Shown in pieces: positions 1 to 64,000 of a stretch of DNA of 64,000 nt. The position numbers and the translations under genes were made by a program. The notes beneath the pieces were generated by a model. It searched no databases, was not told the DNA's origin, and saw nothing but the letters and a program-made list of their open reading frames with translations. Origin of the DNA: Prosthecobacter fusiformis (GTDB taxonomy: Bacteria > Verrucomicrobiota > Verrucomicrobiia > Verrucomicrobiales > Verrucomicrobiaceae); NCBI RefSeq assembly GCF_004364345.1, contig NZ_SOCA01000003.1, positions 620,001 to 684,000 on the forward strand. The letters run 5' to 3'. Positions within the stretch are counted from its first letter, which is position 1; the number at the start of each line of letters is the position of its first letter.

Positions 1-694
1 GCATGAAGTGGGCGGGGCGCTCGATGGGACCGGCGACGAGCTGAGGGAAAAAGGCGAGGTAGGCGGAAAAGGTGAGGAGGTCCGGTGCGGGCTGTACCTT
101 GCCCTTATACACATCCACCGCATAGGCGACGGACTGGAAGGTATAAAAGGAAATGGCGACGGGCAGGATGATGTTTGGCAGCGTCCAGCCAGGGTCAATT
201 CCAGCGGCACCGAGCAGGGAGACGAGGCTGTCTGCAAAAAAGCCGAAGTATTTAAAGAAGCCCAGCACGGCTAGGTTCGTCAGGATGCTGAGCCACATGA
301 AACTGCGGCGGCGGCTCTCCTCCGGCCGGGTCCAGATCCACTCATGCACGGGGACGAAGAGGAGGGGAAAGACCGCGGCGACGATGAGGCTGGTCTGGCT
401 GATGCTGACGTGATCCTTCCCAAAAAGGGCGCATCCACCCAGCCAGAGGAATGGGGTGAGGGTGGTGGCGATGATCTTTAACCGGCTCTCCCGTGCGCCG
501 ACCAGGGAGCGTGCGCAGAAATAATCAATGCCCGTGGAGGCCATGAGCAGCGCCAGGAAGCGCAAGTCCCACATGCCGTAAAAGAAGTAACTGGCGATGA
601 GCAGCAGCCCCATCCGGCCTAAGCGTGGAAGCGGCCAGTAGAGGAGAACTACGAGCGGGAGAAAAAGGGCGTATTGCCAGGACGTGAAGGTCAT
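1..694 (-). CDS. MBOAT family O-acyltransferase (AlgI-like), N-terminal part, cut by window edge
   Basis: The reading frame starts at the ATG complementary to 692-694 and runs open off the left edge, so about 231 N-terminal residues are visible. An in-frame stop lies just upstream of that ATG. The protein is strongly hydrophobic, with repeated membrane segments (for example around residues 4-50 and 90-160). It contains the segments SFYTFQSVAYAVDVY and FFPQLVAGPIERP, which are hallmarks of the AlgI/DltB branch of membrane-bound O-acyltransferases. Family members transfer acyl groups such as acetyl to extracellular polysaccharide or cell-wall polymers from the inner membrane. The catalytic His should lie in the missing part. 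The acceptor substrate cannot be inferred. The next gene upstream on the same strand (P-loop protein) ends 58 bp away and may be co-transcribed. Confidence 0.9.
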   Translation of the reverse strand, partial: MTFTSWQYALFLPLVVLLYWPLPRLGRMGLLLIASYFFYGMWDLRFLALLMASTGIDYFCARSLVGARESRLKIIATTLTPFLWLGGCALFGKDHVSISQTSLIVAAVFPLLFVPVHEWIWTRPEESRRRSFMWLSILTNLAVLGFFKYFGFFADSLVSLLGAAGIDPGWTLPNIILPVAISFYTFQSVAYAVDVYKGKVQPAPDLLTFSAYLAFFPQLVAGPIERPAHFM

Positions 695-752
695 GTGTCA
701 GCACCGGCGGAAGTCTGACGGGAGGCCAGATCTGAGCTGGGCGCACCGCCTC

Positions 753-1340
753 TCAAGTGGCGGACGCTTTGGTGACAGATCCGACGGATTCTTCCGACGG
801 CGCCCGATCATGGGACGCCACTAGGCATAAGTCAAAGACATGATCAGCGGGGATGCCGACTTCATCAGAGGAATGGAGGGTCTTGCGGAAACGCGCTTCA
901 CCATCGTGATCTCTCTCCCGGAGGCGCTGGGCCCGGATCTCCTCCGGAAGGCGCAGGCGCAGGGCCACATCACAGCGCTCCAGGCGTCGCTCCGGTTTGC
1001 TGTTCACATACACCACCAGCTTTTTGCGCCTGAGGAAGTGGAGAAAGGGGGCCAAGTTGTCACGCTCCTGACTGCGGCTTTTGATGCGGCGGGTGAAGAT
1101 TCCCAAAAGAGGGACGGCCAGGACGCCATCGTCGATGACGCCAATTTTCCGGGGGGAGATGCCTGGGAGGCCTTTTTTGCGGAGGAGCTTTCCGAGGGTG
1201 GATTTTCCAGCCCCTGACTTGCCCGTGATGCACAAAATGATCTGCCTTTTCTGCTGGAGCATCTGGGTGCACGTTTCGGCCAGCCTGCCATGCCAGGCAT
1301 CAGGCGTGAGGGCTACGGGCTCTGGGGCAAAGGATGACAT
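753..1340 (-). CDS. P-loop NTPase of unknown substrate
   Basis: The 195-residue protein has a perfect Walker A motif, GKSGAGKST, near residues 40-48, followed by a short lid-like basic region. The fold resembles small-molecule kinases of the adenylylsulfate/cytidylate kinase group, but I cannot assign a substrate. A Walker B-like segment (KIGVIDDGVL) follows about 25 residues later. The C-terminal third is rich in Arg and Glu (LRLPEEIRAQRLRERD), like a helical lid. It lies upstream of the MBOAT acyltransferase on the same strand with a 58-bp gap, which suggests a shared transcript but no proven link. The ATG at 1338-1340 gives a normal N-terminus. No membrane segment or signal peptide is present, so it should be cytoplasmic. 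Confidence 0.75.
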   Translation of the reverse strand: MSSFAPEPVALTPDAWHGRLAETCTQMLQQKRQIILCITGKSGAGKSTLGKLLRKKGLPGISPRKIGVIDDGVLAVPLLGIFTRRIKSRSQERDNLAPFLHFLRRKKLVVYVNSKPERRLERCDVALRLRLPEEIRAQRLRERDHDGEARFRKTLHSSDEVGIPADHVFDLCLVASHDRAPSEESVGSVTKASAT

Positions 1341-1480
1341 GTGTCAATTTTGACGCAAAGGAAACGGGCGCAAGTTTGAATATGCCAACTAGGTAGATGC
1401 AGGAAAAAGGAGGAGACGCAGGCAGGGACACACACTTTTCGTTCGCACCTGCGGCGGAGACCGCTATCCTCGCCACCCTT

Positions 1481-2596
1481 ATGCTCCAAGCTGGAATCGT
1501 CGGCCTGCCCAATGTAGGCAAATCCACTCTCTTCAATGCAGTCACCCGCACCCGCAAAGCGGAGGCTGCGAACTATCCCTTTTGTACCATTGAGCCCAAC
1601 CAGGGCGTGGTCGTCGTTCCAGATGAGCGCCTGGCGGTGCTTTCCAAGATCAGCGGCTCGCAGAAGCTGGTGCCAGCGGCCATTGAATTCGTGGACATCG
1701 CCGGTCTGGTGAAAGGAGCCAGCCAGGGTGAAGGCCTGGGCAATAAGTTCCTGAGCCACATCCGCGAAGTGGATGCCATCGTGCACGTCGTGCGCTGTTT
1801 TGAAGGCGGGGACATCACCCATGTGGACGGCAGTGTGGACCCCATCCGCGACATCGAGGTCATCAACACGGAGCTGATCCTGGCGGACATGGACAGTGTG
1901 TCCAAGCGCAAGAGCCGCTCTGAAAAGGATGCCAAGCGCGGCGTCAAGGAAGCGCAGGCCGAGTTTTCCCTCTGTGAAAAACTGCTGCCGCACCTGGACG
2001 CCATGAAACCTGCGGTCACGCTGGAACTCAATGACGAAGAGAAGAAGGTGCTGAAGTCCTTCTTCCTTTTGAGTGGAAAGCCCTGCATCTACGCCTGCAA
2101 CGTGGGCGAAGACGAATTAGCTCAGGCCTCCAAGGAGCCGGACAAACATCCGCAGGTGGCCAAGGTGCGTGAATACGTGAAACATGCCCATGCTGCCAGC
2201 GCCTGTGTTGTCAGCGCCGCCATCGAGAGCGAACTGAGCGAGCTGCCGGAAGAAGATGCCAAGGCCTATCTCGCCGATCTGGGCGTGGAAGATAGCGGTG
2301 TGAACCTGCTCATCAAGAGCGTCTATGCGTTGCTGGGTCTGCAAACCTACCTGACCACCGGTGAGAAAGAAACGCGTGCCTGGACCATCACGAAAGGCAT
2401 GAAGGCCCCCCAGGCTGCCGGCGTGATCCATGGTGACTTCGAGCGCGGTTTCATCGCTGCACAGATCGTTCATTATGACGACCTCGTCGCACTCGGCTCC
2501 GAGGCCAAGGCCCGCGAGGCCGGCAAGCTGCGCATCGAAGGCAAAGAATACGTCATGCGCGACGGCGACGTCGTCGAGTGGCGGTTTAACGTTTGA
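1481..2596 (+). CDS. ychF: YchF/OLA1-type redox-regulated ATPase
   Basis: The 371-residue protein matches YchF in length and order: G1 motif GLPNVGKST at residues 8-16, switch region with DIAGLVKGASQGEGLGN, a coiled-coil insertion near residues 130-180, and a C-terminal TGS domain (AWTITKGMKAPQAAGVIHGDF, the last ~85 residues). The G4 position reads NVGE in place of NKxD, which is typical of YchF and explains its preference for ATP over GTP. YchF binds ribosomes and is linked to oxidative-stress and translation control. The start chosen is MLQAGIVGLPN at 1481 because it matches the family. An open frame extends upstream to 1397 but the added residues look non-coding. The gene is convergent with the DUF2007 gene downstream. 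Confidence 0.96.
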   Translation: MLQAGIVGLPNVGKSTLFNAVTRTRKAEAANYPFCTIEPNQGVVVVPDERLAVLSKISGSQKLVPAAIEFVDIAGLVKGASQGEGLGNKFLSHIREVDAIVHVVRCFEGGDITHVDGSVDPIRDIEVINTELILADMDSVSKRKSRSEKDAKRGVKEAQAEFSLCEKLLPHLDAMKPAVTLELNDEEKKVLKSFFLLSGKPCIYACNVGEDELAQASKEPDKHPQVAKVREYVKHAHAASACVVSAAIESELSELPEEDAKAYLADLGVEDSGVNLLIKSVYALLGLQTYLTTGEKETRAWTITKGMKAPQAAGVIHGDFERGFIAAQIVHYDDLVALGSEAKAREAGKLRIEGKEYVMRDGDVVEWRFNV

Positions 2597-2608
2597 TCCG
2601 TTCTCTAC

Positions 2609-2642
2609 GTTTGATCCAGGTCTAAATCAGCTTGGATCAAAC
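2609..2642. repeat. Inverted repeat between convergent genes (possible weak terminator)
   Basis: A perfect 10-base inverted repeat (GTTTGATCCA at 2609-2618, complement at 2633-2642) sits 13 bp after the ychF stop. A further direct copy of ACGTTTGATCC covers the ychF stop codon at 2589-2599. The hairpin could end both convergent transcripts, but no clear U-tract follows on either strand. Confidence 0.4.
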
Positions 2643-2686
2643 CTCTGTTTACAGTCCGGCCTAACTTTGAGTAAGGTCGATTTTTG

Positions 2687-3079
2687 TCATTCCTGCACCG
2701 GTTTGAAAACCGTCTGGCAAGCGCCGCAACGCCATTGCTTGCGGCCGATAAGGATCGGAAAATTGAGGAGAATCAGGCTGAGGAAGGACATTTGGCGGGG
2801 GAATTCGTCAGGTGCTGTTTCTGCGGATCCACATGAGGGACAATGAACCTCCACCGCATCTGGACTGGACTGCGGGGTGTCCGCCGCCAGGAATTCCTGG
2901 GCCGCCTCCAGATCTTCCCCGGCAATTTGAACCCTCACTCCGCCGATGGCATTGGAGTAAAGCCAGTACATCTGCACAGTATTTTCATCCTGGACGAATG
3001 CGGGGATGCCTGCTGCCTCCAGCCTCATGCGTAGCAGATGCGCCTCCTCAGGTTTGCTGAATGTGGCGAAGGTGATCAT
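2687..3079 (-). CDS. DUF2007-type protein with C-terminal zinc ribbon
   Basis: From the start MITFATFSKPEE the protein has 130 residues. The N-terminal half (FSKPEEAHLLRMRLEAAGIPAF and on to about residue 75) fits the DUF2007 or 'putative signal transducing protein' family, a small domain of unproven function. The C-terminal part has CPSCGS and, after a hydrophobic stretch (SLILLNFPILIG), CGACQ. This gives two CxxC pairs consistent with a zinc ribbon split around a possible membrane-associated helix. Alternative starts at 3097 (MLPASL) or 3193 add residues that do not fit the family. No strong Shine-Dalgarno is visible for any start. It is convergent with ychF. Confidence 0.7.
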   Translation of the reverse strand: MITFATFSKPEEAHLLRMRLEAAGIPAFVQDENTVQMYWLYSNAIGGVRVQIAGEDLEAAQEFLAADTPQSSPDAVEVHCPSCGSAETAPDEFPRQMSFLSLILLNFPILIGRKQWRCGACQTVFKPVQE

Positions 3080-3218
3080 AAGCGATGCTGGAAGCATGGT
3101 GGGATTTGAAGGAATGAAGATCAATTCCAATTCCTTGCTCTTTATCAGATTTCCTAAATCTGAGGCCTGCCGATGACGGAGGCTTGCTTCCAAAATTCCT
3201 TATGGTTAAAACAGGGAA

Positions 3219-4676
3219 ATGAAACCGCTCTTGGCTGTCCTTTTTGTCATTGCATTGACCCCCGCCGCATTCTGCCAGGAAGTGCGTGTTTTCACCAATG
3301 CCCAAGGGGTGGCCATCAGGGCAGCGCTCATCTCAGTCGCCAACGGACAGGCGACGATCAAGCGTGAGGACGGTGCCCAGTTTGCTGTGCCAGTGACGGC
3401 CTTCAGTGCGGTGGATCAAGAATACATCCGCCAGTGGTCGGCAAAGCCTGCCCCAACGAGTGCCGCCGCTGGCCCGAATGCCAGTCTGGACGCAGCCACT
3501 TTAAACGCGCTGGCCGGGCAGAGCATCTTTGATGAACTGTCTCTCTGGGAAAGTCCAGGCGAAGGCGTGGCGGAGCGCCTGCAACTGCGTCGTGAATCCC
3601 AGACCTCCAATCAGAGCAGCTTCCGCTCATACCCGAAGGAAGACTTCCGTGTATTCGGCGCGCGGCCTTTCTCCGTGGCGCTATATGCGGATGAGGGAAA
3701 GACGACCAGCCTTTCTCTGGTCTTTGCCAACAAGGGCGATCTCTTTGGCTCGAAAGGAAGCGCGGAATTGCACTTCGATAAAGACACCCCTCCCGCTGAG
3801 GCTGAGAAGATTGTCAAAAAAGCCATGGATGCCGATTTGAAGGCCATCTCTGAAACGATCACGGCTAAACTGGGTGCGCCCAAGAGGGAACGTTTTGGCG
3901 AAGGCAAGACCGGGCGCATGAACATGCAGCGCTGGGACTGGCGCGGTCATTCCATCCTGCTGGCGGAAGCGGAGGGTGAATATGTGGGGCTACAAATTGT
4001 GCCAACCGCCTTTGCCGATGCTGGTGGAAAATCCACCCGCGTGCCGGATGCTGTCATTCGAGAGCGCTCCAGCAAAAACGTGCTGAAGCGCCCGAATGGT
4101 GATGTGGTTATCCAAGACATCCCCATGGTGGACCAGGGGCCAAAGGGCTACTGCGTACCCGCCACGGCTGAGCGCGCCATGCGTTACCTCGGTGTTTCGG
4201 CCGATATGTACATTCTAGCCAATGCAGGTGGGACTGGATATGGCGGCGGCACCAGTGTTTCCAAACTGCTGGAGGGAGTTGGCCGTTACATCCGCGCCAA
4301 GGGACGTTCCTTTGATACCTGGGAAGGCGCCATGTCCGTGCGAGATCTGGCCAAGCACATCGACAAAGGCATCCCCGTCATTTGGGCACTCAGCAGCACG
4401 AAGGCCTTCAATGAAACCGCCAACCGCCGGACCGATGAGCGCAAGACCGTCACCGAATGGAGCGAATGGAAGAAAAAGCTGGCCGTGGACACAGCGGATA
4501 ACGTCCTCATGCCTGATAGTGAATCCGGCCACGTGGTGCTCATTATCGGCTACAACAAAGAAACGGGCGAAATCGCCTTCAGCGACAGTTGGGGCGAACG
4601 CTTCATGGAGCGCTGGATCACCATCAAAGAGGCCGACCTCGTCTCGCAGAGATACTACTACGTTGTTGGGTTTTGA
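3219..4676 (+). CDS. Secreted protein: SHD1-like domain plus C39-like cysteine peptidase domain
   Basis: The 485-residue protein starts with a clear signal peptide (MKPLLAVLFVIALTPAAFC, residues 1-19). Residues ~20-75 resemble the SLA1 homology domain 1 (VRVFTNAQG ... AVDQEYIRQW) that is frequent in Planctomycetota and Verrucomicrobiota exported proteins. Residues ~300-485 form a papain-like C39 peptidase domain: a Gln then Cys312 in QGPKGYC, His438 in SGHVVLIIGYN, and Asp456 in FSDSWGE. These are positioned as a catalytic triad with an oxyanion Gln. The middle region (~90-290) is unassigned. It is not followed by an ABC exporter, so it is probably not a bacteriocin-processing C39 enzyme. A role in periplasmic or extracellular proteolysis is inferred. 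Confidence 0.8.
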   Translation: MKPLLAVLFVIALTPAAFCQEVRVFTNAQGVAIRAALISVANGQATIKREDGAQFAVPVTAFSAVDQEYIRQWSAKPAPTSAAAGPNASLDAATLNALAGQSIFDELSLWESPGEGVAERLQLRRESQTSNQSSFRSYPKEDFRVFGARPFSVALYADEGKTTSLSLVFANKGDLFGSKGSAELHFDKDTPPAEAEKIVKKAMDADLKAISETITAKLGAPKRERFGEGKTGRMNMQRWDWRGHSILLAEAEGEYVGLQIVPTAFADAGGKSTRVPDAVIRERSSKNVLKRPNGDVVIQDIPMVDQGPKGYCVPATAERAMRYLGVSADMYILANAGGTGYGGGTSVSKLLEGVGRYIRAKGRSFDTWEGAMSVRDLAKHIDKGIPVIWALSSTKAFNETANRRTDERKTVTEWSEWKKKLAVDTADNVLMPDSESGHVVLIIGYNKETGEIAFSDSWGERFMERWITIKEADLVSQRYYYVVGF

Positions 4677-4691
4677 GCGGGAAGGGGAGGT

Positions 4692-4946
4692 TTAACGGTC
4701 CGCCCAGCCAATATGCGTGATTTTTAGATCTCCATCCGCAATATCCTCCCAATATTCAATGGCAAACCGGCCCATCACGCAGCCAGCAATTCTGCGGTCA
4801 GTGGCGTCGCGTCTCTCGTATTCTGCATGATATGAGGGGAACTCACGGATGGCTTCTAATTTCCTGCGGAGGAGTTGCCTGTCAGCGGCACGCAAATTCA
4901 GCAAAAACTCTATTGCCTCATCCAGCAGAAAAAGACGGTACCTCAT
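4692..4946 (-). CDS. RelE/ParE-type toxin of a toxin-antitoxin pair
   Basis: The 84-residue basic protein (MRYRLFLLDEAIEFL ... ITHIGWADR) has the size, the early 'E-F-L' helical region with clustered Arg residues, and the terminal HIGWADR typical of the RelE/ParE fold. Members either cleave mRNA in the ribosome (RelE) or inhibit gyrase (ParE). The sequence does not tell which. Its start overlaps the stop of the preceding gene by four bases, the usual antitoxin-toxin coupling. It is convergent with the C39-like protein gene, 15 bp away. Confidence 0.75.
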   Translation of the reverse strand: MRYRLFLLDEAIEFLLNLRAADRQLLRRKLEAIREFPSYHAEYERRDATDRRIAGCVMGRFAIEYWEDIADGDLKITHIGWADR

Positions 4947-5161
4947 GGTGCTTCTTCAGCGTCTTTGGCATCGAGTTTTGTCTCGACTTCTTCCCACGGA
5001 ATCCAACGTGAGGGCGATTTATCATTCAGTGCTGCGGCAGTCCGTGTAGCCCAATGAGGATCGGACTCCCGCGCCCGCAAATCGATCAAATAGCCCATAA
5101 GCTGGTTGCGACCTTCCGGAGGGAGGCTGGCAATCTCCTGTTTTAAGGATTCTAAGCTCAT
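4943..5161 (-). CDS. Probable antitoxin partner of the RelE/ParE-type toxin
   Basis: From the ATG at 5159-5161 this is a 72-residue acidic protein (MSLESLKQEIASLPPEGRNQL ...). A TTG start at 5191 would add ten residues, but the ATG has a purine-rich GAGGAT stretch about 10 bases upstream and is preferred. The first 35 residues resemble short helical antitoxins of the 'addiction module' type, and the C-terminal half, rich in Trp, Glu and Lys, would wrap the toxin. The gene precedes the toxin with an ATGA overlap. Such pairs usually autoregulate their promoter, but I see no distinct operator here. Confidence 0.65.
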   Translation of the reverse strand: MSLESLKQEIASLPPEGRNQLMGYLIDLRARESDPHWATRTAAALNDKSPSRWIPWEEVETKLDAKDAEEAP

Positions 5162-5237
5162 GAAAGAATAATCCTCTAAATCAGCCAACAATCAAGGCAA
5201 GGGAATAGCCTTGCCCACCCAAAGGCGCGCTGAGGTC

Positions 5238-7721
5238 TCACTTCGTCCTGAAATAAGCATGCCCCGGATCACCCTTGCTCAGCAGGTAGGCGAGGAGGTC
5301 AAGGATGTCGTCTTCGCTGAGCATGTTCACAAGACCGGCGGGCATCATGGAGGTTTTGCTGGGCTCGATGCTGGCGATGTCGCCGCGTTTCAGGCTCTGA
5401 TTGGCGTTGGGGTCCATCATGTTGATGTTCACCATCAGGGTGTCTTCCTTCAGGTTCATGATGCGGCCGACGACGAGGCTGCCGTCCTTCATTTTGAAGT
5501 CCATGCTGCCATACTGATCGCTGATTTCCTTGCTCGGTTCGATGATGGATTCCAGGAGGTCTTTGGGGCCAAACTTCCCACTCACACTCGTCAGGTCAGG
5601 GCCCACAGCACCGCCTTCAAAGTTGAAACGGTGGCAGGCATAACAACCGATGGCACCAAAACTGTTGCGGCCATTTTCAAAATTGCGGCCACCCTCGAGC
5701 CCGACGTTGAGCACCTTTTCCAGATCCGCGACGGTCCAGTTTTTGACGTAGCTCAAAGGCTTTGCAGCAAAGGTAGGTCCTTTGGCTTCGGGTTTCGCTT
5801 CCAGGATGGGTTTAAGCGCAGCCTTTTCCTCCTCAGTCAGGCTGGCGAGGCTGTCGCGTTTAATGTCCTCAATGAACAGACCGAAGCTGGCCCCGCCTGT
5901 ATAGGTAGCGGCGCGCTGGAACCACTTGAAGAACTCCTCGCGCAGGGCGGGTGTCCAGCCTGCTTTGGCCAGGCGCAGAGTTTTGGCATAACCGATCTGC
6001 TCTTCCTGGGTCGGGGCGCTGTTCACCAGCGGTACGGCTTTGGCGACGACGCTTCCATCTCCCAAATAGACCAGCATTTCACACAGATCCTGGCTGAAGC
6101 CGATATCCTTGTGTGGGAAGAGCGGGGCAAAGCGGGCAATGGTGTTTTTCTTTTGTTCCATCGTTGGTTCGCCGAGGCGCAGGAATGCCAGTGTGTAATT
6201 GCGCAGCAGCGTCGTCTGGCCGAGTAGGTCCAGCCCTTCGAGCGGGATCTTGTCCAGCGCGGTGATCACGGCTCCTTGATCTTCCTTGGCTCCATGCCGG
6301 ATCAGCCCCATGAGTGCGGTGAGGGCAGCGCGAGGCTCTTTTTCGCCCAGAGCCTGGTCTTTCCAGGAGGCGACGGGCTGATGCTCAATGGCGATACGAG
6401 CTGCATTGCGGATCAGGCGGTCACCGTGTCCCAGATATGGCCACGCGGTCGCAAGCGCCTGCGGGTCCTGCTTGCCGTGGAACTGCTCCAGGCTCCGGCG
6501 CAGTTCATGCAGAGTCTTCACTTCACCTTCCAGTTTCATCGGCTGCGGAGCGGTGGATTCGCTGCCAGCATAGGTCACTCGATAAAGGGCCGATTGAGTC
6601 TTGCGTCCGCCGATGGCGAAGTACATGGCACCGTCTTTCGGGTTGATGAGCAGGTCCGTCAGCGGCAGCGGCTGGGCGCTGATGAACTCTTCAAAATCCG
6701 CTGCATACCCGGCTCCGTCTGGCCGCAGATGCACGGCGTACATCTTGCCATAGCTCCAGTCATTGATGAAAAAAGCCTCCTGATATTTGGCAGGAAATTT
6801 GGCTCCGTAACCGAACTGCGTACCGGTAGGTGAGCCCGGGCCAATGTCCTTCACCGGAGGCACACTGTCCTCCCAGCGCACCGGCCATTTGGCTGATCCG
6901 TTGCGCCAGCCAAACTCACTGCCGCTCAGCACCTGGCAGACACGCGTGGGGCGATACCATGGCAGGCTCATGTCCCATTCCATGTCCGCATCGAAGGTGA
7001 AGAGGTCCCCCTCATGGTTGAAGGCCGCACCGTATTCATTGCGGAAACCGGTGGTGATCAGCTCCCACTCCTTGCCATCCAGGCTGACCTTCGCTACCCA
7101 CCCGCGTGGGGCCAGGGCATCCTTCATGAAACCACGGCCATAGATGCGCGGCAGCAGGATGTCTTCCTGCCACACTGCCGGTACGCGGTTCTTGGTGTAT
7201 TCCGTCAGCGGCGTCTGGTTTCCCACGATGACGTAGATGCTCTCGCCATCCGGCCCCGGCACCACATAGTGGGGGCCATGCTCACCCGCCCGTTCGGTAT
7301 ACCCACGCAGCAGTTCTACCTTATCGAAAAGATCGTCGCCATTGCTGTCGCTGACTTTGTATAAACCGCGCCCCTGGTATTCATCCCCGTTTACTTGGAG
7401 ATAAATCGCCCCCTTCACAAAAGCCATTCCCTGCGCCGCGCCGATGGGCAGATCCATTTTCTCGATCTTCGTCTCCGATGAGCTGCCGCCCAAAGCAGGC
7501 GGGGTGATGCGATAAAGCGGCCCGTATTGGTCCGAGGCGATCAGCCGCCCCTTATCATCCAGGCACATGCTCACCCAGGACCCCTGCTCCGCCTTCGGCA
7601 CCGTATAAAGCAACTCCACCTGGAAGTCCTTTTTGACCTTGATCTGCGCCACCGGTGTAGCGGCTTCATCAGCCATTAAACTGGAGGTTAAAAAAGCGAG
7701 CGGGAGAAGATAACGGATCAT
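5238..7721 (-). CDS. PVC-type membrane-bound dehydrogenase / heme-binding c-type cytochrome protein
   Basis: The 827-residue exported protein begins with a signal peptide (MIRYLLPLAFLTSSLMA). The N-terminal ~400 residues (DFQVELLYTVPKAEQGSWVSM, KGRLIASDQYGPLYRI) match the Pirellula/Verrucomicrobium N-terminal domain, a glucose-sorbosone-dehydrogenase-like beta propeller. The middle part is helical, HEAT-like. The C-terminal part holds one CxxCH heme site (CYACHRF) within GRNSFGAIGCYACH, followed by VGPDLTSVSGKFGPKDLLESII, a signature of the PVC heme-binding domain. Members are thought to oxidise sugars or polymers in the periplasm and pass electrons to the heme, but few have been tested. The start at 7721 is preferred over 7793 because it places the signal peptide at the N-terminus. 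Confidence 0.9.
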   Translation of the reverse strand: MIRYLLPLAFLTSSLMADEAATPVAQIKVKKDFQVELLYTVPKAEQGSWVSMCLDDKGRLIASDQYGPLYRITPPALGGSSSETKIEKMDLPIGAAQGMAFVKGAIYLQVNGDEYQGRGLYKVSDSNGDDLFDKVELLRGYTERAGEHGPHYVVPGPDGESIYVIVGNQTPLTEYTKNRVPAVWQEDILLPRIYGRGFMKDALAPRGWVAKVSLDGKEWELITTGFRNEYGAAFNHEGDLFTFDADMEWDMSLPWYRPTRVCQVLSGSEFGWRNGSAKWPVRWEDSVPPVKDIGPGSPTGTQFGYGAKFPAKYQEAFFINDWSYGKMYAVHLRPDGAGYAADFEEFISAQPLPLTDLLINPKDGAMYFAIGGRKTQSALYRVTYAGSESTAPQPMKLEGEVKTLHELRRSLEQFHGKQDPQALATAWPYLGHGDRLIRNAARIAIEHQPVASWKDQALGEKEPRAALTALMGLIRHGAKEDQGAVITALDKIPLEGLDLLGQTTLLRNYTLAFLRLGEPTMEQKKNTIARFAPLFPHKDIGFSQDLCEMLVYLGDGSVVAKAVPLVNSAPTQEEQIGYAKTLRLAKAGWTPALREEFFKWFQRAATYTGGASFGLFIEDIKRDSLASLTEEEKAALKPILEAKPEAKGPTFAAKPLSYVKNWTVADLEKVLNVGLEGGRNFENGRNSFGAIGCYACHRFNFEGGAVGPDLTSVSGKFGPKDLLESIIEPSKEISDQYGSMDFKMKDGSLVVGRIMNLKEDTLMVNINMMDPNANQSLKRGDIASIEPSKTSMMPAGLVNMLSEDDILDLLAYLLSKGDPGHAYFRTK

Positions 7722-7886
7722 GGGACGGTTGGATGAACGAGCAGACAAAACGAAAAACGCTGGCACCTGAAGCCAGATCAAAGCGGGACGCACAAAAACG
7801 CGCCCCAGTTGAGCTGGCTTGCATTTGTCGAAGATTCAAAGACGGCTGGCGAGAAAAAACTCACTCCGTCATCGGATCCGCTTTCC

Positions 7887-9164
7887 TCACGCCGCGTTCC
7901 GCTCAATCCGCTTCCGCAGAATCGGCGGCCGCTCGCCCTTCACCACCGCTTCATTGATGGCGACGGAACGCACATCCACGCGGCTAGGCACATCATACAT
8001 CACATCCAGCATGATGCGCTCGAAGATGCTACGCAGTCCGCGTGCACCGGTGCCGCGTTTCACGGCCTCGCGCGCCATGGCCAGCAGGCCTTCTTTGTTG
8101 ATGGTCAGGTCCACCCCGTCCATGTTCATCAGCTTGGCATACTGCTTCAGCAGAGCGTTCTTCGGCTCCGTCAGCACACGCACCAGTTCCTGCTCCGTCA
8201 GTGCTTCCAGCGAGCAAATCACCGGCAGGCGACCCACAAATTCCGGGATCAGGCCATAGCCTAGCAGGTCCTCAGGCTCCACCAGCAGCGGGCCTTTTTT
8301 CTCCTCTTCCTGCACTGGGGCAGGCATGTTGAAACCCATCGTCTGCTTGCCCTTGCGGCGTTTGATGATCTCCTCCAGCCCCACAAAGGCACCACCGCAG
8401 ATGAACAGGATGTTCTCCGTGTTCACCTGGATGTACTCCTGCTGCGGATGTTTGCGGCCACCCTGCGGTGGCACGTTGCAGACCGTGCCTTCGATGATCT
8501 TCAGCAGCGCCTGCTGCACTCCTTCACCAGACACATCCCGGGTGATGCTCACGTTGCCCGTAGTCCGGCCGATCTTGTCGATTTCATCAATGTAAATGAT
8601 GCCGATCTCCGCCTTCGCAATGTCATAGTCCGCCGCCTGGAGCAGACGCAAAATGATGTTTTCCACATCCTCCCCCACATACCCCGCCTCCGTCAGCGTG
8701 GTCGCATCGGCGATGCTGAAGGGCACATTGAGGATCTTCGCCAGCGTCTTGGCCAGCAGTGTCTTGCCACAGCCTGTGGGCCCCAGCAGCAGCACGTTGC
8801 TTTTTTCCAGCTCCACATCATTCGGGTCCGGCATCTTACGCGGGCTGCTGTCCTTTCGGGCTTCCTGCTGCTGGCTGTGCAGGATGCGCTTGTAGTGATT
8901 GTGCACCGCCACGCTGAGCACCTTCTTGGCATGAAACTGGCCGATGACGTGCTGGTCCAGAATTGCCGAAATATCCGCCGGGCGCGGCACCGTCAGCGCC
9001 GGAGTCGTTTCAGATTCCTGCGCGGCCTCCTTATCCAGGATGGCTTTGCATACGCCGATGCAGTTATCACAGATATAGACCCCGGGTCCGGCGATGAGCT
9101 TCCGTACCTCCGCATGGCTTTTGCCGCAGAAGGAGCACAAGGTTACTGTGGAAGCACGAGGCAT
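7887..9164 (-). CDS. clpX: ATP-dependent Clp protease ATP-binding subunit ClpX
   Basis: The 425-residue protein has the N-terminal C4 zinc domain (Cys10, Cys13, Cys32 and Cys35 in LCSFCGK ... YICDNC), the AAA+ Walker A GPTGCGKT, the ClpX segment [10 protein letters not shown], Walker [11 protein letters not shown], and a C-terminal sensor region with RGLRSIFE. ClpX unfolds tagged substrates and feeds them to ClpP. The start at 9164 (MPRAST) places the zinc domain at the usual distance; an open frame reaches 9200. It follows clpP on the same strand with a 133-bp gap, the conserved clpP-clpX order. A moderately low-complexity insertion ([11 protein letters not shown]) sits before the small domain, as in many ClpX proteins. 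Confidence 0.97.
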
Positions 9165-9297
9165 GGCTTTAGTGTCGCATGAAGAGGGGGGAGCAGTCAA
9201 GCGGCCAAGGCAGGGTCAAAGGAGTCAAAATTGAACTCCTCCTCGCCTGACTTGCTCTTGCATTTGGACAGCCGGACCGGCCTCCACGCTCATTCCT

Positions 9298-9960
9298 TTA
9301 TGCTGTTGTGATCGGGGGCAGCTCGCGATTGCTCTGCAGCACCTTGTCCACCAGGCCGTAAGCAGCCGCTTCTTCGGCGCTCATATAATTGTCACGGTCA
9401 GCATCACGCTCGATCACTTCAGGCGTTTTGCCACAGTGGTGAGCCAGGATGCGGTTAAGCCGGCGCTTCAGTTTGTACATGAAGTCCACCGTACGTTCCA
9501 CATCGCTCGCCGTGCCCCGGGCACCGCCGGACACCTGGTGGATCATGATGTCGCTGTTCGGCAGGGCAAAGCGCTTGCCCTTCGTGCCAGAGGCCAGCAG
9601 CACCGCACCCATGCTGGCGCAGATGCCGATGCAGTAGGTATTCACATCGCAGGTCACGAACTGCATCGTGTCATAGATGGCCAGTCCGGCTGTCACAGAG
9701 CCGCCAGGGCTGTTGATGTAAAAATGAATGTCCTTTTTAGGGTCACTCATCTGCAGGAAAAGGAACTGGGCGATGATGACATTGGCCACCTGGTCGTTCA
9801 CCTCGCTGCCGAGGAAGATGATGCGGTCCTTCAGCAGGCGGGAGAAAATGTCGTATTGCCGCTCATTTCGACCCTCTGTTTCAATGACGGTCGGATAGAT
9901 GTAGTTGCTGGGAGACGGCGGGGCGATGGAGCCGGGAAAGTCGGTTGGGGAGTGGGACAT
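9298..9960 (-). CDS. clpP: ATP-dependent Clp protease proteolytic subunit ClpP
   Basis: From the ATG at 9958-9960 the protein has 220 residues. The catalytic triad is visible: Ser116 in CASMGA, His141 in IMIHQ, and an Asp in the ERDADRD segment near 186-190. [11 protein letters not shown] and the handle-region helices are also typical. The N-terminus is about 20 residues longer than E. coli mature ClpP and may be processed. An open frame extends to 10161, but that region is not ClpP-like. It lies upstream of clpX on the same strand and diverges from rpsB across 297 bp. Confidence 0.96.
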
Positions 9961-10257
9961 AAGGTATGTATCTGTAATCAAGGGGTGGCGACCCGGCTTG
10001 TCAAACAAGGCCATCACTTCCGGCCAAACATTACGCTCCTTTTGGTCGCCGGGATGTAAGTGTGAATTCCGTGGCACGAAAAAGCACTTGCCGAATGGCC
10101 GTCTGCCCCTACTTTTGCCGCCCTTTTGCCGGGCACCGTTGTCAGGCAAAGGGAAAGACAACCTTAAACCGCCTCCCCTTTCGGATCTGTGCCTCCTGGC
10201 ATTGAGCGTCCGCTCCCTGAGCGAAACGTGCGAAAGACCGGCACCTTACACTACCTC
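9961..10257. promoter_or_regulatory. Divergent clpP/rpsB intergenic region
   Basis: This 297-bp stretch must hold promoters for clpP (minus) and rpsB-tsf (plus). On the minus strand TTGACA occurs at 10004-9999, with a weak TTGATT (9981-9976) 17 bases later, about 15 bases before the clpP ATG; this is only a tentative promoter. I found no convincing S2-binding leader structure or plus-strand -10 box by eye. No Shine-Dalgarno precedes rpsB. Confidence 0.3.
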
Positions 10258-10947
10258 ATGTCCCAAGCACTCGCAGAACTCGTCGAAGCCGGAGTCCATT
10301 TCGGTCACCAAACCAAGCGTTGGAACCCGAAGATGAAGCCTTTCATCCTGGATTCCCGCAATCAGATCCACATCCTCAACATCGAGGAGACCCTCAAGCA
10401 GATCGACACGGCTGCTGAATTCCTTTCCGAACTCGCCCGCAAAAACAAGCGCATCCTCTTCGTCGGCTGCAAACGTCAGGCCCAGGAAGCCATCCGCGAA
10501 GCTGCTGAAGCCTGCGGCCAGTTCTACGTCAACCATCGCTGGCTCGGCGGTACTCTCACGAACCTCGAAACCATCCGCAAGAGCGTCGCCCGCCTCGCTT
10601 ATCTGGAAGAGATCGAGAAGAAGCCTGAGTTCAAGCTCATGTCCAAAAAGGAGCTCGCCAGCCTTAACCGCGAGCGTATCAAGCTGGAGCGCAACCTTCG
10701 TGGCGTTCGCGGCATGGACAAGTATCCTGATGCCGTCGTCATCGTGGACTCCGCTCGTGAGCACATCGCCGTTCATGAAGCCCGCCGCCTCGGCATCCCG
10801 ATCGTCGCCCTCGTGGACACCAATGCCGACCCGGACAAAGTGGACTACCCCATCGCCGCCAACGACGATGCCATCCGCTCCATCCGCATCATCCTGCAGA
10901 AGCTGATCGACCCCGTCATCACCGCCACTGCTGAGCTCAAGAAGTAA
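10258..10947 (+). CDS. rpsB: 30S ribosomal protein S2
   Basis: The 229-residue protein has the S2 hallmarks: [19 protein letters not shown] near the N-terminus, [33 protein letters not shown] and [19 protein letters not shown]. It binds 16S rRNA between the head and body of the small subunit. The ATG at 10258 (MSQALAEL) fits S2 proteins; an upstream in-frame extension to 10189 is not conserved in type. tsf follows 39 bp downstream, the near-universal rpsB-tsf operon. Confidence 0.97.
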
Positions 10948-10986
10948 GAGCCCCAAACTCCCAACCCCACTCCCCTTTAAAGACAC

Positions 10987-11589
10987 ATGGCTGAAATCTC
11001 CGCTAAAGTTGTCATGGCCCTTCGTGAAAAAACGAATGCCGCCATGATGGAATGCAAAGCTGCCCTCAAGGAAGCCGATGGCGACCTGGAAAAGGCAGAA
11101 GTCATCCTTCGCAAGAAGGGCACCATCAAGGCCGAGAAAAAGGCCGACCGCCAGACCAAGGAAGGCATCATCGCCTCTTACATCCACATGGCAGGCCGCA
11201 TCGGCGTGCTCATTGAGGTGAACTGCGAAACTGACTTCGTGGCCCGCAACGAAATCTTCCAGGCCTTCGTGAAGGACATCTCCCTCCACATCGCCGCTGC
11301 GAACCCTAAGTTCCTGGCTCGTGAAGAAATCTCCGAGGCCCTCATCGCCAAGGAACGCGAAATCGCTGCCGACCAGGTCAAGGGCAAGCCCGAAGCCATC
11401 GCTGAAAAGATCATTCAGGGTAAGATCGACAAAATCTTCTCTGAGCAGTGCCTCCTGGAGCAGGCCTTCATCAAGAACCCCGACCAGACCATCGGCGACT
11501 TCGTGAAGAGCAAGATCTCCGAGCTGGGTGAAAACCTCGTCGTTCGTCGCTTCGTGCGCTTCGCCGTGGGTGAAGACCTCTCCGCGTAA
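10987..11589 (+). CDS. tsf: Translation elongation factor Ts
   Basis: The 200-residue protein is a short EF-Ts. It has the N-terminal UBA-like domain (ALREKTNAAMMECKAAL), the TDFVARNE motif (CETDFVARNEIF near residue 80) that contacts EF-Tu, and one dimerisation/core domain ending LVVRRFVRFAVGE. It exchanges GDP on EF-Tu. At about 200 residues it belongs to the short single-core class seen in several phyla and lacks the second core subdomain of the ~280-residue E. coli protein. It is the second gene of the rpsB-tsf operon and is followed 40 bp later by a strong intrinsic terminator. Confidence 0.96.
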   Translation: MAEISAKVVMALREKTNAAMMECKAALKEADGDLEKAEVILRKKGTIKAEKKADRQTKEGIIASYIHMAGRIGVLIEVNCETDFVARNEIFQAFVKDISLHIAAANPKFLAREEISEALIAKEREIAADQVKGKPEAIAEKIIQGKIDKIFSEQCLLEQAFIKNPDQTIGDFVKSKISELGENLVVRRFVRFAVGEDLSA

Positions 11590-11628
11590 AACCGGCCAGT
11601 CGCTTTTAAAGCTTCAAAACCTCTCAGA

Positions 11629-11656
11629 GGGCGGGATGCGAATCCCGCCCTTTTTT
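11629..11656 (+). terminator. Rho-independent terminator of rpsB-tsf
   Basis: A perfect 9-bp GC-rich stem (GGGCGGGAT at 11629-11637, complement at 11642-11650) with a 4-base loop is followed by six T residues at 11651-11656. Confidence 0.93.
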
Positions 11657-11790
11657 ATGCGAATCACCGGCTAAAGTATTCCTGCATTTGTAAAGGACAG
11701 CCGCGGCCGCATTTACAAGTCTTCAAAGCCGCGCATTGTACACGCAAAACCATAGCAGCAACGAATGGCAATAGCTCCGCAGGTGGCCCG

Positions 11791-11820
11791 TTGACACTTT
11801 TTTCGCTGACCGGCCAGAAT
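11791..11820 (+). promoter_or_regulatory. Possible promoter of the CHASE3 kinase operon
   Basis: A perfect TTGACA at 11791-11796 lies 18 bases before CAGAAT (11815-11820), about 30 bases ahead of the chosen kinase ATG at 11851. The -10 match is modest. The rest of the 11657-11850 gap shows no other feature. Confidence 0.25.
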
Positions 11821-11850
11821 CCGGCTCCTCTGACCTCCCGACACTATTCT

Positions 11851-14800
11851 ATGACTTCGAAGCTCGTCTCCTCCGGAAACAACCGGCACGCCTCGGCCGG
11901 CATCTCATTATTCATTGGCCTGGCTTTGGTTTTAGTCTTTTTCGGCACCAGCGCGACGATCGCGTTCTTCAATATCAGCACCCTGCAAAAGGTAACCAAC
12001 GATGTCTCCCACACTCATGAGGTGACCATAGCCCTCGAAGATCTCGTTTCGTTTGTGAAAGACGCCGAGACAGGGCAGAGAGGCTACGTCATCACCGGTG
12101 AAGAAAGGTATCTTGAACCTTATACATTCGCCCTTGCCCATATTGAGGAACGGGTGGAGGACGTCAGAAAACTGACCGCTGATAACCCGGACCATCAGGC
12201 CCAGCTTCCGGAGATCCAGGCCCAGATTGACCTCAAGCTGAAGGAGCTGGCCGAATCCATCACCGTGCGGCGTGCAGAGGGTTTTGAAGCTGCGCGTGCT
12301 ATCGTGGTGTCGGATCGTGGCAAGGCCTCAATGGACAGGCTGCGGGATCGCATTGTGACCATGCAGCAGGACGAGCGCAAGCTGCGGAAACAACGCCTCG
12401 AAGAGAGGGATATCGCCTTTCGGGCGGCGGTGCAAAGCGGGCTGGTGTCAGCTCTCGTGGGGGGGCTCCTCGCCGTGGTCGTCAGTGTCCTGCTGCGCCG
12501 GACGGATCAGGCACGGTGGAGGCAGGAGTGGCTGCAGACCGGGCAGGCAGGTCTGAGCGCCAAGCTCATTGGCGAACAGCGTCTGGATGTGCTTGGGGAC
12601 AATGCTTTGCAATTTCTGTGCGAATATCTCGGGGCCCAGGCTGGGGCCATTTTCATTGAAGATGGCAGTAAGTTTCGCCGCTGCGCGACCTATGCGGTGC
12701 CTTCATCGGCCAGCTTGCCGGAGAGCTTTGCACCGGGTGACGGCCTGCTTGGCCAAGCCGTCAAGGATGCACGTCCTTTCCTCGTTCGGGACGTTCCAAT
12801 GGGGTATCTTAAAATTGGTTCGGCACTTGGGAAAAATCCACCGCGCCACATGCTCATTGCTCCTGCTCTCATCGATGGCGGAGTCAATGCGGTTGTGGAA
12901 CTGGGCTTCTTCGAGCCCGTGCCCGAGGCTTCCATTGAACTGCTGATTCGCACCGCAGAATCCATTGGCGTGGCGGTCAATTCCGCCAAGTCCAGAGCCC
13001 GCATTTTGGAGTTGCTGGAAGAAACCCAGCGCCAGTCTGAGGAGGTGCAGGCGCAGAGCGAGGAACTGCGCGTCTCCAACGAGGAATTGGAGGAGCAGAG
13101 CCAGGCCCTTCAGAAAACGCAGTCACAACTGGAAAACCAACAGGCCGAACTGGAGCAGACCAACCTGCATCTCGAAGCGCAGGCGCGGCTGCTCGAAGCG
13201 CAAAAAGACGATCTCGTGGTGGCCAAGCTGGACCTGGAAAGCCAGGCGCGCGTGGTTGAACAGGCCAGCCAGTACAAGTCAGCCTTCCTTGCCAACATGT
13301 CCCACGAGCTGCGCACGCCGCTCAATTCTTCGCTCATCCTCTCCCAGCTTCTGGCAGAAAATCGCCACGGCAATCTCACGGAAGAACAGATCAAATACGC
13401 GCGCACCATCCAGAGCTCCGGCAATGACCTGCTCGCCCTGATCAATGATGTTCTCGACCTTTCGAAGATCGAAGCAGGCCGCATGGACCTGACGCCGCAG
13501 CGCATCAACATCACTCAGTTGCTGGAAACCTTGCGCAGCCAGTTTGAACCGGTCGCGTCCAATCGAGGTCTGGCCCTTCAGCTGACCATCGCACCTAAAG
13601 CTCCGCAAAGCATAGAAACGGATCCGCATCGCCTGGAGCAGGTGCTTCGCAATCTTTTGTCCAATGCGCTGAAGTTTACTGAGAAGGGCGAAGTGGCGAT
13701 GGAAGTTGCCGCCGCCGCCCAGGGTCGTGTATCGTTTGCTGTCCGGGATACCGGCATCGGTATTGAGGCCGAGCAGCAGCGCCTCATTTTTGAACCGTTT
13801 TGCCAGGCGGACGGAACGACCAGCCGCAAATATGGCGGCACCGGTCTTGGCCTGTCCATCTCACGGGAGCTGGCACGGCTGCTTGGGGGCGAAATAGTGC
13901 TCACGAGCCAGATCGGTCGTGGCAGCGTATTCACCGTCATTCTGCCCCAGACCCTCAAAGCCGCTGCTCCTGAGGCTGAACCCGCGCCTGTCACCTACGA
14001 GCCAGCGTCCACACCTTCCCCTGCTTCTCTTCGGCCGTCTGCGCCATCCGCCCCCTCCAAGCCAGTCACGTTGCAGCAAATCGTGGCCGATGATCGGGAA
14101 AAGCTCAGCAGTTCCAAGCAAATGATTCTGGTGATCGAGGATGATGCTAGCTTTGCGGAGATCCTCACCCACCTAGCCCATGAGCAGAATTTCCAGTGTC
14201 TCGTGACGTCCAGTGCCCACGAGGCACTGGAACTGGCCCGGGAGCACCTGCCTAGCGCCGTGGTGCTGGATGTCGGGCTTCCCGATGGCTCGGGTCTTTT
14301 TGTGCTCGACCGGCTCAAGCACGATGCGCGCACGCGACACATCCCGGTGCATGTTGTGTCAGGCAGCGACTATGCGGAGAAGGCGCTTGCGATGGGAGCG
14401 GCCGGCTACATGCTCAAGCCGGTCCCGCGTGAGAAACTCGCCGATGCCTTTCAGGCGCTGGAAAAACGGCTTACACATCGGCTGCGGCGGGTGTTGGTGG
14501 TAGAGGATGATCCCATCCAGCTCGGCGCGCTTTGCTCCCTTCTTTCTTCCCGCGAGGTCGAGGCCATTGGCGCGCAGGATGCCGCAGGCTGCTTGGAGCA
14601 ACTTCAGGGGGATACCTTTGACTGCATGGTGCTGGATCTTAGCCTGCCAGATGCCAGCGGTTTTGCGCTCTTGGAAAAAATCAGTGCTGACGAGTCTTAT
14701 CCTTTCCCGCCTGTGATCATCTACACCGGCCGAGAACTGAGCGCCGATGAAGAACAGCGCCTGCGTCGTTACTCCAAATCCATCATTGTCAAAGGGGCCA

Positions 14801-15300
14801 AATCGCCGGAACGGCTGCTTGATGAAGTTGCTCTTTTCCTTCACCAAGTCGTTTCCGAACTGCCTGCCGAGCAGCAGCGGATGATCGAAAAAGCGCGAAG
14901 CCGCGAAGCCGCGTTGGAAGGTCGGCGTGTGCTTCTGGCCGAAGACGATGTACGCAATATCTTCGCCCTCACCAGCCTGCTGGAGCCGTTGGGCCTGATT
15001 CTTGAGATCGCCCGGAATGGCCGCGAGGCGCTGGAAGCACTAGAGCGCACACGCGATTCGCAGACGCCAATCGATCTCGTATTGATGGATATTATGATGC
15101 CTGAAATGGACGGCCTGACCGCGATGCGCGCCATCCGGGAGAAACCGGAGTGGAAGAAGCTGCCAATCATTGCACTAACGGCCAAAGCCATGCCGGCTGA
15201 TCAGCAACAATGCCTGGCTGCAGGTGCCAACGATTACCTGGCCAAACCTCTCAATGTGGAAAAACTGCTCTCCCTCGTGCGGGTGTGGATGCCAAGATGA
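11851..15300 (+). CDS. Hybrid histidine kinase: CHASE3-GAF-coiled coil-HisKA-HATPase-REC-REC-REC
   Basis: The 1149-residue protein has a first membrane helix at ~13-38 and a CHASE3 sensor with the diagnostic DAETGQRGYVITGEERYL (~70-88). A second membrane helix lies at ~197-221, a GAF domain at ~240-385 and a long coiled coil at ~390-480 rich in QSEE, EELEEQ and QAELEQ repeats. HisKA follows with phosphoacceptor His485 in MSHELRTPL, then HATPase with the GTGLGLSI G-box. Three receiver domains have Asp807, Asp929 and Asp1080 as candidate phospho-sites. The ATG at 11851 is chosen; a TTG at 11791 could add 20 residues. It is the first of four genes joined by ATGA overlaps with CheR, CheB and a second hybrid kinase. 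With no MCP in the operon, the Glu/Gln-rich coil is a plausible methylation target (inference). Confidence 0.92.
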   Translation: MTSKLVSSGNNRHASAGISLFIGLALVLVFFGTSATIAFFNISTLQKVTNDVSHTHEVTIALEDLVSFVKDAETGQRGYVITGEERYLEPYTFALAHIEERVEDVRKLTADNPDHQAQLPEIQAQIDLKLKELAESITVRRAEGFEAARAIVVSDRGKASMDRLRDRIVTMQQDERKLRKQRLEERDIAFRAAVQSGLVSALVGGLLAVVVSVLLRRTDQARWRQEWLQTGQAGLSAKLIGEQRLDVLGDNALQFLCEYLGAQAGAIFIEDGSKFRRCATYAVPSSASLPESFAPGDGLLGQAVKDARPFLVRDVPMGYLKIGSALGKNPPRHMLIAPALIDGGVNAVVELGFFEPVPEASIELLIRTAESIGVAVNSAKSRARILELLEETQRQSEEVQAQSEELRVSNEELEEQSQALQKTQSQLENQQAELEQTNLHLEAQARLLEAQKDDLVVAKLDLESQARVVEQASQYKSAFLANMSHELRTPLNSSLILSQLLAENRHGNLTEEQIKYARTIQSSGNDLLALINDVLDLSKIEAGRMDLTPQRINITQLLETLRSQFEPVASNRGLALQLTIAPKAPQSIETDPHRLEQVLRNLLSNALKFTEKGEVAMEVAAAAQGRVSFAVRDTGIGIEAEQQRLIFEPFCQADGTTSRKYGGTGLGLSISRELARLLGGEIVLTSQIGRGSVFTVILPQTLKAAAPEAEPAPVTYEPASTPSPASLRPSAPSAPSKPVTLQQIVADDREKLSSSKQMILVIEDDASFAEILTHLAHEQNFQCLVTSSAHEALELAREHLPSAVVLDVGLPDGSGLFVLDRLKHDARTRHIPVHVVSGSDYAEKALAMGAAGYMLKPVPREKLADAFQALEKRLTHRLRRVLVVEDDPIQLGALCSLLSSREVEAIGAQDAAGCLEQLQGDTFDCMVLDLSLPDASGFALLEKISADESYPFPPVIIYTGRELSADEEQRLRRYSKSIIVKGAKSPERLLDEVALFLHQVVSELPAEQQRMIEKARSREAALEGRRVLLAEDDVRNIFALTSLLEPLGLILEIARNGREALEALERTRDSQTPIDLVLMDIMMPEMDGLTAMRAIREKPEWKKLPIIALTAKAMPADQQQCLAAGANDYLAKPLNVEKLLSLVRVWMPR

Positions 15301-16127
15301 AAACGGATACCGCCGAGACCGAAAGCATCGAATTGAGCCTGCTTGTGGAAGCCATCTTCCAAAAGTATCATTACGACTTTCGTGACTATTCGGAGGCGTC
15401 TCTCAAGCGCCGTCTCGTGCATGCGCGCGAACGCTTTGCTTGTAAAACTTTCTCGGCTCTCCAGGAGCGCGTTCTGCACGACAGTGAAGTGCTGCCGGAA
15501 ATGCTCAATTATCTCACTGTCCAGGTCAGCGAAATGTTCCGTGACCCGGACTATTTTAAGGCCCTCCGGGAGCAGGTGGTGCCGCATCTCCGCACGTATC
15601 CATCGCTGAAGGTCTGGATCGCGGGCTGCAGTTCAGGCGAGGAGCTTTATTCGATGGTCATTCTTTTTCGAGAAGAAGGACTCGAGGAACGGACCATTTT
15701 TTATGCAACTGATATCAACACAGATGCGCTGAAAAAAGCTGAGGCAGGAGTGTATGATCTGGAGCGGATTCCGCTCTTCACTTCCAATCATCAGCGTGGA
15801 GGGGGGAAGTCATCGCTTTCTGATTATTACACCACCGCCTACGGTGCCGCTGTCTTTGATAAATCGCTGCGCAAACGCACCGTCTTTTCGGATCACAGCC
15901 TGGTGTCCGATGCTGTCTTTGCCGAGGCGCAGCTCGTCTCCTGCCGTAACGTACTAATCTATTTCAACCGAGAGCTGCAGGATCGTGCGGTGGGGCTTTT
16001 TAAGGACTCGCTCGTGCGCAAAGGTTTCCTCGGCTTGGGCTCCAAAGAAAGTCTGCACTTCTCGGCTCACGCGGAGGATTTTCAGGAATTTGCCCGCAAC
16101 GAACGCATTTATCAAAAACGCGGATGA
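15297..16127 (+). CDS. cheR: CheR-type S-adenosylmethionine-dependent methyltransferase
   Basis: The 276-residue protein shows the CheR order: N-terminal helical domain (residues ~10-75, with FRDYSEASLKRRL), then the methyltransferase fold with SAM motif VWIAGCSSGEELYSM (~105-119), ATDINTDALKKA and SCRNVLIYFNRELQ. CheR enzymes methylate glutamates in receptor coiled coils. The ATG overlaps the preceding kinase stop (ATGA at 15297-15300), and the gene's own stop overlaps the following cheB in the same way, so translation is probably coupled. No TPR or tether-binding extension is present, unlike the second CheR in this window (58715-60175). The likely target is the neighbouring kinase, as no MCP gene is nearby. 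Confidence 0.92.
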   Translation: MKTDTAETESIELSLLVEAIFQKYHYDFRDYSEASLKRRLVHARERFACKTFSALQERVLHDSEVLPEMLNYLTVQVSEMFRDPDYFKALREQVVPHLRTYPSLKVWIAGCSSGEELYSMVILFREEGLEERTIFYATDINTDALKKAEAGVYDLERIPLFTSNHQRGGGKSSLSDYYTTAYGAAVFDKSLRKRTVFSDHSLVSDAVFAEAQLVSCRNVLIYFNRELQDRAVGLFKDSLVRKGFLGLGSKESLHFSAHAEDFQEFARNERIYQKRG

Positions 16128-16720
16128 ACCACGAACTTGCCAGCGGAAAGATCAAGGCGCTCGTCATAGGCGGCTCGGCAGGTGCGGTGGGCGCGCTGCT
16201 GGCAATCTTGCCTCCATTGCCGCGCGATTATCCGCTGGCGGTGATGGTCGTCGTTCATCTCCCGCCCGACCCCAACAGCATCCTCGCCACGTTACTGCAT
16301 GGTCGTTGTCAGATCCCGGTTAAAGAAGCTGAAGACAAGGAGCCCATCTGTGCTGGAACAGTCTATCTGGCACCTCCGAACTATCATCTGCAGGTCGAAC
16401 CTGATTTTCATCTTTCGCTCTCGCAGGATGAGCCGGTGCATTTTTCCCGGCCTTCGATTGATGTCCTTTTTGAAACAGCCGCCGATGCCTATGGCGATTC
16501 ACTTGCAGGTGTCGTGCTTACGGGGGCCAGTCGTGATGGCGCCCGGGGTTTGCGTGCGATTGGCGAAGCTGGTGGAGTGGTCATTGTACAGACGCCCGCA
16601 AGTGCTGAAGCTGCCACGATGCCGCAAGCGGCGCTTGACGCCTGCCCTGCGGCACGGACCCTTGATCTCCCCGAGCTCGCCGCTGCCTTGCAAACCGATC
16701 TCGTCTCCGCCCCGACATGA
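16124..16720 (+). CDS. cheB: CheB-type methylesterase, catalytic domain only
   Basis: The 198-residue protein is a stand-alone CheB catalytic domain without the usual N-terminal receiver. The triad is intact: Ser18 in GGSAG, His45 in VVVHLPP and Asp138 in GASRDGA. Other CheB features are GTVYLAPPNYHL and RPSIDVLFETAA. The enzyme would remove methyl groups from, or deamidate, glutamyl side chains set by the adjacent CheR. Lack of a receiver means it is not directly gated by its own phosphorylation; control by the flanking multi-receiver kinases would have to be in trans (inference). ATGA overlaps join it to cheR upstream and to the hybrid kinase downstream. Confidence 0.92.
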   Translation: MNHELASGKIKALVIGGSAGAVGALLAILPPLPRDYPLAVMVVVHLPPDPNSILATLLHGRCQIPVKEAEDKEPICAGTVYLAPPNYHLQVEPDFHLSLSQDEPVHFSRPSIDVLFETAADAYGDSLAGVVLTGASRDGARGLRAIGEAGGVVIVQTPASAEAATMPQAALDACPAARTLDLPELAAALQTDLVSAPT

Positions 16721-18246
16721 CCCCCCCGACGATCAAGTTTCTGCTTGTGGATGATCTGGACGCCAACCTCCTGGCCCTGGAAGGTCTGCTGCGCCGGGAT
16801 GGGTTGGAGCTTCTCAAGGCGCGCTCTGGGCCTGAGGCGTTGGAACTGCTGCTCGTTCACGATGTGGCGCTCGCCTTGCTGGATGTGCAGATGGCGGGTA
16901 TGGATGGCTTTGAGCTGGCTGAACTGATGCGCGGCACCGAGCGCACCCGGCGCGTGCCGATCATCTTCCTCACCGCTGGCGCGGTGGATCAGCAGCGGCG
17001 CTTTCGCGGGTATGAAGCCGGTGCGGTGGATTTTATCTTCAAACCCATCGAAGCCCATATTTTGCAGAGCAAGGCCGGCATCTTTTTTGAACTGGCCAAG
17101 CAGCGCGAGGCTCTCCGCCAAAATGCCGAGGAAGCCCATGCCGCCAGCCGTGCGAAGGATGATTTTCTCGCTGCCCTGAGCCACGAACTGCGCACCCCGC
17201 TGACGCCTGTTTTGATGAGCGCGGCCTCCCTTCAGGACGATCAGCGGCTTCCTGCCGACGTGCGTGAACAGCTCGCCATGATGCGGCGTAACATTGAGCT
17301 GGAAGCGCGCCTCATCGACGATCTCCTTGACGTCACCCGCATCAGCCGTGGCAAGCTCACCATTGCCCCGATCCCCGCCGATATTCACGAACTCCTGCGG
17401 CACAGCGACGACATCATCCGCAGCGACGGACAGGATAAAAACGTGCAGGTGGACTTTGAACTCACAGCCGTGCGGCATCATGCGCTGGCCGATCCCACCC
17501 GTCTGCATCAAGTCTTCTGGAACCTGCTGAAAAACGCGCTCAAGTTTTCACCTGCCGGAGGGACCGTGACTGTGCGTACGCGTAACGATGCGGAGGACAG
17601 GCTGGTCTTGACGGTGGAAGACCACGGCGTCGGCATCAGCCCGGAGGCGCTGCCGCACATCTTCCGCGCCTTTGAGCAGGGGGATGTGGTCGGGCAGCAC
17701 CGCTTTGGCGGACTTGGCCTGGGACTTGCCATTTCGCAGGCCATTGTGGAGGCTCACAGTGGGGAGATCCATGCCGACAGCCCCGGCGTTGGCCAGGGGG
17801 CCACCTTCATGGTTGCTCTGGCCACGGTGGAGGCGCCTGCAGTCGCGGCAGACACGCCGGCAGAACCCGCTTCATTGGCCCCGGCATTGCGCTTGCTCAT
17901 TGTTGAGGACCATGAAGCGACTCGTACCATGCTCGCGCGCCTGCTTTCCAAAAGTGGCCATCGCGTCACACTTGCCAGTTCCATCGCCGAAGGTCTTGCC
18001 GCGGTTGCCCTGGATCATTTCGATGCTGTCATCAGCGACCTTGGCCTGCCGGATGGCAGCGGTCTGGACCTCATGCGGGAGATCCGCCGTCAGCGTCCCG
18101 TCCACGGCATCGCCCTCAGCGGGTATGGCATGGAAGAAGACGTCCGCCAGACCCGCGAGGCCGGCTTCTTCGCCCACCTCGTCAAGCCTGTCAGCATTGA
18201 TCAACTCCGCCAGCTCCTCGCTCACATTCCTCAGGCGGTTAAGTGA
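16717..18246 (+). CDS. Soluble hybrid histidine kinase: REC-HisKA-HATPase-REC
   Basis: The 509-residue protein has no membrane helix. Its order is receiver (Asp56 in LALLDVQMAGMDG), short linker, HisKA with His156 in LSHELRTPLTPVL, HATPase with FGGLGLGLAIS, and a C-terminal receiver with Asp441 in VISDLGLPDGSG. The start overlaps the cheB stop by four bases. The C-terminal kinase-receiver half is clearly similar to that of the 51111-53186 protein, including LTPV after the H-box, RRN(I/V)xLEA(R/H)LI(D/N)DLLD and the terminal ALSGxGMxEDV stretch. It is probably the output of this operon, with phosphate entering through the N-terminal receiver. No DNA-binding or enzymatic output domain is present, so the end effector is unknown. 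Confidence 0.92.
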   Translation: MTPPTIKFLLVDDLDANLLALEGLLRRDGLELLKARSGPEALELLLVHDVALALLDVQMAGMDGFELAELMRGTERTRRVPIIFLTAGAVDQQRRFRGYEAGAVDFIFKPIEAHILQSKAGIFFELAKQREALRQNAEEAHAASRAKDDFLAALSHELRTPLTPVLMSAASLQDDQRLPADVREQLAMMRRNIELEARLIDDLLDVTRISRGKLTIAPIPADIHELLRHSDDIIRSDGQDKNVQVDFELTAVRHHALADPTRLHQVFWNLLKNALKFSPAGGTVTVRTRNDAEDRLVLTVEDHGVGISPEALPHIFRAFEQGDVVGQHRFGGLGLGLAISQAIVEAHSGEIHADSPGVGQGATFMVALATVEAPAVAADTPAEPASLAPALRLLIVEDHEATRTMLARLLSKSGHRVTLASSIAEGLAAVALDHFDAVISDLGLPDGSGLDLMREIRRQRPVHGIALSGYGMEEDVRQTREAGFFAHLVKPVSIDQLRQLLAHIPQAVK

Positions 18247-18372
18247 ATCTGTACAGCAGATAATATTGCAGGGAATCCTTATGCCGAGCCGTTATCACCA
18301 CGCCAACGAGATAGTATAAGTGGTCTGTTCATTTGAGAATGGCTGGCCATCGTCCTGCTAATACTGCCCAAC

Positions 18373-19368
18373 ATGTTTCGCAGCAAAGTCTTCACTTTAT
18401 GGTTCATCGGCATGCTCATCATTTGGGCAGGGCTGTTTTATTCCTTCTCGGATCTGTCGTTTCTGTTTTCTCATCTGCATTATCCGGTCATCATGGTCCT
18501 GGGGGCCTTTGTCGCGGGATTGACTCCTGAAGGAGGTGGGGCGGTGGCATTCCCGGTGCTCAGCGTATTCTTCAATATCGACCGCGTCATCGCCCGTGAT
18601 TTCAGTCTGATGATTCAAAGCGTCGGCATGACCAGCGCCAGCATCTTCATCCTCAGTCATCGGGATAGTGTGCTGCGGGCTTACAAGCCCATGCTGTATT
18701 TTATTCCTGTGGCCTTTGTAGGTTTTGTCATTGGCATGATGACCTTGCAGACGATGCCGGTTTATATCATCCAGGCATTGTTCCTCAGCCTCATCACCAC
18801 ATTCGCGATCGCATACATTTATAGCAGCCATCGAGGCACCAGGACTTCGTTGGAGTTCAAAGGCGGTTGGGATACCTTTTATCTCGGAGTTATTCTGCTG
18901 GTTGCAGGCATGTGCGCCAGCCTCTTCGGGACCGGTGCAGACATCATTCTCTATACTTTGTTAGTCACGCGTTTCAGCATGAATGAAAAGGTGGCCACCC
19001 ACCTCAGCATCATGATCATGGCTGCGATGAGTGTCCTGGGATATGCCTACCGTCACTTTGTGGATGCAGGACTCACCAGTGACCAGATCGGAACTTGGTT
19101 GTGCGCCTATCCCGTGGTTCTCTTCATGGCACCTTTTGGGTCCTACATTCTCCACAAGATGAACGTGGAATGGATGCTGCGTGGAGTTGTCCTTCTCAAT
19201 GTCGGTCAGTTGCTCTACTTTAACATCAACAAGCCCTCTGTGGAGAAGTTCATCGCCTCCGGCATCTTCTGCATCGTCCTCATGTTCGTCTTTGCCGTGA
19301 CTCTCTCCCGCCTGGCCAAAAAGAGCCGACTTGAGGATGCCTCGTTGCCCCAGCCCGAGGAGGCTTGA
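18373..19368 (+). CDS. TauE/SafE (TSUP) family membrane permease
   Basis: The 331-residue protein is an integral membrane protein with about eight to nine hydrophobic segments. A glycine-rich segment, VAGLTPEGGGAVAFPVLS (~residues 47-65), and a second, LLVAGMCASLFGTGADI, occupy the places of the two internal repeats of the TSUP fold. Members export or import anions such as sulfite, sulfoacetate or other organosulfur compounds; the substrate here is unknown. There are no sulfur-metabolism genes nearby. The gene is transcribed in the same direction as the preceding kinase operon but after a 126-bp gap. Confidence 0.85.
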   Translation: MFRSKVFTLWFIGMLIIWAGLFYSFSDLSFLFSHLHYPVIMVLGAFVAGLTPEGGGAVAFPVLSVFFNIDRVIARDFSLMIQSVGMTSASIFILSHRDSVLRAYKPMLYFIPVAFVGFVIGMMTLQTMPVYIIQALFLSLITTFAIAYIYSSHRGTRTSLEFKGGWDTFYLGVILLVAGMCASLFGTGADIILYTLLVTRFSMNEKVATHLSIMIMAAMSVLGYAYRHFVDAGLTSDQIGTWLCAYPVVLFMAPFGSYILHKMNVEWMLRGVVLLNVGQLLYFNINKPSVEKFIASGIFCIVLMFVFAVTLSRLAKKSRLEDASLPQPEEA

Positions 19369-20191
19369 ATCCCGCGCTCATTGGAGCACACCTAAAACGA
19401 GCTGATCCCCATCAGCCCCAAAGGGGCGCGCCAATAAACCCAGGGCAAGCGAGCTTCAGCGCGCACAGCCCTGGGGTAAGTCGGCACCAAGGACATGCTG
19501 CGAGTAAAGCCAATCAGCGGCGCTAAATCCGCTAAACTCCCGCATCAGCCCCAAAGGGACGTGACAATAAACCCAGGGCAAGCTGCGCACAAAGCCAGAG
19601 GAGCGAAATCGCCTGCCCCCGCATCAGCCCCAAAGGGGCGTGACAACAAAGCCCAGGGCAAGCGAGCCTCAGCGAGCACCGCCCTGGGTAGGCCACACAT
19701 CACACACATCTGCCCTAGAGCCCTGAAAGGGCGGGACACTGCACCCACGTTCCCCCTACCACGCCCCAAATTCCAGACCGCACGCCATTCAACCGTCGCC
19801 ATCCGCCATTCAACCTTCACGATGAACCGTGCCGAATCCATGATGGGTGCCTCTCTATTCCCCCGGAATATTTTTGCCACTTGGCCCAACTCAGGGGCCT
19901 ACTCCCTTGTGATCCCCCGGTCAGTGGCCGGATATTGCCCGCGTGCCTGATGCCTCCGCAGTCGCCGCAAAGATGCTGGTAGCCAAAAACCTGCCTGTCC
20001 ACGGTCCGGTTCGACCACTCAGGCTTCCCCAGCTTCCGCATCATCCCCACAAAACGCCCCCCATGGGGAAAAGAATCCCCACGGAAAAATGCACATTCTC
20101 AACGGATTACGCGGCGAAATCCCCAAATGGGGGAAAATTGAAATTTCTCCCCATCGTCCCAAAGGTCCGCCGCGCCCCCGGTCACCGCGTC
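19369..20191. other. Large intergenic region with dispersed-repeat sequence, no gene supported
   Basis: This 823-bp stretch carries the REP-like repeats listed separately. It also has a short 21-bp-period direct repeat (CGCCATTCAACC at 19783-19794 and 19804-19815). Around 20057-20160 it has several small C/G palindromes such as CCCCATGGGG (20057-20066). Open frames on both strands are of odd composition and cross the repeats, so I do not call genes. It could be an accumulation site for mobile repeats. Confidence 0.55.
19410..19740. repeat. Cluster of REP-like palindromic repeats (three copies plus one partial)
   Basis: Three copies begin CATCAGCCCCAAAGGG at about 19410, 19543 and 19622. Each continues with a GCG/ACG-rich link, then (T/C)AA(T/C)AAA(G)CCCAGGGCAAG, and ends in copies 1 and 3 with GCCCTGGG, which pairs with CCCAGGGC as a stem. 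A shorter relative, AGCCCTGAAAGGGCGGGACA, lies at ~19719-19738. Each unit holds two potential hairpins (GCCCC-AAA-GGGGC and CCCAGGGC ... GCCCTGGG). This architecture resembles REP/RAYT-associated palindromes, but no transposase is in the window. Confidence 0.7.
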
Positions 20192-23100
20192 TCAATCATC
20201 CCGCTCCTGCCGTGCATAAAAACGCTGATACAGAAACGAAGCTCCCAGCGCAATGATGGCCACCACGATCAGTGCCCCGATGCGGTAGATGCTTTCGATG
20301 TTGGCCAGATCGTGGAAAAACAGCTTCATCAGCGTGACGCCCATCAGCGCGATTCCCGCATACCGCGCACCTTTGGCATCCACACGGAAACCGATCACCA
20401 GCAGCCCCAGGGCAAACAGCGCCCAGGCGATGCTGAAAGTCATGCTGCGGGCGAAGTCACCTCCCCATTGGGTCGAGATAAAGGCCTCACCTGCCGGGGT
20501 GAAATAATCGGCGATTTGAATATTCACGAGCAGGAACAGCAGGATGCCGCCATAGCTCCACAGCAGACCGCGCAGGTTCACCTCGCCCATCCGGTCCCTG
20601 GGAGGAGCCAGCCACCAGGCCGCGGCAAACATCGCCAAGGCCGCAGTGCCATAGGCATAGAGAAACCAGTTCCAGATAGGTGTCTCGCTACGCTCCTGGT
20701 AGCTCAGCACCGCCGGATTCAGCGCCAGCCGGATAAAGGTGGCGGTCAGCAGGCCCACACCCACTCGCCGCAGGCCATCGTGCGGTACGCGTGTATAGAG
20801 CCAGCACAGGGCCGCACCCTCCATGGCCCAGCCCAGCGTGATCCATTGTTCATTGAACTGGATCGGAAAGATGAGCGTGATGAAGGCCAGCGCCACCCCG
20901 CCAAACCAGGCCAGTTGCGTATTTCGCACCAGCCGATGAATGGCGTTTTCACCAGCCAGCGGCATCTTCAATACCACAGACAGGGAAACCAGAGGCGGCA
21001 GAGCCAGCAAAGCAGGCACCCACCCCATCTGCTCCTTCATTCGAGGCAGACTGTCACACACCTTATAGATCAGGAATCCCTGAAGCAGCCAAGTGATGGC
21101 CGAAATGACCCAGGGCAGCGCCACCTCCTGAAAGCGCGATCTCCAAAGGAACGGATAACCAGCGAAAAGCGAGGCCACTCCCAGAAACCAGCCCAGGGCC
21201 ACCCACGGCTGCTCGGCGGTGTAGTGCAGGTCCATCCACACATACTCCAGCAGCCACATGCAGACCAGGGCCGCCATACCCAGGGCAGGCAGGCGGGACA
21301 GTCGCATCAGCACCAGCAGTCCCAGACACAGCAGAAGACCGAGCGAGAAAACCGGCGTCGGATTCACCAGATTCAGCCGATAGGTGGCGATGATCAGCAG
21401 GATGAAAGGCAGGCTGGCGGAGGCCATCGGCAACTGCCCCTCCAGACTTGTCAGCCACTCACTGCCTCGCGGTTTTTCGCCGCCTTTACGCAGCCGTACC
21501 CGAGCCGAAAGTACGGCCCCCGCCGCCGCAAATACCAAGGCGAAGCCTCCCAGGGTAAGCAGGAAACTCCAGGGCCCGGCCAGCGGATCCAGGCGGAAGA
21601 GCCAAAAGCCCACCGCCAGCAGCGTCACACACAGCGCCAGCAGTACCGGTGCCAGTGCCAGCGTCACGCCGGCCACCGCGATGGTCATCAGATTCAGCAG
21701 CAGCACCGTTGGCCAGATCAGCCAGGGCACTTCAGGCAGGGCAAACATCGGCCCCAGCACCAGCAACACCGCCACCGGTCCCAGCCAGATGCCATGCTGC
21801 TGCGCCTGCATCGTTTCCGGGCGTTTCCGCATCGCCAGCAGCGCAAAGCCCGTGTGCATCAGGCCGAAGACCAGATAGCTCAACAAGGCCGCCATCAAAG
21901 TGGCTTCTGTCAATCGAAGGGAACTCCAGACCGCCAGATGTACAAAGCTCAGGAGGGCGGCCAGCCATTGCGCCATCGCCACACGTGGCTGCACCCAGAT
22001 TTGCAGCAGCACCGCCGCATTCAGTGCAAAAAGAAACCCGTTCAGCACCACCGGCCGCGACGTGATGTAATCATGCTCCAGAAACAAGAAGGCCACGATG
22101 AAACTCCACGCCGCCAGGGCCAGTCCTCCATAGGCCGGATACAGAGAAAAGGACTCTGTCTTGGCCGAACTAACAGTATCGCGAGACCGCGCCTGCAACC
22201 ACCACGTAGCCCCGGCGAACAGCGCCGGGAAAAACACATGCACCGTGACCGGGATCCAGATTTTCGCGCTCAGATGGTATTCGCCTTTCCAGAACCATTC
22301 CATGAACCAGCCCGCCTCCAGCAGCAGGGTGCCCGCCGCTCCGCAGGCGATGAGATAATACCAGCCACGCTTCTTGGCCACGGCCATCAGCCCCAGATCA
22401 ATCAGCAGCAAATAGCCAAAAAGCCCCAGCGGGTTATCCACACCCGTATTGACAAAGATGGGAGTCAGGAATCCGCCCGCCATCCCCAGCACAGCGATCA
22501 CGGGTGCCTCCATCCGCACCGACAGCACAAAGGCCCCGGTGGTGATCAGCGACATATAAACAAAGGTGCTCAGGGTGCCAAACGCCGGGAAATGGTACAG
22601 CGCATGGGCCGCATACGTCACCCCATACAGAATCAATACACCCGTGGCAGCCAGGGTCTGCGCCAGCACCGCATAGTCCTTGCTGCGCCTCATGATGATA
22701 CCCGTGACCACCAGTCCTCCCCCAATAAGAAATCCGATGCCGGTCCGCAGAGCCGGGGAGATCAGATTTCGCTCAAAGGCATATTTCACAAAAAACACGA
22801 TGCCCAAAAACAGCGCCAGTCCACCGATCCAGGCGAACAGTTTGACTCCCAGAAACTGCTCCAAAGAGATCTCTGGCCGGGCTGCCTTGACAGGTCGGCG
22901 CATAGGCTTTGGAGCAGGAATCTTGGGGGGACCTGCTGCTTCGAGTGGGGGAAGTACAGGGGTCTCTGCGATCCTTTCAAAGACCGGCGGTGGCAGGGCT
23001 GGCGGGAGAATGGTCGGCTCCTGATGAATGACGGGTGGCTCATCCCTGACTGTGGCTTGAGTCACCACCTGCGGAGGAGGAGGAGCGATAAACACCTCTT

Positions 23101-23296
23101 CCTGTATCGGCGGCAGAGAGGAACGAGATGGCAGGTCAGCCTTCAGTCGCTCCACCTCAGCGCGCAACTGGTTCACTTTTTCCTTCAGCCCTTGGCTTTC
23201 CTTCCTGGCCTCAGACGCCAGATACCAAGCGATTCCGGGTCCTGCCAAAAGGTAAAACAGCAATCCAAGCCCAAGGAGTATGCCCAAAATTTCCAT
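20192..23296 (-). CDS. DUF2339 family giant membrane protein
   Basis: The 1034-residue protein starts with one membrane helix (LGILLGLGLLFYLLAGPGIAWYL), followed by a short coiled coil (LKEKVNQLRAEVERLKADL, ~37-55) and a Pro-rich linker (~60-135). After that come roughly 25 hydrophobic segments to the end. The conserved DUF2339 block is EQFLGVKLFAWIGGLALFLGIVFFVK followed by IGFLIGGGLVV. The function of the family is unknown; it is thought to be a cell-envelope or cell-wall-related membrane protein. The opposite strand is open for 1129 codons across this gene, but that translation is low-complexity (Gln, His, Arg) and is a shadow. The gene stands alone and is transcribed towards the repeat-rich region. 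Confidence 0.9.
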   Translation of the reverse strand: MEILGILLGLGLLFYLLAGPGIAWYLASEARKESQGLKEKVNQLRAEVERLKADLPSRSSLPPIQEEVFIAPPPPQVVTQATVRDEPPVIHQEPTILPPALPPPVFERIAETPVLPPLEAAGPPKIPAPKPMRRPVKAARPEISLEQFLGVKLFAWIGGLALFLGIVFFVKYAFERNLISPALRTGIGFLIGGGLVVTGIIMRRSKDYAVLAQTLAATGVLILYGVTYAAHALYHFPAFGTLSTFVYMSLITTGAFVLSVRMEAPVIAVLGMAGGFLTPIFVNTGVDNPLGLFGYLLLIDLGLMAVAKKRGWYYLIACGAAGTLLLEAGWFMEWFWKGEYHLSAKIWIPVTVHVFFPALFAGATWWLQARSRDTVSSAKTESFSLYPAYGGLALAAWSFIVAFLFLEHDYITSRPVVLNGFLFALNAAVLLQIWVQPRVAMAQWLAALLSFVHLAVWSSLRLTEATLMAALLSYLVFGLMHTGFALLAMRKRPETMQAQQHGIWLGPVAVLLVLGPMFALPEVPWLIWPTVLLLNLMTIAVAGVTLALAPVLLALCVTLLAVGFWLFRLDPLAGPWSFLLTLGGFALVFAAAGAVLSARVRLRKGGEKPRGSEWLTSLEGQLPMASASLPFILLIIATYRLNLVNPTPVFSLGLLLCLGLLVLMRLSRLPALGMAALVCMWLLEYVWMDLHYTAEQPWVALGWFLGVASLFAGYPFLWRSRFQEVALPWVISAITWLLQGFLIYKVCDSLPRMKEQMGWVPALLALPPLVSLSVVLKMPLAGENAIHRLVRNTQLAWFGGVALAFITLIFPIQFNEQWITLGWAMEGAALCWLYTRVPHDGLRRVGVGLLTATFIRLALNPAVLSYQERSETPIWNWFLYAYGTAALAMFAAAWWLAPPRDRMGEVNLRGLLWSYGGILLFLLVNIQIADYFTPAGEAFISTQWGGDFARSMTFSIAWALFALGLLVIGFRVDAKGARYAGIALMGVTLMKLFFHDLANIESIYRIGALIVVAIIALGASFLYQRFYARQERDD

Positions 23297-23353
23297 GGCC
23301 CATCTTCAACCAAGCCAGAGCCAATGCGATGAAGAAATGCGAACCAATAAAAA

Positions 23354-23386
23354 GCCTGGCCGCCTCAATGATTGAGACGGCCAGGC
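23354..23386 (-). terminator. Rho-independent terminator after the autotransporter-like gene
   Basis: Read on the minus strand, a 9-bp outer stem (GCCTGGCCG with its complement) and a 6-bp inner stem (CTCAAT/ATTGAG) separated by one mismatch are followed by TTTTTATT. It lies 27 bases past the stop at 23413. Confidence 0.92.
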
Positions 23387-23412
23387 GGGCAATGTGGTTT
23401 TTCAGGTCAGGC

Positions 23413-25950
23413 TTAGAAGCTGATCCGCACACCCACTGTTACGTTATGGGAGTCATAATTTGTCCGGCCAAGCTGGCCGGTGTAAAACGCATACGCAGCG
23501 ACGGAAGGATTGAATTGAACCGTCACCCCGGCGGTCACCAGTGCGCTGTCGCGGCCCATTTCAGGGCCATCCACGGTGAACACTGGACCTGGGCCCGAGG
23601 CAAAGGAGGAATCAATGGACTGGGTAGCGTCCATGAACTCATGCTGCCAGGTCACCCGTGCCTGGGGTGTGATGCGCACGCGGCCGGCTGGAATGACATA
23701 GCTGATCTTGGCACCCAGGTTGGTGCGCAGGGATTCCTGCTCCTGGTCTCGATAGCTCAGTGGTGTCAGGGAACCGGATTCGTTAAAGCCATCGATACCC
23801 ACCCGAGTATAGGCGACGGAGGCGACCGGACCGAAAGTCAGATTGCCCGCACGGAAGTCATACCCTGCATTCAGCATGCTGGTGAATTCCAGTCCATCGG
23901 TATCCCCTGTGGCACGGCCCAGAAGAGCCAGGCGGTCGGTGTCATACGAGTTATAAGCCAGACCGACCAGACCGTCGAGGTAGAAGCCGCCTTTGAAGAA
24001 TGTACCATACAGTGCAGCGCGAAAGCTGTCTGTTTCGATGCTGCCACCATTGATCAGGCTGGCCTCACTCTGGGCGTATCCGCCCATGATGCCCAGTGCC
24101 AGAGTTTCGTTAACCAGATAGTCGGCACCCATCATGGCACCATACATGGTGAAATCAAAACCCTCTGCATTGGAGGTGCTGCCGACATTGGCATTGCCGC
24201 CGAGGCCTTCCACAAAGATGTTCCAGCGACCTTCAGGCGTTTCCACGGCTGCTGTTTCTTCAACGTGTTTGCCATCCGCAGATGCGGTGATGGTGTGGCT
24301 TTCTTTGTCACCCATCGGACGTCGGGCTCCCTGGCGCACAAACTCCAGATGCTGGGTGATGCTGGCCGCCTGCATTTCAGAAGCATGGAAGCCCATTTGG
24401 AAAATGGCGGTCATTTCTTCTGGAGCAATCAGGTCATAAAGGCCTGGCAGACTGGCGAGGGGCTGGGCATTCAGAAACGCAAGAGCACCGCTGGTGCCTG
24501 GATTCAGAAAGGCGAAACCATTGAGGCCACCGGCTACCGAGCGCTGATTGCGGGTAAGGCCAGGAATGGAGGTATACGGATCGCGGACCCAGACCACATT
24601 GACATCGTTCACGTAAGTCAGCGTTGGATACAGCAGAGTCTCGCCCTGCTCATACACGAACGTCTGTTCAAACTCCTGGTTATACATCGTAGCCACCGGG
24701 AAATCGGAAGCAAACGTGCCGATGACGCCGGTCGTGGTGTCGATGATGGTCTGGATGTCCCCGGTCGGATTGCCCGCCCAAGCACCATTGGGGACATAGC
24801 TGCCTGTATCGTCCTGATAAAGGTACACGATGCCACCGCCGAGGTTGGCTCCACCAGTCACATCGTAGTGAGTATAATTCGCTGGAGTAGTGCCCTGCAA
24901 ATGGAAGCCTGTCTCTCCTCCGGTCTGTGTATAACCGCCAACACTGATCTCAAGGATCGCATTGTCGAAGGTATCCACGGTGCCATTCACAATCGTCAGT
25001 GTGCCTGCACCATAAGCATCGGCAGTGCCTGCCAGGACGGTGCCTGGGGTATTGATGGTGGTTCCACCCAGCATAAGGCTGTTATCGCCGTTCAGGACTG
25101 TGGTGCCAATGCTCGTGATGAGCATGCTGCCGGTCCCGCTGATGATGCTGGTTCCTGCCTGAGTATTGTCACCACCGGAGATCCACTGGATCTGTCCATT
25201 GTTGACGATGTCATTGCCCCAACTGCCTGCATCCGCCAGATTGATCTGCAGCACTGCTCCCAAAGCGATGGTGACATCCGAAAGCACATTGATGGACCCT
25301 GTCGAGCCATTCCCCACCTGGAGAGTGCCGTCGGCGATGGCCGTATCACCCGTGTAAGTGTTCGTATTGGTGAGCGTGAGCACACCGTCGCCATCTTTGG
25401 TAAGTCCGATCGTGCCACTTACGACTCCAGAGAGCGTCAGCTCCCCGCCGTTAACCGTGATCAGATTGGCCGCGCCAGCCAGAGCCACATTGCTGCTGAT
25501 GGTGACCGGCCCTGCTCCCGCACCCACCGTGATGGCCGAAGGAAGCAGCCCTGAGATAGTGAGTGTGGAACCTGAGATGGATTGCACGGCACTATCATTA
25601 ATAGTTAGGCTGGATATGGTCTGGTTGGCACCCAGCGTGGTATTGGCGCTGTTTGCTGGAGAGTTGCTTGAGAATACAACATCGGCATTCGGTCCCAGAA
25701 GCGTGTTTGCGGCCACTCCTGTAATATCCAACGTCCAGTTGGCATCAGACCAGGAATTGCTCGTCTGTCCGTCCCAATAAGTTTGTCCATGTGCGGGATT
25801 GATGAAGAGGGCAACACCTGCTGCGCTGAGAAAAAGGCCGTGGAAGGCGGTTCTAAATGAAAACCGTCTTGGTTTGGGCGGCGTATATTTAGGGTCAAGG
25901 GCATAACCTTGAGTTCCATTCTCCGGTGTTGCTGTGTGTTTCATAATCAT
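23413..25950 (-). CDS. Autotransporter-like protein: passenger beta repeats plus C-terminal beta barrel
   Basis: From MIMKHTATPEN at 25950 the protein has 845 residues (starts at 25974 or 25944 are possible). A signal peptide with an extended basic N-region (RRFSFRTAFHGLFLSAAGVALFINPAHG) ends near residue 56. Residues ~57-420 have autotransporter-associated beta-strand motifs, such as LTKDGDGVLTLTNTNTYTGDTAIADGTLQVG. The last ~280 residues alternate aromatic and polar residues as an autotransporter barrel, ending in VTVGVRISF with a terminal Phe, the usual outer-membrane insertion signal. Such proteins expose or release the passenger at the cell surface. A strong terminator follows. The function of the passenger is unknown; adhesion is a guess. 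Confidence 0.88.
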   Translation of the reverse strand: MIMKHTATPENGTQGYALDPKYTPPKPRRFSFRTAFHGLFLSAAGVALFINPAHGQTYWDGQTSNSWSDANWTLDITGVAANTLLGPNADVVFSSNSPANSANTTLGANQTISSLTINDSAVQSISGSTLTISGLLPSAITVGAGAGPVTISSNVALAGAANLITVNGGELTLSGVVSGTIGLTKDGDGVLTLTNTNTYTGDTAIADGTLQVGNGSTGSINVLSDVTIALGAVLQINLADAGSWGNDIVNNGQIQWISGGDNTQAGTSIISGTGSMLITSIGTTVLNGDNSLMLGGTTINTPGTVLAGTADAYGAGTLTIVNGTVDTFDNAILEISVGGYTQTGGETGFHLQGTTPANYTHYDVTGGANLGGGIVYLYQDDTGSYVPNGAWAGNPTGDIQTIIDTTTGVIGTFASDFPVATMYNQEFEQTFVYEQGETLLYPTLTYVNDVNVVWVRDPYTSIPGLTRNQRSVAGGLNGFAFLNPGTSGALAFLNAQPLASLPGLYDLIAPEEMTAIFQMGFHASEMQAASITQHLEFVRQGARRPMGDKESHTITASADGKHVEETAAVETPEGRWNIFVEGLGGNANVGSTSNAEGFDFTMYGAMMGADYLVNETLALGIMGGYAQSEASLINGGSIETDSFRAALYGTFFKGGFYLDGLVGLAYNSYDTDRLALLGRATGDTDGLEFTSMLNAGYDFRAGNLTFGPVASVAYTRVGIDGFNESGSLTPLSYRDQEQESLRTNLGAKISYVIPAGRVRITPQARVTWQHEFMDATQSIDSSFASGPGPVFTVDGPEMGRDSALVTAGVTVQFNPSVAAYAFYTGQLGRTNYDSHNVTVGVRISF

Positions 25951-26270
25951 GGGATGTCGGTTTGAATGCCGCATGTGCGGCCTGGCAATTGCATGCCAAC
26001 ATGACCCCCTGAAGAGAGACCCATTCGGATCGCCGCTGTCTAAGAAGGGTCATGCTTGCCCGTTCATTCGGGAGGCTGAGGAGTTCCGGTTGTGTTTAAA
26101 TCGGAGGGATTTTATGTGATTATGGTAGTATAACTCGAATTTCCATTATTAAGGCGGCTTACAACAACGGTTGATCCATCAATGCACAGCCACCCATAAA
26201 GGTTATACATAGCATCGCTAAAGCGCCCAATCCTTTGGATTAACAAAAGGGATCGTACCAATTCCCAAAT
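25951..26270. other. AT-richer intergenic region, no gene supported
   Basis: The gap between the autotransporter-like and EF-hand genes is visibly richer in A and T than its surroundings, especially from 26080 to 26275. It contains no open frame I would support; a plus-strand frame at 25934-26119 overlaps the autotransporter start and looks random. It may hold the autotransporter promoter. Confidence 0.4.
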
Positions 26271-26305
26271 AAAAAGCCCTGCCAGACCAGAGATCATAAC
26301 AGGGC
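26271..26305 (-). terminator. Probable terminator of the EF-hand repeat protein gene
   Basis: On the minus strand GCCCTG (26305-26300) pairs with CAGGGC (26281-26276) across an 18-base loop and is followed by TTTTTATTT. It lies about 24 bases past the stop. The long loop lowers confidence. Confidence 0.6.
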
Positions 26306-26328
26306 GTGATAGACAAGGTCGCAGGTTT

Positions 26329-27174
26329 CTATGACCCTCCGCCACCACTGGTGCCTGAGCTGCCTCCACCGCTGCCGCCCGAGCTACCACCACCGCTGGA
26401 GCCCGAACTTCCGCCGCCACTGGTGCCTGAGCTACCGCTTCCGCTAGTGCCCGAACTGCCGCTTCCGCTAGTGCCCGAACTGCCGCTTCCGCTAGTGCCT
26501 GAGCTGCCGCTTCCGCTGGTGCCTGAGCTGCCGCTTCCGCTGGTGCCTGAGCTGCCGCTTCCGCTAGTGCCTGAGCTGCCGCTTCCGCTAGTGCCTGAGT
26601 TAGAGTTGGTGCCGGTGGAATTAGGATTGCTGCTATTGCTATTAGCATTGCTCCTTGTTCCTGTGGCATTGGGGTTGGTGGTATTGCTATTGGCGTTGCT
26701 ACCATTGGCGTTGTTGCCGTTGGCGTTTGTGCCTCGATTGAAGCCGTTGGCGTTGACGCCCGTATTGGCATTTACACCTGTGTTGTTAGGGGTGTTGGTG
26801 CCCATGGCAGGATTGGTGGTCGTTCCTGTGGCTGGGTTTGTGTTATTTACGGAGCCATTGCCGCTAGCGGGGCTCTGCATGGAAGCGTTACCGCCTGACA
26901 TTTGGCTGGAGGCTTGGGCAAACTCACTCTGGTCCAGTGTGCCGTCGCCGTTAGTATCAAACTGACGGAAACTGTCCTGTGAAGCAGTCTGTGTATTGGT
27001 TGTCTCTCTGCTGGGCAGGACGTTTTGGCCAGCCGTGCTACCTGTGCCGACGGGTCCTTCCGAAGGAATGACGGGTGCGCCGGTTGCGGTGGTGCCCTGG
27101 CTTTGGGCATAGATCATCACAGGTGCAAAAGTGATGCCCGTGATCAACAATGTTCTAACAAATGAAGTTTTCAT
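26329..27174 (-). CDS. Secreted EF-hand protein with Asn-rich region and GTSGSGSS tandem repeats
   Basis: From the ATG at 27172-27174 this is a 281-residue exported protein with a signal peptide (MKTSFVRTLLITGITFAPVMIYA). A single EF-hand loop is present with Asp73, Asn75, Asp77 and Glu84 (DTNGDGTLDQSE). An Asn/Thr-rich tract (~110-200, TNPNATG-like units) follows. The C-terminus is an array of about eight GTSGSGSS octapeptides grading into Gly-rich GGSS units. The first half suggests calcium binding; the tail resembles flexible linkers or surface-displayed low-complexity regions. There is no cell-wall anchor or barrel. An open frame reaches 27297, but the signal peptide fixes the start. Confidence 0.8.
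   Translation of the reverse strand: MKTSFVRTLLITGITFAPVMIYAQSQGTTATGAPVIPSEGPVGTGSTAGQNVLPSRETTNTQTASQDSFRQFDTNGDGTLDQSEFAQASSQMSGGNASMQSPASGNGSVNNTNPATGTTTNPAMGTNTPNNTGVNANTGVNANGFNRGTNANGNNANGSNANSNTTNPNATGTRSNANSNSSNPNSTGTNSNSGTSGSGSSGTSGSGSSGTSGSGSSGTSGSGSSGTSGSGSSGTSGSGSSGTSGSGSSGTSGGGSSGSSGGGSSGGSGGGSSGTSGGGGS
26340..26600 (-). repeat. 24-bp tandem repeat array coding GTSGSGSS
   Basis: Within the EF-hand gene, a 24-bp unit (plus-strand form like TGCCGCTTCCGCTAGTGCCTGAGC) recurs about seven to eight times with few substitutions between about 26410 and 26600. Diverged units run down to 26340. The unit length is a multiple of three, so copy-number changes would keep the frame. Confidence 0.85.
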
Positions 27175-27315
27175 GTGGGTTGGAATGGGGTGAATGCATG
27201 GCCCCCATAGAGTCGGAAAAGTTCTTTCCAGCCCGGAGGTTGCAAAGGGGTTCGCAACAGCCAAACGGACCGGATGTCTGTTCCCGTTATTCCCCACTCA
27301 CCATCGTCCGCGTGA

Positions 27316-28269
27316 TCACGGATTCTTTTCCACGTATAACTTTACGCCATCGGCGCACATACGTGTGGAGTTAGTCATTTGGTGCAAGTCCCAGCCTGCT
27401 GGCGAAATACCTGCGGCGGTGGCCAGGGCGTGTTCGGTTTCCTCGTATCGCTGCTGGATTGCTTCGGTCGTGAGTCCTTCCGCCAGCCACTGGCGCACAT
27501 TCTGGTTCACTTCTTCGATACGCTGGCGGTAGCGGGTCAGGTGAGAGCGCACATCTGTGATCCCGCCAAAGTGGGTGAGGAAGAGGCGCTTGAAATCAGC
27601 GGACAAGAGGCGGTCCACTGAGCCGATATAAGCAGGTGGGTCAAACTGAGGCGGGGCTGCGGTGACGGAAAGATAAGGACTGTTTCCCAAACGCAGTCCG
27701 GCCACATCACCGGTGAAGCAGGCATCCTCAATGATGAAGGCGTGATGATGGCGGGCATGGCCTGGTGTATCCCAGGCGGTGAATTTCATGGAGCCGACGG
27801 TGACGCTCTCTGCGTCCATGAGCGGAGTCACGCGTTCTTCCGGGGCGGGCAGCATATCTCCCCACAGGGTATCCATCTCGTCAGCATACACGCGCCGGGC
27901 ACTGTCGATCAGGCGACTAGGATCCACCAGGTGGCGGGCAGCACTGGGATGGCAGAAGACCTGGGCACCCTGCTGGGCCCACCAGCCTGCGGCTCCGGCA
28001 TGGTCCAGATGAATGTGGGTGACGAAGACGTGGCGGATGTCATTGACCGCGAAGCCTGCCTCCATGACCGCTTGACGGAGGGCAGGAAGGGTGGAGCCGG
28101 GGCCGGTTTCGATCAGGGCCAGGCTGCCTTCACTTTCGACCACATAGGCCGCGATGAGGCCGGGGGTGTTTTGGAATTTGAGGTCGAGGGTGTGAACGCG
28201 CATGCTGGGAAAGAAATCCGGGGGAAGGGAGAATGCCATCAGCGGCGGAAATTCCAAGGACGTTTCCAT
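27316..28269 (-). CDS. MBL-fold metallohydrolase
   Basis: The 317-residue protein has the metallo-beta-lactamase motif THIHLDHAG (~residues 106-114), a later His in DTPGHARHHH, and an Asp in CFTGDVAGL, which together make the dinuclear metal site. The C-terminal third is helical and may shape the active-site entrance. Substrate is unknown; the general form resembles hydrolases of lactones or thioesters such as the glyoxalase II-like group. The start could be 28269 (METSLE) or 28203 (MRVHTLDLKF); the latter matches where the fold begins. It diverges from the LOG gene, 36 bp away. Confidence 0.85.
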   Translation of the reverse strand: METSLEFPPLMAFSLPPDFFPSMRVHTLDLKFQNTPGLIAAYVVESEGSLALIETGPGSTLPALRQAVMEAGFAVNDIRHVFVTHIHLDHAGAAGWWAQQGAQVFCHPSAARHLVDPSRLIDSARRVYADEMDTLWGDMLPAPEERVTPLMDAESVTVGSMKFTAWDTPGHARHHHAFIIEDACFTGDVAGLRLGNSPYLSVTAAPPQFDPPAYIGSVDRLLSADFKRLFLTHFGGITDVRSHLTRYRQRIEEVNQNVRQWLAEGLTTEAIQQRYEETEHALATAAGISPAGWDLHQMTNSTRMCADGVKLYVEKNP

Positions 28270-28305
28270 TCTTGATCACGGCGCTGGTTTCGCGCACAGA
28301 GCGGG

Positions 28306-28893
28306 ATGCGAATAGCCATTTACTGCGGGTCCAGCGGCGGCCATGAGTCTTTATACCGGAATGCGGCAGAGGCGGTAGCCAGTTTTTTGGCCCGCGAAGG
28401 GATAGGACTGGTGTATGGCGGCGGCAATGTGGGGCTGATGGGAATCATCGCCAATGCTGCGCTCAAAGAGGGTGGCGAAGTTATCGGAGTGATCCCCCAG
28501 GCACTCATGGACAAGGAACTGGGTCACGGTGGAGTGACGGAACTGCATGTGGTGCGCTCCATGCACGAGCGCAAACAGCTCATGGTGGACCTCAGCGATG
28601 GTTTCATCGCACTTCCGGGTGGGTTTGGCACACTGGATGAACTGTTCGAGACGCTCACTTGGCTGCAACTCAGCTTTCATGAAAAGCCGGTCGGGCTGCT
28701 GAATGTGAACGGCTTTTTTGATGGTTTGCTGACTTTCCTGGATCACATGACGGCCCAGGGTTTTCTGAAACAAGAGCATCGGGACTGCCTGCTGGTATCT
28801 GATGATCCTGCGGAACTGCTATCCAAGATGCGTCAGTTTCGTCCGCCGGAATTGGGTAAATGGATCGAGACGATGGTGCTGGCGGAGAGATGA
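28306..28893 (+). CDS. LOG family protein (TIGR00730-type nucleoside 5'-monophosphate phosphoribohydrolase)
   Basis: The 195-residue protein has all the marks of the Lonely Guy family: CGSSGG near the N-terminus, VYGGGNVGLMG (~36-46), an Arg in MHERKQLM (~86-93) and PGGFGTLDELFE (~103-114), the catalytic and nucleotide-binding loop. In plants and some bacteria these enzymes free cytokinin bases from their ribotides. In many bacteria they act on AMP or other nucleotides and the physiological role is unclear. The gene is convergent with cutA, with only a few bases between stops. Confidence 0.92.
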   Translation: MRIAIYCGSSGGHESLYRNAAEAVASFLAREGIGLVYGGGNVGLMGIIANAALKEGGEVIGVIPQALMDKELGHGGVTELHVVRSMHERKQLMVDLSDGFIALPGGFGTLDELFETLTWLQLSFHEKPVGLLNVNGFFDGLLTFLDHMTAQGFLKQEHRDCLLVSDDPAELLSKMRQFRPPELGKWIETMVLAER

Positions 28894-28897
28894 GGTT

Positions 28898-29224
28898 TCA
28901 GGATTCAGTCCTGACTTCCTGCATGATCCACTGGGCATAAGCTGCACTGGCCTGTGCAGCAGGCAGGGCGATGATTTCCGGCACCTCGTAGGGATGCAGT
29001 TCCCGCAGACGTTGCTCAAGGGCGGGATAGGTCTGGACGGTGGTTTTAAAGATGGCTAGCACCTCATTGCTGGTTTCTACGGCCCCCTTCCAGCGGTAGA
29101 TGGATTCCAGGTTAGGACACAAATTGACACATGCGGCCAGTTGCGATTCGACAATCAATGTGCCAGTATGTCTCGCTTTATCGAGGTCGGGAAACGTTGA
29201 GAAAACAAGCAGTATGTCCGTCAT
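28898..29224 (-). CDS. cutA: CutA1-type divalent-cation tolerance protein
   Basis: From MTDILLVFSTFPD (29224; 29233 is an alternative) the protein has 108 residues. It has the CutA signatures LAACVNLCPNLESIYRWKG and LHPYEVPEIIALPAAQAS. CutA1 forms very stable trimers and has been linked to copper tolerance in E. coli, though its biochemical role is uncertain. The Cys in LAACVN is the conserved family Cys. The start is only about a dozen bases from the start of the divergent histidine kinase, so both genes must share a very compact regulatory region or be read through. Confidence 0.92.
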   Translation of the reverse strand: MTDILLVFSTFPDLDKARHTGTLIVESQLAACVNLCPNLESIYRWKGAVETSNEVLAIFKTTVQTYPALEQRLRELHPYEVPEIIALPAAQASAAYAQWIMQEVRTES

Positions 29225-29236
29225 GTTCGCCATTGT

Positions 29237-30397
29237 ATGAGATCTGCCTTCATAGACAAGCTTCTGAAACGCATGGACCGCCTGGAACCGGCGGAGGTCC
29301 AGGGCGTGATTTTGGAGCTGATGAAGGAAAAAGGTTTCTTAGAGAAGACCTTTCAGGCGCTGCAGGAGGGCGTCATTCTGCTGGATACGGAAAGCCGTGT
29401 CACCTACGTCAACAGTGCGGCCTGTCAGCTTTTTGGTCTGAAGGAGGAGCAGGTGAAAGGGCAGAAGCTGACCCAGGGCATGCGCGGGCTGGACTGGGGA
29501 GAACTCCTGAAACCAGGCACGGTCGTGAGCCGGGATATCGAGACTTTCTATCCCGAAAATCGGTATCTCAATTTCTACATCACCAGCATTGATGATGACC
29601 AGCCGATGGGTTTTGTGATGCTGATCCGCGATGTGACGGAAACGCGGAAACGCACGGAGGAACAGATCGAGAGTGAGCGGCTGAATGCCTTTACCCTGTT
29701 GGCTGCCGGGGTGGCGCATGAACTGGGAAATCCGCTCAATTCGCTGACCATTCATCTGCAATTGCTGGAGAGAAGACTGAAGAAAATGGGCAAGCCTGGG
29801 GAGCCTTTACGCGAGCACCTGGACGTGGCTACGGGGGAGATCAAGCGCATGGACGGCATCATCAGCCAGTTCCTCGCCGCCATCCGGCCGACGAAGCCGC
29901 AGTTTCAGCGTATTCACATCGCCGACCTGCTTCAGGAAAGCCTACGTTTTTTAAAACCGGACCTGGACCAGGCCAAGGTGAAGGTGCGCCTGGACTTGCG
30001 GGCGGACATGCCCTCCATGCCACTGGACGCGGACCAGATGAAACAGGCTATCTACAATCTCATCCGCAATGCCTGCCAGGCCATGCCCAAGGGTGGCAGC
30101 CTGACCATTCACGGCAGCTTCACGGACTTCGAAGTGAGACTGAGTTTTGAAGACAGCGGCAAGGGCATCAGCCCGGAGCAGATGGGGAAATTATTCCAGC
30201 CTTTTTCCACCACCCGCAGTACCGGTACCGGCCTGGGCCTGCTGATCGTGCGCCGCATCATTCGTGAGCACGGTGGCGAAATTGACATCGAAAGCCGTGC
30301 AGGCAAAGGCACCCGCGTCAGTCTGTGGCTACCGCTGGTGGAGCGGAAAGTGCGGCTGCTAGAGGCAGGCAATCCGGACTTGGCAGGCAATGCTTGA
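29237..30397 (+). CDS. Soluble PAS-HisKA-HATPase sensor kinase (NtrB-like)
   Basis: The 386-residue protein has no membrane helix. It has a PAS domain at ~35-135 (GVILLDTESRVTYVNSAACQLFGL), HisKA with a His near 155 in GVAHELGNPLNSL, and a HATPase with N box NLIRNACQAMPKG and TGTGLGLLIVR. The H-box form AHELGNPL is typical of kinases that pair with sigma-54 activators. A sigma-54-type response regulator lies 290 bp downstream (30688), separated by one small gene, and is the probable partner. The PAS ligand is unknown. The start is 3-12 bases from the divergent cutA start. Confidence 0.92.
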   Translation: MRSAFIDKLLKRMDRLEPAEVQGVILELMKEKGFLEKTFQALQEGVILLDTESRVTYVNSAACQLFGLKEEQVKGQKLTQGMRGLDWGELLKPGTVVSRDIETFYPENRYLNFYITSIDDDQPMGFVMLIRDVTETRKRTEEQIESERLNAFTLLAAGVAHELGNPLNSLTIHLQLLERRLKKMGKPGEPLREHLDVATGEIKRMDGIISQFLAAIRPTKPQFQRIHIADLLQESLRFLKPDLDQAKVKVRLDLRADMPSMPLDADQMKQAIYNLIRNACQAMPKGGSLTIHGSFTDFEVRLSFEDSGKGISPEQMGKLFQPFSTTRSTGTGLGLLIVRRIIREHGGEIDIESRAGKGTRVSLWLPLVERKVRLLEAGNPDLAGNA

Positions 30398-30635
30398 TCC
30401 TTTGAAATTCATCATGACTCCTTACTACGATCCTACTGGCGACGAGATTGAGTACAGATACTTTTGCTACTTGGCGAACTTTGGATCGGGGGAAAAGGAT
30501 TTGAAGTTGTTGTCAGTTCTGTTGGCAACGGACCGGCTGGATGAAGCCAAGGTCAGACAACTAGCGTGGTCAGTGGAAATGGAAGAAAATGGATTGTCAA
30601 AACCCAGCGATGTCTTGATGAGGTGGGGGTGGTAA
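30390..30635 (+). CDS. Small protein of unknown function between kinase and regulator
   Basis: An 81-residue frame starts eight bases inside the end of the kinase gene (ATG at 30390) and ends 52 bp before the regulator ATG. It reads MLDPLKFIMTPYYDPTGDEIEYRYFCYL ... VLMRWGW, acidic with aromatic clusters, no signal peptide or known motif. Codon and base use look more A/T-rich than in the flanking genes, so it may have been inserted into an older kinase-regulator pair. It could also modulate the kinase. A later Met at 30414 is an alternative start. I do not recognise a family. Confidence 0.5.
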   Translation: MLDPLKFIMTPYYDPTGDEIEYRYFCYLANFGSGEKDLKLLSVLLATDRLDEAKVRQLAWSVEMEENGLSKPSDVLMRWGW

Positions 30636-30687
30636 CACGTAGCCTGGAATATTCGAAACCCGATTTGAAGAATACTTGGAGAAACGT

Positions 30688-32109
30688 ATGACCGATCCAG
30701 CCACCATTCTCATCGTTGATGACGAAAAACATACTCGGGACGGGTTGCGCCTGTCGCTGGAGGATGACTTTGACTGCTACGTGGCCTCCAATGCGGCGGA
30801 GGCGATGGAGCATCTGAAAAATGATCAGGTGGATGTGATGCTGACAGACCTTCGGTTAGGCGAAGACAATGGCATGAAGCTGCTGGAGGAGGCGCTGCAT
30901 CTGCCGCACCCGCCGGTGTGCATCATGATGACGGCTTATGGCAGCGTGGATACAGCCGTGGAGGCGATGCGGCGTGGGGCTTATCACTTTGTCACAAAAC
31001 CGCTGAACCTGGATGAGGTGGAACTGCTGGTGAAGCGGGCGCTGCGCAGCCGCAGTCTGGAGCGTGAGAACAAGGCACTGAAGCAGCAGGTGGAGCAGAA
31101 GTACTCCATCGAGGGGATCCTAGGCAAGGCGGATACGCTGAAGCCTATCCTGGAAACCATTCAGCAGGTGGCACCGACCCGTGCCACGGTTTTGATTGAA
31201 GGCGAAAGCGGCACGGGCAAGGAATTGGTGGCGCGGGCTGTACACAATCTCAGCGGGCGACCCAAGGCGAAACTGGTGACGGTGCATTGCGCAGCGTTGT
31301 CCCCACAGATTTTGGAGAGTGAGCTCTTCGGTCACGAAAAGGGCTCATTCACTGGAGCGCAGGAACGGCGGATTGGCCGTTTCGAAATGGCGGACGGAGG
31401 CACTCTTTTCCTGGATGAAATTGGCGAGATCGATGCCAGCACCCAGGTGAAACTGCTGCGAGCTTTGGGGGAGCAGGTCATCGAGCGTGTGGGTGGCAGC
31501 AAACCCATCAAGGTGGATGTGCGTGTGGTCGCAGCGACGAACAAGAACCTGGCCAAGCTGGTGGAAGAGGGAAAATTCCGTGAGGACTTGTACTGGAGGT
31601 TGCGGGTGGTGACCATCCTGATGCCGCCGCTGCGTACGCGCAAAGGTGATATCCCCCTGCTGGCAGATCACTTTCTCAAAGACCTAGCCACTGCGAATGG
31701 CAAAAGCTACAAGCCGCTTGGAGAAGATGCACTGCCGCTGCTGATGACCTATGACTGGCCAGGCAACGTGCGTGAATTGCGGGCGGCCATTGAGCACGGA
31801 GTGGTGATGAGCAACAGCACACGCGTGATGGCCAAGCACCTGCCCGCTTACCTGTCCCAGCCCGGTGGGCTGGGCTGGCGTGTGCCCGTGGCCCCTGCAA
31901 AGAGTACCAACGAGACTGCGATAGATGAGCCGCCGAAGGCTGAACTGGACATCCATGAGATGGAAAAGCATCTCATTGTCGAGGCCCTGGAACGTGCCGG
32001 GAACAATCGCAGTGAAGCTGCGGATCTTCTCAACATGAGCCGGCGCACTCTCCAGCGGAAACTCAAAGAAATGGGCATGGTGCGGAAGCACCGCAAGCGG
32101 GTGAAGTGA
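30688..32109 (+). CDS. Sigma-54-dependent response regulator (NtrC family)
   Basis: The 473-residue protein has a receiver (Asp54 in MLTDLRLGEDNG), an AAA+ sigma-54 activation domain with Walker A GESGTGKE (~166-173), the sigma-54 contact loop GSFTGA (a common variant of GAFTGA), Walker B GGTLFLDEIGEI, and a C-terminal Fis-type helix-turn-helix (NRSEAADLLNMSRRTLQRKLKEM). The ATG at 30688 has GGAG seven bases upstream; a TTG at 30676 would add four residues. It should activate sigma-54 promoters when phosphorylated by the upstream PAS kinase. I did not find a convincing -24/-12 element nearby, so its targets are likely elsewhere. Confidence 0.95.
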   Translation: MTDPATILIVDDEKHTRDGLRLSLEDDFDCYVASNAAEAMEHLKNDQVDVMLTDLRLGEDNGMKLLEEALHLPHPPVCIMMTAYGSVDTAVEAMRRGAYHFVTKPLNLDEVELLVKRALRSRSLERENKALKQQVEQKYSIEGILGKADTLKPILETIQQVAPTRATVLIEGESGTGKELVARAVHNLSGRPKAKLVTVHCAALSPQILESELFGHEKGSFTGAQERRIGRFEMADGGTLFLDEIGEIDASTQVKLLRALGEQVIERVGGSKPIKVDVRVVAATNKNLAKLVEEGKFREDLYWRLRVVTILMPPLRTRKGDIPLLADHFLKDLATANGKSYKPLGEDALPLLMTYDWPGNVRELRAAIEHGVVMSNSTRVMAKHLPAYLSQPGGLGWRVPVAPAKSTNETAIDEPPKAELDIHEMEKHLIVEALERAGNNRSEAADLLNMSRRTLQRKLKEMGMVRKHRKRVK

Positions 32110-32118
32110 TGTAGAATG

Positions 32119-34338
32119 TTACTTCTTCAGCACGGGCAGCAGGGCGCGGACGGTAGTGCCCTGGTTGGGGGCGCTCTGGATTTTGAGGGCACCGTGGTGG
32201 CTTTTGATGATGCCGAGGGTGGCGGCCATGCCGAGACCACGGCCGGTGAATTTGGTGGAAAAGAAGGGGTCGAAGACCATTTGGAGGACTTCGGGACTCA
32301 TGCCTTTGCCGGTATCAATGATGTCCAGGTAGAGATACTCACCTGGATCAGGCGCGGGATCGATCTGGCTATCCTGGAGATAGGCGGCATCGCATAAAAG
32401 GGTGCCGGTGCGCAGATAGACGGTGCCGCTTCCTTCGGTGGCTTCGGAGGCATTGGTGAGGAGGTTGATGAGGAGATGGCGCAGGCTTTCGCGGTCAGCA
32501 TGAATGATGACTTCTGGGCCGTCATGCTGCCATTCAAGCTCATGCGTGGAGGGCAGGCAGCATTTGAGAGTGGGCAGGGATTCGTCCATGAAGGCACGCA
32601 AGCGGGTCTCCTCAAACTGGTGCAGCCCGTGGCCGGTGCAGGTGAGGAGGACACGGTTGAGCGCGGCGACGCGCTGGCTCTCCCGCAATACGCCGTCCAT
32701 GAATTCACGTGTCTGCCCTGGGGGCGTTTGCAGGCGCGCTAGCTCGGCATAGCTGGTCAGTGCCTGAAGGATGTTGTTGGAATGATGACAGACGCCGTTG
32801 GCCAGGCGGTGAAGGCTTTCGTATTTTTGGGACTGGAGCAGGCGGTCTTTGAGCCGGGTCTGATGTTCCTCTGCGGCTTTGAGGGAAGTGATGTCCTCAA
32901 TGACGCTGAGAAGACCGATGATGTCCCCAAGCTCGTTTTTCAGGGGCACTTTACTCTGATAAAAATGACGGGTGCTGCCGGAGGGGGAGGTGAGGCTTTT
33001 TTCACTGAGCAGGATGGAGCGGCCCTGCTGGATGACTTGCTCCTCAGTGACTTCATCTTGGGCATCATCCTTCCAAGGCAGACGGTCTGCTGTCAGGCCT
33101 TGTGCCTGCTGCGGGGAACCCAGGCCGGCGTAACCGGCGAAGACCTGATTGCAACCGAGGATGCGGGAGTCACGGTCTTTCCAGAAGACGCCGACGGGGA
33201 TGGTATTGATGACGGTCTGCAGCATGGCCTGGGATTCGCGGGCCTGGCGCTCGGCATTGGTGATGCGGTTGTTTACCCGGATGAGGCCGAGGACGATGCC
33301 GCCGAGGAGAAGGGTGCTGCCAATGGTGCCGCCTAGCGTCCAGAGGAGCCAGGCGAGGTCGGTCTTGGGCTCCCGGTCATAAAGGAAACCGTCCAGGCTG
33401 TAACCGGGGGCCAGCATGCCGAGGCGGACATAGGTATCCCCGATGTGACGCCAGCGGCCTTCATTCATGTGGCCGATGTCGATGAGCTCGGAGAACATGA
33501 GGAGGGCCATTTGATCCGCCTCATCATTCAGGGCTTCACGGCTGAGCGGGCAATGGTAGCGGCCTTTGAGAAGATCGATGATCTCCACACGGTGGCTCAT
33601 GGCGTACTGCCAGCCTTTGAGGGTGGCTTCGAGAAAGGCGCGGACGCGTTTGGGATGCCGGGCGATTTCATCCTCGGTGGTGAAAAGGCAGTCTCCGTAA
33701 AAATCCACACCGTAATCGCGGGGCTGGATGAGCCGGTAGGGGATGCCGAGCTTTTGGAGCTGGAAGGGTTCGTTGATGCTGTAAGCGCCCATGCCGGCGA
33801 TTTCACCGGACAGCATTTTTTCCGGGCTGAATTCATAAGGGATGGTCTTGACGGCATCGGCAGCCAGACCCTCATTTTTGAACATGGCCAGCAGGGCAGG
33901 GGTATCCTCCGGCGAGGCAGCGACGGTGCGTCCGGCCATCTGGTGCGGGGTATTGATACCACTGGAGCCAGGTACGAGGAGCACCTCCGGAGAGTGCTGG
34001 AGGATGGCCGCCAGTGCGACGAGGGGCTTGCCCTCATTGCGATGAATCAGCATGGAGGAAAGAGCCACAGCATAGTGGCATTTTCCGGTGATAAGCTCAT
34101 GGGCGAAATTGGTCTCAGGACCGCCTTCGACGAGGGTCACCTCCAGCCCCGCCTCCTTATAAAAACCTCTTTCCACGGCGGCATAATGGCCGGCGAACTG
34201 GAAGGCATGCTTCCATTTAAGCTGGACCGTGATGCTGTCTTGGGCGGAGATGGCCAGACCGGGCAGCAGGATGAAAAGCCAGAGCAAGAACTGCTGTAGC
34301 GTGCTTCGAAGGTTGGTGATGGACAACGTCACGTTCAT
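32119..34338 (-). CDS. Sensor histidine kinase with fused NMT1/SsuA-type substrate-binding domain
   Basis: The 739-residue protein begins with a signal sequence (LLWLFILLPGLAISA) and then a periplasmic ABC-type binding domain of the NMT1/THI5-like class (~35-330; VQLKWKHAFQFAGHYAAVERGFYKEAGLEV). A membrane helix (LAWLLWTLGGTIGSTLLLGGIVLGLI) lies near 345-370. A PAS domain with FWKDRDSRILGCN follows at ~390-510, then a kinase core. The H-box reads LANGVCHHSNNILQAL, where usual forms have IAHDFNN, so the acidic residue after the phospho-His is replaced by His. The HATPase has GRGLGMAATLG. Family knowledge suggests recognition of pyrimidine precursors of thiamine or sulfonates; the ligand is not known. 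No response regulator is adjacent. It is convergent with the NtrC-type gene. Confidence 0.9.
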   Translation of the reverse strand: MNVTLSITNLRSTLQQFLLWLFILLPGLAISAQDSITVQLKWKHAFQFAGHYAAVERGFYKEAGLEVTLVEGGPETNFAHELITGKCHYAVALSSMLIHRNEGKPLVALAAILQHSPEVLLVPGSSGINTPHQMAGRTVAASPEDTPALLAMFKNEGLAADAVKTIPYEFSPEKMLSGEIAGMGAYSINEPFQLQKLGIPYRLIQPRDYGVDFYGDCLFTTEDEIARHPKRVRAFLEATLKGWQYAMSHRVEIIDLLKGRYHCPLSREALNDEADQMALLMFSELIDIGHMNEGRWRHIGDTYVRLGMLAPGYSLDGFLYDREPKTDLAWLLWTLGGTIGSTLLLGGIVLGLIRVNNRITNAERQARESQAMLQTVINTIPVGVFWKDRDSRILGCNQVFAGYAGLGSPQQAQGLTADRLPWKDDAQDEVTEEQVIQQGRSILLSEKSLTSPSGSTRHFYQSKVPLKNELGDIIGLLSVIEDITSLKAAEEHQTRLKDRLLQSQKYESLHRLANGVCHHSNNILQALTSYAELARLQTPPGQTREFMDGVLRESQRVAALNRVLLTCTGHGLHQFEETRLRAFMDESLPTLKCCLPSTHELEWQHDGPEVIIHADRESLRHLLINLLTNASEATEGSGTVYLRTGTLLCDAAYLQDSQIDPAPDPGEYLYLDIIDTGKGMSPEVLQMVFDPFFSTKFTGRGLGMAATLGIIKSHHGALKIQSAPNQGTTVRALLPVLKK

Positions 34339-34419
34339 TCTAGTTATCCACTTTCCCCCGCATGAATCCAGCAAGATTTGTCTTTGTACCTGGGCACTTT
34401 GGCGGATCGTGTCTGCGAC

Positions 34420-35466
34420 ATGATTCCACGATTTCTCATCATTGGCCAGGGGCTGGCGGGCACTGCGCTGGCCTGGAGTCTGCATCAATGTGGGGTGGGT
34501 TTTCTCATCGTGGACAGGGATGAAGAGTTGACCTCATCCAAAGTGGCGGCGGGGTTGGTGACGCCAATCACGGGAATGCGCCTAAATTTGAACTGGCGCT
34601 ATGACACATTATATCCTGAAGCGATATATTTTTATCGCGGGATCGAGCAACGGCTGCAGGCGCGGTTTTATCATGAGGTGCCCATCATACGTCTGCTACG
34701 GGATGAGAAGGCGGCGGCACTGTGGGAAAAGCGGCGCATGCAGCCGGAAGTGCAGCCTTACCTCTGCAAAGTGGAAGGGCCGCTGGTAGATGACGCGGTA
34801 TTTGACAATCCGCAGGGCGGCTTCCAGCAGCAGCACAGCGGCTGGCTGGATACAGCGGCTTTTTTGAAGGCGAGCCGGGATTACTTCGAAAAACTCGGCT
34901 GCTGGCAGGCTGGGGAGGTGTCCTGGCAGGACCTGGAATTGAAGGATGGGGGTGTGTGTTGGCAGGGCACGTTTTATACCAGCGCCCTTTTTTGCACAGG
35001 CTGGGAGGCGGCACGGCATCCATGGTTCGACTGGGTGCCCTTCCGCAGTGCACGGGGAACGGTGCTGAATGTGGAGGCGGATACTGGGGGCGAGAGCCGC
35101 ATCATCAATCGCGGCTGCTGGCTGCTGCCGCGTGCGGATGGCAGTCTGCGGGTAGGGCCGACATATGAACTGGATTTTGAAGATCCGCATGTGCCTTCCC
35201 CCGTGGCCCTGGCTGGGCTGGAGCAAAAGCTGCGTGCTCTGCTGAAGCGGGACTTTTTAGTGAAAGGAAGCCAGACCGGAGTGCGACCGATCATCCAGGG
35301 TCATCAAGCCCTCATTGGCCGACATCCAGCGCGTCCGCAGATTGGATTTATGAACGGTCTCGGCTCCAAAGGAGTACTGCGTGCCCCCTGGGTGGCCCGA
35401 CAACTGGTGGCGCATCTGCTGGAGGGTGCGGAGATCGAAGCGGGGCTGGACCTAGCGGGAAATTGA
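34420..35466 (+). CDS. FAD-dependent oxidoreductase, DAO family
   Basis: From MIPRFLIIGQGLAG the protein has 348 residues. The N-terminal Rossmann fingerprint is FLIIGQGLAGTALAWSL (GxGxxG), followed by an acidic residue in FLIVDRDEE that would bind the FAD ribose. The C-terminal FAD contact GVRPIIQGHQALIG and GLGSKGVLRAPWVA are typical of DAO-type enzymes, including the MnmC C-terminal and glycine-oxidase groups. The substrate is probably an amine or amino acid but is not identifiable. The gene is divergent from the NMT1-kinase gene (starts 82 bp apart). Confidence 0.85.
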   Translation: MIPRFLIIGQGLAGTALAWSLHQCGVGFLIVDRDEELTSSKVAAGLVTPITGMRLNLNWRYDTLYPEAIYFYRGIEQRLQARFYHEVPIIRLLRDEKAAALWEKRRMQPEVQPYLCKVEGPLVDDAVFDNPQGGFQQQHSGWLDTAAFLKASRDYFEKLGCWQAGEVSWQDLELKDGGVCWQGTFYTSALFCTGWEAARHPWFDWVPFRSARGTVLNVEADTGGESRIINRGCWLLPRADGSLRVGPTYELDFEDPHVPSPVALAGLEQKLRALLKRDFLVKGSQTGVRPIIQGHQALIGRHPARPQIGFMNGLGSKGVLRAPWVARQLVAHLLEGAEIEAGLDLAGN

Positions 35467-35522
35467 GAGACGCTTTGAGCAGGTGCGGGTGTGCAGCTTA
35501 TTTTTTGTACGATTATACAAGT

Positions 35523-36263
35523 TTATACCGGCGGCATTACCCACAGCATCTTGTATAAAAACGCTCCCACGATGCCCCCGGCGACCGGTCCCAGGACAGG
35601 GATCCACGCATACCCCCAATCGGACCCACCTTTGCCGGGGATAGGCAGAATGGCATGGGCGATGCGGGGGCCGAGATCGCGGGCCGGGTTGATGGCATAA
35701 CCGGTAGGGCCGCCCAGGGAAAGGCCGATGGACCACACCAGGATACCCACCAGGGCAGGGGAAAATGCTTTATCAAAACCCGTGCCAGGGACCAGATTTT
35801 CCGGGGTGAGGATGGCCAGAAGACCGATGACCAGCATGGCAGTACCGATAGCCTCGCAGATAAAGTTCGATGCCGGATGGCGGATGGCCGGCGCAGTGCA
35901 AAAGGTGCCCAGCTTGGCTCCCTGATTCTCTGTTTCCTTCCAGTGTGGCAGATAGCTCAGCCAGACGAGCACCGCGCCCAAGAAGGCCCCGATCACCTGC
36001 GCCGCGATGTAACCGGGCACCAGAGCCCATTCAAATTTTCCAATGCTGGCCATCGCCAAAGTCACAGCGGGGTTCAAATGCGCCCCGCTGATGGCACTGG
36101 TGCAATAAACCGCGATGGTGACGGCAAATGCCCAGCCTGCCGTGATGACGATCCAGCCGGAGCTGTTGCCTTTGGTTTTACCGAGCACGACATTGGCGAC
36201 GACCCCGTCACCGAGCAGAACAAGGATGAGCGTGCCGATAACTTCAGCGAGAAAGGGAGACAT
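35523..36263 (-). CDS. Major intrinsic protein (aquaporin / glycerol facilitator)
   Basis: The 246-residue membrane protein has six helices and the two half-helices with NPA motifs: AHLNPAVTLA (~62-71) and YAINPARDLGPR (~192-203). The Asp right after the second NPAR is typical of the glycerol-facilitator (GlpF) branch, so glycerol or other small polyols are likelier substrates than water alone. No glycerol kinase gene is adjacent. It lies downstream of galE on the same strand with an 89-bp gap; co-transcription is possible. Confidence 0.92.
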   Translation of the reverse strand: MSPFLAEVIGTLILVLLGDGVVANVVLGKTKGNSSGWIVITAGWAFAVTIAVYCTSAISGAHLNPAVTLAMASIGKFEWALVPGYIAAQVIGAFLGAVLVWLSYLPHWKETENQGAKLGTFCTAPAIRHPASNFICEAIGTAMLVIGLLAILTPENLVPGTGFDKAFSPALVGILVWSIGLSLGGPTGYAINPARDLGPRIAHAILPIPGKGGSDWGYAWIPVLGPVAGGIVGAFLYKMLWVMPPV

Positions 36264-36352
36264 GGCGGTTAGTGGTTGGGAATTTCCACCGCCTTTCTAT
36301 CGGGATGCGATACGCACGACAAGACTGCTCTTGGGTCCGCTCAAAAAAGCCA

Positions 36353-37360
36353 CTACTCCGTATAACGGCCTTGGCGCGGCCCCGTCATCCATTTCCAGGC
36401 GCTTTCGATGTGCTCCTGCGGATCCTTATGCAGTGCCTCCCAGCCCAGTACAGCCTTGGCTTTGGCAGGCTGGCAGATCAGTTCAGGCGGGTCACCCGCA
36501 CGTCGCGGACCATAGAGCACAGGAATACTTTTACCGGTGACGGCCTCAGCCGTTTTGATGATTTCATTGACGCTGAAACCCCGTCCGGTGCCCAGGTTGA
36601 CGGGAGTGGTTAGGCCTCCTGCCCGCAAGTAATCGAGTGCCAAGGCATGAGCACTGGCCAAGTCATTCACATGGATATAGTCGCGGATGCAGGTGCCATC
36701 CGGCGTGGGGTAGTCAGTGCCAAAGACCGTGATGTTTTCGATTTCACCCGTGGCTGCCATGAGAATGCGCGGGATGAGGTGGGTCTCCGGATCGTGGTCT
36801 TCGCCGATCTCACCTGCCGGATCGCAGCCGCTGGCATTGAAATAACGCAGGAAAACGGCCTTCAGTCCCCAGGCATGGTCGCAATCCTTCAGCACCCGCT
36901 CCAGCATCCATTTGCTGGCTCCATAAGGATTCACCGGCGCTTGGGGATGATCTTCATCCATGGGCACATAGACGGGATTGCCATACGTGGCGCAGGTGGA
37001 GGAAAAGATGAAGTGCTTGCAGTTATGGCGCTGCATGGTTTCCAGCAGTACCAGCGGAGCGGCCAAATTGTTGCGGTAATATTTCAGCGGATCCGTTACC
37101 GATTCTCCCACATAGGCGTAAGCCGCAAAGTGGAGCACCGCTTCCGGTTGGTGATCCGTGAAAAGATCTTCCAATAGAGCGGCATCGCTCATGTCGCCAT
37201 GGACAAAGGTCACCTTGTCCATCGGCAGGGCCTCCCGGTGACCGAAAACCAGATTGTCCAAAACGACGATTTTTTCTCCCAAGGCCAGCAAATGTCTGAC
37301 CGTATGCGAGCCGATATAACCCGCGCCACCTGTGACTAATAGTGTGCCCTTGGATGCCAT
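36353..37360 (-). CDS. galE: UDP-glucose 4-epimerase
   Basis: The 335-residue protein is an extended short-chain dehydrogenase: NAD fingerprint GGAGYIGSH (~9-17), catalytic Ser/Thr in FSSTCATYG and the YxxxK motif in PYGASKWML (~150-158). Further GalE features are YFNASGCDPAGEIGEDHDPETHLIP and TPDGTCIRDYIHVNDLA. It interconverts UDP-glucose and UDP-galactose for polysaccharide synthesis. The gene diverges from the Gfo/Idh oxidoreductase (100-bp gap) and is followed by the aquaporin gene. Confidence 0.95.
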   Translation of the reverse strand: MASKGTLLVTGGAGYIGSHTVRHLLALGEKIVVLDNLVFGHREALPMDKVTFVHGDMSDAALLEDLFTDHQPEAVLHFAAYAYVGESVTDPLKYYRNNLAAPLVLLETMQRHNCKHFIFSSTCATYGNPVYVPMDEDHPQAPVNPYGASKWMLERVLKDCDHAWGLKAVFLRYFNASGCDPAGEIGEDHDPETHLIPRILMAATGEIENITVFGTDYPTPDGTCIRDYIHVNDLASAHALALDYLRAGGLTTPVNLGTGRGFSVNEIIKTAEAVTGKSIPVLYGPRRAGDPPELICQPAKAKAVLGWEALHKDPQEHIESAWKWMTGPRQGRYTE

Positions 37361-37460
37361 GCTGTGCCCTTAGCCATCGCCAGACGGGTCCGCAATACCA
37401 AATCCGGTGACTTTATCGGTGTTGACCGGCGCTTTCTGCCTCGCTAGCCTGAACGTCTCT

Positions 37461-38618
37461 ATGGAAACCGTCAGACTCGGCATCGTTGGACTTGGCAACA
37501 TGGGCAAGGCCCATCTCGCAAACATTCGCGCGGGCAAAGTGCCCGGACTGCGCGTCACCGCCATGTGTGAAAGCGTGGGCACGCTCCCCGCCGCTCAGGA
37601 AGGTGAGAAACAGTTCACCGATGTGAGTCTGATGATCAAATCCGGCGAAATTGACGCCATCCTGATCTGCACCCCTCACTTCAGCCACACCACCATCGGT
37701 ATCGAGGCCCTCCAGGCTGGCCTGCATGTCCTCGTTGAAAAGCCCATCTCCGTTCATAAAGCCGACTGCGAGCGCCTCATCGCCGCCCACACGGACAAGA
37801 GCAAAATCTTCGCCGCCATGTTTAACATGCGCACGAATGCCTGCTTCAAGAAGGTCAAGGACCTCATCGACAGCGGCGAACTGGGCGAAATCCGCCGCGT
37901 GCATTGGGAGGTCACCAATTGGTTCCGCACCAACTATTATTATGCCACCGGCGGCTGGCGCGGCACCTGGAAAGGTGAAGGCGGCGGCGTGTTGATGAAC
38001 CAGTGCCCACACAATCTGGACCTCTTCCAGTGGATGTTCGGTGTGCCAAAAACCGTGCGCGGTTTCTGCCAGTTCGGCCGCTTCCATGAAATCGAAGTCG
38101 AGGACGATGTGACCGCTGTCCTGCAATACGAAAACGGCACCACCGCCACTTTTGTTACCTCCACCGGTGAAGCCCCAGGCGTGAACAAGCTGGAAATCTC
38201 TGCTGAAATGGGCCGCCTCACGGTCACCGATGGCAGCAAGATCCACTTCCAGCGCAATCGCCAGGCCATGAGCAAATTTTGCATGGAAGCGGAAGCTGCC
38301 TTTGCCATGCCCGAAAGCTGGCACATGGAAATCCCCGTCGCCGAAAGCGGTGGCCAGCACGTGGAGATCCTGCAAAACTTCACCAATGCCATCCTCAAAG
38401 GTGAAAAACTCCTCAGCCCCGCTGAGCAGGGCATTCACAGCGTGGAGCTGGCCAATGCCATCCTCCTCAGCACCTGGCAGGACAAAGCCATCGAGCTGCC
38501 CATGAGCGCTGCCGACTACGAACGCATCCTCATCGAAAAAGGCGAAAAAAGCACCTTCCAGAAGACCAAAGTGGTGGCCAAAGCCAGCGCCGACGACTTC
38601 GCTAAGAGCTTCCGTTAA
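37461..38618 (+). CDS. Gfo/Idh/MocA family NAD(P)-dependent oxidoreductase
   Basis: From METVRLGIVGLGNMG the protein has 385 residues. The Rossmann fingerprint is GIVGLGNMGKAH (~7-18). The conserved EKP motif occurs in HVLVEKPISVHK (~95), and the C-terminal catalytic His in GGVLMNQCPHNLDLFQWMFG lies where family members place it. Such enzymes oxidise or reduce sugars, sugar acids or inositol. Verrucomicrobiota have many paralogs, and the substrate is not predictable. An open frame to 37407 upstream is not needed. A hairpin terminator follows. Confidence 0.93.
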   Translation: METVRLGIVGLGNMGKAHLANIRAGKVPGLRVTAMCESVGTLPAAQEGEKQFTDVSLMIKSGEIDAILICTPHFSHTTIGIEALQAGLHVLVEKPISVHKADCERLIAAHTDKSKIFAAMFNMRTNACFKKVKDLIDSGELGEIRRVHWEVTNWFRTNYYYATGGWRGTWKGEGGGVLMNQCPHNLDLFQWMFGVPKTVRGFCQFGRFHEIEVEDDVTAVLQYENGTTATFVTSTGEAPGVNKLEISAEMGRLTVTDGSKIHFQRNRQAMSKFCMEAEAAFAMPESWHMEIPVAESGGQHVEILQNFTNAILKGEKLLSPAEQGIHSVELANAILLSTWQDKAIELPMSAADYERILIEKGEKSTFQKTKVVAKASADDFAKSFR

Positions 38619-38653
38619 TAGAGGGAGGATACCCTCATCCGCATCTCATAGCC

Positions 38654-38686
38654 AGCACCAACGAAGGCCCGTCCTTTGTTGGTGCT
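38654..38686 (+). terminator. Hairpin, probable terminator of the Gfo/Idh gene
   Basis: A 9-bp perfect outer stem (AGCACCAAC with its complement) extends by GAAGG/CCTTT to about 14 bp around a 5-base loop. The following TGCCTGCTTATTTT is only partly T-rich. Confidence 0.6.
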
Positions 38687-38719
38687 TGCCTGCTTATTTT
38701 GGGAGGTTAAATCCAGGTC

Positions 38720-39301
38720 ATGATCTCGGAAACGCAGCCCATGCCCAGGGAGCCGCCCTCCTGGCTTGTCTCCAGAAGGGAATATCATGTCATGGCTGAG
38801 GCTGGTGTCTTCAAGCCCGACGACAAGGTGGAACTCATCAATGGGAGAATCGTCACTAGGGAGACGTTGGACCCATGGCATGTATCCAGCACAGACATAC
38901 TCAGAGAGTTGCTGGCTAGCCTCTACGGAATGAAGTGTCATGTACGCTCTCCTGCCGTTTTAGGATTGGGCGATCATTCAGAACCAGAACCCGATATCCT
39001 CGTACTTCGGCGCAGAGAAGACCATTATCGCAACAGCCATCCCGAGCCTTCTGATGCCTGGATCATGATTGAGGTTTCCAATACCTCACGCGTTTATGAC
39101 CTTGGCAGCAAGCATGATCTCTATGCACGACATGGCGTGCCGGAATACTGGGTGGTGGATGGAAAGCATCGCTGCGTTCACGTCTTTCGGAATCCCCTGG
39201 AAGGTATGTTTCGCGAAAGCCGCATTTATCAGGCAGGAGAATCCATTCCCTTGCCAAATGCAGAAGGAGCGAGCCTGAGAGTGGATGCTGGTTGGTTTTA
39301 A
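38720..39301 (+). CDS. Uma2 family (DUF820) nuclease-fold protein
   Basis: The 193-residue protein has the Uma2 order: VELINGRIV near 39-47, SEPEPDILVL with the PD metal-binding pair at ~91-100, and IMIEVSNTSRVYDLGSKHDLYARHGVPEYWVVD, which holds the E-x-S ... K of the PD-(D/E)xK nuclease fold. These proteins are abundant in cyanobacteria and PVC bacteria and their role is not established; restriction-like or mobile functions have been proposed. It stands alone between two terminator-bounded units. Confidence 0.88.
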   Translation: MISETQPMPREPPSWLVSRREYHVMAEAGVFKPDDKVELINGRIVTRETLDPWHVSSTDILRELLASLYGMKCHVRSPAVLGLGDHSEPEPDILVLRRREDHYRNSHPEPSDAWIMIEVSNTSRVYDLGSKHDLYARHGVPEYWVVDGKHRCVHVFRNPLEGMFRESRIYQAGESIPLPNAEGASLRVDAGWF

Positions 39302-39338
39302 AGCTGAGCCATAGATTCTATTAAAGACCCTTTGTGCC

Positions 39339-40988
39339 TCACGGCTGAAACAAAAACTCACTCGTATTCAGCAGGGCCCAGGCGATGTCCTGCGGGGCAG
39401 ATTCTGGATGTTCGGCCAGGTGTCGCAAGGCGGCTGATTCCTCCCGACCCTCAGGAAAGCGGCCCAGGGTTGAAAGGAAAAGATGCTCCACCTTGGAGGT
39501 TGGTGATTCGTGTTTTGAAACGCTCCGAGCTTTCACTTTCGCGGCCTGTTCGACCAAGGAGCTGGTGATGATGAAGCGTGTCAGCGCATGGGAAATCACG
39601 GGCGCACTTTCATCCGACCACTCCCGCGTCCCCCGGCCTAACAAACGAAGTGGATGACCCTCAGGTGGCACTTGTCCGATGTCGGCACCGGTTGAAGATG
39701 CCGCGCCCTCGCTGCCTGCCTCCACGCTCCATGCAGTCCAGGTCACCTCAGGCGGCAGCCTCTTCAAAAACGGCCCGTCAGTCAGGCTGGGTTGCCCAGG
39801 CTGGACCCGGCGGACCGCTTCACTCTGATAAGCCATCGTGCGGGCCAGGATGCGCATGAATTCTTTTTGCCGGTACCCACAGCGCATGAATTCCTCTCCT
39901 AGAGATCGCACCGGACCTGCGGAATCATTGTCCGGGTCCAGCAGATCTTCTGGCCACGCTCCCTTCCACGCAGGCGGCATCTCACAGTTATTTTCTGTGA
40001 AGGCTGTATGATAAGGCATGGCCTGCACGGCACCTTCCCAATATTGCCCTGAGCGGTTGATCCGGCCGAACAAACGATGCCACAAACGCAGGGCACCGAC
40101 TTCCGCAAACCGGTTGTTAGTGGGCCCGGTGAACCACAAGGCCAGCTCCTCCCTCGGCACCTTTCCAGGCGTGGGCAGGGCAGCCAGCGCCACACTGGCT
40201 TCATCCCCGGGGTCAGCTGAAAGTGGCAGATAGCGGGGGGCGATCCAGTCTCCCGGTTTGCCATCCCGGTAAGCATAACGGGATGGCAGGCGGGGACCGT
40301 TTTTAAACGAGTCAGCAAAACAGCCCGCAAACTCAAAGGTCTGCCGCTGGGTAAACTCCGCGTAGGGGTGGTCGTGGCATTGGGCACAATAAAGACGGGC
40401 CCCCAGAAAAGCCTCCGCCGTTTCCGTACTGGTGTGCAGGAGGTCTCCTCCATCGCGGGTATAAAAACCGGAGGCAGGATGCGCCTCCATGTCCTCATTG
40501 GGGGACCTCAGCAGGGTAGCCATCAACTTATCATAGGGCATATCATCAGCCATCGCCTTGTGCAGCCAGGCGATGAAAGGTGCCTGGGACTGGTTGCCGA
40601 GGGTATCCTTCACCCGCAGGCTTTCTGCCAGCAGTTGAAAACGGACCTCTGCGGCACCGGGTTCTTCTAGCAAACGATCCACCAAAGCGCCGCGTTTTGC
40701 AGGTGCCGGATCCTCCAGGAACTGCCGCACCTCCGCCGCCTTCGGCAACCGCCCCGCCAGATCAATGCAGGCTCTCCTCAGGAAAACGGCATCATCAGCT
40801 TGCCGAAGGCGATCTGGGGCCGGCTGTTCGGTGATTGCACCCCCCTCCTGCTTCCGCGCATTCAGCAGTGCCAAGTCCACGCGCGCAGCAGCAGCCTGAA
40901 CTTCGCTCTCTGACAAGGGCTGTGCACAAAGGAATCCACAGGCAAACAAAACGAAGCCCGCCAAAAACACAGGCAAATAGAGTTTCAT
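39339..40988 (-). CDS. Exported DUF1549/DUF1553 protein (PVC-specific)
   Basis: From MKLYLPVFLAGFVLFACGFLC the 549-residue protein has a signal peptide. The N-terminal DUF1549 block (FLRRACIDLAGRLPKAAEVRQFL) is followed by a CxxCH-like site, LYCAQCHDHPYAEF, and by the C-terminal DUF1553 block with FGRINRSGQYWEGAV, GEEFMRCGYRQKEFMRILARTMAYQ and the terminal ALLNTSEFLFQP. These proteins are almost confined to Planctomycetota and Verrucomicrobiota and usually sit next to a DUF1501 sulfatase-like partner, which is absent here. A role in periplasmic polysaccharide breakdown is suspected but unproven. Upstream in-frame sequence to 41168 is rejected because it would hide the signal peptide. Confidence 0.88.
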   Translation of the reverse strand: MKLYLPVFLAGFVLFACGFLCAQPLSESEVQAAAARVDLALLNARKQEGGAITEQPAPDRLRQADDAVFLRRACIDLAGRLPKAAEVRQFLEDPAPAKRGALVDRLLEEPGAAEVRFQLLAESLRVKDTLGNQSQAPFIAWLHKAMADDMPYDKLMATLLRSPNEDMEAHPASGFYTRDGGDLLHTSTETAEAFLGARLYCAQCHDHPYAEFTQRQTFEFAGCFADSFKNGPRLPSRYAYRDGKPGDWIAPRYLPLSADPGDEASVALAALPTPGKVPREELALWFTGPTNNRFAEVGALRLWHRLFGRINRSGQYWEGAVQAMPYHTAFTENNCEMPPAWKGAWPEDLLDPDNDSAGPVRSLGEEFMRCGYRQKEFMRILARTMAYQSEAVRRVQPGQPSLTDGPFLKRLPPEVTWTAWSVEAGSEGAASSTGADIGQVPPEGHPLRLLGRGTREWSDESAPVISHALTRFIITSSLVEQAAKVKARSVSKHESPTSKVEHLFLSTLGRFPEGREESAALRHLAEHPESAPQDIAWALLNTSEFLFQP

Positions 40989-41042
40989 GCCGTTGAAACG
41001 GCCAGCCACTTCATCAATTAGAGGTTCATCCGCTTTGAGGCT

Positions 41043-41252
41043 ATGGCCGCCGCTCACCGCAAAGCCATATGCGCCCTCGCGTTGCTTTTCCATGTCGCCA
41101 CCGAATCCGATGAAACCGCCGTCTCTCTGGCTTGTTTGATGCGCGCCCTCGCCATGCTGGTGGATCACGGCTGGCTCTCAGAATCGGAGATCGAGACAGG
41201 CGGAAGCCCCGGCCTGGACTACCTCACCCATCCCAAACTTTTTACCGAATGA
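41043..41252 (+). CDS. Small hypothetical protein
   Basis: A 69-residue frame (MAAAHRKAICALALLFHVATESDETAV ... YLTHPKLFTE), divergent from the DUF1549/1553 gene (starts 54 bp apart). It has a mildly hydrophobic first half and no motif I recognise. Composition looks coding-like, and a strong hairpin follows the stop by 10 bp, which supports a real short transcript. A chance frame cannot be excluded. Confidence 0.45.
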   Translation: MAAAHRKAICALALLFHVATESDETAVSLACLMRALAMLVDHGWLSESEIETGGSPGLDYLTHPKLFTE

Positions 41253-41262
41253 GGGAAAGCGA

Positions 41263-41306
41263 ACTGTCAAAACTGCTAAAAGCTCCCTTTTGACAGTTTT
41301 AGCAGT
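41263..41306. repeat. Long hairpin built from four copies of an ACTGYYAAAA motif
   Basis: ACTGTCAAAA (41263-41272) and ACTGCTAAAA (41272-41281) are followed, after a 6-base loop, by the complements of each in the same order (41288-41297 and 41297-41306). The whole can fold as a 19-bp stem with two C-A mismatches and two G-T wobbles, or as interlocked shorter stems. It may be a bidirectional terminator or a protein-binding site. Confidence 0.6.
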
Positions 41307-41431
41307 GACCAACTCACAAAACCGCAGCCAACCTGTCATCCTTAACCGCCTTTTGATCATGGCCCATATAGGAGAACCATGCCCTCAATTCTCAGACCCG
41401 CAGAGGTCACTGGAATTTGCTTGCAATCCAC

Positions 41432-41451
41432 TATGGATAGGAATATCCATA
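41432..41451. repeat. Perfect 8-bp inverted repeat at the start of the small exported-protein gene
   Basis: TATGGATA (41432-41439) and TATCCATA (41444-41451) flank a GGAA spacer. The left arm contains the ATG at 41433, so it could act as an operator or sequester that start if 41457 is used instead. Confidence 0.4.
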
Positions 41452-41897
41452 AGCATATGGTAGTAAGATTAATTTGCACAACGATCATTTGCTTTATTTC
41501 GTCATGTTCCATTGCGGTAACTGCGGTGCCCGTATCAGGCCCCGCGATGGGCACAGGATCGATGGTTGCTAAATTCACGTGGTCCAATTCAAATAGCGGC
41601 AAAGTTACGGCCACTATGCCGTGGGGGGAGAAATGCGCAGGACGCTACTCCACAGGCGGAGCTGATGGAGGAATGGCATGGAATTCTGGCGTGATGCAAT
41701 TCCATAAGTCGTCCCAATCATCGTTTGGGGAATTCGAGTCAAGGGCGGCTTCGATGGGAAGCGTCCATGTAGGCAAAGCCCTTTTGGTAGGGGACCAAGG
41801 AACCGTCATAGATGTAATTTACGCAGCTACGTCGCCAACCCACGGCTTCGGTGAGGCCAAGGATTCAAAAGGCAATTTTTACAAGATTGTTTTTTAA
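41433..41897 (+). CDS. Small exported protein, possible lipoprotein, unknown function
   Basis: From MDRNIHKHM at 41433 the protein has 154 residues; MVVRLICTTIICFISSC at 41457 is an equally good start. The N-terminal hydrophobic stretch ends in ISSCS, a plausible lipobox with Cys as first mature residue. The mature part contains GTGSMVAKFTWSNSNSGKV, GEKCAGRYSTGG and a Gly/Ser-rich centre, which resembles small secreted beta-rich proteins of unknown function. Base use looks less G+C-rich than in neighbouring genes, consistent with recent acquisition. No neighbour suggests a function. Confidence 0.65.
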   Translation: MDRNIHKHMVVRLICTTIICFISSCSIAVTAVPVSGPAMGTGSMVAKFTWSNSNSGKVTATMPWGEKCAGRYSTGGADGGMAWNSGVMQFHKSSQSSFGEFESRAASMGSVHVGKALLVGDQGTVIDVIYAATSPTHGFGEAKDSKGNFYKIVF

Positions 41898-42224
41898 AGG
41901 CCAACTGGCCATGTCGGAACGTTTTTCAACGGAACAACAAACGTTAAGCGCATCTTTACGACACTGAACGAACGCGCCGCCTTGATTGGTCCCAAGGTTC
42001 TATTGAGCCAGTAAGCCAATCACAGATTTACCCTGTTTTACCATGCCCCTCTGCCGCGAACTTTCAGCGCCATCGTGCAGTGCCTCAGAGAGGTGAGGCG
42101 CTAGAGCGTCATGGCTTAAACCCTGAGCACAGCCTGAACCCTTTGGGTAAACTTTGTGGAAACCTTGACGCAACCTTGCCGCCCGCGAGCGTCTCAGGGA
42201 ACCGGGGAACCGGAGGGTAAGGGC
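41898..42224. other. Intergenic region with no supported gene
   Basis: This 327-bp stretch shows no open frame with coding character, no RNA gene and no clear terminator. A short frame in phase with the preceding gene continues 36 codons past its stop, which is within chance expectation. Confidence 0.4.
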
Positions 42225-42743
42225 CTAGTTCAGCTTCACAATCCTCGTCCTGAAAAAGCGCCTCGGAGTGCTGCCGCCATAAGTGCCCGGATTCGCTACC
42301 GCCCAGTTCAGTAAATCGGTGCTCGATTCGAGAATGACCTGATACTGTCCGCCTGCATCCTCTGGAATAACGACGGCATTAGCGGGAATCACATTCGCCG
42401 CCAAATTGGCGCGGGGGATGGCAATTACGGTAAGGCTGGCGAAAGAACGAATTGATTTCGCATCGCTCGAAAAACCGCAGGACCAGCAATCTTGGGTTGT
42501 GGATTTTGATTTGTCCTTTGGGGCTGTAACTGAAATGTGTCTGTGCCGATCTGAACTTCTAGCGGGTCTGCACTATACGAAAAGACAGTTTCCGCCGTAT
42601 CACCTGCCGCCAGTGTAATTGTCTGGCTATACATCAGAAGCGGCCCTTCACCCGGATACGGCGGAATAATCAGATTCACATACTCCGCCGCGTTGCATGG
42701 CGAACAGGGCATAGATGAGGCAGGCGGCAGATAGTATTTTCAT
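42225..42743 (-). pseudogene. Frameshifted gene for a small secreted Verrucomicrobia-type protein
   Basis: Three reading-frame pieces together form one plausible ~170-residue secreted protein. The first (ATG at 42743) gives a signal peptide MKILSAACLIYALFAMQ. A one-base shift near 42691 leads into AAEYVNLIIPPYPGEGPLL ... VQIGTDTFQLQ. A second shift at the A-run 42470-42474 leads into SSDAKSIRSFASLTVIAIP ... YQVILESSTDLLNW and RRFFRTRIVKLN, then a stop at 42225. The terminal 'LESSTDLxxW ... RRFFR' module is familiar from exported Verrucomicrobiota proteins. The two shifts compensate each other in phase (one extra base, one missing). It may be a pseudogene or carry sequencing errors. Confidence 0.75.
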
Positions 42744-42869
42744 AGGAGGTAAGTGAGCCACAAATTGCCTCAGAATGCCCGTGATCTATTCTGAAATAGA
42801 CTGGCACACGTTGTCACCTGAGCCATTTCACCACTTTAATCAGGCGTAATTCATTGATTTTCAACGCAT

Positions 42870-42944
42870 TGGAGGCGAGGGCGGGAATTGAACCCGCGCA
42901 TACCGGTTTTGCAGACCAGTGCATTACCACTTTGCTACCTCGCC
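42870..42944 (-). tRNA. tRNA-Cys (GCA)
   Basis: On the minus strand the acceptor stem GGCGAGG pairs with CCTCGCC, followed by discriminator T and an encoded CCA (complement of 42870-42872). The anticodon stem-loop is CTGGT-CTGCAAA-ACCGG with anticodon GCA. The T arm GCGGG-TTCAATT-CCCGC is standard. D-arm residues are consistent with a Cys tRNA. Confidence 0.95.
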
Positions 42945-43043
42945 ATTGCTCCGTGAGCAGAGGAGTCTATAAGTCGGGTCTGGGGAGGTGTCAACCTTTT
43001 GGCGAAGGACATCGCAAGACCTGACTGGCACAGGAGCAAACAA

Positions 43044-43072
43044 AAGGGGCCGTGGCATGACCACGACCCCTT
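43044..43072 (-). terminator. Rho-independent terminator of the glutaredoxin gene
   Basis: On the minus strand AAGGGG-T-CGTGG pairs with CCACG-G-CCCCTT around a 5-base loop (one mismatch), and the run CCCCTTTTGTTTG follows. It lies 24 bases past the stop at 43096. Confidence 0.85.
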
Positions 43073-43095
43073 GAGGAATGGATAGCTGATCTCGC

Positions 43096-43452
43096 TCAGT
43101 TGACGAAGCTGATCTTGCCCACCTGGCCAGCGGCCATGGCGGCGTGCTGGGCATCGGTGCAGGCGGAATCAATCGGCGCATCTGGAGGAGTGTCGTTCTG
43201 CTCCAGGAGGTTGTTGGCCAGCATCCAGCGCTCCACTTCCTCACCGCTGATATCGGCGAGCATGGTGTCGTTGATCTCCACACAGGGGCTGAGGGGCTGG
43301 CCGCTTTTTTGTTCCATCTCCCAGCGGAAAGCCGGGTTTTTGATGATGTCCTTTTCCTCGAAGTCGAGGTTGTATTTGCGGAAGATGGCGCGCACGCCTT
43401 CGCTCCAGCCGCAGTAGGTCTTCAGGTAAGCGGTAATTTTGGGTTGGCACAT
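43096..43452 (-). CDS. Glutaredoxin-like protein with monothiol CGWS site
   Basis: The 118-residue protein has a glutaredoxin fold: ITAYLKTYCGWSEGVRAIF with Cys14 and Ser17 (CGWS, monothiol), DFEEKDIIKNP, the cis-Pro region SPCVEIND, and the GEEVERWM helix. A ~25-residue C-terminal tail (TPPDAPIDSACTDAQHAAM ...) goes beyond the usual domain. The family reduces glutathione mixed disulfides or handles Fe-S clusters; with one active-site Cys it would not reduce dithiols directly. It is the last gene after grpE-dnaJ on the same strand, 53 bp after dnaJ, so it may belong to that heat-shock transcript, and a terminator follows. Confidence 0.85.
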   Translation of the reverse strand: MCQPKITAYLKTYCGWSEGVRAIFRKYNLDFEEKDIIKNPAFRWEMEQKSGQPLSPCVEINDTMLADISGEEVERWMLANNLLEQNDTPPDAPIDSACTDAQHAAMAAGQVGKISFVN

Positions 43453-43505
43453 GGGAATTGGCGAGGTTTAGGGGTTCAATGACGGGTTACGTTCGAAAGA
43501 CTGGC

Positions 43506-44675
43506 TTATTTAAAGAACTTCTTGGCCTTTTCGAAGAAGCTTTCTTCCATGGCGGAGGAGGGCGTCTCACCAAAGGATTCAGAAAAGGCCACAAGGTGGG
43601 CTCTCTGCTCAGCACTGAGTTTGGTCGGCACGGCGATCTGGACGTGTACGTACAGGTCTCCGTGACGCTCTTCACCCAGGGTTTTGATGCCCTTGCCGCG
43701 AAGGCGGAAAGTGGTGCCGTTCTGAGTCCCAGCGGGGACTTTTAGATTGGCCTTGCCTTCCAGCGTGGGGACAGTCGTCTCTCCGCCCAGGGCGGCGGTG
43801 GCAAAGCTCAGCGGCATCTGGCAATGGAGGTCATCCCCCTCACGCTCGAAAATGTCGTGCTGGCGGATTTGCACCACGATGTAGAGATCGCCGGCGGGTC
43901 CGCCTTTGCTGCCATAGTCACCATTGCCACCGGAGCGCAGCCGGGAGCCGTCTTCGATGCCAGCGGGGATCTTGACGCGGATTTTGGTGCGTTCTTTGGA
44001 CCTTCCCGTGCCGGAGCAGACCTTGCAGGGATCGCTGATCACTTCGCCTGCGCCATTGCAATCAGGGCAGGTCTGCTGGATCTGGAAAAAGCCACGTGAA
44101 GAGATCACCTGGCCCACACCGCCACAGGTGCGGCAGGTCTTTTTGCCTCCGCCACTGGTGGAGCCGCTGCCGGTACAGGTTTTGCAACTGTTGAGCCGTT
44201 CATACTCGATCTCACGCTCGCAACCCCGCGCAGCGTCTTCGAGAGGAATTTCCAGACCGTAGCGGAGATCGCTCCCGCGCTGGGGACCGTCGCGGCGCTG
44301 CTGGCGGCCTCCACCGCCACCGCCGCCACCAAAAAAGCTTTCGAAGATGCCACCACCGCCGCCACCTGCACCGCTGAAGACCTCGCGGAAGATGTCAAAG
44401 GGGTCGTGGAAACCGCCACCACCACCGCTAGGGCCGCCCATGCCACCGGCAAAGGCTGCGTGTCCATAGCGGTCATAGGCCGCACGTTTTTGGTCGTCGC
44501 TCAGGATGTCGTAGGCTTCGCCCACTTCCTTGAATTTATCTTCAGCCGTTTTGTCCCCAGGATTTTTATCCGGGTGGAATTTCACGGCCAGCTTGCGGTA
44601 GGCTTTTTTCAGGTCATCGGCAGAGACGTCTCTGGAGACGCCCAATACCTCATAATAATCGCGTTTTTCTGCCAT
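43506..44675 (-). CDS. dnaJ: Chaperone protein DnaJ
   Basis: The 389-residue protein has the J domain with HPD at residues 34-36, a Gly/Phe-rich linker (~70-135, unusually Gly-rich), the zinc domain with four CxxCxGxG repeats ([32 protein letters not shown]) and the C-terminal substrate-binding domains. It delivers clients to DnaK and stimulates its ATPase. It follows grpE by 23 bp on the same strand; dnaK is not in the window. No CIRCE-like inverted repeat is evident in the short gap before grpE. Confidence 0.97.
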
Positions 44676-44698
44676 GATGGGGAGTCGGGAGGGAAATG

Positions 44699-45274
44699 TT
44701 AGGCCTCAGGGATGGCGGTGCCAGCCACGATGACGCTGGCCGCACGCAGGAGACGGTCCTTCAGTTTATACCCTCTGCGGGTGACGCGCAGGACCGTGCC
44801 TTCGGCCACTGTGTCGCTGACTTCCTGGGAGACGGCATCGTGTAAATTCGGGTCAAAAGGTTTGCCCAGAGCTTCCACTTCTTGGACACCCTGCTCACGC
44901 AGGAAATCCGTGATCTGGCGCTGCACCATGCTCATGCCCATGAAGATCATGGATTTCTCAGACTCCACGCGGGCAGCCTCCAGGCCCATTTCGAAATTGT
45001 CCAGGATCGGGAAAAGGGAGCGCAGCAGGTCCGCATTGGCAAAGGCGCGTGTGTCTTGCGCTTCACGGGCCGCACGTTTGCGGAAGTTATCCAGCTCCGC
45101 CGCGTTGCGGTAGGCCAGGTCTTTCCACTGGGCCACTTCAGCCTGGGCGGCTTCCAGGGGATCCGTGGGCGTGGCAGGTTGCTCGGCGGCCTCAGCTTCC
45201 GGGGTAGTTTCCACGGTCACGGGGGATTCATCAATTTCTGGCTGGGTCTCGGGGGAGGGACTCGGCTCGGACAT
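44699..45274 (-). CDS. grpE: Nucleotide exchange factor GrpE
   Basis: The 191-residue protein has an acidic, Pro/Glu-rich N-terminus (~1-50), the long coiled-coil helix ([28 protein letters not shown]) with the GrpE pattern, and the C-terminal beta domain with [12 protein letters not shown] and [16 protein letters not shown]. It releases ADP from DnaK. The gene precedes dnaJ by 23 bp; the pair is likely one heat-responsive unit. Confidence 0.96.
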
Positions 45275-45376
45275 ATCAGGGTTGGATTTCAGAGGTTAAA
45301 GATTAGACGAAGGTCGGTCCAGACATCGCTGAGGCGTGCATCACGGTAATTCCTCAGCTCAGCCTGGGGGCAGGGA

Positions 45377-46822
45377 CTATGCCGCCTTTTGGAGCGCAAT
45401 CAAGGTGATGTCGTCATGGGAGCGCTTGCCGCCCAAAAACTTGTCCACATCAGCGATGATGCCGTCCACGACTCCTTGGGAGCCATGCGAGGCCAGCGTG
45501 GCCAGATTGGTATGGATGCGTTCTTCTCCAAATTCCAAGCCCTTGGCATCCAAAGCTTCATTCACGCCATCGGTGTAAAGCAGCAGGCAGTCTCCCGGAT
45601 GCATCTGGAAGGTGAGATCCTTGGTCACGCGTTCAAACACGTCCCCTTTGTCGATCCCCACCGCCAAGCCCCCACTGTGCAGGCTCTCCACCTTCCCGCT
45701 CGCCTTGCGCCATAGAAGCGGCAGCGTATGCCCGGCACGCGCCAGGGTGATGGTGTCGGTCGCCTGGTCAAAAACCAGGTAAATCATGCTGATGAACATG
45801 TCCTCCCGGATGTCCGGGGCCAGTTGCCGGTTGACCGCTGCCAAGACTGCGGCCGGGGATAGACTGCTGGCCGAATTGCTGCGCAGGATACTCCGGCACA
45901 TGGCCGTGATGATGGCTGCCGCCGTCCCTTTGCCTGAAACATCGGCGATGACCACTCCCTGCCTTTGATCGCAAAGGGGGATGTAGTCATAATAATCCCC
46001 GCTCAGCACCTTCGCCGGAATATTGCGTCCCGCGATGGTATAACCCTGCAATACCGGATCACGCTCTGGGAGTAAGATGCGCTGGATGTCGCTGGCGGCC
46101 CGTAGCTCCGCCTCGATCTGTTTCTTCTCCGCCGCAGCTTGGTGCGCCATCGCATTCGCCAGGGCAAAGGCCGACTGCTCCACGATGGATTTAAACACCT
46201 CAAAGTCGTTCGCTTTGTAATTACGTGCCCCTTTGGCCGAGGTAACCGCCAGCACCCCCAGCTTTTTCGGGCCGAAGCTCAGCGGCCCAACCAAGACCGT
46301 CACGTTGTTTTGAAACGCGTTTCCATGTTTCAGTCGCGCATCCTTGCGCAGGTCTTCGATAATCTCCGGGCGCTGGGAGGTGAAAACACCGCCGATGACG
46401 CTTTCATCCACACGCAGGGAATGCAGCCGCAGGAAACTGAGCAGTGCGGAGGCATTCGTTTTGCCCATCGCGGCAATGCGTTCCGGCAGGTCAATGAGAG
46501 GAGCGCAATGGTCAGAGTGGAAACGTGGCACCAGCGACTTGCCCGTGTGATCTAGCAGATAAAGAGCACCCCCATTGCTCTGCAAAACTCGCATGGCACC
46601 TTCCACGATCAGCCGGTACATCGCTGAATGGCTGTCTTCACGGGTGATGGCCTCCCCGAGATCATGCAGGAAGCCAAACATCCGCCTCTCTTCCTCCACA
46701 ATATCCTGCTCCTCCTTCAGAAGGTCAGAAATGGCCTGATTTTTCTTTTTGGAAACTAGCACCAGCGCCACTCCAGCTCCTGCCAATAGCAGGCTCAGCA
46801 CAATGATGATGATGATGCTCAT
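45377..46822 (-). CDS. GAF-SpoIIE (RsbU-like) PP2C-family serine phosphatase
   Basis: The 481-residue protein has an N-terminal membrane helix (IIIIIVLSLLLAGAGVALVLV, ~3-23), a helical linker, a GAF domain (~50-225) and a SpoIIE/PP2C phosphatase domain from ~245 to the end. The metal-binding Asp residues are visible in GDYYDYI, VIADVSGKGTAAA, LLLYTDGVNEA and SHDDITLIAL. Enzymes of this type dephosphorylate STAS-domain anti-sigma-factor antagonists. A STAS protein gene lies immediately upstream on the same strand (gap 70 bp), so the two probably form a partner-switching pair. The GAF domain would sense an unidentified ligand at the membrane. Confidence 0.93.
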   Translation of the reverse strand: MSIIIIIVLSLLLAGAGVALVLVSKKKNQAISDLLKEEQDIVEEERRMFGFLHDLGEAITREDSHSAMYRLIVEGAMRVLQSNGGALYLLDHTGKSLVPRFHSDHCAPLIDLPERIAAMGKTNASALLSFLRLHSLRVDESVIGGVFTSQRPEIIEDLRKDARLKHGNAFQNNVTVLVGPLSFGPKKLGVLAVTSAKGARNYKANDFEVFKSIVEQSAFALANAMAHQAAAEKKQIEAELRAASDIQRILLPERDPVLQGYTIAGRNIPAKVLSGDYYDYIPLCDQRQGVVIADVSGKGTAAAIITAMCRSILRSNSASSLSPAAVLAAVNRQLAPDIREDMFISMIYLVFDQATDTITLARAGHTLPLLWRKASGKVESLHSGGLAVGIDKGDVFERVTKDLTFQMHPGDCLLLYTDGVNEALDAKGLEFGEERIHTNLATLASHGSQGVVDGIIADVDKFLGGKRSHDDITLIALQKAA

Positions 46823-46892
46823 GGTTCCGGGGATAGCAGGCAGCGAGCCGAGTCACTCACTCAGTCGTCTCAGTTTGCCGTGCTTGCAGCAT

Positions 46893-47429
46893 TCAGGAGG
46901 TGGCCAGTTCTGGCTGCTCCTCAAGCTCCTTCTCTAAAAAATAAATCACATCCCTGAACCGGCCTTCATTCATATTGCTCATATCCGCCAGGGTCTGATG
47001 CGCCTTGAGGATGTGCTGAGTATGCTCCAGTTTGTTGCTCGCACCCTTTTCCCCGCAGGTGGCCAGTTGGGCGCAGGCCATTTCTCGTTCTTGAGGCCAG
47101 GCATTTCCTGCGCTGTCCACTTCCATGATATGATCCAGCCCCAGGTCGGATAGCAATTGCAGATTGCGGGGATTCGCATTCAGCACGCTCAAGGATCCGC
47201 CATTTTTTTCCCGCAAATGCAGGGCGGCACCCGTCAGCGTGCCCAAAAAGGTGGAATCCATCATCGGACATCGTTCCAGATCCACCACCAGATTGTGAGT
47301 CCCGTTCGCCACCACCGCTTGCAGGGCTTTCTTTACCTGGACGGAGTTTTGGAACGTTCCGCGACCTTCTACACGAAGCCAAAAAACTTTGCCTATCCGG
47401 CCTACGAGAATGGTAGAAGGTGCAGTCAC
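46893..47429 (-). CDS. STAS-domain anti-sigma factor antagonist
   Basis: The 178-residue protein carries a STAS domain (~8-110) with the phosphorylatable-Ser motif MMDSTFLGTLTG at ~57-68. A helical extension of ~65 residues (SNKLEHTQHILKAHQTLADM ...) follows and is unusual for the simplest members. In partner-switching systems a kinase of the RsbW/SpoIIAB type phosphorylates this Ser and the SpoIIE phosphatase reverses it. The phosphatase gene is the next on the strand. No HATPase kinase of the RsbW kind and no sigma factor lie nearby. Confidence 0.9.
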   Translation of the reverse strand: MTAPSTILVGRIGKVFWLRVEGRGTFQNSVQVKKALQAVVANGTHNLVVDLERCPMMDSTFLGTLTGAALHLREKNGGSLSVLNANPRNLQLLSDLGLDHIMEVDSAGNAWPQEREMACAQLATCGEKGASNKLEHTQHILKAHQTLADMSNMNEGRFRDVIYFLEKELEEQPELATS

Positions 47430-47571
47430 GGCGAAGTTAGCAGGGGTCTTTAAATATCAATTCGCTTGAAACCGCCTGCCAGATGCAACCGCACTGGCGC
47501 AATGTCGGCTGACATAACGCCAGAGGGCGGATTTGGGCGAAGGTCTCATTAAATTGGGGGGAGGAGCAGGA

Positions 47572-48066
47572 TCAGTTCCAGAGATAAGACTGTTGGCTGG
47601 CGAGCTCTTCTTGCCCGCGCAGGAGAGTCACCTTCCAAGCTGTGACGCGTCCGGAAGTATTATATTCACTGCCACTGACCTGAAATTTGGAACTGTTGAC
47701 GCGTTTCACGTCCACCACTTCTTCCGTTACCACCTTGGCATCCAGCCCTGTATTGGCCTGGCGATACTCAAAACGCACCGTCACGGGCTGCGTGCGGTCA
47801 GTGGCTTTCCAGAAAATTGTATAGTAATGACCAAAGCGGTCAGAGACTTCCTCACGGGTGATGGCCCCGTAAAGCAGGTAATCCCGTTCAAATTGCACGG
47901 CTGGATCTACGGTGTTGACCGGGCTGCCAGGATGCAAATGATAATACTTCACCTTGGAAATCTGCCCTCCAGGACCCACGCTGACGGAGGAACAGGAAAT
48001 GGGAAGCGTCACTAGCAACGCCAGGGCGAGGAATTGACAGAGAGATGAGCGTAACTCAGAGGCCAT
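47572..48066 (-). CDS. Predicted lipoprotein of unknown function
   Basis: From MASELRSSLCQFLALALLVTLPISC the protein has 164 residues; a start at 48093 would add nine. LPISC is a good lipobox, so the mature protein likely begins at that Cys. The mature part (KVKYYHLHPGSPV, FERDYLLYGAITREEVSDRFGHYYTIFW, VTVRFEYRQANTG) has alternating beta strands and no named domain that I recognise. It diverges from rplU over 224 bp. Confidence 0.75.
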   Translation of the reverse strand: MASELRSSLCQFLALALLVTLPISCSSVSVGPGGQISKVKYYHLHPGSPVNTVDPAVQFERDYLLYGAITREEVSDRFGHYYTIFWKATDRTQPVTVRFEYRQANTGLDAKVVTEEVVDVKRVNSSKFQVSGSEYNTSGRVTAWKVTLLRGQEELASQQSYLWN

Positions 48067-48290
48067 GAAGTGGCGTGTACTATCCGGGATCACAGACCGA
48101 TGTCAATGCTTCCCGAGGCTTTTCCGACAGGTATATTATAGAGCATCGAAAAAACACGAACTGGCGGAAAGCTCAAAAATTCGGTTGCCCACCGTCTGAC
48201 TTGTGGCATGATCGTCGCCCCCGATGCCGGATCGCTTGATCTCTTGTGATCACATCCGCACGGTAGAGATAAACTTCAGCAGACAACGTT

Positions 48291-48605
48291 ATGGCATACG
48301 CAATCTTCAAAACAGGCGGCAAACAGTACAGAGCTTCCGTGGGTGAATACCTCGACGTGGAGAAGCTGGAAGTTGCTGAAGGTGAAACCGCTTCTTTCGA
48401 CCAGGTTCTTGCCGCAGGCGAAGGTGCAGACATCAAAATTGGCGCACCAACCCTCTCGGGTGCCACAGTTGATTTCAAGGTCCTGAAGCAGTTCAAGGCT
48501 CCTAAAGTCACCGCATTCAAATTCAAAAAGCGCAAAGGCTATCACCTTACCAAAGGTCATCGCCAGCCCCTGACCCGCGTGCAGGTCGTCTCCATCAACG
48601 CGTAA
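48291..48605 (+). CDS. rplU: 50S ribosomal protein L21
   Basis: The 104-residue protein is typical L21: AYAIFKTGGKQYRASVGEYL at the start and KFKKRKGYHLTKGHRQPLTRVQV at the end, the latter being the conserved RNA-binding tail. It binds 23S rRNA. rpmA follows after 33 bp in the standard operon order. I see no clear Shine-Dalgarno and no convincing leader structure in the upstream 224 bp. Confidence 0.97.
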   Translation: MAYAIFKTGGKQYRASVGEYLDVEKLEVAEGETASFDQVLAAGEGADIKIGAPTLSGATVDFKVLKQFKAPKVTAFKFKKRKGYHLTKGHRQPLTRVQVVSINA

Positions 48606-48638
48606 TCTCAAACATCCCACCCCCAAGAGGATCAAGTT

Positions 48639-48896
48639 ATGGCTCATAAGAAAGGTCAAGGAAGCGTCAAAAACGGTCGCGACAGCAACAGCAAGCGTCT
48701 CGGCGTGAAAAAATACGGTGGTGAGAGCGTCATCTCCGGCAACATCATCATTCGCCAGCGCGGTACCCGCTGGGTCCCAGGGGCGAATGTCGGCATCGGC
48801 CGTGACCACACCCTTTTCGCCCTCGTCGCTGGGCGTGTTCGTTTCGACAAAGATGGTCGTCGGGTCAACATTGATGAGGCTGCTCTTCAGGCCTGA
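48639..48896 (+). CDS. rpmA: 50S ribosomal protein L27
   Basis: The 85-residue protein is L27: [24 protein letters not shown], then [23 protein letters not shown]. The N-terminal tail starts MAHKK, so it reaches the peptidyl-transferase centre without the cleavable extension seen in Firmicutes. It ends the rplU-rpmA operon, with a strong terminator 30 bp after the stop. Confidence 0.97.
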
Positions 48897-48925
48897 TCAA
48901 TACCGCATTTCTATTGTTGATCTTG

Positions 48926-48957
48926 GGCGGGCTCCATCGTGAGCCCGCCTTTTTTTT
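48926..48957 (+). terminator. Rho-independent terminator of rplU-rpmA
   Basis: A perfect 9-bp stem (GGCGGGCTC and its complement) around a 6-base loop is followed by eight T residues at 48950-48957. Confidence 0.95.
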
Positions 48958-49007
48958 GCCCCTGTCTCTCCGTTAAAGGCATTCTCTTCAGCTACCCCGT
49001 TGGAAAT

Positions 49008-49730
49008 ATGTCACGCACAGGCCTCGCCCGCGCCCTTTCCAAACTGGGTCACTGCTCCCGCAGCCAGGGTTTTGCCCTCGTTCGTGCCGGTCAGGTCACC
49101 CTGAATGGCCGCATCTGCCGGGATCCCGAGCATCCAGTCCTTCTCGATCACGACATCGTCCAGGTCAGTGGCACATCCCTCGCGGCAGCGAAGCCTGTTT
49201 ACATCATGCTCAATAAGCCCCGTGGACTCGTCACCACCGCCAGTGATGAGGAAGGCCGCGCCACGGTTTATGAATGTTTCCAAGGTGCGGATCTGCCACA
49301 TCTCCCTCCCGTAGGGCGGTTGGACAAAGCCAGTGAAGGCCTCCTCCTCTTTACCAATGACAATGCCTGGGCCCATCGCATCACCGCCCCGGAAACACAT
49401 CTCGAAAAAAATTACCACGTCCAGGTTTCCTCCCTCGTGGATGACGCCTTCCTCACCCGCCTCCGTGCAGGAGTGGAGGATAAAGGTGAAAAACTGCGCT
49501 TGCGTCGGGTGGCCATACTCCGGGCTGGATTGAAGAATACCTGGTTAGACATCACCCTGGATGAAGGCCGCAACCGCCACATCCGCCGTGTCCTTTCAGC
49601 CCATCAGCTTGAAGTGCTCCGCCTCGTTCGCATCTCCATCGGTCAGCTCCGTTTGGGAGACCTCGCCAAAGGCAACTGGCGCCACTTGCAGCCTCATGAA
49701 GTGGCCGCTCTAGGAGGCATTTCAGCGTAA
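49008..49730 (+). CDS. RsuA/RluB-type rRNA pseudouridine synthase
   Basis: From MSRTGLARALSKLGHCSRSQG the protein has 240 residues. Residues ~1-60 form an S4 RNA-binding domain (RAGQVTLNGRICRDPEHPV). The catalytic motif VGRLDKASEGLLLFTND (~102-118) holds the active Asp. EGRNRHIRRVLSAHQLEV is the conserved C-terminal motif, with Arg-His-Ile-Arg in place of the usual Gln-Val-Arg. It would modify a uridine in 16S or 23S rRNA; the family cannot be divided further by eye. The open frame to 48939 is not used because it crosses the rpmA terminator. Confidence 0.92.
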   Translation: MSRTGLARALSKLGHCSRSQGFALVRAGQVTLNGRICRDPEHPVLLDHDIVQVSGTSLAAAKPVYIMLNKPRGLVTTASDEEGRATVYECFQGADLPHLPPVGRLDKASEGLLLFTNDNAWAHRITAPETHLEKNYHVQVSSLVDDAFLTRLRAGVEDKGEKLRLRRVAILRAGLKNTWLDITLDEGRNRHIRRVLSAHQLEVLRLVRISIGQLRLGDLAKGNWRHLQPHEVAALGGISA

Positions 49731-49896
49731 GTGCCAAAGAGAAACAGCCACTAAATCCTGGCTCTTCGTATCCGCCATGTCTCGTGGATGTCTGGTCTAT
49801 TCCTCATCATGGCCTAACAAAAAGCATATTCAGTCAGAAGTTGTTTTCGGATAAAAGCCCGCTCAAAAAAAGAGCAGGCTCCGAATACCCGTTGTT

Positions 49897-50430
49897 ATGA
49901 ATACAACTACCCAACCTGACGTTAAGAATAAGGAAGAAAATCGCGATCCCATCAGCGGAGCCCCCGGTGCTCACCCAGTCGGCGTCGGTGTCGGCGCAGC
50001 CACAGCAGGAGCTACAGGTGCCGCCATCGGCATGGCTGCAGGGCCTGTCGGTGCCGTCGTCGGTGCAGCTGTAGGCGCAGTGGCTGGTGGTCTCATCGGC
50101 AAAGGCGTTGCTGAGGCCATCGATCCCACCGCTGAAGAAGCCTACTGGCGTGACCGCTATCAGAATGAGGAATACTACAACAAAGACCTCACCTATGACG
50201 ACTATGCGCCCGCCTATAAGACCGGCTATGTCGGCTACGACACCTACGGTCGCTCCGGGCGTGATTTTGACAGCGCCCAGGGAGATCTCGAGCGTGACTA
50301 CAATGAAGAACGCGGCGGCTCCCGCCTAGAGTGGGAAAAGGCCCAGGCTGCCTCCCGCGCCGCTTGGGACCGCGCCGGACGTAAACCCGATGATCGCCAG
50401 GAGGAGCCCATCGTCTATCCTCTGGTTTAA
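49897..50430 (+). CDS. Glycine-zipper protein of a widespread stress-associated family
   Basis: The 177-residue protein has a hydrophilic start (MNTTTQPDVKNKEENRDPISG), a strongly Gly/Ala-rich hydrophobic segment (~25-70, AATAGATGAAIGMAAGPVG and so on) with GxxxG spacing, then EAIDPTAEEAYWRDRY and an acidic, Tyr-rich tail. Similar proteins occur widely in proteobacteria and other phyla and are often near osmotic or general stress genes. The function is unproven; the zipper could insert into or associate with membranes. It is followed by a hairpin and then by an SRPBCC gene in the same direction. Confidence 0.8.
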   Translation: MNTTTQPDVKNKEENRDPISGAPGAHPVGVGVGAATAGATGAAIGMAAGPVGAVVGAAVGAVAGGLIGKGVAEAIDPTAEEAYWRDRYQNEEYYNKDLTYDDYAPAYKTGYVGYDTYGRSGRDFDSAQGDLERDYNEERGGSRLEWEKAQAASRAAWDRAGRKPDDRQEEPIVYPLV

Positions 50431-50448
50431 ATCCTATCGCAAACCCAC

Positions 50449-50527
50449 GGCATGGTCCCGTCCCAGGGACCATGCCTGTCACGTTACGGACGTTAATTGT
50501 CCTTAGATGAGCATTCCAAAATGCTCA
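50449..50527. repeat. Two hairpins between the glycine-zipper and SRPBCC genes
   Basis: A perfect 11-bp stem (GGCATGGTCCC at 50449-50459, complement at 50466-50476, 6-base loop) lies 18 bp after the stop. A second perfect 8-bp stem, TGAGCATT/AATGCTCA with a 4-base loop, lies at 50508-50527. Neither is followed by a T-run, so they may be weak terminators or leader structure for the SRPBCC gene. Confidence 0.5.
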
Positions 50528-50601
50528 GCCTAGCACATACAACCACTTCCTTCGTGGGTCACGAATTTGATTTAATCCTTTAATCCTCAACTTTTTACAT
50601 C

Positions 50602-51075
50602 ATGGAAACCATCGAAAAATCAATTGAAGTCGAGCAGCCCATCCGCTCCGTTTACAACCAATGGACCCAGTTTGAAAGCTTTCCCCTGTTCATGGAAGGT
50701 GTGAAATCCGTCCGTCAGGTCACGGATAAGCGCCTCCAGTGGCATGTCGAAATCGCCGGCATCACCAAAATCTGGGAGGCTGATATCGTCGAGCAGATTC
50801 CAGACAGCCGCATCGCCTGGCACAGCACCAGTGGGGCCGTAAACAATGGCCAGGTCCTCTTTGAATCCCTCGCCCCAGATCGCACTTTGGTCACCCTCAT
50901 CCTCAATTACGAAACGGAGGGTGCCCTTGAAAAAGTGGGTGATGCCCTCGGCCTCGTCTCTCTACGCATTCAGGGCGACCTCCGGCGCTTCAAGGATACC
51001 ATCGAAAAACGTACTACCCCTGCTCAAGGTTGGCGCGGAGAAATCGAAGACGGCCAGATCAACCCTCCAGACTGA
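50602..51075 (+). CDS. SRPBCC-fold protein (cyclase/dehydrase type)
   Basis: The 157-residue protein starts METIEKSIEVEQPIRSVYNQWTQFESFPLFM, the standard opening of the START-like cyclase/dehydrase group. It continues with EADIVEQIPDSRIAWHS and a long C-terminal helix (VSLRIQGDLRRFKDTIE). Such proteins bind hydrophobic ligands in a deep cavity. They often accompany stress proteins, as here after the glycine-zipper gene. The ligand is unknown. It is convergent with the chemosensory operon (stops 35 bp apart). Confidence 0.88.
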   Translation: METIEKSIEVEQPIRSVYNQWTQFESFPLFMEGVKSVRQVTDKRLQWHVEIAGITKIWEADIVEQIPDSRIAWHSTSGAVNNGQVLFESLAPDRTLVTLILNYETEGALEKVGDALGLVSLRIQGDLRRFKDTIEKRTTPAQGWRGEIEDGQINPPD

Positions 51076-51110
51076 TTTTGGCGTAAGCGCTCGCTGCGGG
51101 ATTCACTTCA

Positions 51111-53186
51111 CTAATGTGCTAGTGCAGCTTCCAACTGCGTAAACTGCACAGGCTTAGTGAGGTGATGTAGGTAGCCACTATCCAGGGATCTTTGCACATC
51201 CTCTTTCATGCCAAATCCGCTCAGGGCGATGGCGTGCACCTTCTGGATCTTCATCACCTCACGCAGGACATCCATCCCGTCACCGTCAGGCAGTCCCACA
51301 TCACTGATGAGGATCTGCAGCCCGGTCACCTCTGCCGCTTGAGCAGCCGCCTCCGCCACACTCGTCGCCACATGCACCTCATGTCCCCTGCGGCGCAGCA
51401 GCCTCGCCAGGGAGTCGCGGGTATCTTCATGATCTTCCACCAGCAGGATGCGCCATTGTGCCCGCGTCGGCTTATGGCTTTCTGTTGCTCCGCTGACATC
51501 GTCAGATTGACCGTCCGCAGCATCCACGGGCTTGATCTTGGGGATAAGCTCCAGTTGCATCGGCAGCGCCAGCCGGAAGGTGGAGCCCTGGTTGGCTCCT
51601 GCACTGGTGGCACTGAGCCGCCCGTGATGTCGTTCTACGATGGCTTTGCTAATCGCCAGCCCCAGGCCCAGGCCACCATGCTGTCGGTTAGGCTGCCGTC
51701 TTTCCTGCTGAAACGCTTCAAAAATTCGTTCCAGCATTTCCGGCTCGATGCCTGCACCGCTGTCGGTGACTTCCAGCACCATGAAAGGTTGGCCCGTGCG
51801 CGATTCACTCTTGAGGCTTACTTCAATGCTGCCGTGATTTGGAGTAAACTTGATGGCGTTTTGCAGCAGATTCCAGACAACTTGTGTCAACCGGACTGAG
51901 TCTCCCATCAGGCAGGCATCCTGGATCTCCGTGTGAATATGGATGGTAGGCTGCTCTCGGTCCCCGGTCTTGCACATCTCCACCACTTCCCGGATGATGC
52001 GGGCCATATCCACCGGCTGGAAGCTGAACTCCATCTTGTCCTGCGTGATGCGTGTCAGGTCCAGCAGGTCATTGATCAGGTGCGCCTCCAGCTGCACATT
52101 GCGGCGGATCATTTGAAAATCCCGTCGCACATCCTCAGGCAGGGAGGCATCCTGGCTGCGTTCCTCCACCACAGCCATCACCGGTGTCAGCGGAGTGCGC
52201 AGCTCATGGCTTAGCATCGCCATGAACTGGTCCTTGGCCGCGCTTGCCCGTTTCAGCTCTTCTTGGGATCGCTTCAGTTCCTCCACCAGCTCAGCCCGCG
52301 CCTCAGCTGCTTCTTTCGCCGCCCGTTCCCTCAGCGCCTCCAGCTCCTTCTGGCGGAATTCTTGTAAAATTCGGTTGTTCTCCTCAGCGAAAAACTTCCG
52401 CCTGAGCAGCGCGCGGATACGCCCTTTCAGGATGGAATAGTCATTCGATTTGCCCACAAAATCATCCGCCCCCGCCTCCAGCGCTCTGGATAAATTATCT
52501 GTGGAATCTGCCCCGGTTAACAAAATGGTGATCAACGGCAGATGCAGGCTTTTACGCAAAGCGTTCACGTGTTTGCACACCTCAAACCCGTCCATCCTAG
52601 GCATCACCAGGTCGATGATCACACCGTCAAATTTTCTTTCCCCCAGTCGCTTGATGCCTTCTTCTCCATCGGTGCAGGTCTCCAGTTTGTAGCCTTCCTT
52701 GGAGAGTTCATGTTTCAGGCGGTCCAAAAAGATCGCGCTGTCATCAATGGCCAGTAGGTGGACGTCTTGAAATGAGGAATCCTCAGAGCCATGAATGATG
52801 CGTTCATTCAGGCCGGATTTTTGCAGCAGCGTCCGCAGTCTCAGCAGCAGCACCTCTGGATTCGTAGATTTGGCCACGAAGTCATCCGCGCCGCTGTCCA
52901 GCCCCTGCACCTGCTGCCCTTCTTGGGAGGTCAGCATCACGATCGGCAGGCTGCGGGTATCCACATTCATGCGGATGCGGCGGCAGACCTCATCCCCACG
53001 GATGCCAGGCAGATGGTAGTCCAGCAGGATCAGGTCCGGCAGGGTTTCCCGGAGTGTGGAGAAAGCCTTCTCTGCGCTCGAAACCCAGGTGACCCTCCAG
53101 CCCTCTTGCTCCAACAGCGCGGTTAGGCTGATGGCTTGGGTAGTGGAATCCTCCACCAGCATGACATGATAGCTCCGTTCATTCAT
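51111..53186 (-). CDS. Soluble hybrid kinase REC-REC-HisKA-HATPase-REC, output gene of the chemosensory operon
   Basis: The 691-residue protein has two N-terminal receivers (Asp56 in LILLDYHLPG, Asp192 in VIIDLVMPRMDG), a coiled coil (~265-315), HisKA with His327 in LSHELRTPLTPVM, HATPase with HGGLGLGLAIS, and a C-terminal receiver with Asp629 in ILISDVGLPDGDG. There is no membrane or DNA-binding segment. Its ATG overlaps the cheB stop (53183-53186). It lies where Wsp systems encode the WspR GGDEF regulator, so it may receive phosphate from CheA and act as a relay. The kinase core and last receiver are similar to the 16717-18246 protein. The final effector is not encoded here. Confidence 0.93.
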   Translation of the reverse strand: MNERSYHVMLVEDSTTQAISLTALLEQEGWRVTWVSSAEKAFSTLRETLPDLILLDYHLPGIRGDEVCRRIRMNVDTRSLPIVMLTSQEGQQVQGLDSGADDFVAKSTNPEVLLLRLRTLLQKSGLNERIIHGSEDSSFQDVHLLAIDDSAIFLDRLKHELSKEGYKLETCTDGEEGIKRLGERKFDGVIIDLVMPRMDGFEVCKHVNALRKSLHLPLITILLTGADSTDNLSRALEAGADDFVGKSNDYSILKGRIRALLRRKFFAEENNRILQEFRQKELEALRERAAKEAAEARAELVEELKRSQEELKRASAAKDQFMAMLSHELRTPLTPVMAVVEERSQDASLPEDVRRDFQMIRRNVQLEAHLINDLLDLTRITQDKMEFSFQPVDMARIIREVVEMCKTGDREQPTIHIHTEIQDACLMGDSVRLTQVVWNLLQNAIKFTPNHGSIEVSLKSESRTGQPFMVLEVTDSGAGIEPEMLERIFEAFQQERRQPNRQHGGLGLGLAISKAIVERHHGRLSATSAGANQGSTFRLALPMQLELIPKIKPVDAADGQSDDVSGATESHKPTRAQWRILLVEDHEDTRDSLARLLRRRGHEVHVATSVAEAAAQAAEVTGLQILISDVGLPDGDGMDVLREVMKIQKVHAIALSGFGMKEDVQRSLDSGYLHHLTKPVQFTQLEAALAH

Positions 53187-54256
53187 GAGCTCGCTGAGGG
53201 TGGGTTAAAGAGCAGGGCCAGGCGTGCGCCGATTTCTTCCAGGGGTAGGGTGGCTGTTGCCGCCCCCAGTTTCACCGCCGCCGCCGGCATTCCATAGACG
53301 ACGGAAGTCGCTTCATCTTGGGCGATGGTATATGCCCCCGCTTGGTGCATGTCACGCATCCCCAGGGCTCCGTCCTCTCCCATACCCGTGAGCAAGACCG
53401 CCGCAGCCCCTGTGCCGAGAGGAGTCAGCGACTTTAACAGCACCGTTCCTGATGGCTTCTGGGTATTCACCGGAGGCGTGTTGAGCAATTGGATTTGGAA
53501 AGGTTCCGCATAGGCCATGTGCACATCCGCCGGTGCCACATAGACGGTCCCTGCCTGCAAAGGCATACAGTGCTGCGCCTCCACCACTTTGAGGCCTGGC
53601 ACCACACCGCCGAGCCAGGTCACAAACCCACGCACAAATCCGGGTGTGATATGCTGGACTAAAAGGATGGGTGCGGGGAAATCCGCAGGCAGTGAATTGA
53701 GCACTTGTACGATGGCATTGGGTCCGCCTGTGGACGCCACCATGCCCAATACCCGCGGGCACGGACATTTCTCTGCTGGCAGCGTGGACCGCTGCCGGGC
53801 AGGCACGACTTCGGGCTTCGGGATATACGTCCGGTAACGCTGCCGGATCACCCTCACCTCGCTCATGATCGCCAGCTTCGTACACAGTTCCGAAGACAGC
53901 CTTTCATAATCTGCGTGGCGCAGACCCACCGGCTTTTGCACCACAGAAAGTGCACCTGCCCGGAGGGCATTCATCGAGATCTTTAATTCATCATCCTCAA
54001 CATCAGACGACACCACCACGATGGGGGTGGGGAATTCGTTCATGATGCGTTGTGTCACTTCCAGTCCGTTCATTCCTGGCAGCCGGATGTCCAGGGAGAT
54101 GATGTCCGGCCGGGTATTGGCCAGGGTTTTCAGCGCCTCTTCACCGCTTCGGACACTTGCAATGACCTGCAACCGTGGATCACGGTTGATGATGTGATGC
54201 AGGAACTCGCTCACTACCTGGGAGTCCTCCACAATCATGACTGAAACTTTTTTCAT
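53183..54256 (-). CDS. cheB: CheB protein-glutamate methylesterase with N-terminal receiver
   Basis: From MKKVSVMIVEDSQ the protein has 357 residues (54274 is an alternative start). The receiver has Asp56 in IISLDIRLPG. The catalytic domain has Ser in VASTGGPNA, His in LLVQHITPGF and Asp in TGMGEDGALG. A basic, Pro-rich linker (~135-165) joins them. It should remove methyl groups from the adjacent MCP and be activated by CheA phosphorylation, as in the WspF role. It overlaps the downstream hybrid-kinase gene by ATGA and follows cheA after 106 bp. Confidence 0.95.
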   Translation of the reverse strand: MKKVSVMIVEDSQVVSEFLHHIINRDPRLQVIASVRSGEEALKTLANTRPDIISLDIRLPGMNGLEVTQRIMNEFPTPIVVVSSDVEDDELKISMNALRAGALSVVQKPVGLRHADYERLSSELCTKLAIMSEVRVIRQRYRTYIPKPEVVPARQRSTLPAEKCPCPRVLGMVASTGGPNAIVQVLNSLPADFPAPILLVQHITPGFVRGFVTWLGGVVPGLKVVEAQHCMPLQAGTVYVAPADVHMAYAEPFQIQLLNTPPVNTQKPSGTVLLKSLTPLGTGAAAVLLTGMGEDGALGMRDMHQAGAYTIAQDEATSVVYGMPAAAVKLGAATATLPLEEIGARLALLFNPPSASS

Positions 54257-54362
54257 GCGGCTTTTATCAATCAAAGGACCCCTCGCCCAAGAGGTAACAC
54301 AACCGCCTGACTTTTTGCCTTCATCGTGAATCGTAATTGGGGTTCAGGTTGGATGTCTGTAT

Positions 54363-56411
54363 CTATACCAATTGCCGTACAACGCTCAACAGTTCCTGGT
54401 GGTCGAAGCGTTCCTTCACAATGTAGGCATCCGCCCCGAGGGCAAGCCCGCGTTCCTGGTCCTCCTGGCTGCTGAGGGAGGTGACCAATATCAGCGGTAT
54501 ATCTGCCAGTGCAGGCTGGCTCTTCATCGTGGACAAAAGGCCGAATCCATCCAGGTGAGGCATTTGGATGTCACTCACCACCAGGGCTACCGTTTCAGCA
54601 TGCAGGATCTTCAGTGCCGCCCTGCCATCTTCGGCGATGCGCACATGATATCCCGCTGTTTCCAGGATGCTCTTTTGCAGTGTCCTGGCGGTGAAGGAAT
54701 CGTCCACCACCAGCACCGTTGCCTGTCGCGGTTTTTCCACAGCCTTCTGACGATTTTCCGGCACGGGTGTAGCCCGGCTGCGGTCAGCCAGGGTCAGGGT
54801 ATTGAGCACCAGCACTACTTGGCCTTCCTCGGTCACGATCGCACCGGAGAAATGCGGTGAACGCGATGCCGGATAGGGCAGGGGACGGATCAGTGCATGA
54901 AATTCGCCGATCACCGCCTCCACATGCAGCGCCAGGGGCTTTTCTCCCTGGAGCACTGCGACTTGCACCTTGCCGTCCTCATCCCGGGTGATGAGTGGCT
55001 GCGTCCCCGCTGCCTCCGCAGCGGTGATGACCTGGACCGCTCCACCGTCGATGAAGACCATGCTACGGCCGTCTGCCACATGCAGATCATCTACCCGGCG
55101 CAGATATTTGATCGAATTCAACGGCAGGGCAAAAAGACGTCCCGCTGCACGCAGCAATAGCAGCCGACGTGCAGAAATGCTCACCGGCACTCGGATCTCC
55201 AGGCTGCTGCCCAGTCCGTGCCGGGAAGTCATCTTTACCTGGCCCTGAAATTGGCTCACTCTTTCCCTGACGACGGACAACCCCACGCCCCTTCCGGATA
55301 CGGTGGTCAGTTCCGCTGCGGTTGAAAGTCCGGCGTGAAAGATCAGGTCAGTGATCGCTTCCGCTGTTTGCTGCTCCGCTTCAGTCACTGTTAGAAGTCC
55401 AGCGCGGATCGCTTTTTGCTTCACCTGCTCCACATCCACCCCGCCTCCATCATCACTGATGGTTAGGCGTAGAAAGTGCCCGTCGATGTCCATGTGCATG
55501 CGCACATCACCAGCCTCAGGCTTGCCAGCAGCCCGTCGCCGGGCTGGGCCTTCGATGCCGTGAGAGATGGCATTCCTCAGCGCATGCATCACCGGGTCCT
55601 TCAGTGCCTGGAGCACCGCCCTGTCCGCACGGTTTTCCGTCCCGGTCATGGTAAACCGTGCGGGCTTGCCAGTTTCACCTGACAGGTCCCGCATCATTTT
55701 TGGAAAACCCTCACACATGCTGCTGATGGGCACCATGCAGATATGCCCCACATTCTCTTGCACCCGGCTGCTGAGCACGCGGAGGCTGCGGCTGCCCTGC
55801 TGCTGGCGCGTGCGGATCTGCTGCAAATGCTTCCCGGCCTCCCTCACCTGAAAACGCAGGTCGCCTTCGTCAAGCCGGTCCTGATGGCTCAGGCTGCGCA
55901 ACTGCTCCAGTTCGCGAGCGAGCAGGCTCATCTCCCGCTCCAGGGACTCCTGCCGTGCCGCTTCGGTGAGAAGCTGGCCTGTGGATAAAAGCAAAGCTTC
56001 CAGCAGCACCGATTCGATGCGCAGCGTGTCATGCCCGCCCATGGGGGCGGGGCTTGCTTCGGTCTCAACACTATAGGTGGCCAGCTCCCTCTCCATGGCC
56101 AGGGCCATCGCATCCTCTGCCGCATCCGCATGGGAACTGATCCTCTCCTTGACCTCAGGCGTAGCGGAGATCTCCCCCTTGGTCAGTTGGGAAAGCGTAT
56201 GCTCCAGCTGGTGCGCAATGTCTTCGACCTCATTGAGATCACAAACACGGGCGCTGCCCTTCATGCTGTGGGCCATCCGAAAGGCCTCGTCCAGCAGCAT
56301 GCCGGAGTAGTATGGCCAGGCAGCCAGCATCGCCCGGATGGCCTGCATCTGCTCTTTGAATTCCGTCTGAAACGCGGCCAGCACTCGCTGATGGAGATCA
56401 GAGTCTGACAT
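54363..56411 (-). CDS. cheA: CheA-type histidine kinase with C-terminal receiver (WspE-like)
   Basis: The 682-residue protein has an HPt domain (His48 in MAHSMKGSARVC), a helical region, and a coiled dimerisation segment (~150-215). A CheA HATPase follows with HALRNAISHGIEGPARRR and SGRGVGLSVVRERV, then a CheW-like domain (~430-560) and a C-terminal receiver with Asp614 in VVSDIQMPHLDGFG. The segment MVPISSMCEGFPKMMRDLSGE before the ATPase matches the WspE/FrzE class and not E. coli CheA. There is no P2 CheY-binding domain, and no separate cheY gene is present, so the attached receiver is the likely immediate phosphate partner. It lies between the MCP and cheB genes. Confidence 0.95.
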   Translation of the reverse strand: MSDSDLHQRVLAAFQTEFKEQMQAIRAMLAAWPYYSGMLLDEAFRMAHSMKGSARVCDLNEVEDIAHQLEHTLSQLTKGEISATPEVKERISSHADAAEDAMALAMERELATYSVETEASPAPMGGHDTLRIESVLLEALLLSTGQLLTEAARQESLEREMSLLARELEQLRSLSHQDRLDEGDLRFQVREAGKHLQQIRTRQQQGSRSLRVLSSRVQENVGHICMVPISSMCEGFPKMMRDLSGETGKPARFTMTGTENRADRAVLQALKDPVMHALRNAISHGIEGPARRRAAGKPEAGDVRMHMDIDGHFLRLTISDDGGGVDVEQVKQKAIRAGLLTVTEAEQQTAEAITDLIFHAGLSTAAELTTVSGRGVGLSVVRERVSQFQGQVKMTSRHGLGSSLEIRVPVSISARRLLLLRAAGRLFALPLNSIKYLRRVDDLHVADGRSMVFIDGGAVQVITAAEAAGTQPLITRDEDGKVQVAVLQGEKPLALHVEAVIGEFHALIRPLPYPASRSPHFSGAIVTEEGQVVLVLNTLTLADRSRATPVPENRQKAVEKPRQATVLVVDDSFTARTLQKSILETAGYHVRIAEDGRAALKILHAETVALVVSDIQMPHLDGFGLLSTMKSQPALADIPLILVTSLSSQEDQERGLALGADAYIVKERFDHQELLSVVRQLV

Positions 56412-56474
56412 GATTATTGGTTAGGGGCAAGAGTCGGTGGACGAGGGCTGGATGACAGGCGCGGTAAGCCTAAA

Positions 56475-58109
56475 TTATATCTGGTAGCGGCTCACGGCTG
56501 TGCGCAGTTCCAGGCTCAGTTCGTTCAGATTCGACAGCGCCTGCTCAAGCTGGGACGTGCCGACCGCAGTTTGTTCTGTTGCCTGGCGGATGTCCCGCAT
56601 GCCCTGGGTTACTTGGTCAAAGCCGATCTGCTGCTGGCTGGTGGAGCCAATGATCTGCTGGAAAGCATGCACACTCTCCACCGTTGTGCGTGTCATTTGG
56701 TGGATGGTCTGCTCAGTGATCTCTGCTTGTTGTTTGCCGGAGTCGGACCTCTTCACCGCCTCTTCGGTCATCATCACGGTGCCATTGATCCCACGCTGAA
56801 TCTCACCCAGGATAGTCCCCACCTGTACGGTGCTTTCTTTGGCACGCTGTGCTAGGTTGCGCATCTCTCCTGCCACCACGGCGAATCGGCTGCCTTGCTC
56901 TCCGGCGGAAGCCGCTTCGATACTCGCATTCAGGGCCAGCAGATTGGACTGCTCGGCGATTTCATTCACCGTGCTCACGATCTCGCCAATAGCCTGCGTG
57001 CGTTCGCTCAGCGCCACAATCTTCACCGCCACATCCTCCACCTGCTGGCGGACAGATTCCATTAACCGGCTCGTCGTCTTCACCGCATTGAGACCGGATT
57101 CTCCGGCGGCGGAGGTCGCCTCGGCTGAGGCTGCTACTTGCTTGGCCTTCTCCGTGATTTCATTTCCGGACTGGCTGATCTCCTGCATGGTGGCCGAAAT
57201 TTCCTGCACAGTCGCCGCCTGCTCTTTGGTGCTGGAAGCCTGCTGCTGGGTGGAAGCCAGGATTTCTGCGGCAGCGGAATTGATGTTTCCCGTCACCTTC
57301 AAAATCTGACTGCTTAGCTCTCTCAAATTGTCCAACATGTTGTTAAACGCGCTGCCCAGTTTGCCGATCTCGTCTCGTCTTCCCACGGCCATCTTCTCGA
57401 TGCGGAGATTTCCCGTGGCAATGCTGTCTGCGGAAAAGACCACTCGTTGGAGAGGTGTGGTGATGCTCCGGGCGATGGACCAGCTAAACAAAAAGCTCAG
57501 CAATCCGGCTCCAACGGCGACTGCAATCTGCGTCTTAACCAGTTCATCCACCTCACCTTCCATATGCTGGGTAAAGCCCCTGGCGATTTCCATCCCCAGG
57601 TCCTGGATTTGCTCTTCATAGCGCAGAAGGCTCGACAGCAACTCTGCATACTCGGGGGCGTCGATGCTGGTGGCCAGCAGTTTGTCGATCTCTTGGATGG
57701 ACTGGTTGATGAGCTGAGTTTGGTTCTGCAAAAGCTCCCTCAGATAAGCTGAAGGTGCAGGCTTTATTTCGAAGGTTTCGGGGCGGTTCATCCGCACAAG
57801 GATCGGACCGCCATATGTCAGTGCCTTTTGACCATCCAGCCAGGCTTTGCGGATGTACTGCAGATTTTCCAGGGTGCTTTTCTTTTGAATCACCAGGAGT
57901 GCTGTGGCGAAGTGGCGCTGTTGCAGCATGCGCTGACGCCCCACCTTTTCCACGATTTCAATGTTCCCCTGCTGTTCTTTGGAAGTCGTGACCGCCGAAT
58001 AAAGAACCACCCCCAGGATGAACAGGAAAAATATCGGGATGAGAGTCAGTTTGGAGCCCACGCTAAAGTCGCTCCAGGAGGAAGGTGATGTCTTGTTCAT
58101 TTCAGTCAA
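56475..58109 (-). CDS. Methyl-accepting chemotaxis-type receptor with PilJ-like sensor
   Basis: The 544-residue protein has two membrane helices (~21-43 and ~190-212). Between them is a periplasmic helical domain with VGRQRMLQQRHFA near residue 60, the signature of the PilJ-type N-terminal sensor domain. A HAMP domain follows (SITTPLQRVVFSADSIATGNLRI), then a cytoplasmic coiled coil with the receptor tip EIAEQSNLLALNASIEAASAGEQG. Methylation helices rich in Gln, Glu and Ala flank it. The C-terminus ends VSRYQI, with no NWETF-like tether, so CheR must bind otherwise. It would feed CheA (54363-56411) through the CheW proteins. The ligand is unknown. MTEMNKT at 58109 or MNKTS at 58100 is the start. 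Confidence 0.95.
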   Translation of the reverse strand: MTEMNKTSPSSWSDFSVGSKLTLIPIFFLFILGVVLYSAVTTSKEQQGNIEIVEKVGRQRMLQQRHFATALLVIQKKSTLENLQYIRKAWLDGQKALTYGGPILVRMNRPETFEIKPAPSAYLRELLQNQTQLINQSIQEIDKLLATSIDAPEYAELLSSLLRYEEQIQDLGMEIARGFTQHMEGEVDELVKTQIAVAVGAGLLSFLFSWSIARSITTPLQRVVFSADSIATGNLRIEKMAVGRRDEIGKLGSAFNNMLDNLRELSSQILKVTGNINSAAAEILASTQQQASSTKEQAATVQEISATMQEISQSGNEITEKAKQVAASAEATSAAGESGLNAVKTTSRLMESVRQQVEDVAVKIVALSERTQAIGEIVSTVNEIAEQSNLLALNASIEAASAGEQGSRFAVVAGEMRNLAQRAKESTVQVGTILGEIQRGINGTVMMTEEAVKRSDSGKQQAEITEQTIHQMTRTTVESVHAFQQIIGSTSQQQIGFDQVTQGMRDIRQATEQTAVGTSQLEQALSNLNELSLELRTAVSRYQI

Positions 58110-58133
58110 AGTATTGCAAAAGTGTTATCTTTA

Positions 58134-58718
58134 TTAAAAGGGCCTGCCTGGATCTTTCTCCCAAACGGAAAGCAGAGAATGGATGTCCAGCAGCACTCCC
58201 GGAGGCTGGTTCGGGGCATGAAGGAACAGACGCTCATCCTGCCAGGCATTTTCAGGCAGATCGGTGAGTCCTATGATCCCATTGCAGGCGACAGCCACTT
58301 TGAGCTGTCCATGCCTTATCAGCACCGCGTGGGAGCAGGCAGTTTCCTCCTGGGGAGTTTCATGGAGGAGGGGCCAGGGATTGATCAGGTTTACCAGTTC
58401 AGCCTGCACATTGATGATGCCCAGGAGCAGTTCATGCGCATCAGGTACCGGTGCGGCCTCCTGATTCATCCGGATCACCCCCTTCAGCCAGCGCACCTCA
58501 ATGCCTGCGGTATGCGGCCCGATCTGGAGCAGAAGAATGGGGCGATGTGAAACCGCTGTTTGCTGGGTGCGGTTTCTTTGGGCCAGTATTTCTGCCCGTT
58601 TGATCAAGATCTCCTCCACCTGCTCTGACGGCTGCGTGAATGCCCTTTCCACCCGGAGGCTGCTCTCCAGCAGTTGCTGCTGCGCAGTCTGCCAGTCTAT
58701 GTTGCGGGTTTCACTCAT
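58134..58718 (-). CDS. cheW: CheW-like coupling protein with N-terminal extension (WspD position)
   Basis: The 194-residue protein has a ~55-residue helical N-terminal extension (DWQTAQQQLLESSLRVERAF ...) before the CheW domain (RPILLLQIGPHTAGIEVRWLKGVI and onward, GIINVQAELVNLINPWPLL). This layout and its place right before the receptor gene match WspD. CheW proteins bridge receptors and CheA. The start overlaps the preceding cheR stop by four bases. It is one of two CheW-like proteins in the operon. Confidence 0.9.
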   Translation of the reverse strand: MSETRNIDWQTAQQQLLESSLRVERAFTQPSEQVEEILIKRAEILAQRNRTQQTAVSHRPILLLQIGPHTAGIEVRWLKGVIRMNQEAAPVPDAHELLLGIINVQAELVNLINPWPLLHETPQEETACSHAVLIRHGQLKVAVACNGIIGLTDLPENAWQDERLFLHAPNQPPGVLLDIHSLLSVWEKDPGRPF

Positions 58719-60175
58719 GATTGATAAGAGGGCGCTTCGGCCGAAAGGCCGGGCATCATGAGCAGAGAGCGGAATTCACGCACGGTCAAGCCCTGCCCCA
58801 GCGGCACTGGGGAGTCATCCGGTCGATCTGCCAGCAGCTTTAAAGCATTGCCGAAATGTCGTTTTGGAGAATGCCCCAGCCTCTCCTGCACCAGCCCCAT
58901 GTAATAATGCGCCAATACCAGATGGCGGGAGAGATACAGGCAGCGATGCAGCGATCTCTCTGCGGCCTGCCATTCCCCAAACTGGTATAGAATCATGCCG
59001 TGATAATAATAAGCTCCCGCACTGAGGGGTGAATGCAGGATCACAGAATCACACGCCTGGAGCGCCTGCTTCAAATCTCCAGCGTCAGCATAACGTGTGA
59101 TTTCGCATAGCTTTTCATCCTCAGTCTCCAGCCCCGGCGTTGCCAAAGGGCTGTCATTGGCAGCTGCGCTTGTCGTCGGCTTGGGGATCGGGAATAGCTC
59201 CGGCATGGGCATCACCGGCGGTGGTGGTGCTTCCATCCCAGTCTGCCGCAGTGGCGGCACATAAGGCATCACCGGTGGGGTATAAGGTGTCTTGATGGCG
59301 TCCACCGATTCTCCTTGTAGGCCGCGCTGGTATAGAACCGCCCCAGGGGTATTCACCGTCCTGAATTTACGGAAGGTTTCAGTATGCGGCTCTGCATGCC
59401 CCACCGCCAACCATCCTCCTGGATTCAGCGTCTCATAAAACTGGTGGGACAGCCGCTGGATAAAGGGCTGGTCAAAATAGATCATCACATTCCGGCAGAC
59501 GATCAGGTCATAACCAGCTAGGTCTAGAGTCACGTCTGGAAACGGCTGTAACGCCAGATTGTGACTCTGAAACCGCACCGCCTTGCGGCAGGTTTCTTTG
59601 AGTCTCCACCGTTTCTCTTCTTTGATGAAGTTTTGATGCAGGATACCGGGAGGTACGCCGCGCAGACTCCAGGGTTCATAGCTGCCAGCCTCCGCCATGC
59701 GTAGGAATTTGCGGTTGATATCGGTGCCCAGGATATGGACGGACCAATCCTCATACGCACTGCCCAGGAAATCCCTCAGCAGGATGGCGATGGAATACGG
59801 CTCTGCCCCGATGGAGCATCCGGCACACCAGATACGCAGGCTGCGTGTATGCGCCTTTCGCCGTAGCAGATCTGGGAATACGACATCCCGCATGGCATGA
59901 AACATCTCCAGGTGACGGAAGAAAAAAGTCTCTCCAATCGTCAGTTGTTCCACCAGCGCATCCAGAACGCTTTGATCGCTACGCAGCCGTTGAAGCAGTA
60001 CGGTTGCAGGCGGCATTGAACCTCCCTGGGCGAATACACGCTCCAGGGCCAGGATCAGGTCCTCATTCTTGTCTTTATAATAGGACAGCCCTGTCCGCTG
60101 GATGATCCAGTCCTTGAGTGGATGGAAGGAGGCATCCACCAGCAGTGCATGAGGCATTTCGGAAAGGGTGGTCAC
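58715..60175 (-). CDS. cheR: CheR methyltransferase with C-terminal TPR region (WspC-like)
   Basis: The 486-residue protein has an N-terminal CheR domain (~15-280) with SAM motif IWCAGCSIGAEPYSIA, GTDINRKFLRMAEAG and IVCRNVMIYFDQPFI. A Pro-rich linker (~290-355) follows, then TPR-like helices at ~370-450 (AGAYYYHGMILYQFGEWQAA, LHRCLYLSRHLVLAHYYMGLV). TPR-fused CheR is typical of Wsp and Frz/Che7-like clusters. It should methylate the MCP at 56475-58109. ATGA-type overlaps join it to cheW on both sides (60172-60175 and 58715-58718). Confidence 0.95.
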   Translation of the reverse strand: MTTLSEMPHALLVDASFHPLKDWIIQRTGLSYYKDKNEDLILALERVFAQGGSMPPATVLLQRLRSDQSVLDALVEQLTIGETFFFRHLEMFHAMRDVVFPDLLRRKAHTRSLRIWCAGCSIGAEPYSIAILLRDFLGSAYEDWSVHILGTDINRKFLRMAEAGSYEPWSLRGVPPGILHQNFIKEEKRWRLKETCRKAVRFQSHNLALQPFPDVTLDLAGYDLIVCRNVMIYFDQPFIQRLSHQFYETLNPGGWLAVGHAEPHTETFRKFRTVNTPGAVLYQRGLQGESVDAIKTPYTPPVMPYVPPLRQTGMEAPPPPVMPMPELFPIPKPTTSAAANDSPLATPGLETEDEKLCEITRYADAGDLKQALQACDSVILHSPLSAGAYYYHGMILYQFGEWQAAERSLHRCLYLSRHLVLAHYYMGLVQERLGHSPKRHFGNALKLLADRPDDSPVPLGQGLTVREFRSLLMMPGLSAEAPSYQS

Positions 60176-60678
60176 AGCGTCTCATCGGAAGTTTCAACCA
60201 TCAGCAACCGTTCCCGATCCTCTGCCCGCTGTCGCAGTTGTTCGAGGCGGAGAGTCTCTCCCATGAGCAAAATTCGGTCGGGTTCCAGCAGGATCAACGG
60301 CGGCGTTAGCGGCAGTACACGCTCAGCGCAGTTGTTCAGCACATGGTCCTCTGGCAGCGGCACCGTATCGCGTGTCCGGTAAGATATTGGCTCCATGGCC
60401 GCACTGGCCACCCAACTTACCTCCACTCCTCCCAGCTTGGCGATTACCAGCCGGTCACTGAGTTTCATTTCTGCAGTCACAGTGCCTGCGCCATTCAGCA
60501 ATTTTTCCAGATGGATCACGGGGATCATGCCACCATTGATGGCGATGAACCCGCGCAATAAGGGAGGCATTTCCGGTGGAGTCACCAGTTTGACCGTGGG
60601 GATCACTTCCACCACTGCACTCGCATCCAATCCCAGACGGACATCCCCCATCGAAAAAGCGAGAACGGTTTTAGTCAT
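60172..60678 (-). CDS. cheW: CheW-like coupling protein, first gene of the chemosensory operon
   Basis: The 168-residue protein has the CheW domain from the N-terminus (VLAFSMGDVRLGLDASAVVEVI, LLRGFIAINGGMIPVIHLEKLL). Its C-terminal region (LILLEPDRILLMGETLRLEQL) ends in a short helix. It corresponds in position to WspB. The gene begins the seven-gene operon; about 60 bp separates it from the preceding DUF393 gene on the same strand. No clear promoter is visible in that gap. Confidence 0.9.
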   Translation of the reverse strand: MTKTVLAFSMGDVRLGLDASAVVEVIPTVKLVTPPEMPPLLRGFIAINGGMIPVIHLEKLLNGAGTVTAEMKLSDRLVIAKLGGVEVSWVASAAMEPISYRTRDTVPLPEDHVLNNCAERVLPLTPPLILLEPDRILLMGETLRLEQLRQRAEDRERLLMVETSDETL

Positions 60679-60739
60679 GGGATAGGGAGCAATTAAATTC
60701 GAAACACATCGCGAAGTTGGCTGCTAGTATTTTTATACC

Positions 60740-61156
60740 TCAACTCAAAAAGCGGTGTCTCCATTCTGGGCGGGGTAGAGCGCAGGCATCCTTTTGACCA
60801 AACCACCGGTAGCGGTTGCTGGCGACAAAGAGATAAGCTTGGTCCCTCAATGCCCGTGGGATGAATTTAAAGATCTTCAGCAGCGACCACAAGCCACCGA
60901 GGTGGCCGGCGATCTCCAGGGCCGCATCACTTTCCTTGAATACCCCCTTGGGACTGATGAAAAGCATGCTGTGTGGGTGCTCTGGGTCTAGGCCATGCTG
61001 GCGATAGAGTCTGCTGCCAACTTCAGACTGGATGGAGGCAAAATGGATGATTCCCTTGCGGTCGTGTTTCAGAACAAACTGGACGGAGCTGTCGCATAGA
61101 TTGCAGACGCCATCAAAGAGCAGCAGATGGGAAGGGGGGCTGGTGACGTCTGACAT
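60740..61156 (-). CDS. DUF393 (DCC family) thiol-disulfide oxidoreductase-like protein
   Basis: From MSDVTSPPSHLLLFDGVCNLC the protein has 138 residues. The family's DxxCxxC motif is present as FDGVCNLCDSS (~14-24), and GLDPEHPHSMLFISPKGVFKESDAAL and the terminal RYRWFGQKD are typical of the DCC family. The fold is thioredoxin-like, and family members are predicted to be redox-active, though few have been tested. It lies upstream of the cheW operon on the same strand and diverges from the DUF4159 gene. An upstream frame reaches 61303 but is not needed. Confidence 0.9.
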   Translation of the reverse strand: MSDVTSPPSHLLLFDGVCNLCDSSVQFVLKHDRKGIIHFASIQSEVGSRLYRQHGLDPEHPHSMLFISPKGVFKESDAALEIAGHLGGLWSLLKIFKFIPRALRDQAYLFVASNRYRWFGQKDACALPRPEWRHRFLS

Positions 61157-61306
61157 GAGAGAAGCGGGTCCATGCAAGGTATACGAAATCCCGGTATTCT
61201 CAAGCCCTCCCACAAAGGGGGGAGTATGCGCAGAAAGACGTGAAGATTGGGCGTATCTTTGCTGTTCTATCTGGGTATACCGGATTCGTCGTGAGACCCT
61301 CAAGCC

Positions 61307-62173
61307 ATGAAACTCCTGCCTGCCCTTTTCGTTCTTGGTATCCTTGGGTATAGCCTGGCGGACGAAGACGTCTCGCCGACCAACTTTGGAATCAAGGATG
61401 GCTCCGTGCCGGAAGACCCGCGCGAAGCAGGCCGGGGAGGCCAGTTCATGGACTTCCCCACCTGGCCAGTCAGCAAAGAGCTGCCGAATGACGTCTTCAC
61501 CTTCGCCCGGCTGAGGTATAACTCAGAGAGCCATGGCTGGGGCAGGCGGGGTGGCGGCAAATGGACCACGGATTATCCGGATGCGGACCTGAACTTCAGC
61601 TATCGCCTCCAGCAACTCACCTCTCTACAGGTGAGTCCGAAAGGGGCGATCGTGGATATCGAGGCCGAGCAGATGCGGCATTACCCGTTCATCTACATGA
61701 TCGAGCCGGGGCACATCAGCCTAACAGATGTGGATGCAAAGGTAATGCGTGATTACATGCTCAACGGCGGGTTCATCATGGTGGATGACTTCTGGGGAGA
61801 GGAGGAGTGGGATACCTTCTATATCGCCCTGAAACAGATCTTCCCTGACCGTGAACCTGAAGAACTGCCCCTGGAGCATGAGATCTTTCACATGGTCTTC
61901 CCTTTGAAAGTGAAGCCACAGATCCCTAGTGTGGGCCATGCCATGGCAGGCAGGTCAGAGGGGATCACCGCAGAGAGGTTCGATGCAGAGACCCCGCACT
62001 ACCGGGCTATCTTCGATGACAAGAAGCGCATCGTCATGATGATCTGCCACAACACCGACCTGGGGGATGGCTGGGAGGAAGAGGGTACCGACCCGTGGTA
62101 CTTCCGGGAGTTCTCCGAGAAGTATGCGTATCCGCTCGGCATCAACATTGTCTTCTATGCGCTGACGCATTGA
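61307..62173 (+). CDS. Exported DUF4159 protein
   Basis: The 288-residue protein has a signal peptide (MKLLPALFVLGILGYSLA). The mature part has the DUF4159 pattern: FTFARLRYNSESHGWGRRGGGKWTTDYPDADLNF, then MRDYMLNGGFIMVDDFWGEEEW and MMICHNTDLGDGWEEEG, ending YPLGINIVFYALTH. DUF4159 proteins, usually exported and common in Verrucomicrobiota and Planctomycetota, often lie near MoxR/DUF58 clusters, which are absent here. Function unknown. It is convergent with gltB, with a terminator between. Confidence 0.88.
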   Translation: MKLLPALFVLGILGYSLADEDVSPTNFGIKDGSVPEDPREAGRGGQFMDFPTWPVSKELPNDVFTFARLRYNSESHGWGRRGGGKWTTDYPDADLNFSYRLQQLTSLQVSPKGAIVDIEAEQMRHYPFIYMIEPGHISLTDVDAKVMRDYMLNGGFIMVDDFWGEEEWDTFYIALKQIFPDREPEELPLEHEIFHMVFPLKVKPQIPSVGHAMAGRSEGITAERFDAETPHYRAIFDDKKRIVMMICHNTDLGDGWEEEGTDPWYFREFSEKYAYPLGINIVFYALTH

Positions 62174-62190
62174 TCCGAATAAAACAAAAA

Positions 62191-62222
62191 ACCCGTCCTC
62201 CTGCGAAGGCAAGAGGACGGGT
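62191..62222 (-). terminator. Rho-independent terminator of gltB
   Basis: A perfect 10-bp stem (ACCCGTCCTC, complement at 62213-62222) with a 12-base loop is followed, on the minus strand, by TTTTTTGTTTT. It lies 24 bases past the gltB stop and may also slow the convergent DUF4159 transcript. Confidence 0.92.
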
Positions 62223-62246
62223 GAATAGGTTAATCCGAAGGGCGCT

Positions 62247-64000
62247 TTAGGCGGCTTTTACCAGGGGTGGCTCAGGCTCGATGGTGGCGTTGTCTTCTTC
62301 CGTCGGGACCATGACGGGCTCGGCTTTGCTGACGACCTTGACGAACTTAGGCAGGTAGGCGTCCCAGTTATCCATGATGTCTTTGGCGCGCAGGCTTTCG
62401 GTCTTTTCCAAGTGGTCAGCGATCAGCTTCTGGAGCTGGTTGATGTCCTCGGGGTCGGTGACTTTGTCGCCCTTGATCATCTCTGGATTGTGGAGCTGGC
62501 CAAAGGTATCGGCTTCATCGAGGAGGTAGGCGATGCCACCGCTCATGCCGGCACCGAAGTTTTTACCAAAGGTGCCCAGGACGGTGACGACACCGCCAGT
62601 CATGTATTCGCAACCGTGGTCGCCGATGCCTTCGACAACAGCGGTCGCACCGGAGTTGCGGACGCAGAAGCGTTCACCAGCACGACCGGCGGCGAAGAGG
62701 TGACCGCTGGTGGCACCATACATCACGGTATTGCCCATGATGCTGTTCTCCCAGGTATTGCATACCGGGTTAAGCTTCGGACTTGGGCGGATGATGATTT
62801 CACCGCCGCAGAGGCCCTTGCCTACATAGTCGTTGGCTTCACCGATGAGGGTCAGCTTCACGCCGCCGCAAAGGAAGGTGCCGAAGCTCTGGCCGGCGCT
62901 GCCTTCGCATGTGACGTCCACACTGCCCGCAGGCAGACCGTGGTTGCCATGATGGAAGGCGATCTCGCCGCTGAGCTTGGTGCCGATGTTGCGGAAGGTG
63001 TTCTTGATCTTGTAGCGGACTGGCTTGACCTTGCGCTTGTCGCTGATGGCGAACTGGGCGTCCTGGATGAGGCGGTCGTCCAGCGGATGCTGGTCCAGGC
63101 CGTCATTCTGGTTCATCTGGCAGGTGCGTGGCACGTCCTGTTTGATCTCCTTGCCGACGTCTTTGAGGACACGGCTGAGGTCGATCATATTGGCCTTTTT
63201 GTGGCCCGGCACCTGACGCTGACGCAGGAACTCAGGGCGGCCAATCATGTCGTTCATCTTGGCGACGCCAAGCTGGGCCATGATCTCACGGACTTCGTGG
63301 GCGACGCTGTTGAAGAAGTTCACCACATGCTCCGGCTTGCCTTTGAACCTGGAGCGGAACTTCGGATCCGTGGTGGCGACGCCGACCGGGCAGTTGTTCA
63401 GGTGGCACTGGCGCACATAAACACAGCCGAGGGCGATGAGGGCGATGGTGCCGAAGTTGAACTCTTCCGCGCCGAGCATGGCGGCGATGGCGATGTCGCG
63501 TCCATTACGGAGACCACCGTCGGTGCGCAGGGTGACGCGCTCGCGGAGACCGTTGAGCATGAGGACCTGCTGGGTTTCAGCCAGGCCGAGTTCCCATGGA
63601 AGACCTGCGTGCTTGATGGAGCTGAGCGGGCTGGCACCGGTGCCGCCATCATGGCCGGAGACCAGGATGATATCGGCATTGGCCTTGGCCACACCGGCGG
63701 CGATGGTGCCGACGCCGGATTCGGCGACGAGCTTCACGCAAACGCGAGCGCGGGGATTGGCTTCCTTCAAATCGTGAATGAGCTGGGCCAGATCCTCGAT
63801 GGAGTAGATGTCATGATGCGGCGGTGGGCTGATGAGCATGACGCCGGGCGTGGTATTGCGCAGCCGGGCGATCATGCGATTCACCTTCATGGCGGGGAGC
63901 TGTCCGCCTTCACCAGGCTTGGCACCCTGGGCCATTTTGATTTCCAGTTCCCAGGCATTGGCCAGGTATTCGGCAGTGACGCCGAAACGGCCAGAGGCCA
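62247..64000 (-). CDS. gltB: Glutamate synthase large subunit, C-terminal part, cut by window edge
   Basis: The frame is open off the right edge; about 584 C-terminal residues are visible. They contain the end of the FMN-binding synthase domain (KPGEGGQLPAMKVN, SGHDGGTGASPLSSIKHAG, LRTDGGLRNGRDIAIAAMLGA), the Cys cluster C-x5-C-x4-C in CVYVRQCHLNNC that binds the 3Fe-4S centre, and the C-terminal right-handed beta-helix domain (GNTVMYGATSGHLFAAGRAG). GltB makes glutamate from glutamine and 2-oxoglutarate with the small subunit GltD, which is not seen here. The amidotransferase domain lies beyond the window. Confidence 0.97.
   Translation of the reverse strand, partial: ASGRFGVTAEYLANAWELEIKMAQGAKPGEGGQLPAMKVNRMIARLRNTTPGVMLISPPPHHDIYSIEDLAQLIHDLKEANPRARVCVKLVAESGVGTIAAGVAKANADIILVSGHDGGTGASPLSSIKHAGLPWELGLAETQQVLMLNGLRERVTLRTDGGLRNGRDIAIAAMLGAEEFNFGTIALIALGCVYVRQCHLNNCPVGVATTDPKFRSRFKGKPEHVVNFFNSVAHEVREIMAQLGVAKMNDMIGRPEFLRQRQVPGHKKANMIDLSRVLKDVGKEIKQDVPRTCQMNQNDGLDQHPLDDRLIQDAQFAISDKRKVKPVRYKIKNTFRNIGTKLSGEIAFHHGNHGLPAGSVDVTCEGSAGQSFGTFLCGGVKLTLIGEANDYVGKGLCGGEIIIRPSPKLNPVCNTWENSIMGNTVMYGATSGHLFAAGRAGERFCVRNSGATAVVEGIGDHGCEYMTGGVVTVLGTFGKNFGAGMSGGIAYLLDEADTFGQLHNPEMIKGDKVTDPEDINQLQKLIADHLEKTESLRAKDIMDNWDAYLPKFVKVVSKAEPVMVPTEEDNATIEPEPPLVKAA

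Follow-up and report, generated by a model that had tools for sequence, protein, structure and literature searches.

Within the 64,000-nucleotide stretch of Prosthecobacter fusiformis DNA analysed here (the window), a minus-strand frame at 32119..34338 (ATG at 34338, stop at 32119) encodes a sensor kinase of 739 aa, delineated by translation, Pfam matches and an AlphaFold2 model. The first-pass annotation had proposed an NMT1-type binding domain linked to a kinase by a single membrane helix and a PAS domain, a layout borne out by both Pfam and hydropathy. From the N-terminus (all features on the minus strand), the protein is made up of a hydrophobic anchor or signal segment (residues 12-32, 34243..34305, from hydropathy; AlphaFold2 helix 8-28), an NMT1/THI5-type binding domain (Pfam residues 46-250, 33589..34203; fold match over approximately residues 32-323), a membrane helix (residues 331-356, 33271..33348, from hydropathy; AlphaFold2 helix 329-357), a PAS domain (residues 378-487, 32878..33207; PAS_4, E 4.5e-11), a DHp helical hairpin (residues 490-567, 32638..32871; AlphaFold2 helices 484-537 and 542-567) and an ATP-binding CA domain (HATPase_c, residues 615-736, E 1.3e-18). 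The DHp scored 14.8 bits against HisKA (PF00512), under the gathering cut-off of 26.9, and three orthologues reached 16.1-17.4 bits. The AlphaFold2 model (22 input sequences, mean pLDDT 81.9) contained the binding fold, the membrane helix, PAS, the DHp hairpin and CA, the packing of these domains being unreliable because of the pTM of 0.47. The kinase part matched CckA (5idj) in sequence (E 2e-25, residues 501-737) and in fold (Z 23.5 over 180 residues, chiefly CA).

The sensor domain scores 160.5 bits against NMT1 (cut-off 20.5; E 7e-47) and has a periplasmic binding fold. Its initial assignment to the NMT1/SsuA class is upheld for NMT1 and needs amending for SsuA, as the domain lies nearer to ThiY (3ix1, the best match; Z 32.4, rmsd 2.7 over 291 residues), to a thiamin-bound binding protein (4nmy; Z 30.5) and to THI5 (Z 27) than to SsuA (Z 25). 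ThiY and 4nmy (20% and 18% identical to it) are free transport proteins, whereas here the same fold is fused to a kinase. Thiamin or a pyrimidine precursor would be the nearest known ligand class. The same genome encodes two further NMT1 kinases, one an orthodox HisKA kinase and the other an HDFNN hybrid (HDFNN, or CckA-like, is a label coined in this analysis for the nearest, CckA/VirA-like, relatives of the kinase).

No response regulator had been recorded next to the kinase, which proved incorrect: an NtrC-type regulator (REC, sigma-54 AAA+ and Fis HTH by Pfam; 30676..32109, plus strand) lies with its end 9 bp from that of the kinase gene, and the two genes are tail-to-tail neighbours in 6/6 loci (own and five others). 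This regulator follows an NtrB-type PAS-HisKA-HATPase kinase (29237..30397, plus strand; Pfam), which by gene order is its probable partner, and thus it need not partner the sensor kinase; its position alone makes it a candidate. The NtrC-type gene is present in 42 of the 48 genomes of the genus, compared with 6 for the kinase among the matches listed. When genomes are ranked by NtrC identity, the five other kinase bearers come on top (94-89%) and are followed by the next genome at 88%, hence the kinase seems confined to one subclade; in 6 of the 7 next-ranked genomes the 15-kb stretch around the NtrC-type gene is devoid of both kinase and oxidoreductase. A comparison of the NtrC receivers of 6 bearers and 6 non-bearers yielded two fixed differences, neither of them telling of co-adaptation. 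The oxidoreductase in question is a divergent FAD enzyme of the DAO family (34420..35466, plus strand; Pfam), placed head to head with the kinase in its own locus and in 4/4 others that have that flank. Its identification as ThiO was rejected (TIGR02352, 65.7 bits against a cut-off of 250.8), and so was a thiamin link through it, since it falls far under the ThiO cut-off and the sole Rfam match at gathering score in the 64-kb window was a tRNA, with no TPP riboswitch.

The phospho-acceptor box reads GVCHHSNN, as originally described (residues 515-522, 32773..32796; alignments), and occupies the acceptor position. His518 is the residue aligned with the acceptor, followed by His519 (H+1), Ser520 (H+2), Asn522 (H+4) and a Gln at H+7; the alignment with the acceptor holds in 21/21 HDFNN kinases (fetched from 36 kinase-only phylum matches listed) and in all 74 HD rows of a wider table, over a gap-free H-box in which Asn is kept at +4. 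The suggestion that the box is shifted by one, with His519 as the phospho-acceptor, draws on nothing more than the presence of two His; the alignments rule it out, DrBphP (the bacteriophytochrome phosphatase of Deinococcus radiodurans) uses its first His, H532 (excerpts of PMC8292422), and we grant the idea next to no credence. Where HisKA kinases have an acid at H+1, 6/6 orthologues have His; where they have Thr or Asn at H+4, 6/6 have Asn. The CA domain expected of such kinases is complete: the N-box (NLLTNA, residues 625-630, 32449..32466), the G1 box (DTGKG, residues 675-679, 32302..32316) and the F and G2 boxes (FDPFFSTKFTGRGLGM, residues 689-704, 32227..32274) are all intact by motif inspection and alignment, so that the G-box loss envisaged as the mark of a pseudokinase did not materialize. 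Both N-box Asn are kept in 6/6 orthologues, the first of them (Asn625) standing at the site where HWE/HisKA2 kinases have Glu (excerpts of PMC12148442).

A search of 68 family genomes (up to 16 candidates scored per genome; 48 of the genomes from the same genus) identified six orthologues among the matches listed, all within the genus: the gene itself, four full-length copies at 78-84% identity and one, truncated at the end of its contig, with 68%. The H-box is G[VI]CHHSNN in 6/6, and hence the HH pair is conserved among homologues with the same fusion and is not a private substitution. Because the motif falls on the acceptor site of a kinase and all six orthologues retain it, we take it to be beyond chance. 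The DHp is the tightest of the five domains and linkers measured (69/85 columns invariant, median dN/dS 0.027) and the CA is looser (71/131 columns invariant, median dN/dS 0.16). In a comparison with three other kinases of the same five genomes, the CA and DHp medians of this kinase were 0.154 and 0.033; the NMT1-HD paralogue had 0.092 and 0.031, a further HD kinase 0.078 and 0.093, and the NtrB-type kinase next door 0.052 and 0.019, all values being only rough as dS medians exceed 1. The CA of the kinase is thus somewhat looser than in the three comparison kinases, and purifying selection persists.

This looser CA, together with a broken remnant of the gene in a related Verrucomicrobiaceae assembly (L064, which has lost the greater part of the coding sequence and retains pieces of residues 30-112 and 670-736, frame-shifted and interrupted by a stop), could be taken to portray a decaying gene heading for loss. 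The median dN/dS is well below 1 in every domain, which excludes pseudogene status for the gene studied here, and full-length frames that retain all tabulated motifs occur in five genomes, so decay strikes us as a very improbable course. The strong constraint on the DHp relative to the CA would also suit a non-catalytic partner that forms heterodimers with another kinase or is phosphorylated by it in trans, in a DivL-like or phosphotransferase-like role, and the two other NMT1 kinases of the genome speak for the same arrangement; as the ATP-site motifs are all kept, we hold this role to be improbable. In the excerpts of one review, DivL is termed a pseudokinase.

The acid described for related kinases at H+1 is present in most of the more distant NMT1 fusions, next to a second HH fusion lineage. 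NMT1-fused kinases with an NN-type H-box and sufficient sequence number 26; of these, 20 carry HD and six HH, the latter being five of the orthologues and L129 (from a different family of the same phylum); a relative with a cut frame, L130, is also HH. The count leaves aside frames that are cut (L107/L130, HH; L111, HD; the orthologue truncated at a contig end) as well as L131, whose H-box is in another frame than its NMT1 domain. Set against the 20/26 HD fusions, the 6/6 HH orthologues indicate that HH became fixed in a clade, and the pair is present in NMT1 fusions from two lineages. In the wider table, the 74 HD rows (chosen by similarity to the kinase, and so biased to intact domains) all have the N-box Asn and are hydrophobic at H+2, and all but one (73/74) have every tabulated CA residue; Ser at H+2 occurs only in the kinase's own clade. 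HDFNN hybrids of the FTGRGLG subtype (the nearest being L134 and L139, 40% identical to the kinase) have the DHp-CA sequence, N-box, G1, F and short G2 ('TKFTGRGLG') in common with it; they differ in having a receiver-like tail (11/11 aligned Asp-type rows) and in reading Asp and Phe at H+1 and H+2, whereas all six orthologues read His and Ser there and are tailless.

Beyond the genus, the pattern G[IV]xHHxNN matched in 19 of 387 phylum genomes: three contain orthologues, eight contain kinases with a degenerate CA (L072-L079), three contain other kinases (L080, L081, L086), and five (L082-L085 and L087, dropped) have no kinase frame at the match. The bare pattern is therefore not free of chance matches, the reversed control having given none. 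L072-L079 combine the degenerate CA with a receiver-like tail, and a scan of one of them showed a PocR sensor. The wider table contains 18 HH rows, 11 of which deviate from the CA consensus, eight through degenerate G-boxes and three (L080, L081, L086) through a changed first N-box Asn. This Asn is kept in 15/18 HH rows, so the association of HH with its loss (excerpts of PMC8292422) holds only partly.

A second HH pattern matched in 5 of 384 class genomes, 20 times in G535 alone. With a looser pattern this genome has 21 HH boxes, 20 with Ala at H-3 (A-type, mostly SLGRMAGAIAHHFNNQLQAV) and one with Gly (G-type), and an H[DE] pattern recovered 29 boxes, none of them A-type; the patterns covered D, E and H at H+1, and the A-type copies were found through the HH pattern. 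Identity among 19 A-type copies aligned from G535 spans 54-86% (median 67%, HH rows L184 and L185 left out). The first N-box Asn is kept in 19/21 HH and 28/29 H[DE] rows of this genome, and all tabulated CA residues in 16/21 and 27/29, respectively (the departure of L184 may merely reflect its cut row). Seven A-type proteins scanned with Pfam all have PAS or GAF and HATPase_c, six have a receiver, and none matched HisKA at E 1e-4; the receiver acceptor Asp is kept in 11/11 printed A-type tails. The AIAHHFNN hybrids as a group (L129, L163-L177 and L181-L191 except L185) resemble the kinase in the HH pair, mostly in the H+7 Gln and in CA subtype, and L129 (32.5% identical to the kinase) also in its NMT1 sensor; they have Phe or Tyr at H+2, a receiver (6/7 scanned) and Ala at H-3, where the kinase has Ser, none and Gly. 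Gln at H+7 was recorded in 29/45 HH rows (His in 3) as against 8/113 HD/HE rows, the rows being related and not independent events.

The first tree (71 rows, H-box included) grouped the orthologues with L086, L080 and L129 (support 94/86) and forced at least three HH changes over all rows. Three later trees were built without the H-box. In the second, to which nearer HD kinases had been added (59 of 92 rows; bootstrap unsettled, with a long-branch warning), the orthologues fell in an unresolved comb of FTGRGLG-type kinases, with four HH changes, two of them forced; they did so again in the third, which included the A-type family (45 of 108 rows). An AU test on 44 rows (the long row L162, the degenerate-CA rows and L081 left out) did not reject the 18 HH rows of that tree as one clade (p 0.563) and rejected a grouping of the kinase with the A-type family that excluded L080 and L086 (p 0.017). 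As the degenerate-CA group stands apart in the first two trees, at least two origins of HH within the phylum are suggested; this kinase may share its HH with the A-type family by descent.

Published chemistry bears directly on such a box. The H+1 acid is described as the general base (excerpts of PMC7005713) and, in excerpts of PMC8292422, as the strictly conserved general base of histidine kinases, His at this site being very rare. According to excerpts of Willett and Kirby 2012 (PMC3510030), its replacement in CrdS, HK853, HK1190 and HK4262 leaves the kinase dead and the phosphatase active (in CrdS, E372A/D/G/Q); at H+2, CrdS I373A/K lose kinase activity, I373A also partly lowering phosphatase, and at H+4 an Asn or Thr is required for phosphatase activity, as is N375 in CrdS. 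CrdS and the NtrB-type HisKA kinases have the H+4 Asn in common with the kinase studied here, and differ from it by Glu, needed for kinase activity in CrdS, in place of His at H+1. DrBphP, with a natural H+1 His, has no kinase activity and is an ATP-dependent phosphatase, its H533D variant does not revive the kinase, and the corresponding D529H change in Agp1 abolishes kinase activity (excerpts of PMC8292422). The excerpts of PMC12471899 and PMC11164954 contain nothing on H+1. Literature searches gave no kinase paper, by title, among the matches listed for HH H-box strings, and no study of an NMT1-fused kinase among the titles and abstracts of the matches listed.

Because of this chemistry we tentatively regard a ligand-controlled, phosphatase-biased sensor, acting through His518 and Asn522, as the likeliest function of the protein. 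The first-pass proposal of altered kinase or phosphatase activity gains from the DrBphP, Agp1 D529H and CrdS E372 precedents (as excerpted), and the expanded HH family urges caution. In favour of a phosphatase bias are the H+1 His and H+2 Ser of 6/6 orthologues against the hydrophobic H+2 of every HD row (within the bias noted above), the CA damage that can accompany HH (11/18 rows), the faster CA next to a tight DHp (with the roughness of the dN/dS values), and the missing receiver-like tail. DrBphP is similar in its histidine-kinase architecture, with a sensory module in front, and in having His after the acceptor His; its H+4 residue is Glu, its H+7 residue Arg and its N-box residue His648 (excerpts of PMC8292422), where this kinase has Asn, Gln and Asn, and the sensor here is NMT1-type and membrane-bound. 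DrBphP E536N, which places at H+4 the very residue found here, abolishes phosphatase activity (excerpts of PMC8292422) and so reduces our confidence; likewise, the partial effect of CrdS I373A, the N- and G-boxes fully kept in 6/6 orthologues, the oddity of so many phosphatase-only copies in a 20-copy HH family with mostly intact CA, the receiver Asp of the 11 printed tails, and the single HH origin that the AU test did not reject all weigh against a phosphatase bias.

Several of the same observations keep an active kinase alive, above all the 20-copy A-type expansion with mostly intact catalytic domains. In such a kinase, the base would be His519, which is uncharged at the pH of the cell, or some other residue, and HHxNN would work as in the AIAHHFNN hybrids. 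The 21 HH boxes of G535 next to its 29 H[DE] boxes, the absence of A-type boxes among the latter together with the mutual identity of the copies (by which HH looks family-wide), their retained N-box Asn and CA residues, the receiver Asp, the AU result with this kinase included and the H+7 Gln present here (in related rows) all argue for it. Against it, every H+1 replacement tested in CrdS, HK853, HK1190 and HK4262 kills the kinase (excerpts of PMC3510030), Asp-to-His does so in Agp1 (excerpts of PMC8292422), the kinase's own clade alone in the wider table has Ser at H+2 and is without a receiver, and the HH rows of G535 are paralogues and not independent. We view an active kinase as a serious contender, if a somewhat doubtful one.

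Under the phosphatase-biased reading, the DHp-CA part would have descended from HDFNN (CckA/VirA-like) kinases, the nearest relatives being hybrids. The periplasmic NMT1/THI5-type domain would bind a small molecule, possibly of the ligand class suggested by its fold, and the signal would pass via the single membrane helix and the PAS domain to the DHp dimer, with His518 as the presumed active residue. The substitution of His519 for the H+1 acid and of Ser520 for the hydrophobic H+2 residue may have left autophosphorylation weak or absent, while Asn522 and the ATP-binding CA may have been kept for ligand- and ATP-dependent dephosphorylation of a response regulator. This regulator would be charged by another kinase and dephosphorylated by the sensor.

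The protein is a new combination of known parts: an H+1 His with the N-box Asn retained, Ser at H+2, no receiver and an NMT1 sensor. It places an H+1 His, fixed in a clade with intact ATP-site motifs, against an acid described as strictly conserved (excerpts of PMC8292422), and in its own genome this type of sensor occurs on both HD and HH kinases. A broader view, which we think rather unlikely, is that HHxNN constitutes a working alternative H-box, that is, a Verrucomicrobiota kinase lineage with the second His in place of the acid, a coupled H+7 Gln and an intact ATP site, present in 20 copies in one genome and also in NMT1-fused sensors. Both the clade and the expansion of a different HH type to 20 copies within a single genome bear on what HH means, and at stake is whether the pair denotes a phosphatase or a second route to phosphohistidine.

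The genome that holds the window was found to encode two further NMT1-fused kinases (L002 and L071), one an orthodox HisKA protein and the other an HDFNN hybrid (CckA/VirA-like, with Asp directly after the acceptor His) with a receiver, so that, together with the kinase under study, three kinases in this genome share the same sensor type. A decayed remnant of the NMT1 kinase under study, marked by frameshifts, a stop and a large internal loss, was recovered from a Verrucomicrobiaceae assembly (L064:4488-4962).

Elsewhere in the window, an open frame ends in a long GSSGTSGS repeat tail (26329-27297), and four stretches are kinase- or receiver-like by similarity (13291-13947, 17170-18219, 51558-51902 and 53921-54716).

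Hybrid histidine kinases of the AIAHHFNN type, in which HH replaces HD, were encountered in genomes G535, G587 and G342 (L163-L177 and L181-L191, L185 excepted), and a single 4.5 Mb genome carries 20 of them; the seven scanned gave no match to Pfam HisKA at E 1e-4. Lys occupies the position after the His of the H-box (GLTHKLNN) in a DHp-CA-like open frame of 247 aa (L091, G000:C1:1212426-1213058), possibly a phosphotransferase-like protein. Eight proteins (L072-L079) combine a GxAHHFNN H-box with degenerate G-boxes and a receiver-like tail, and a PocR sensor domain was detected in L074, the sole member scanned; they look like HH pseudokinases or phosphatases.
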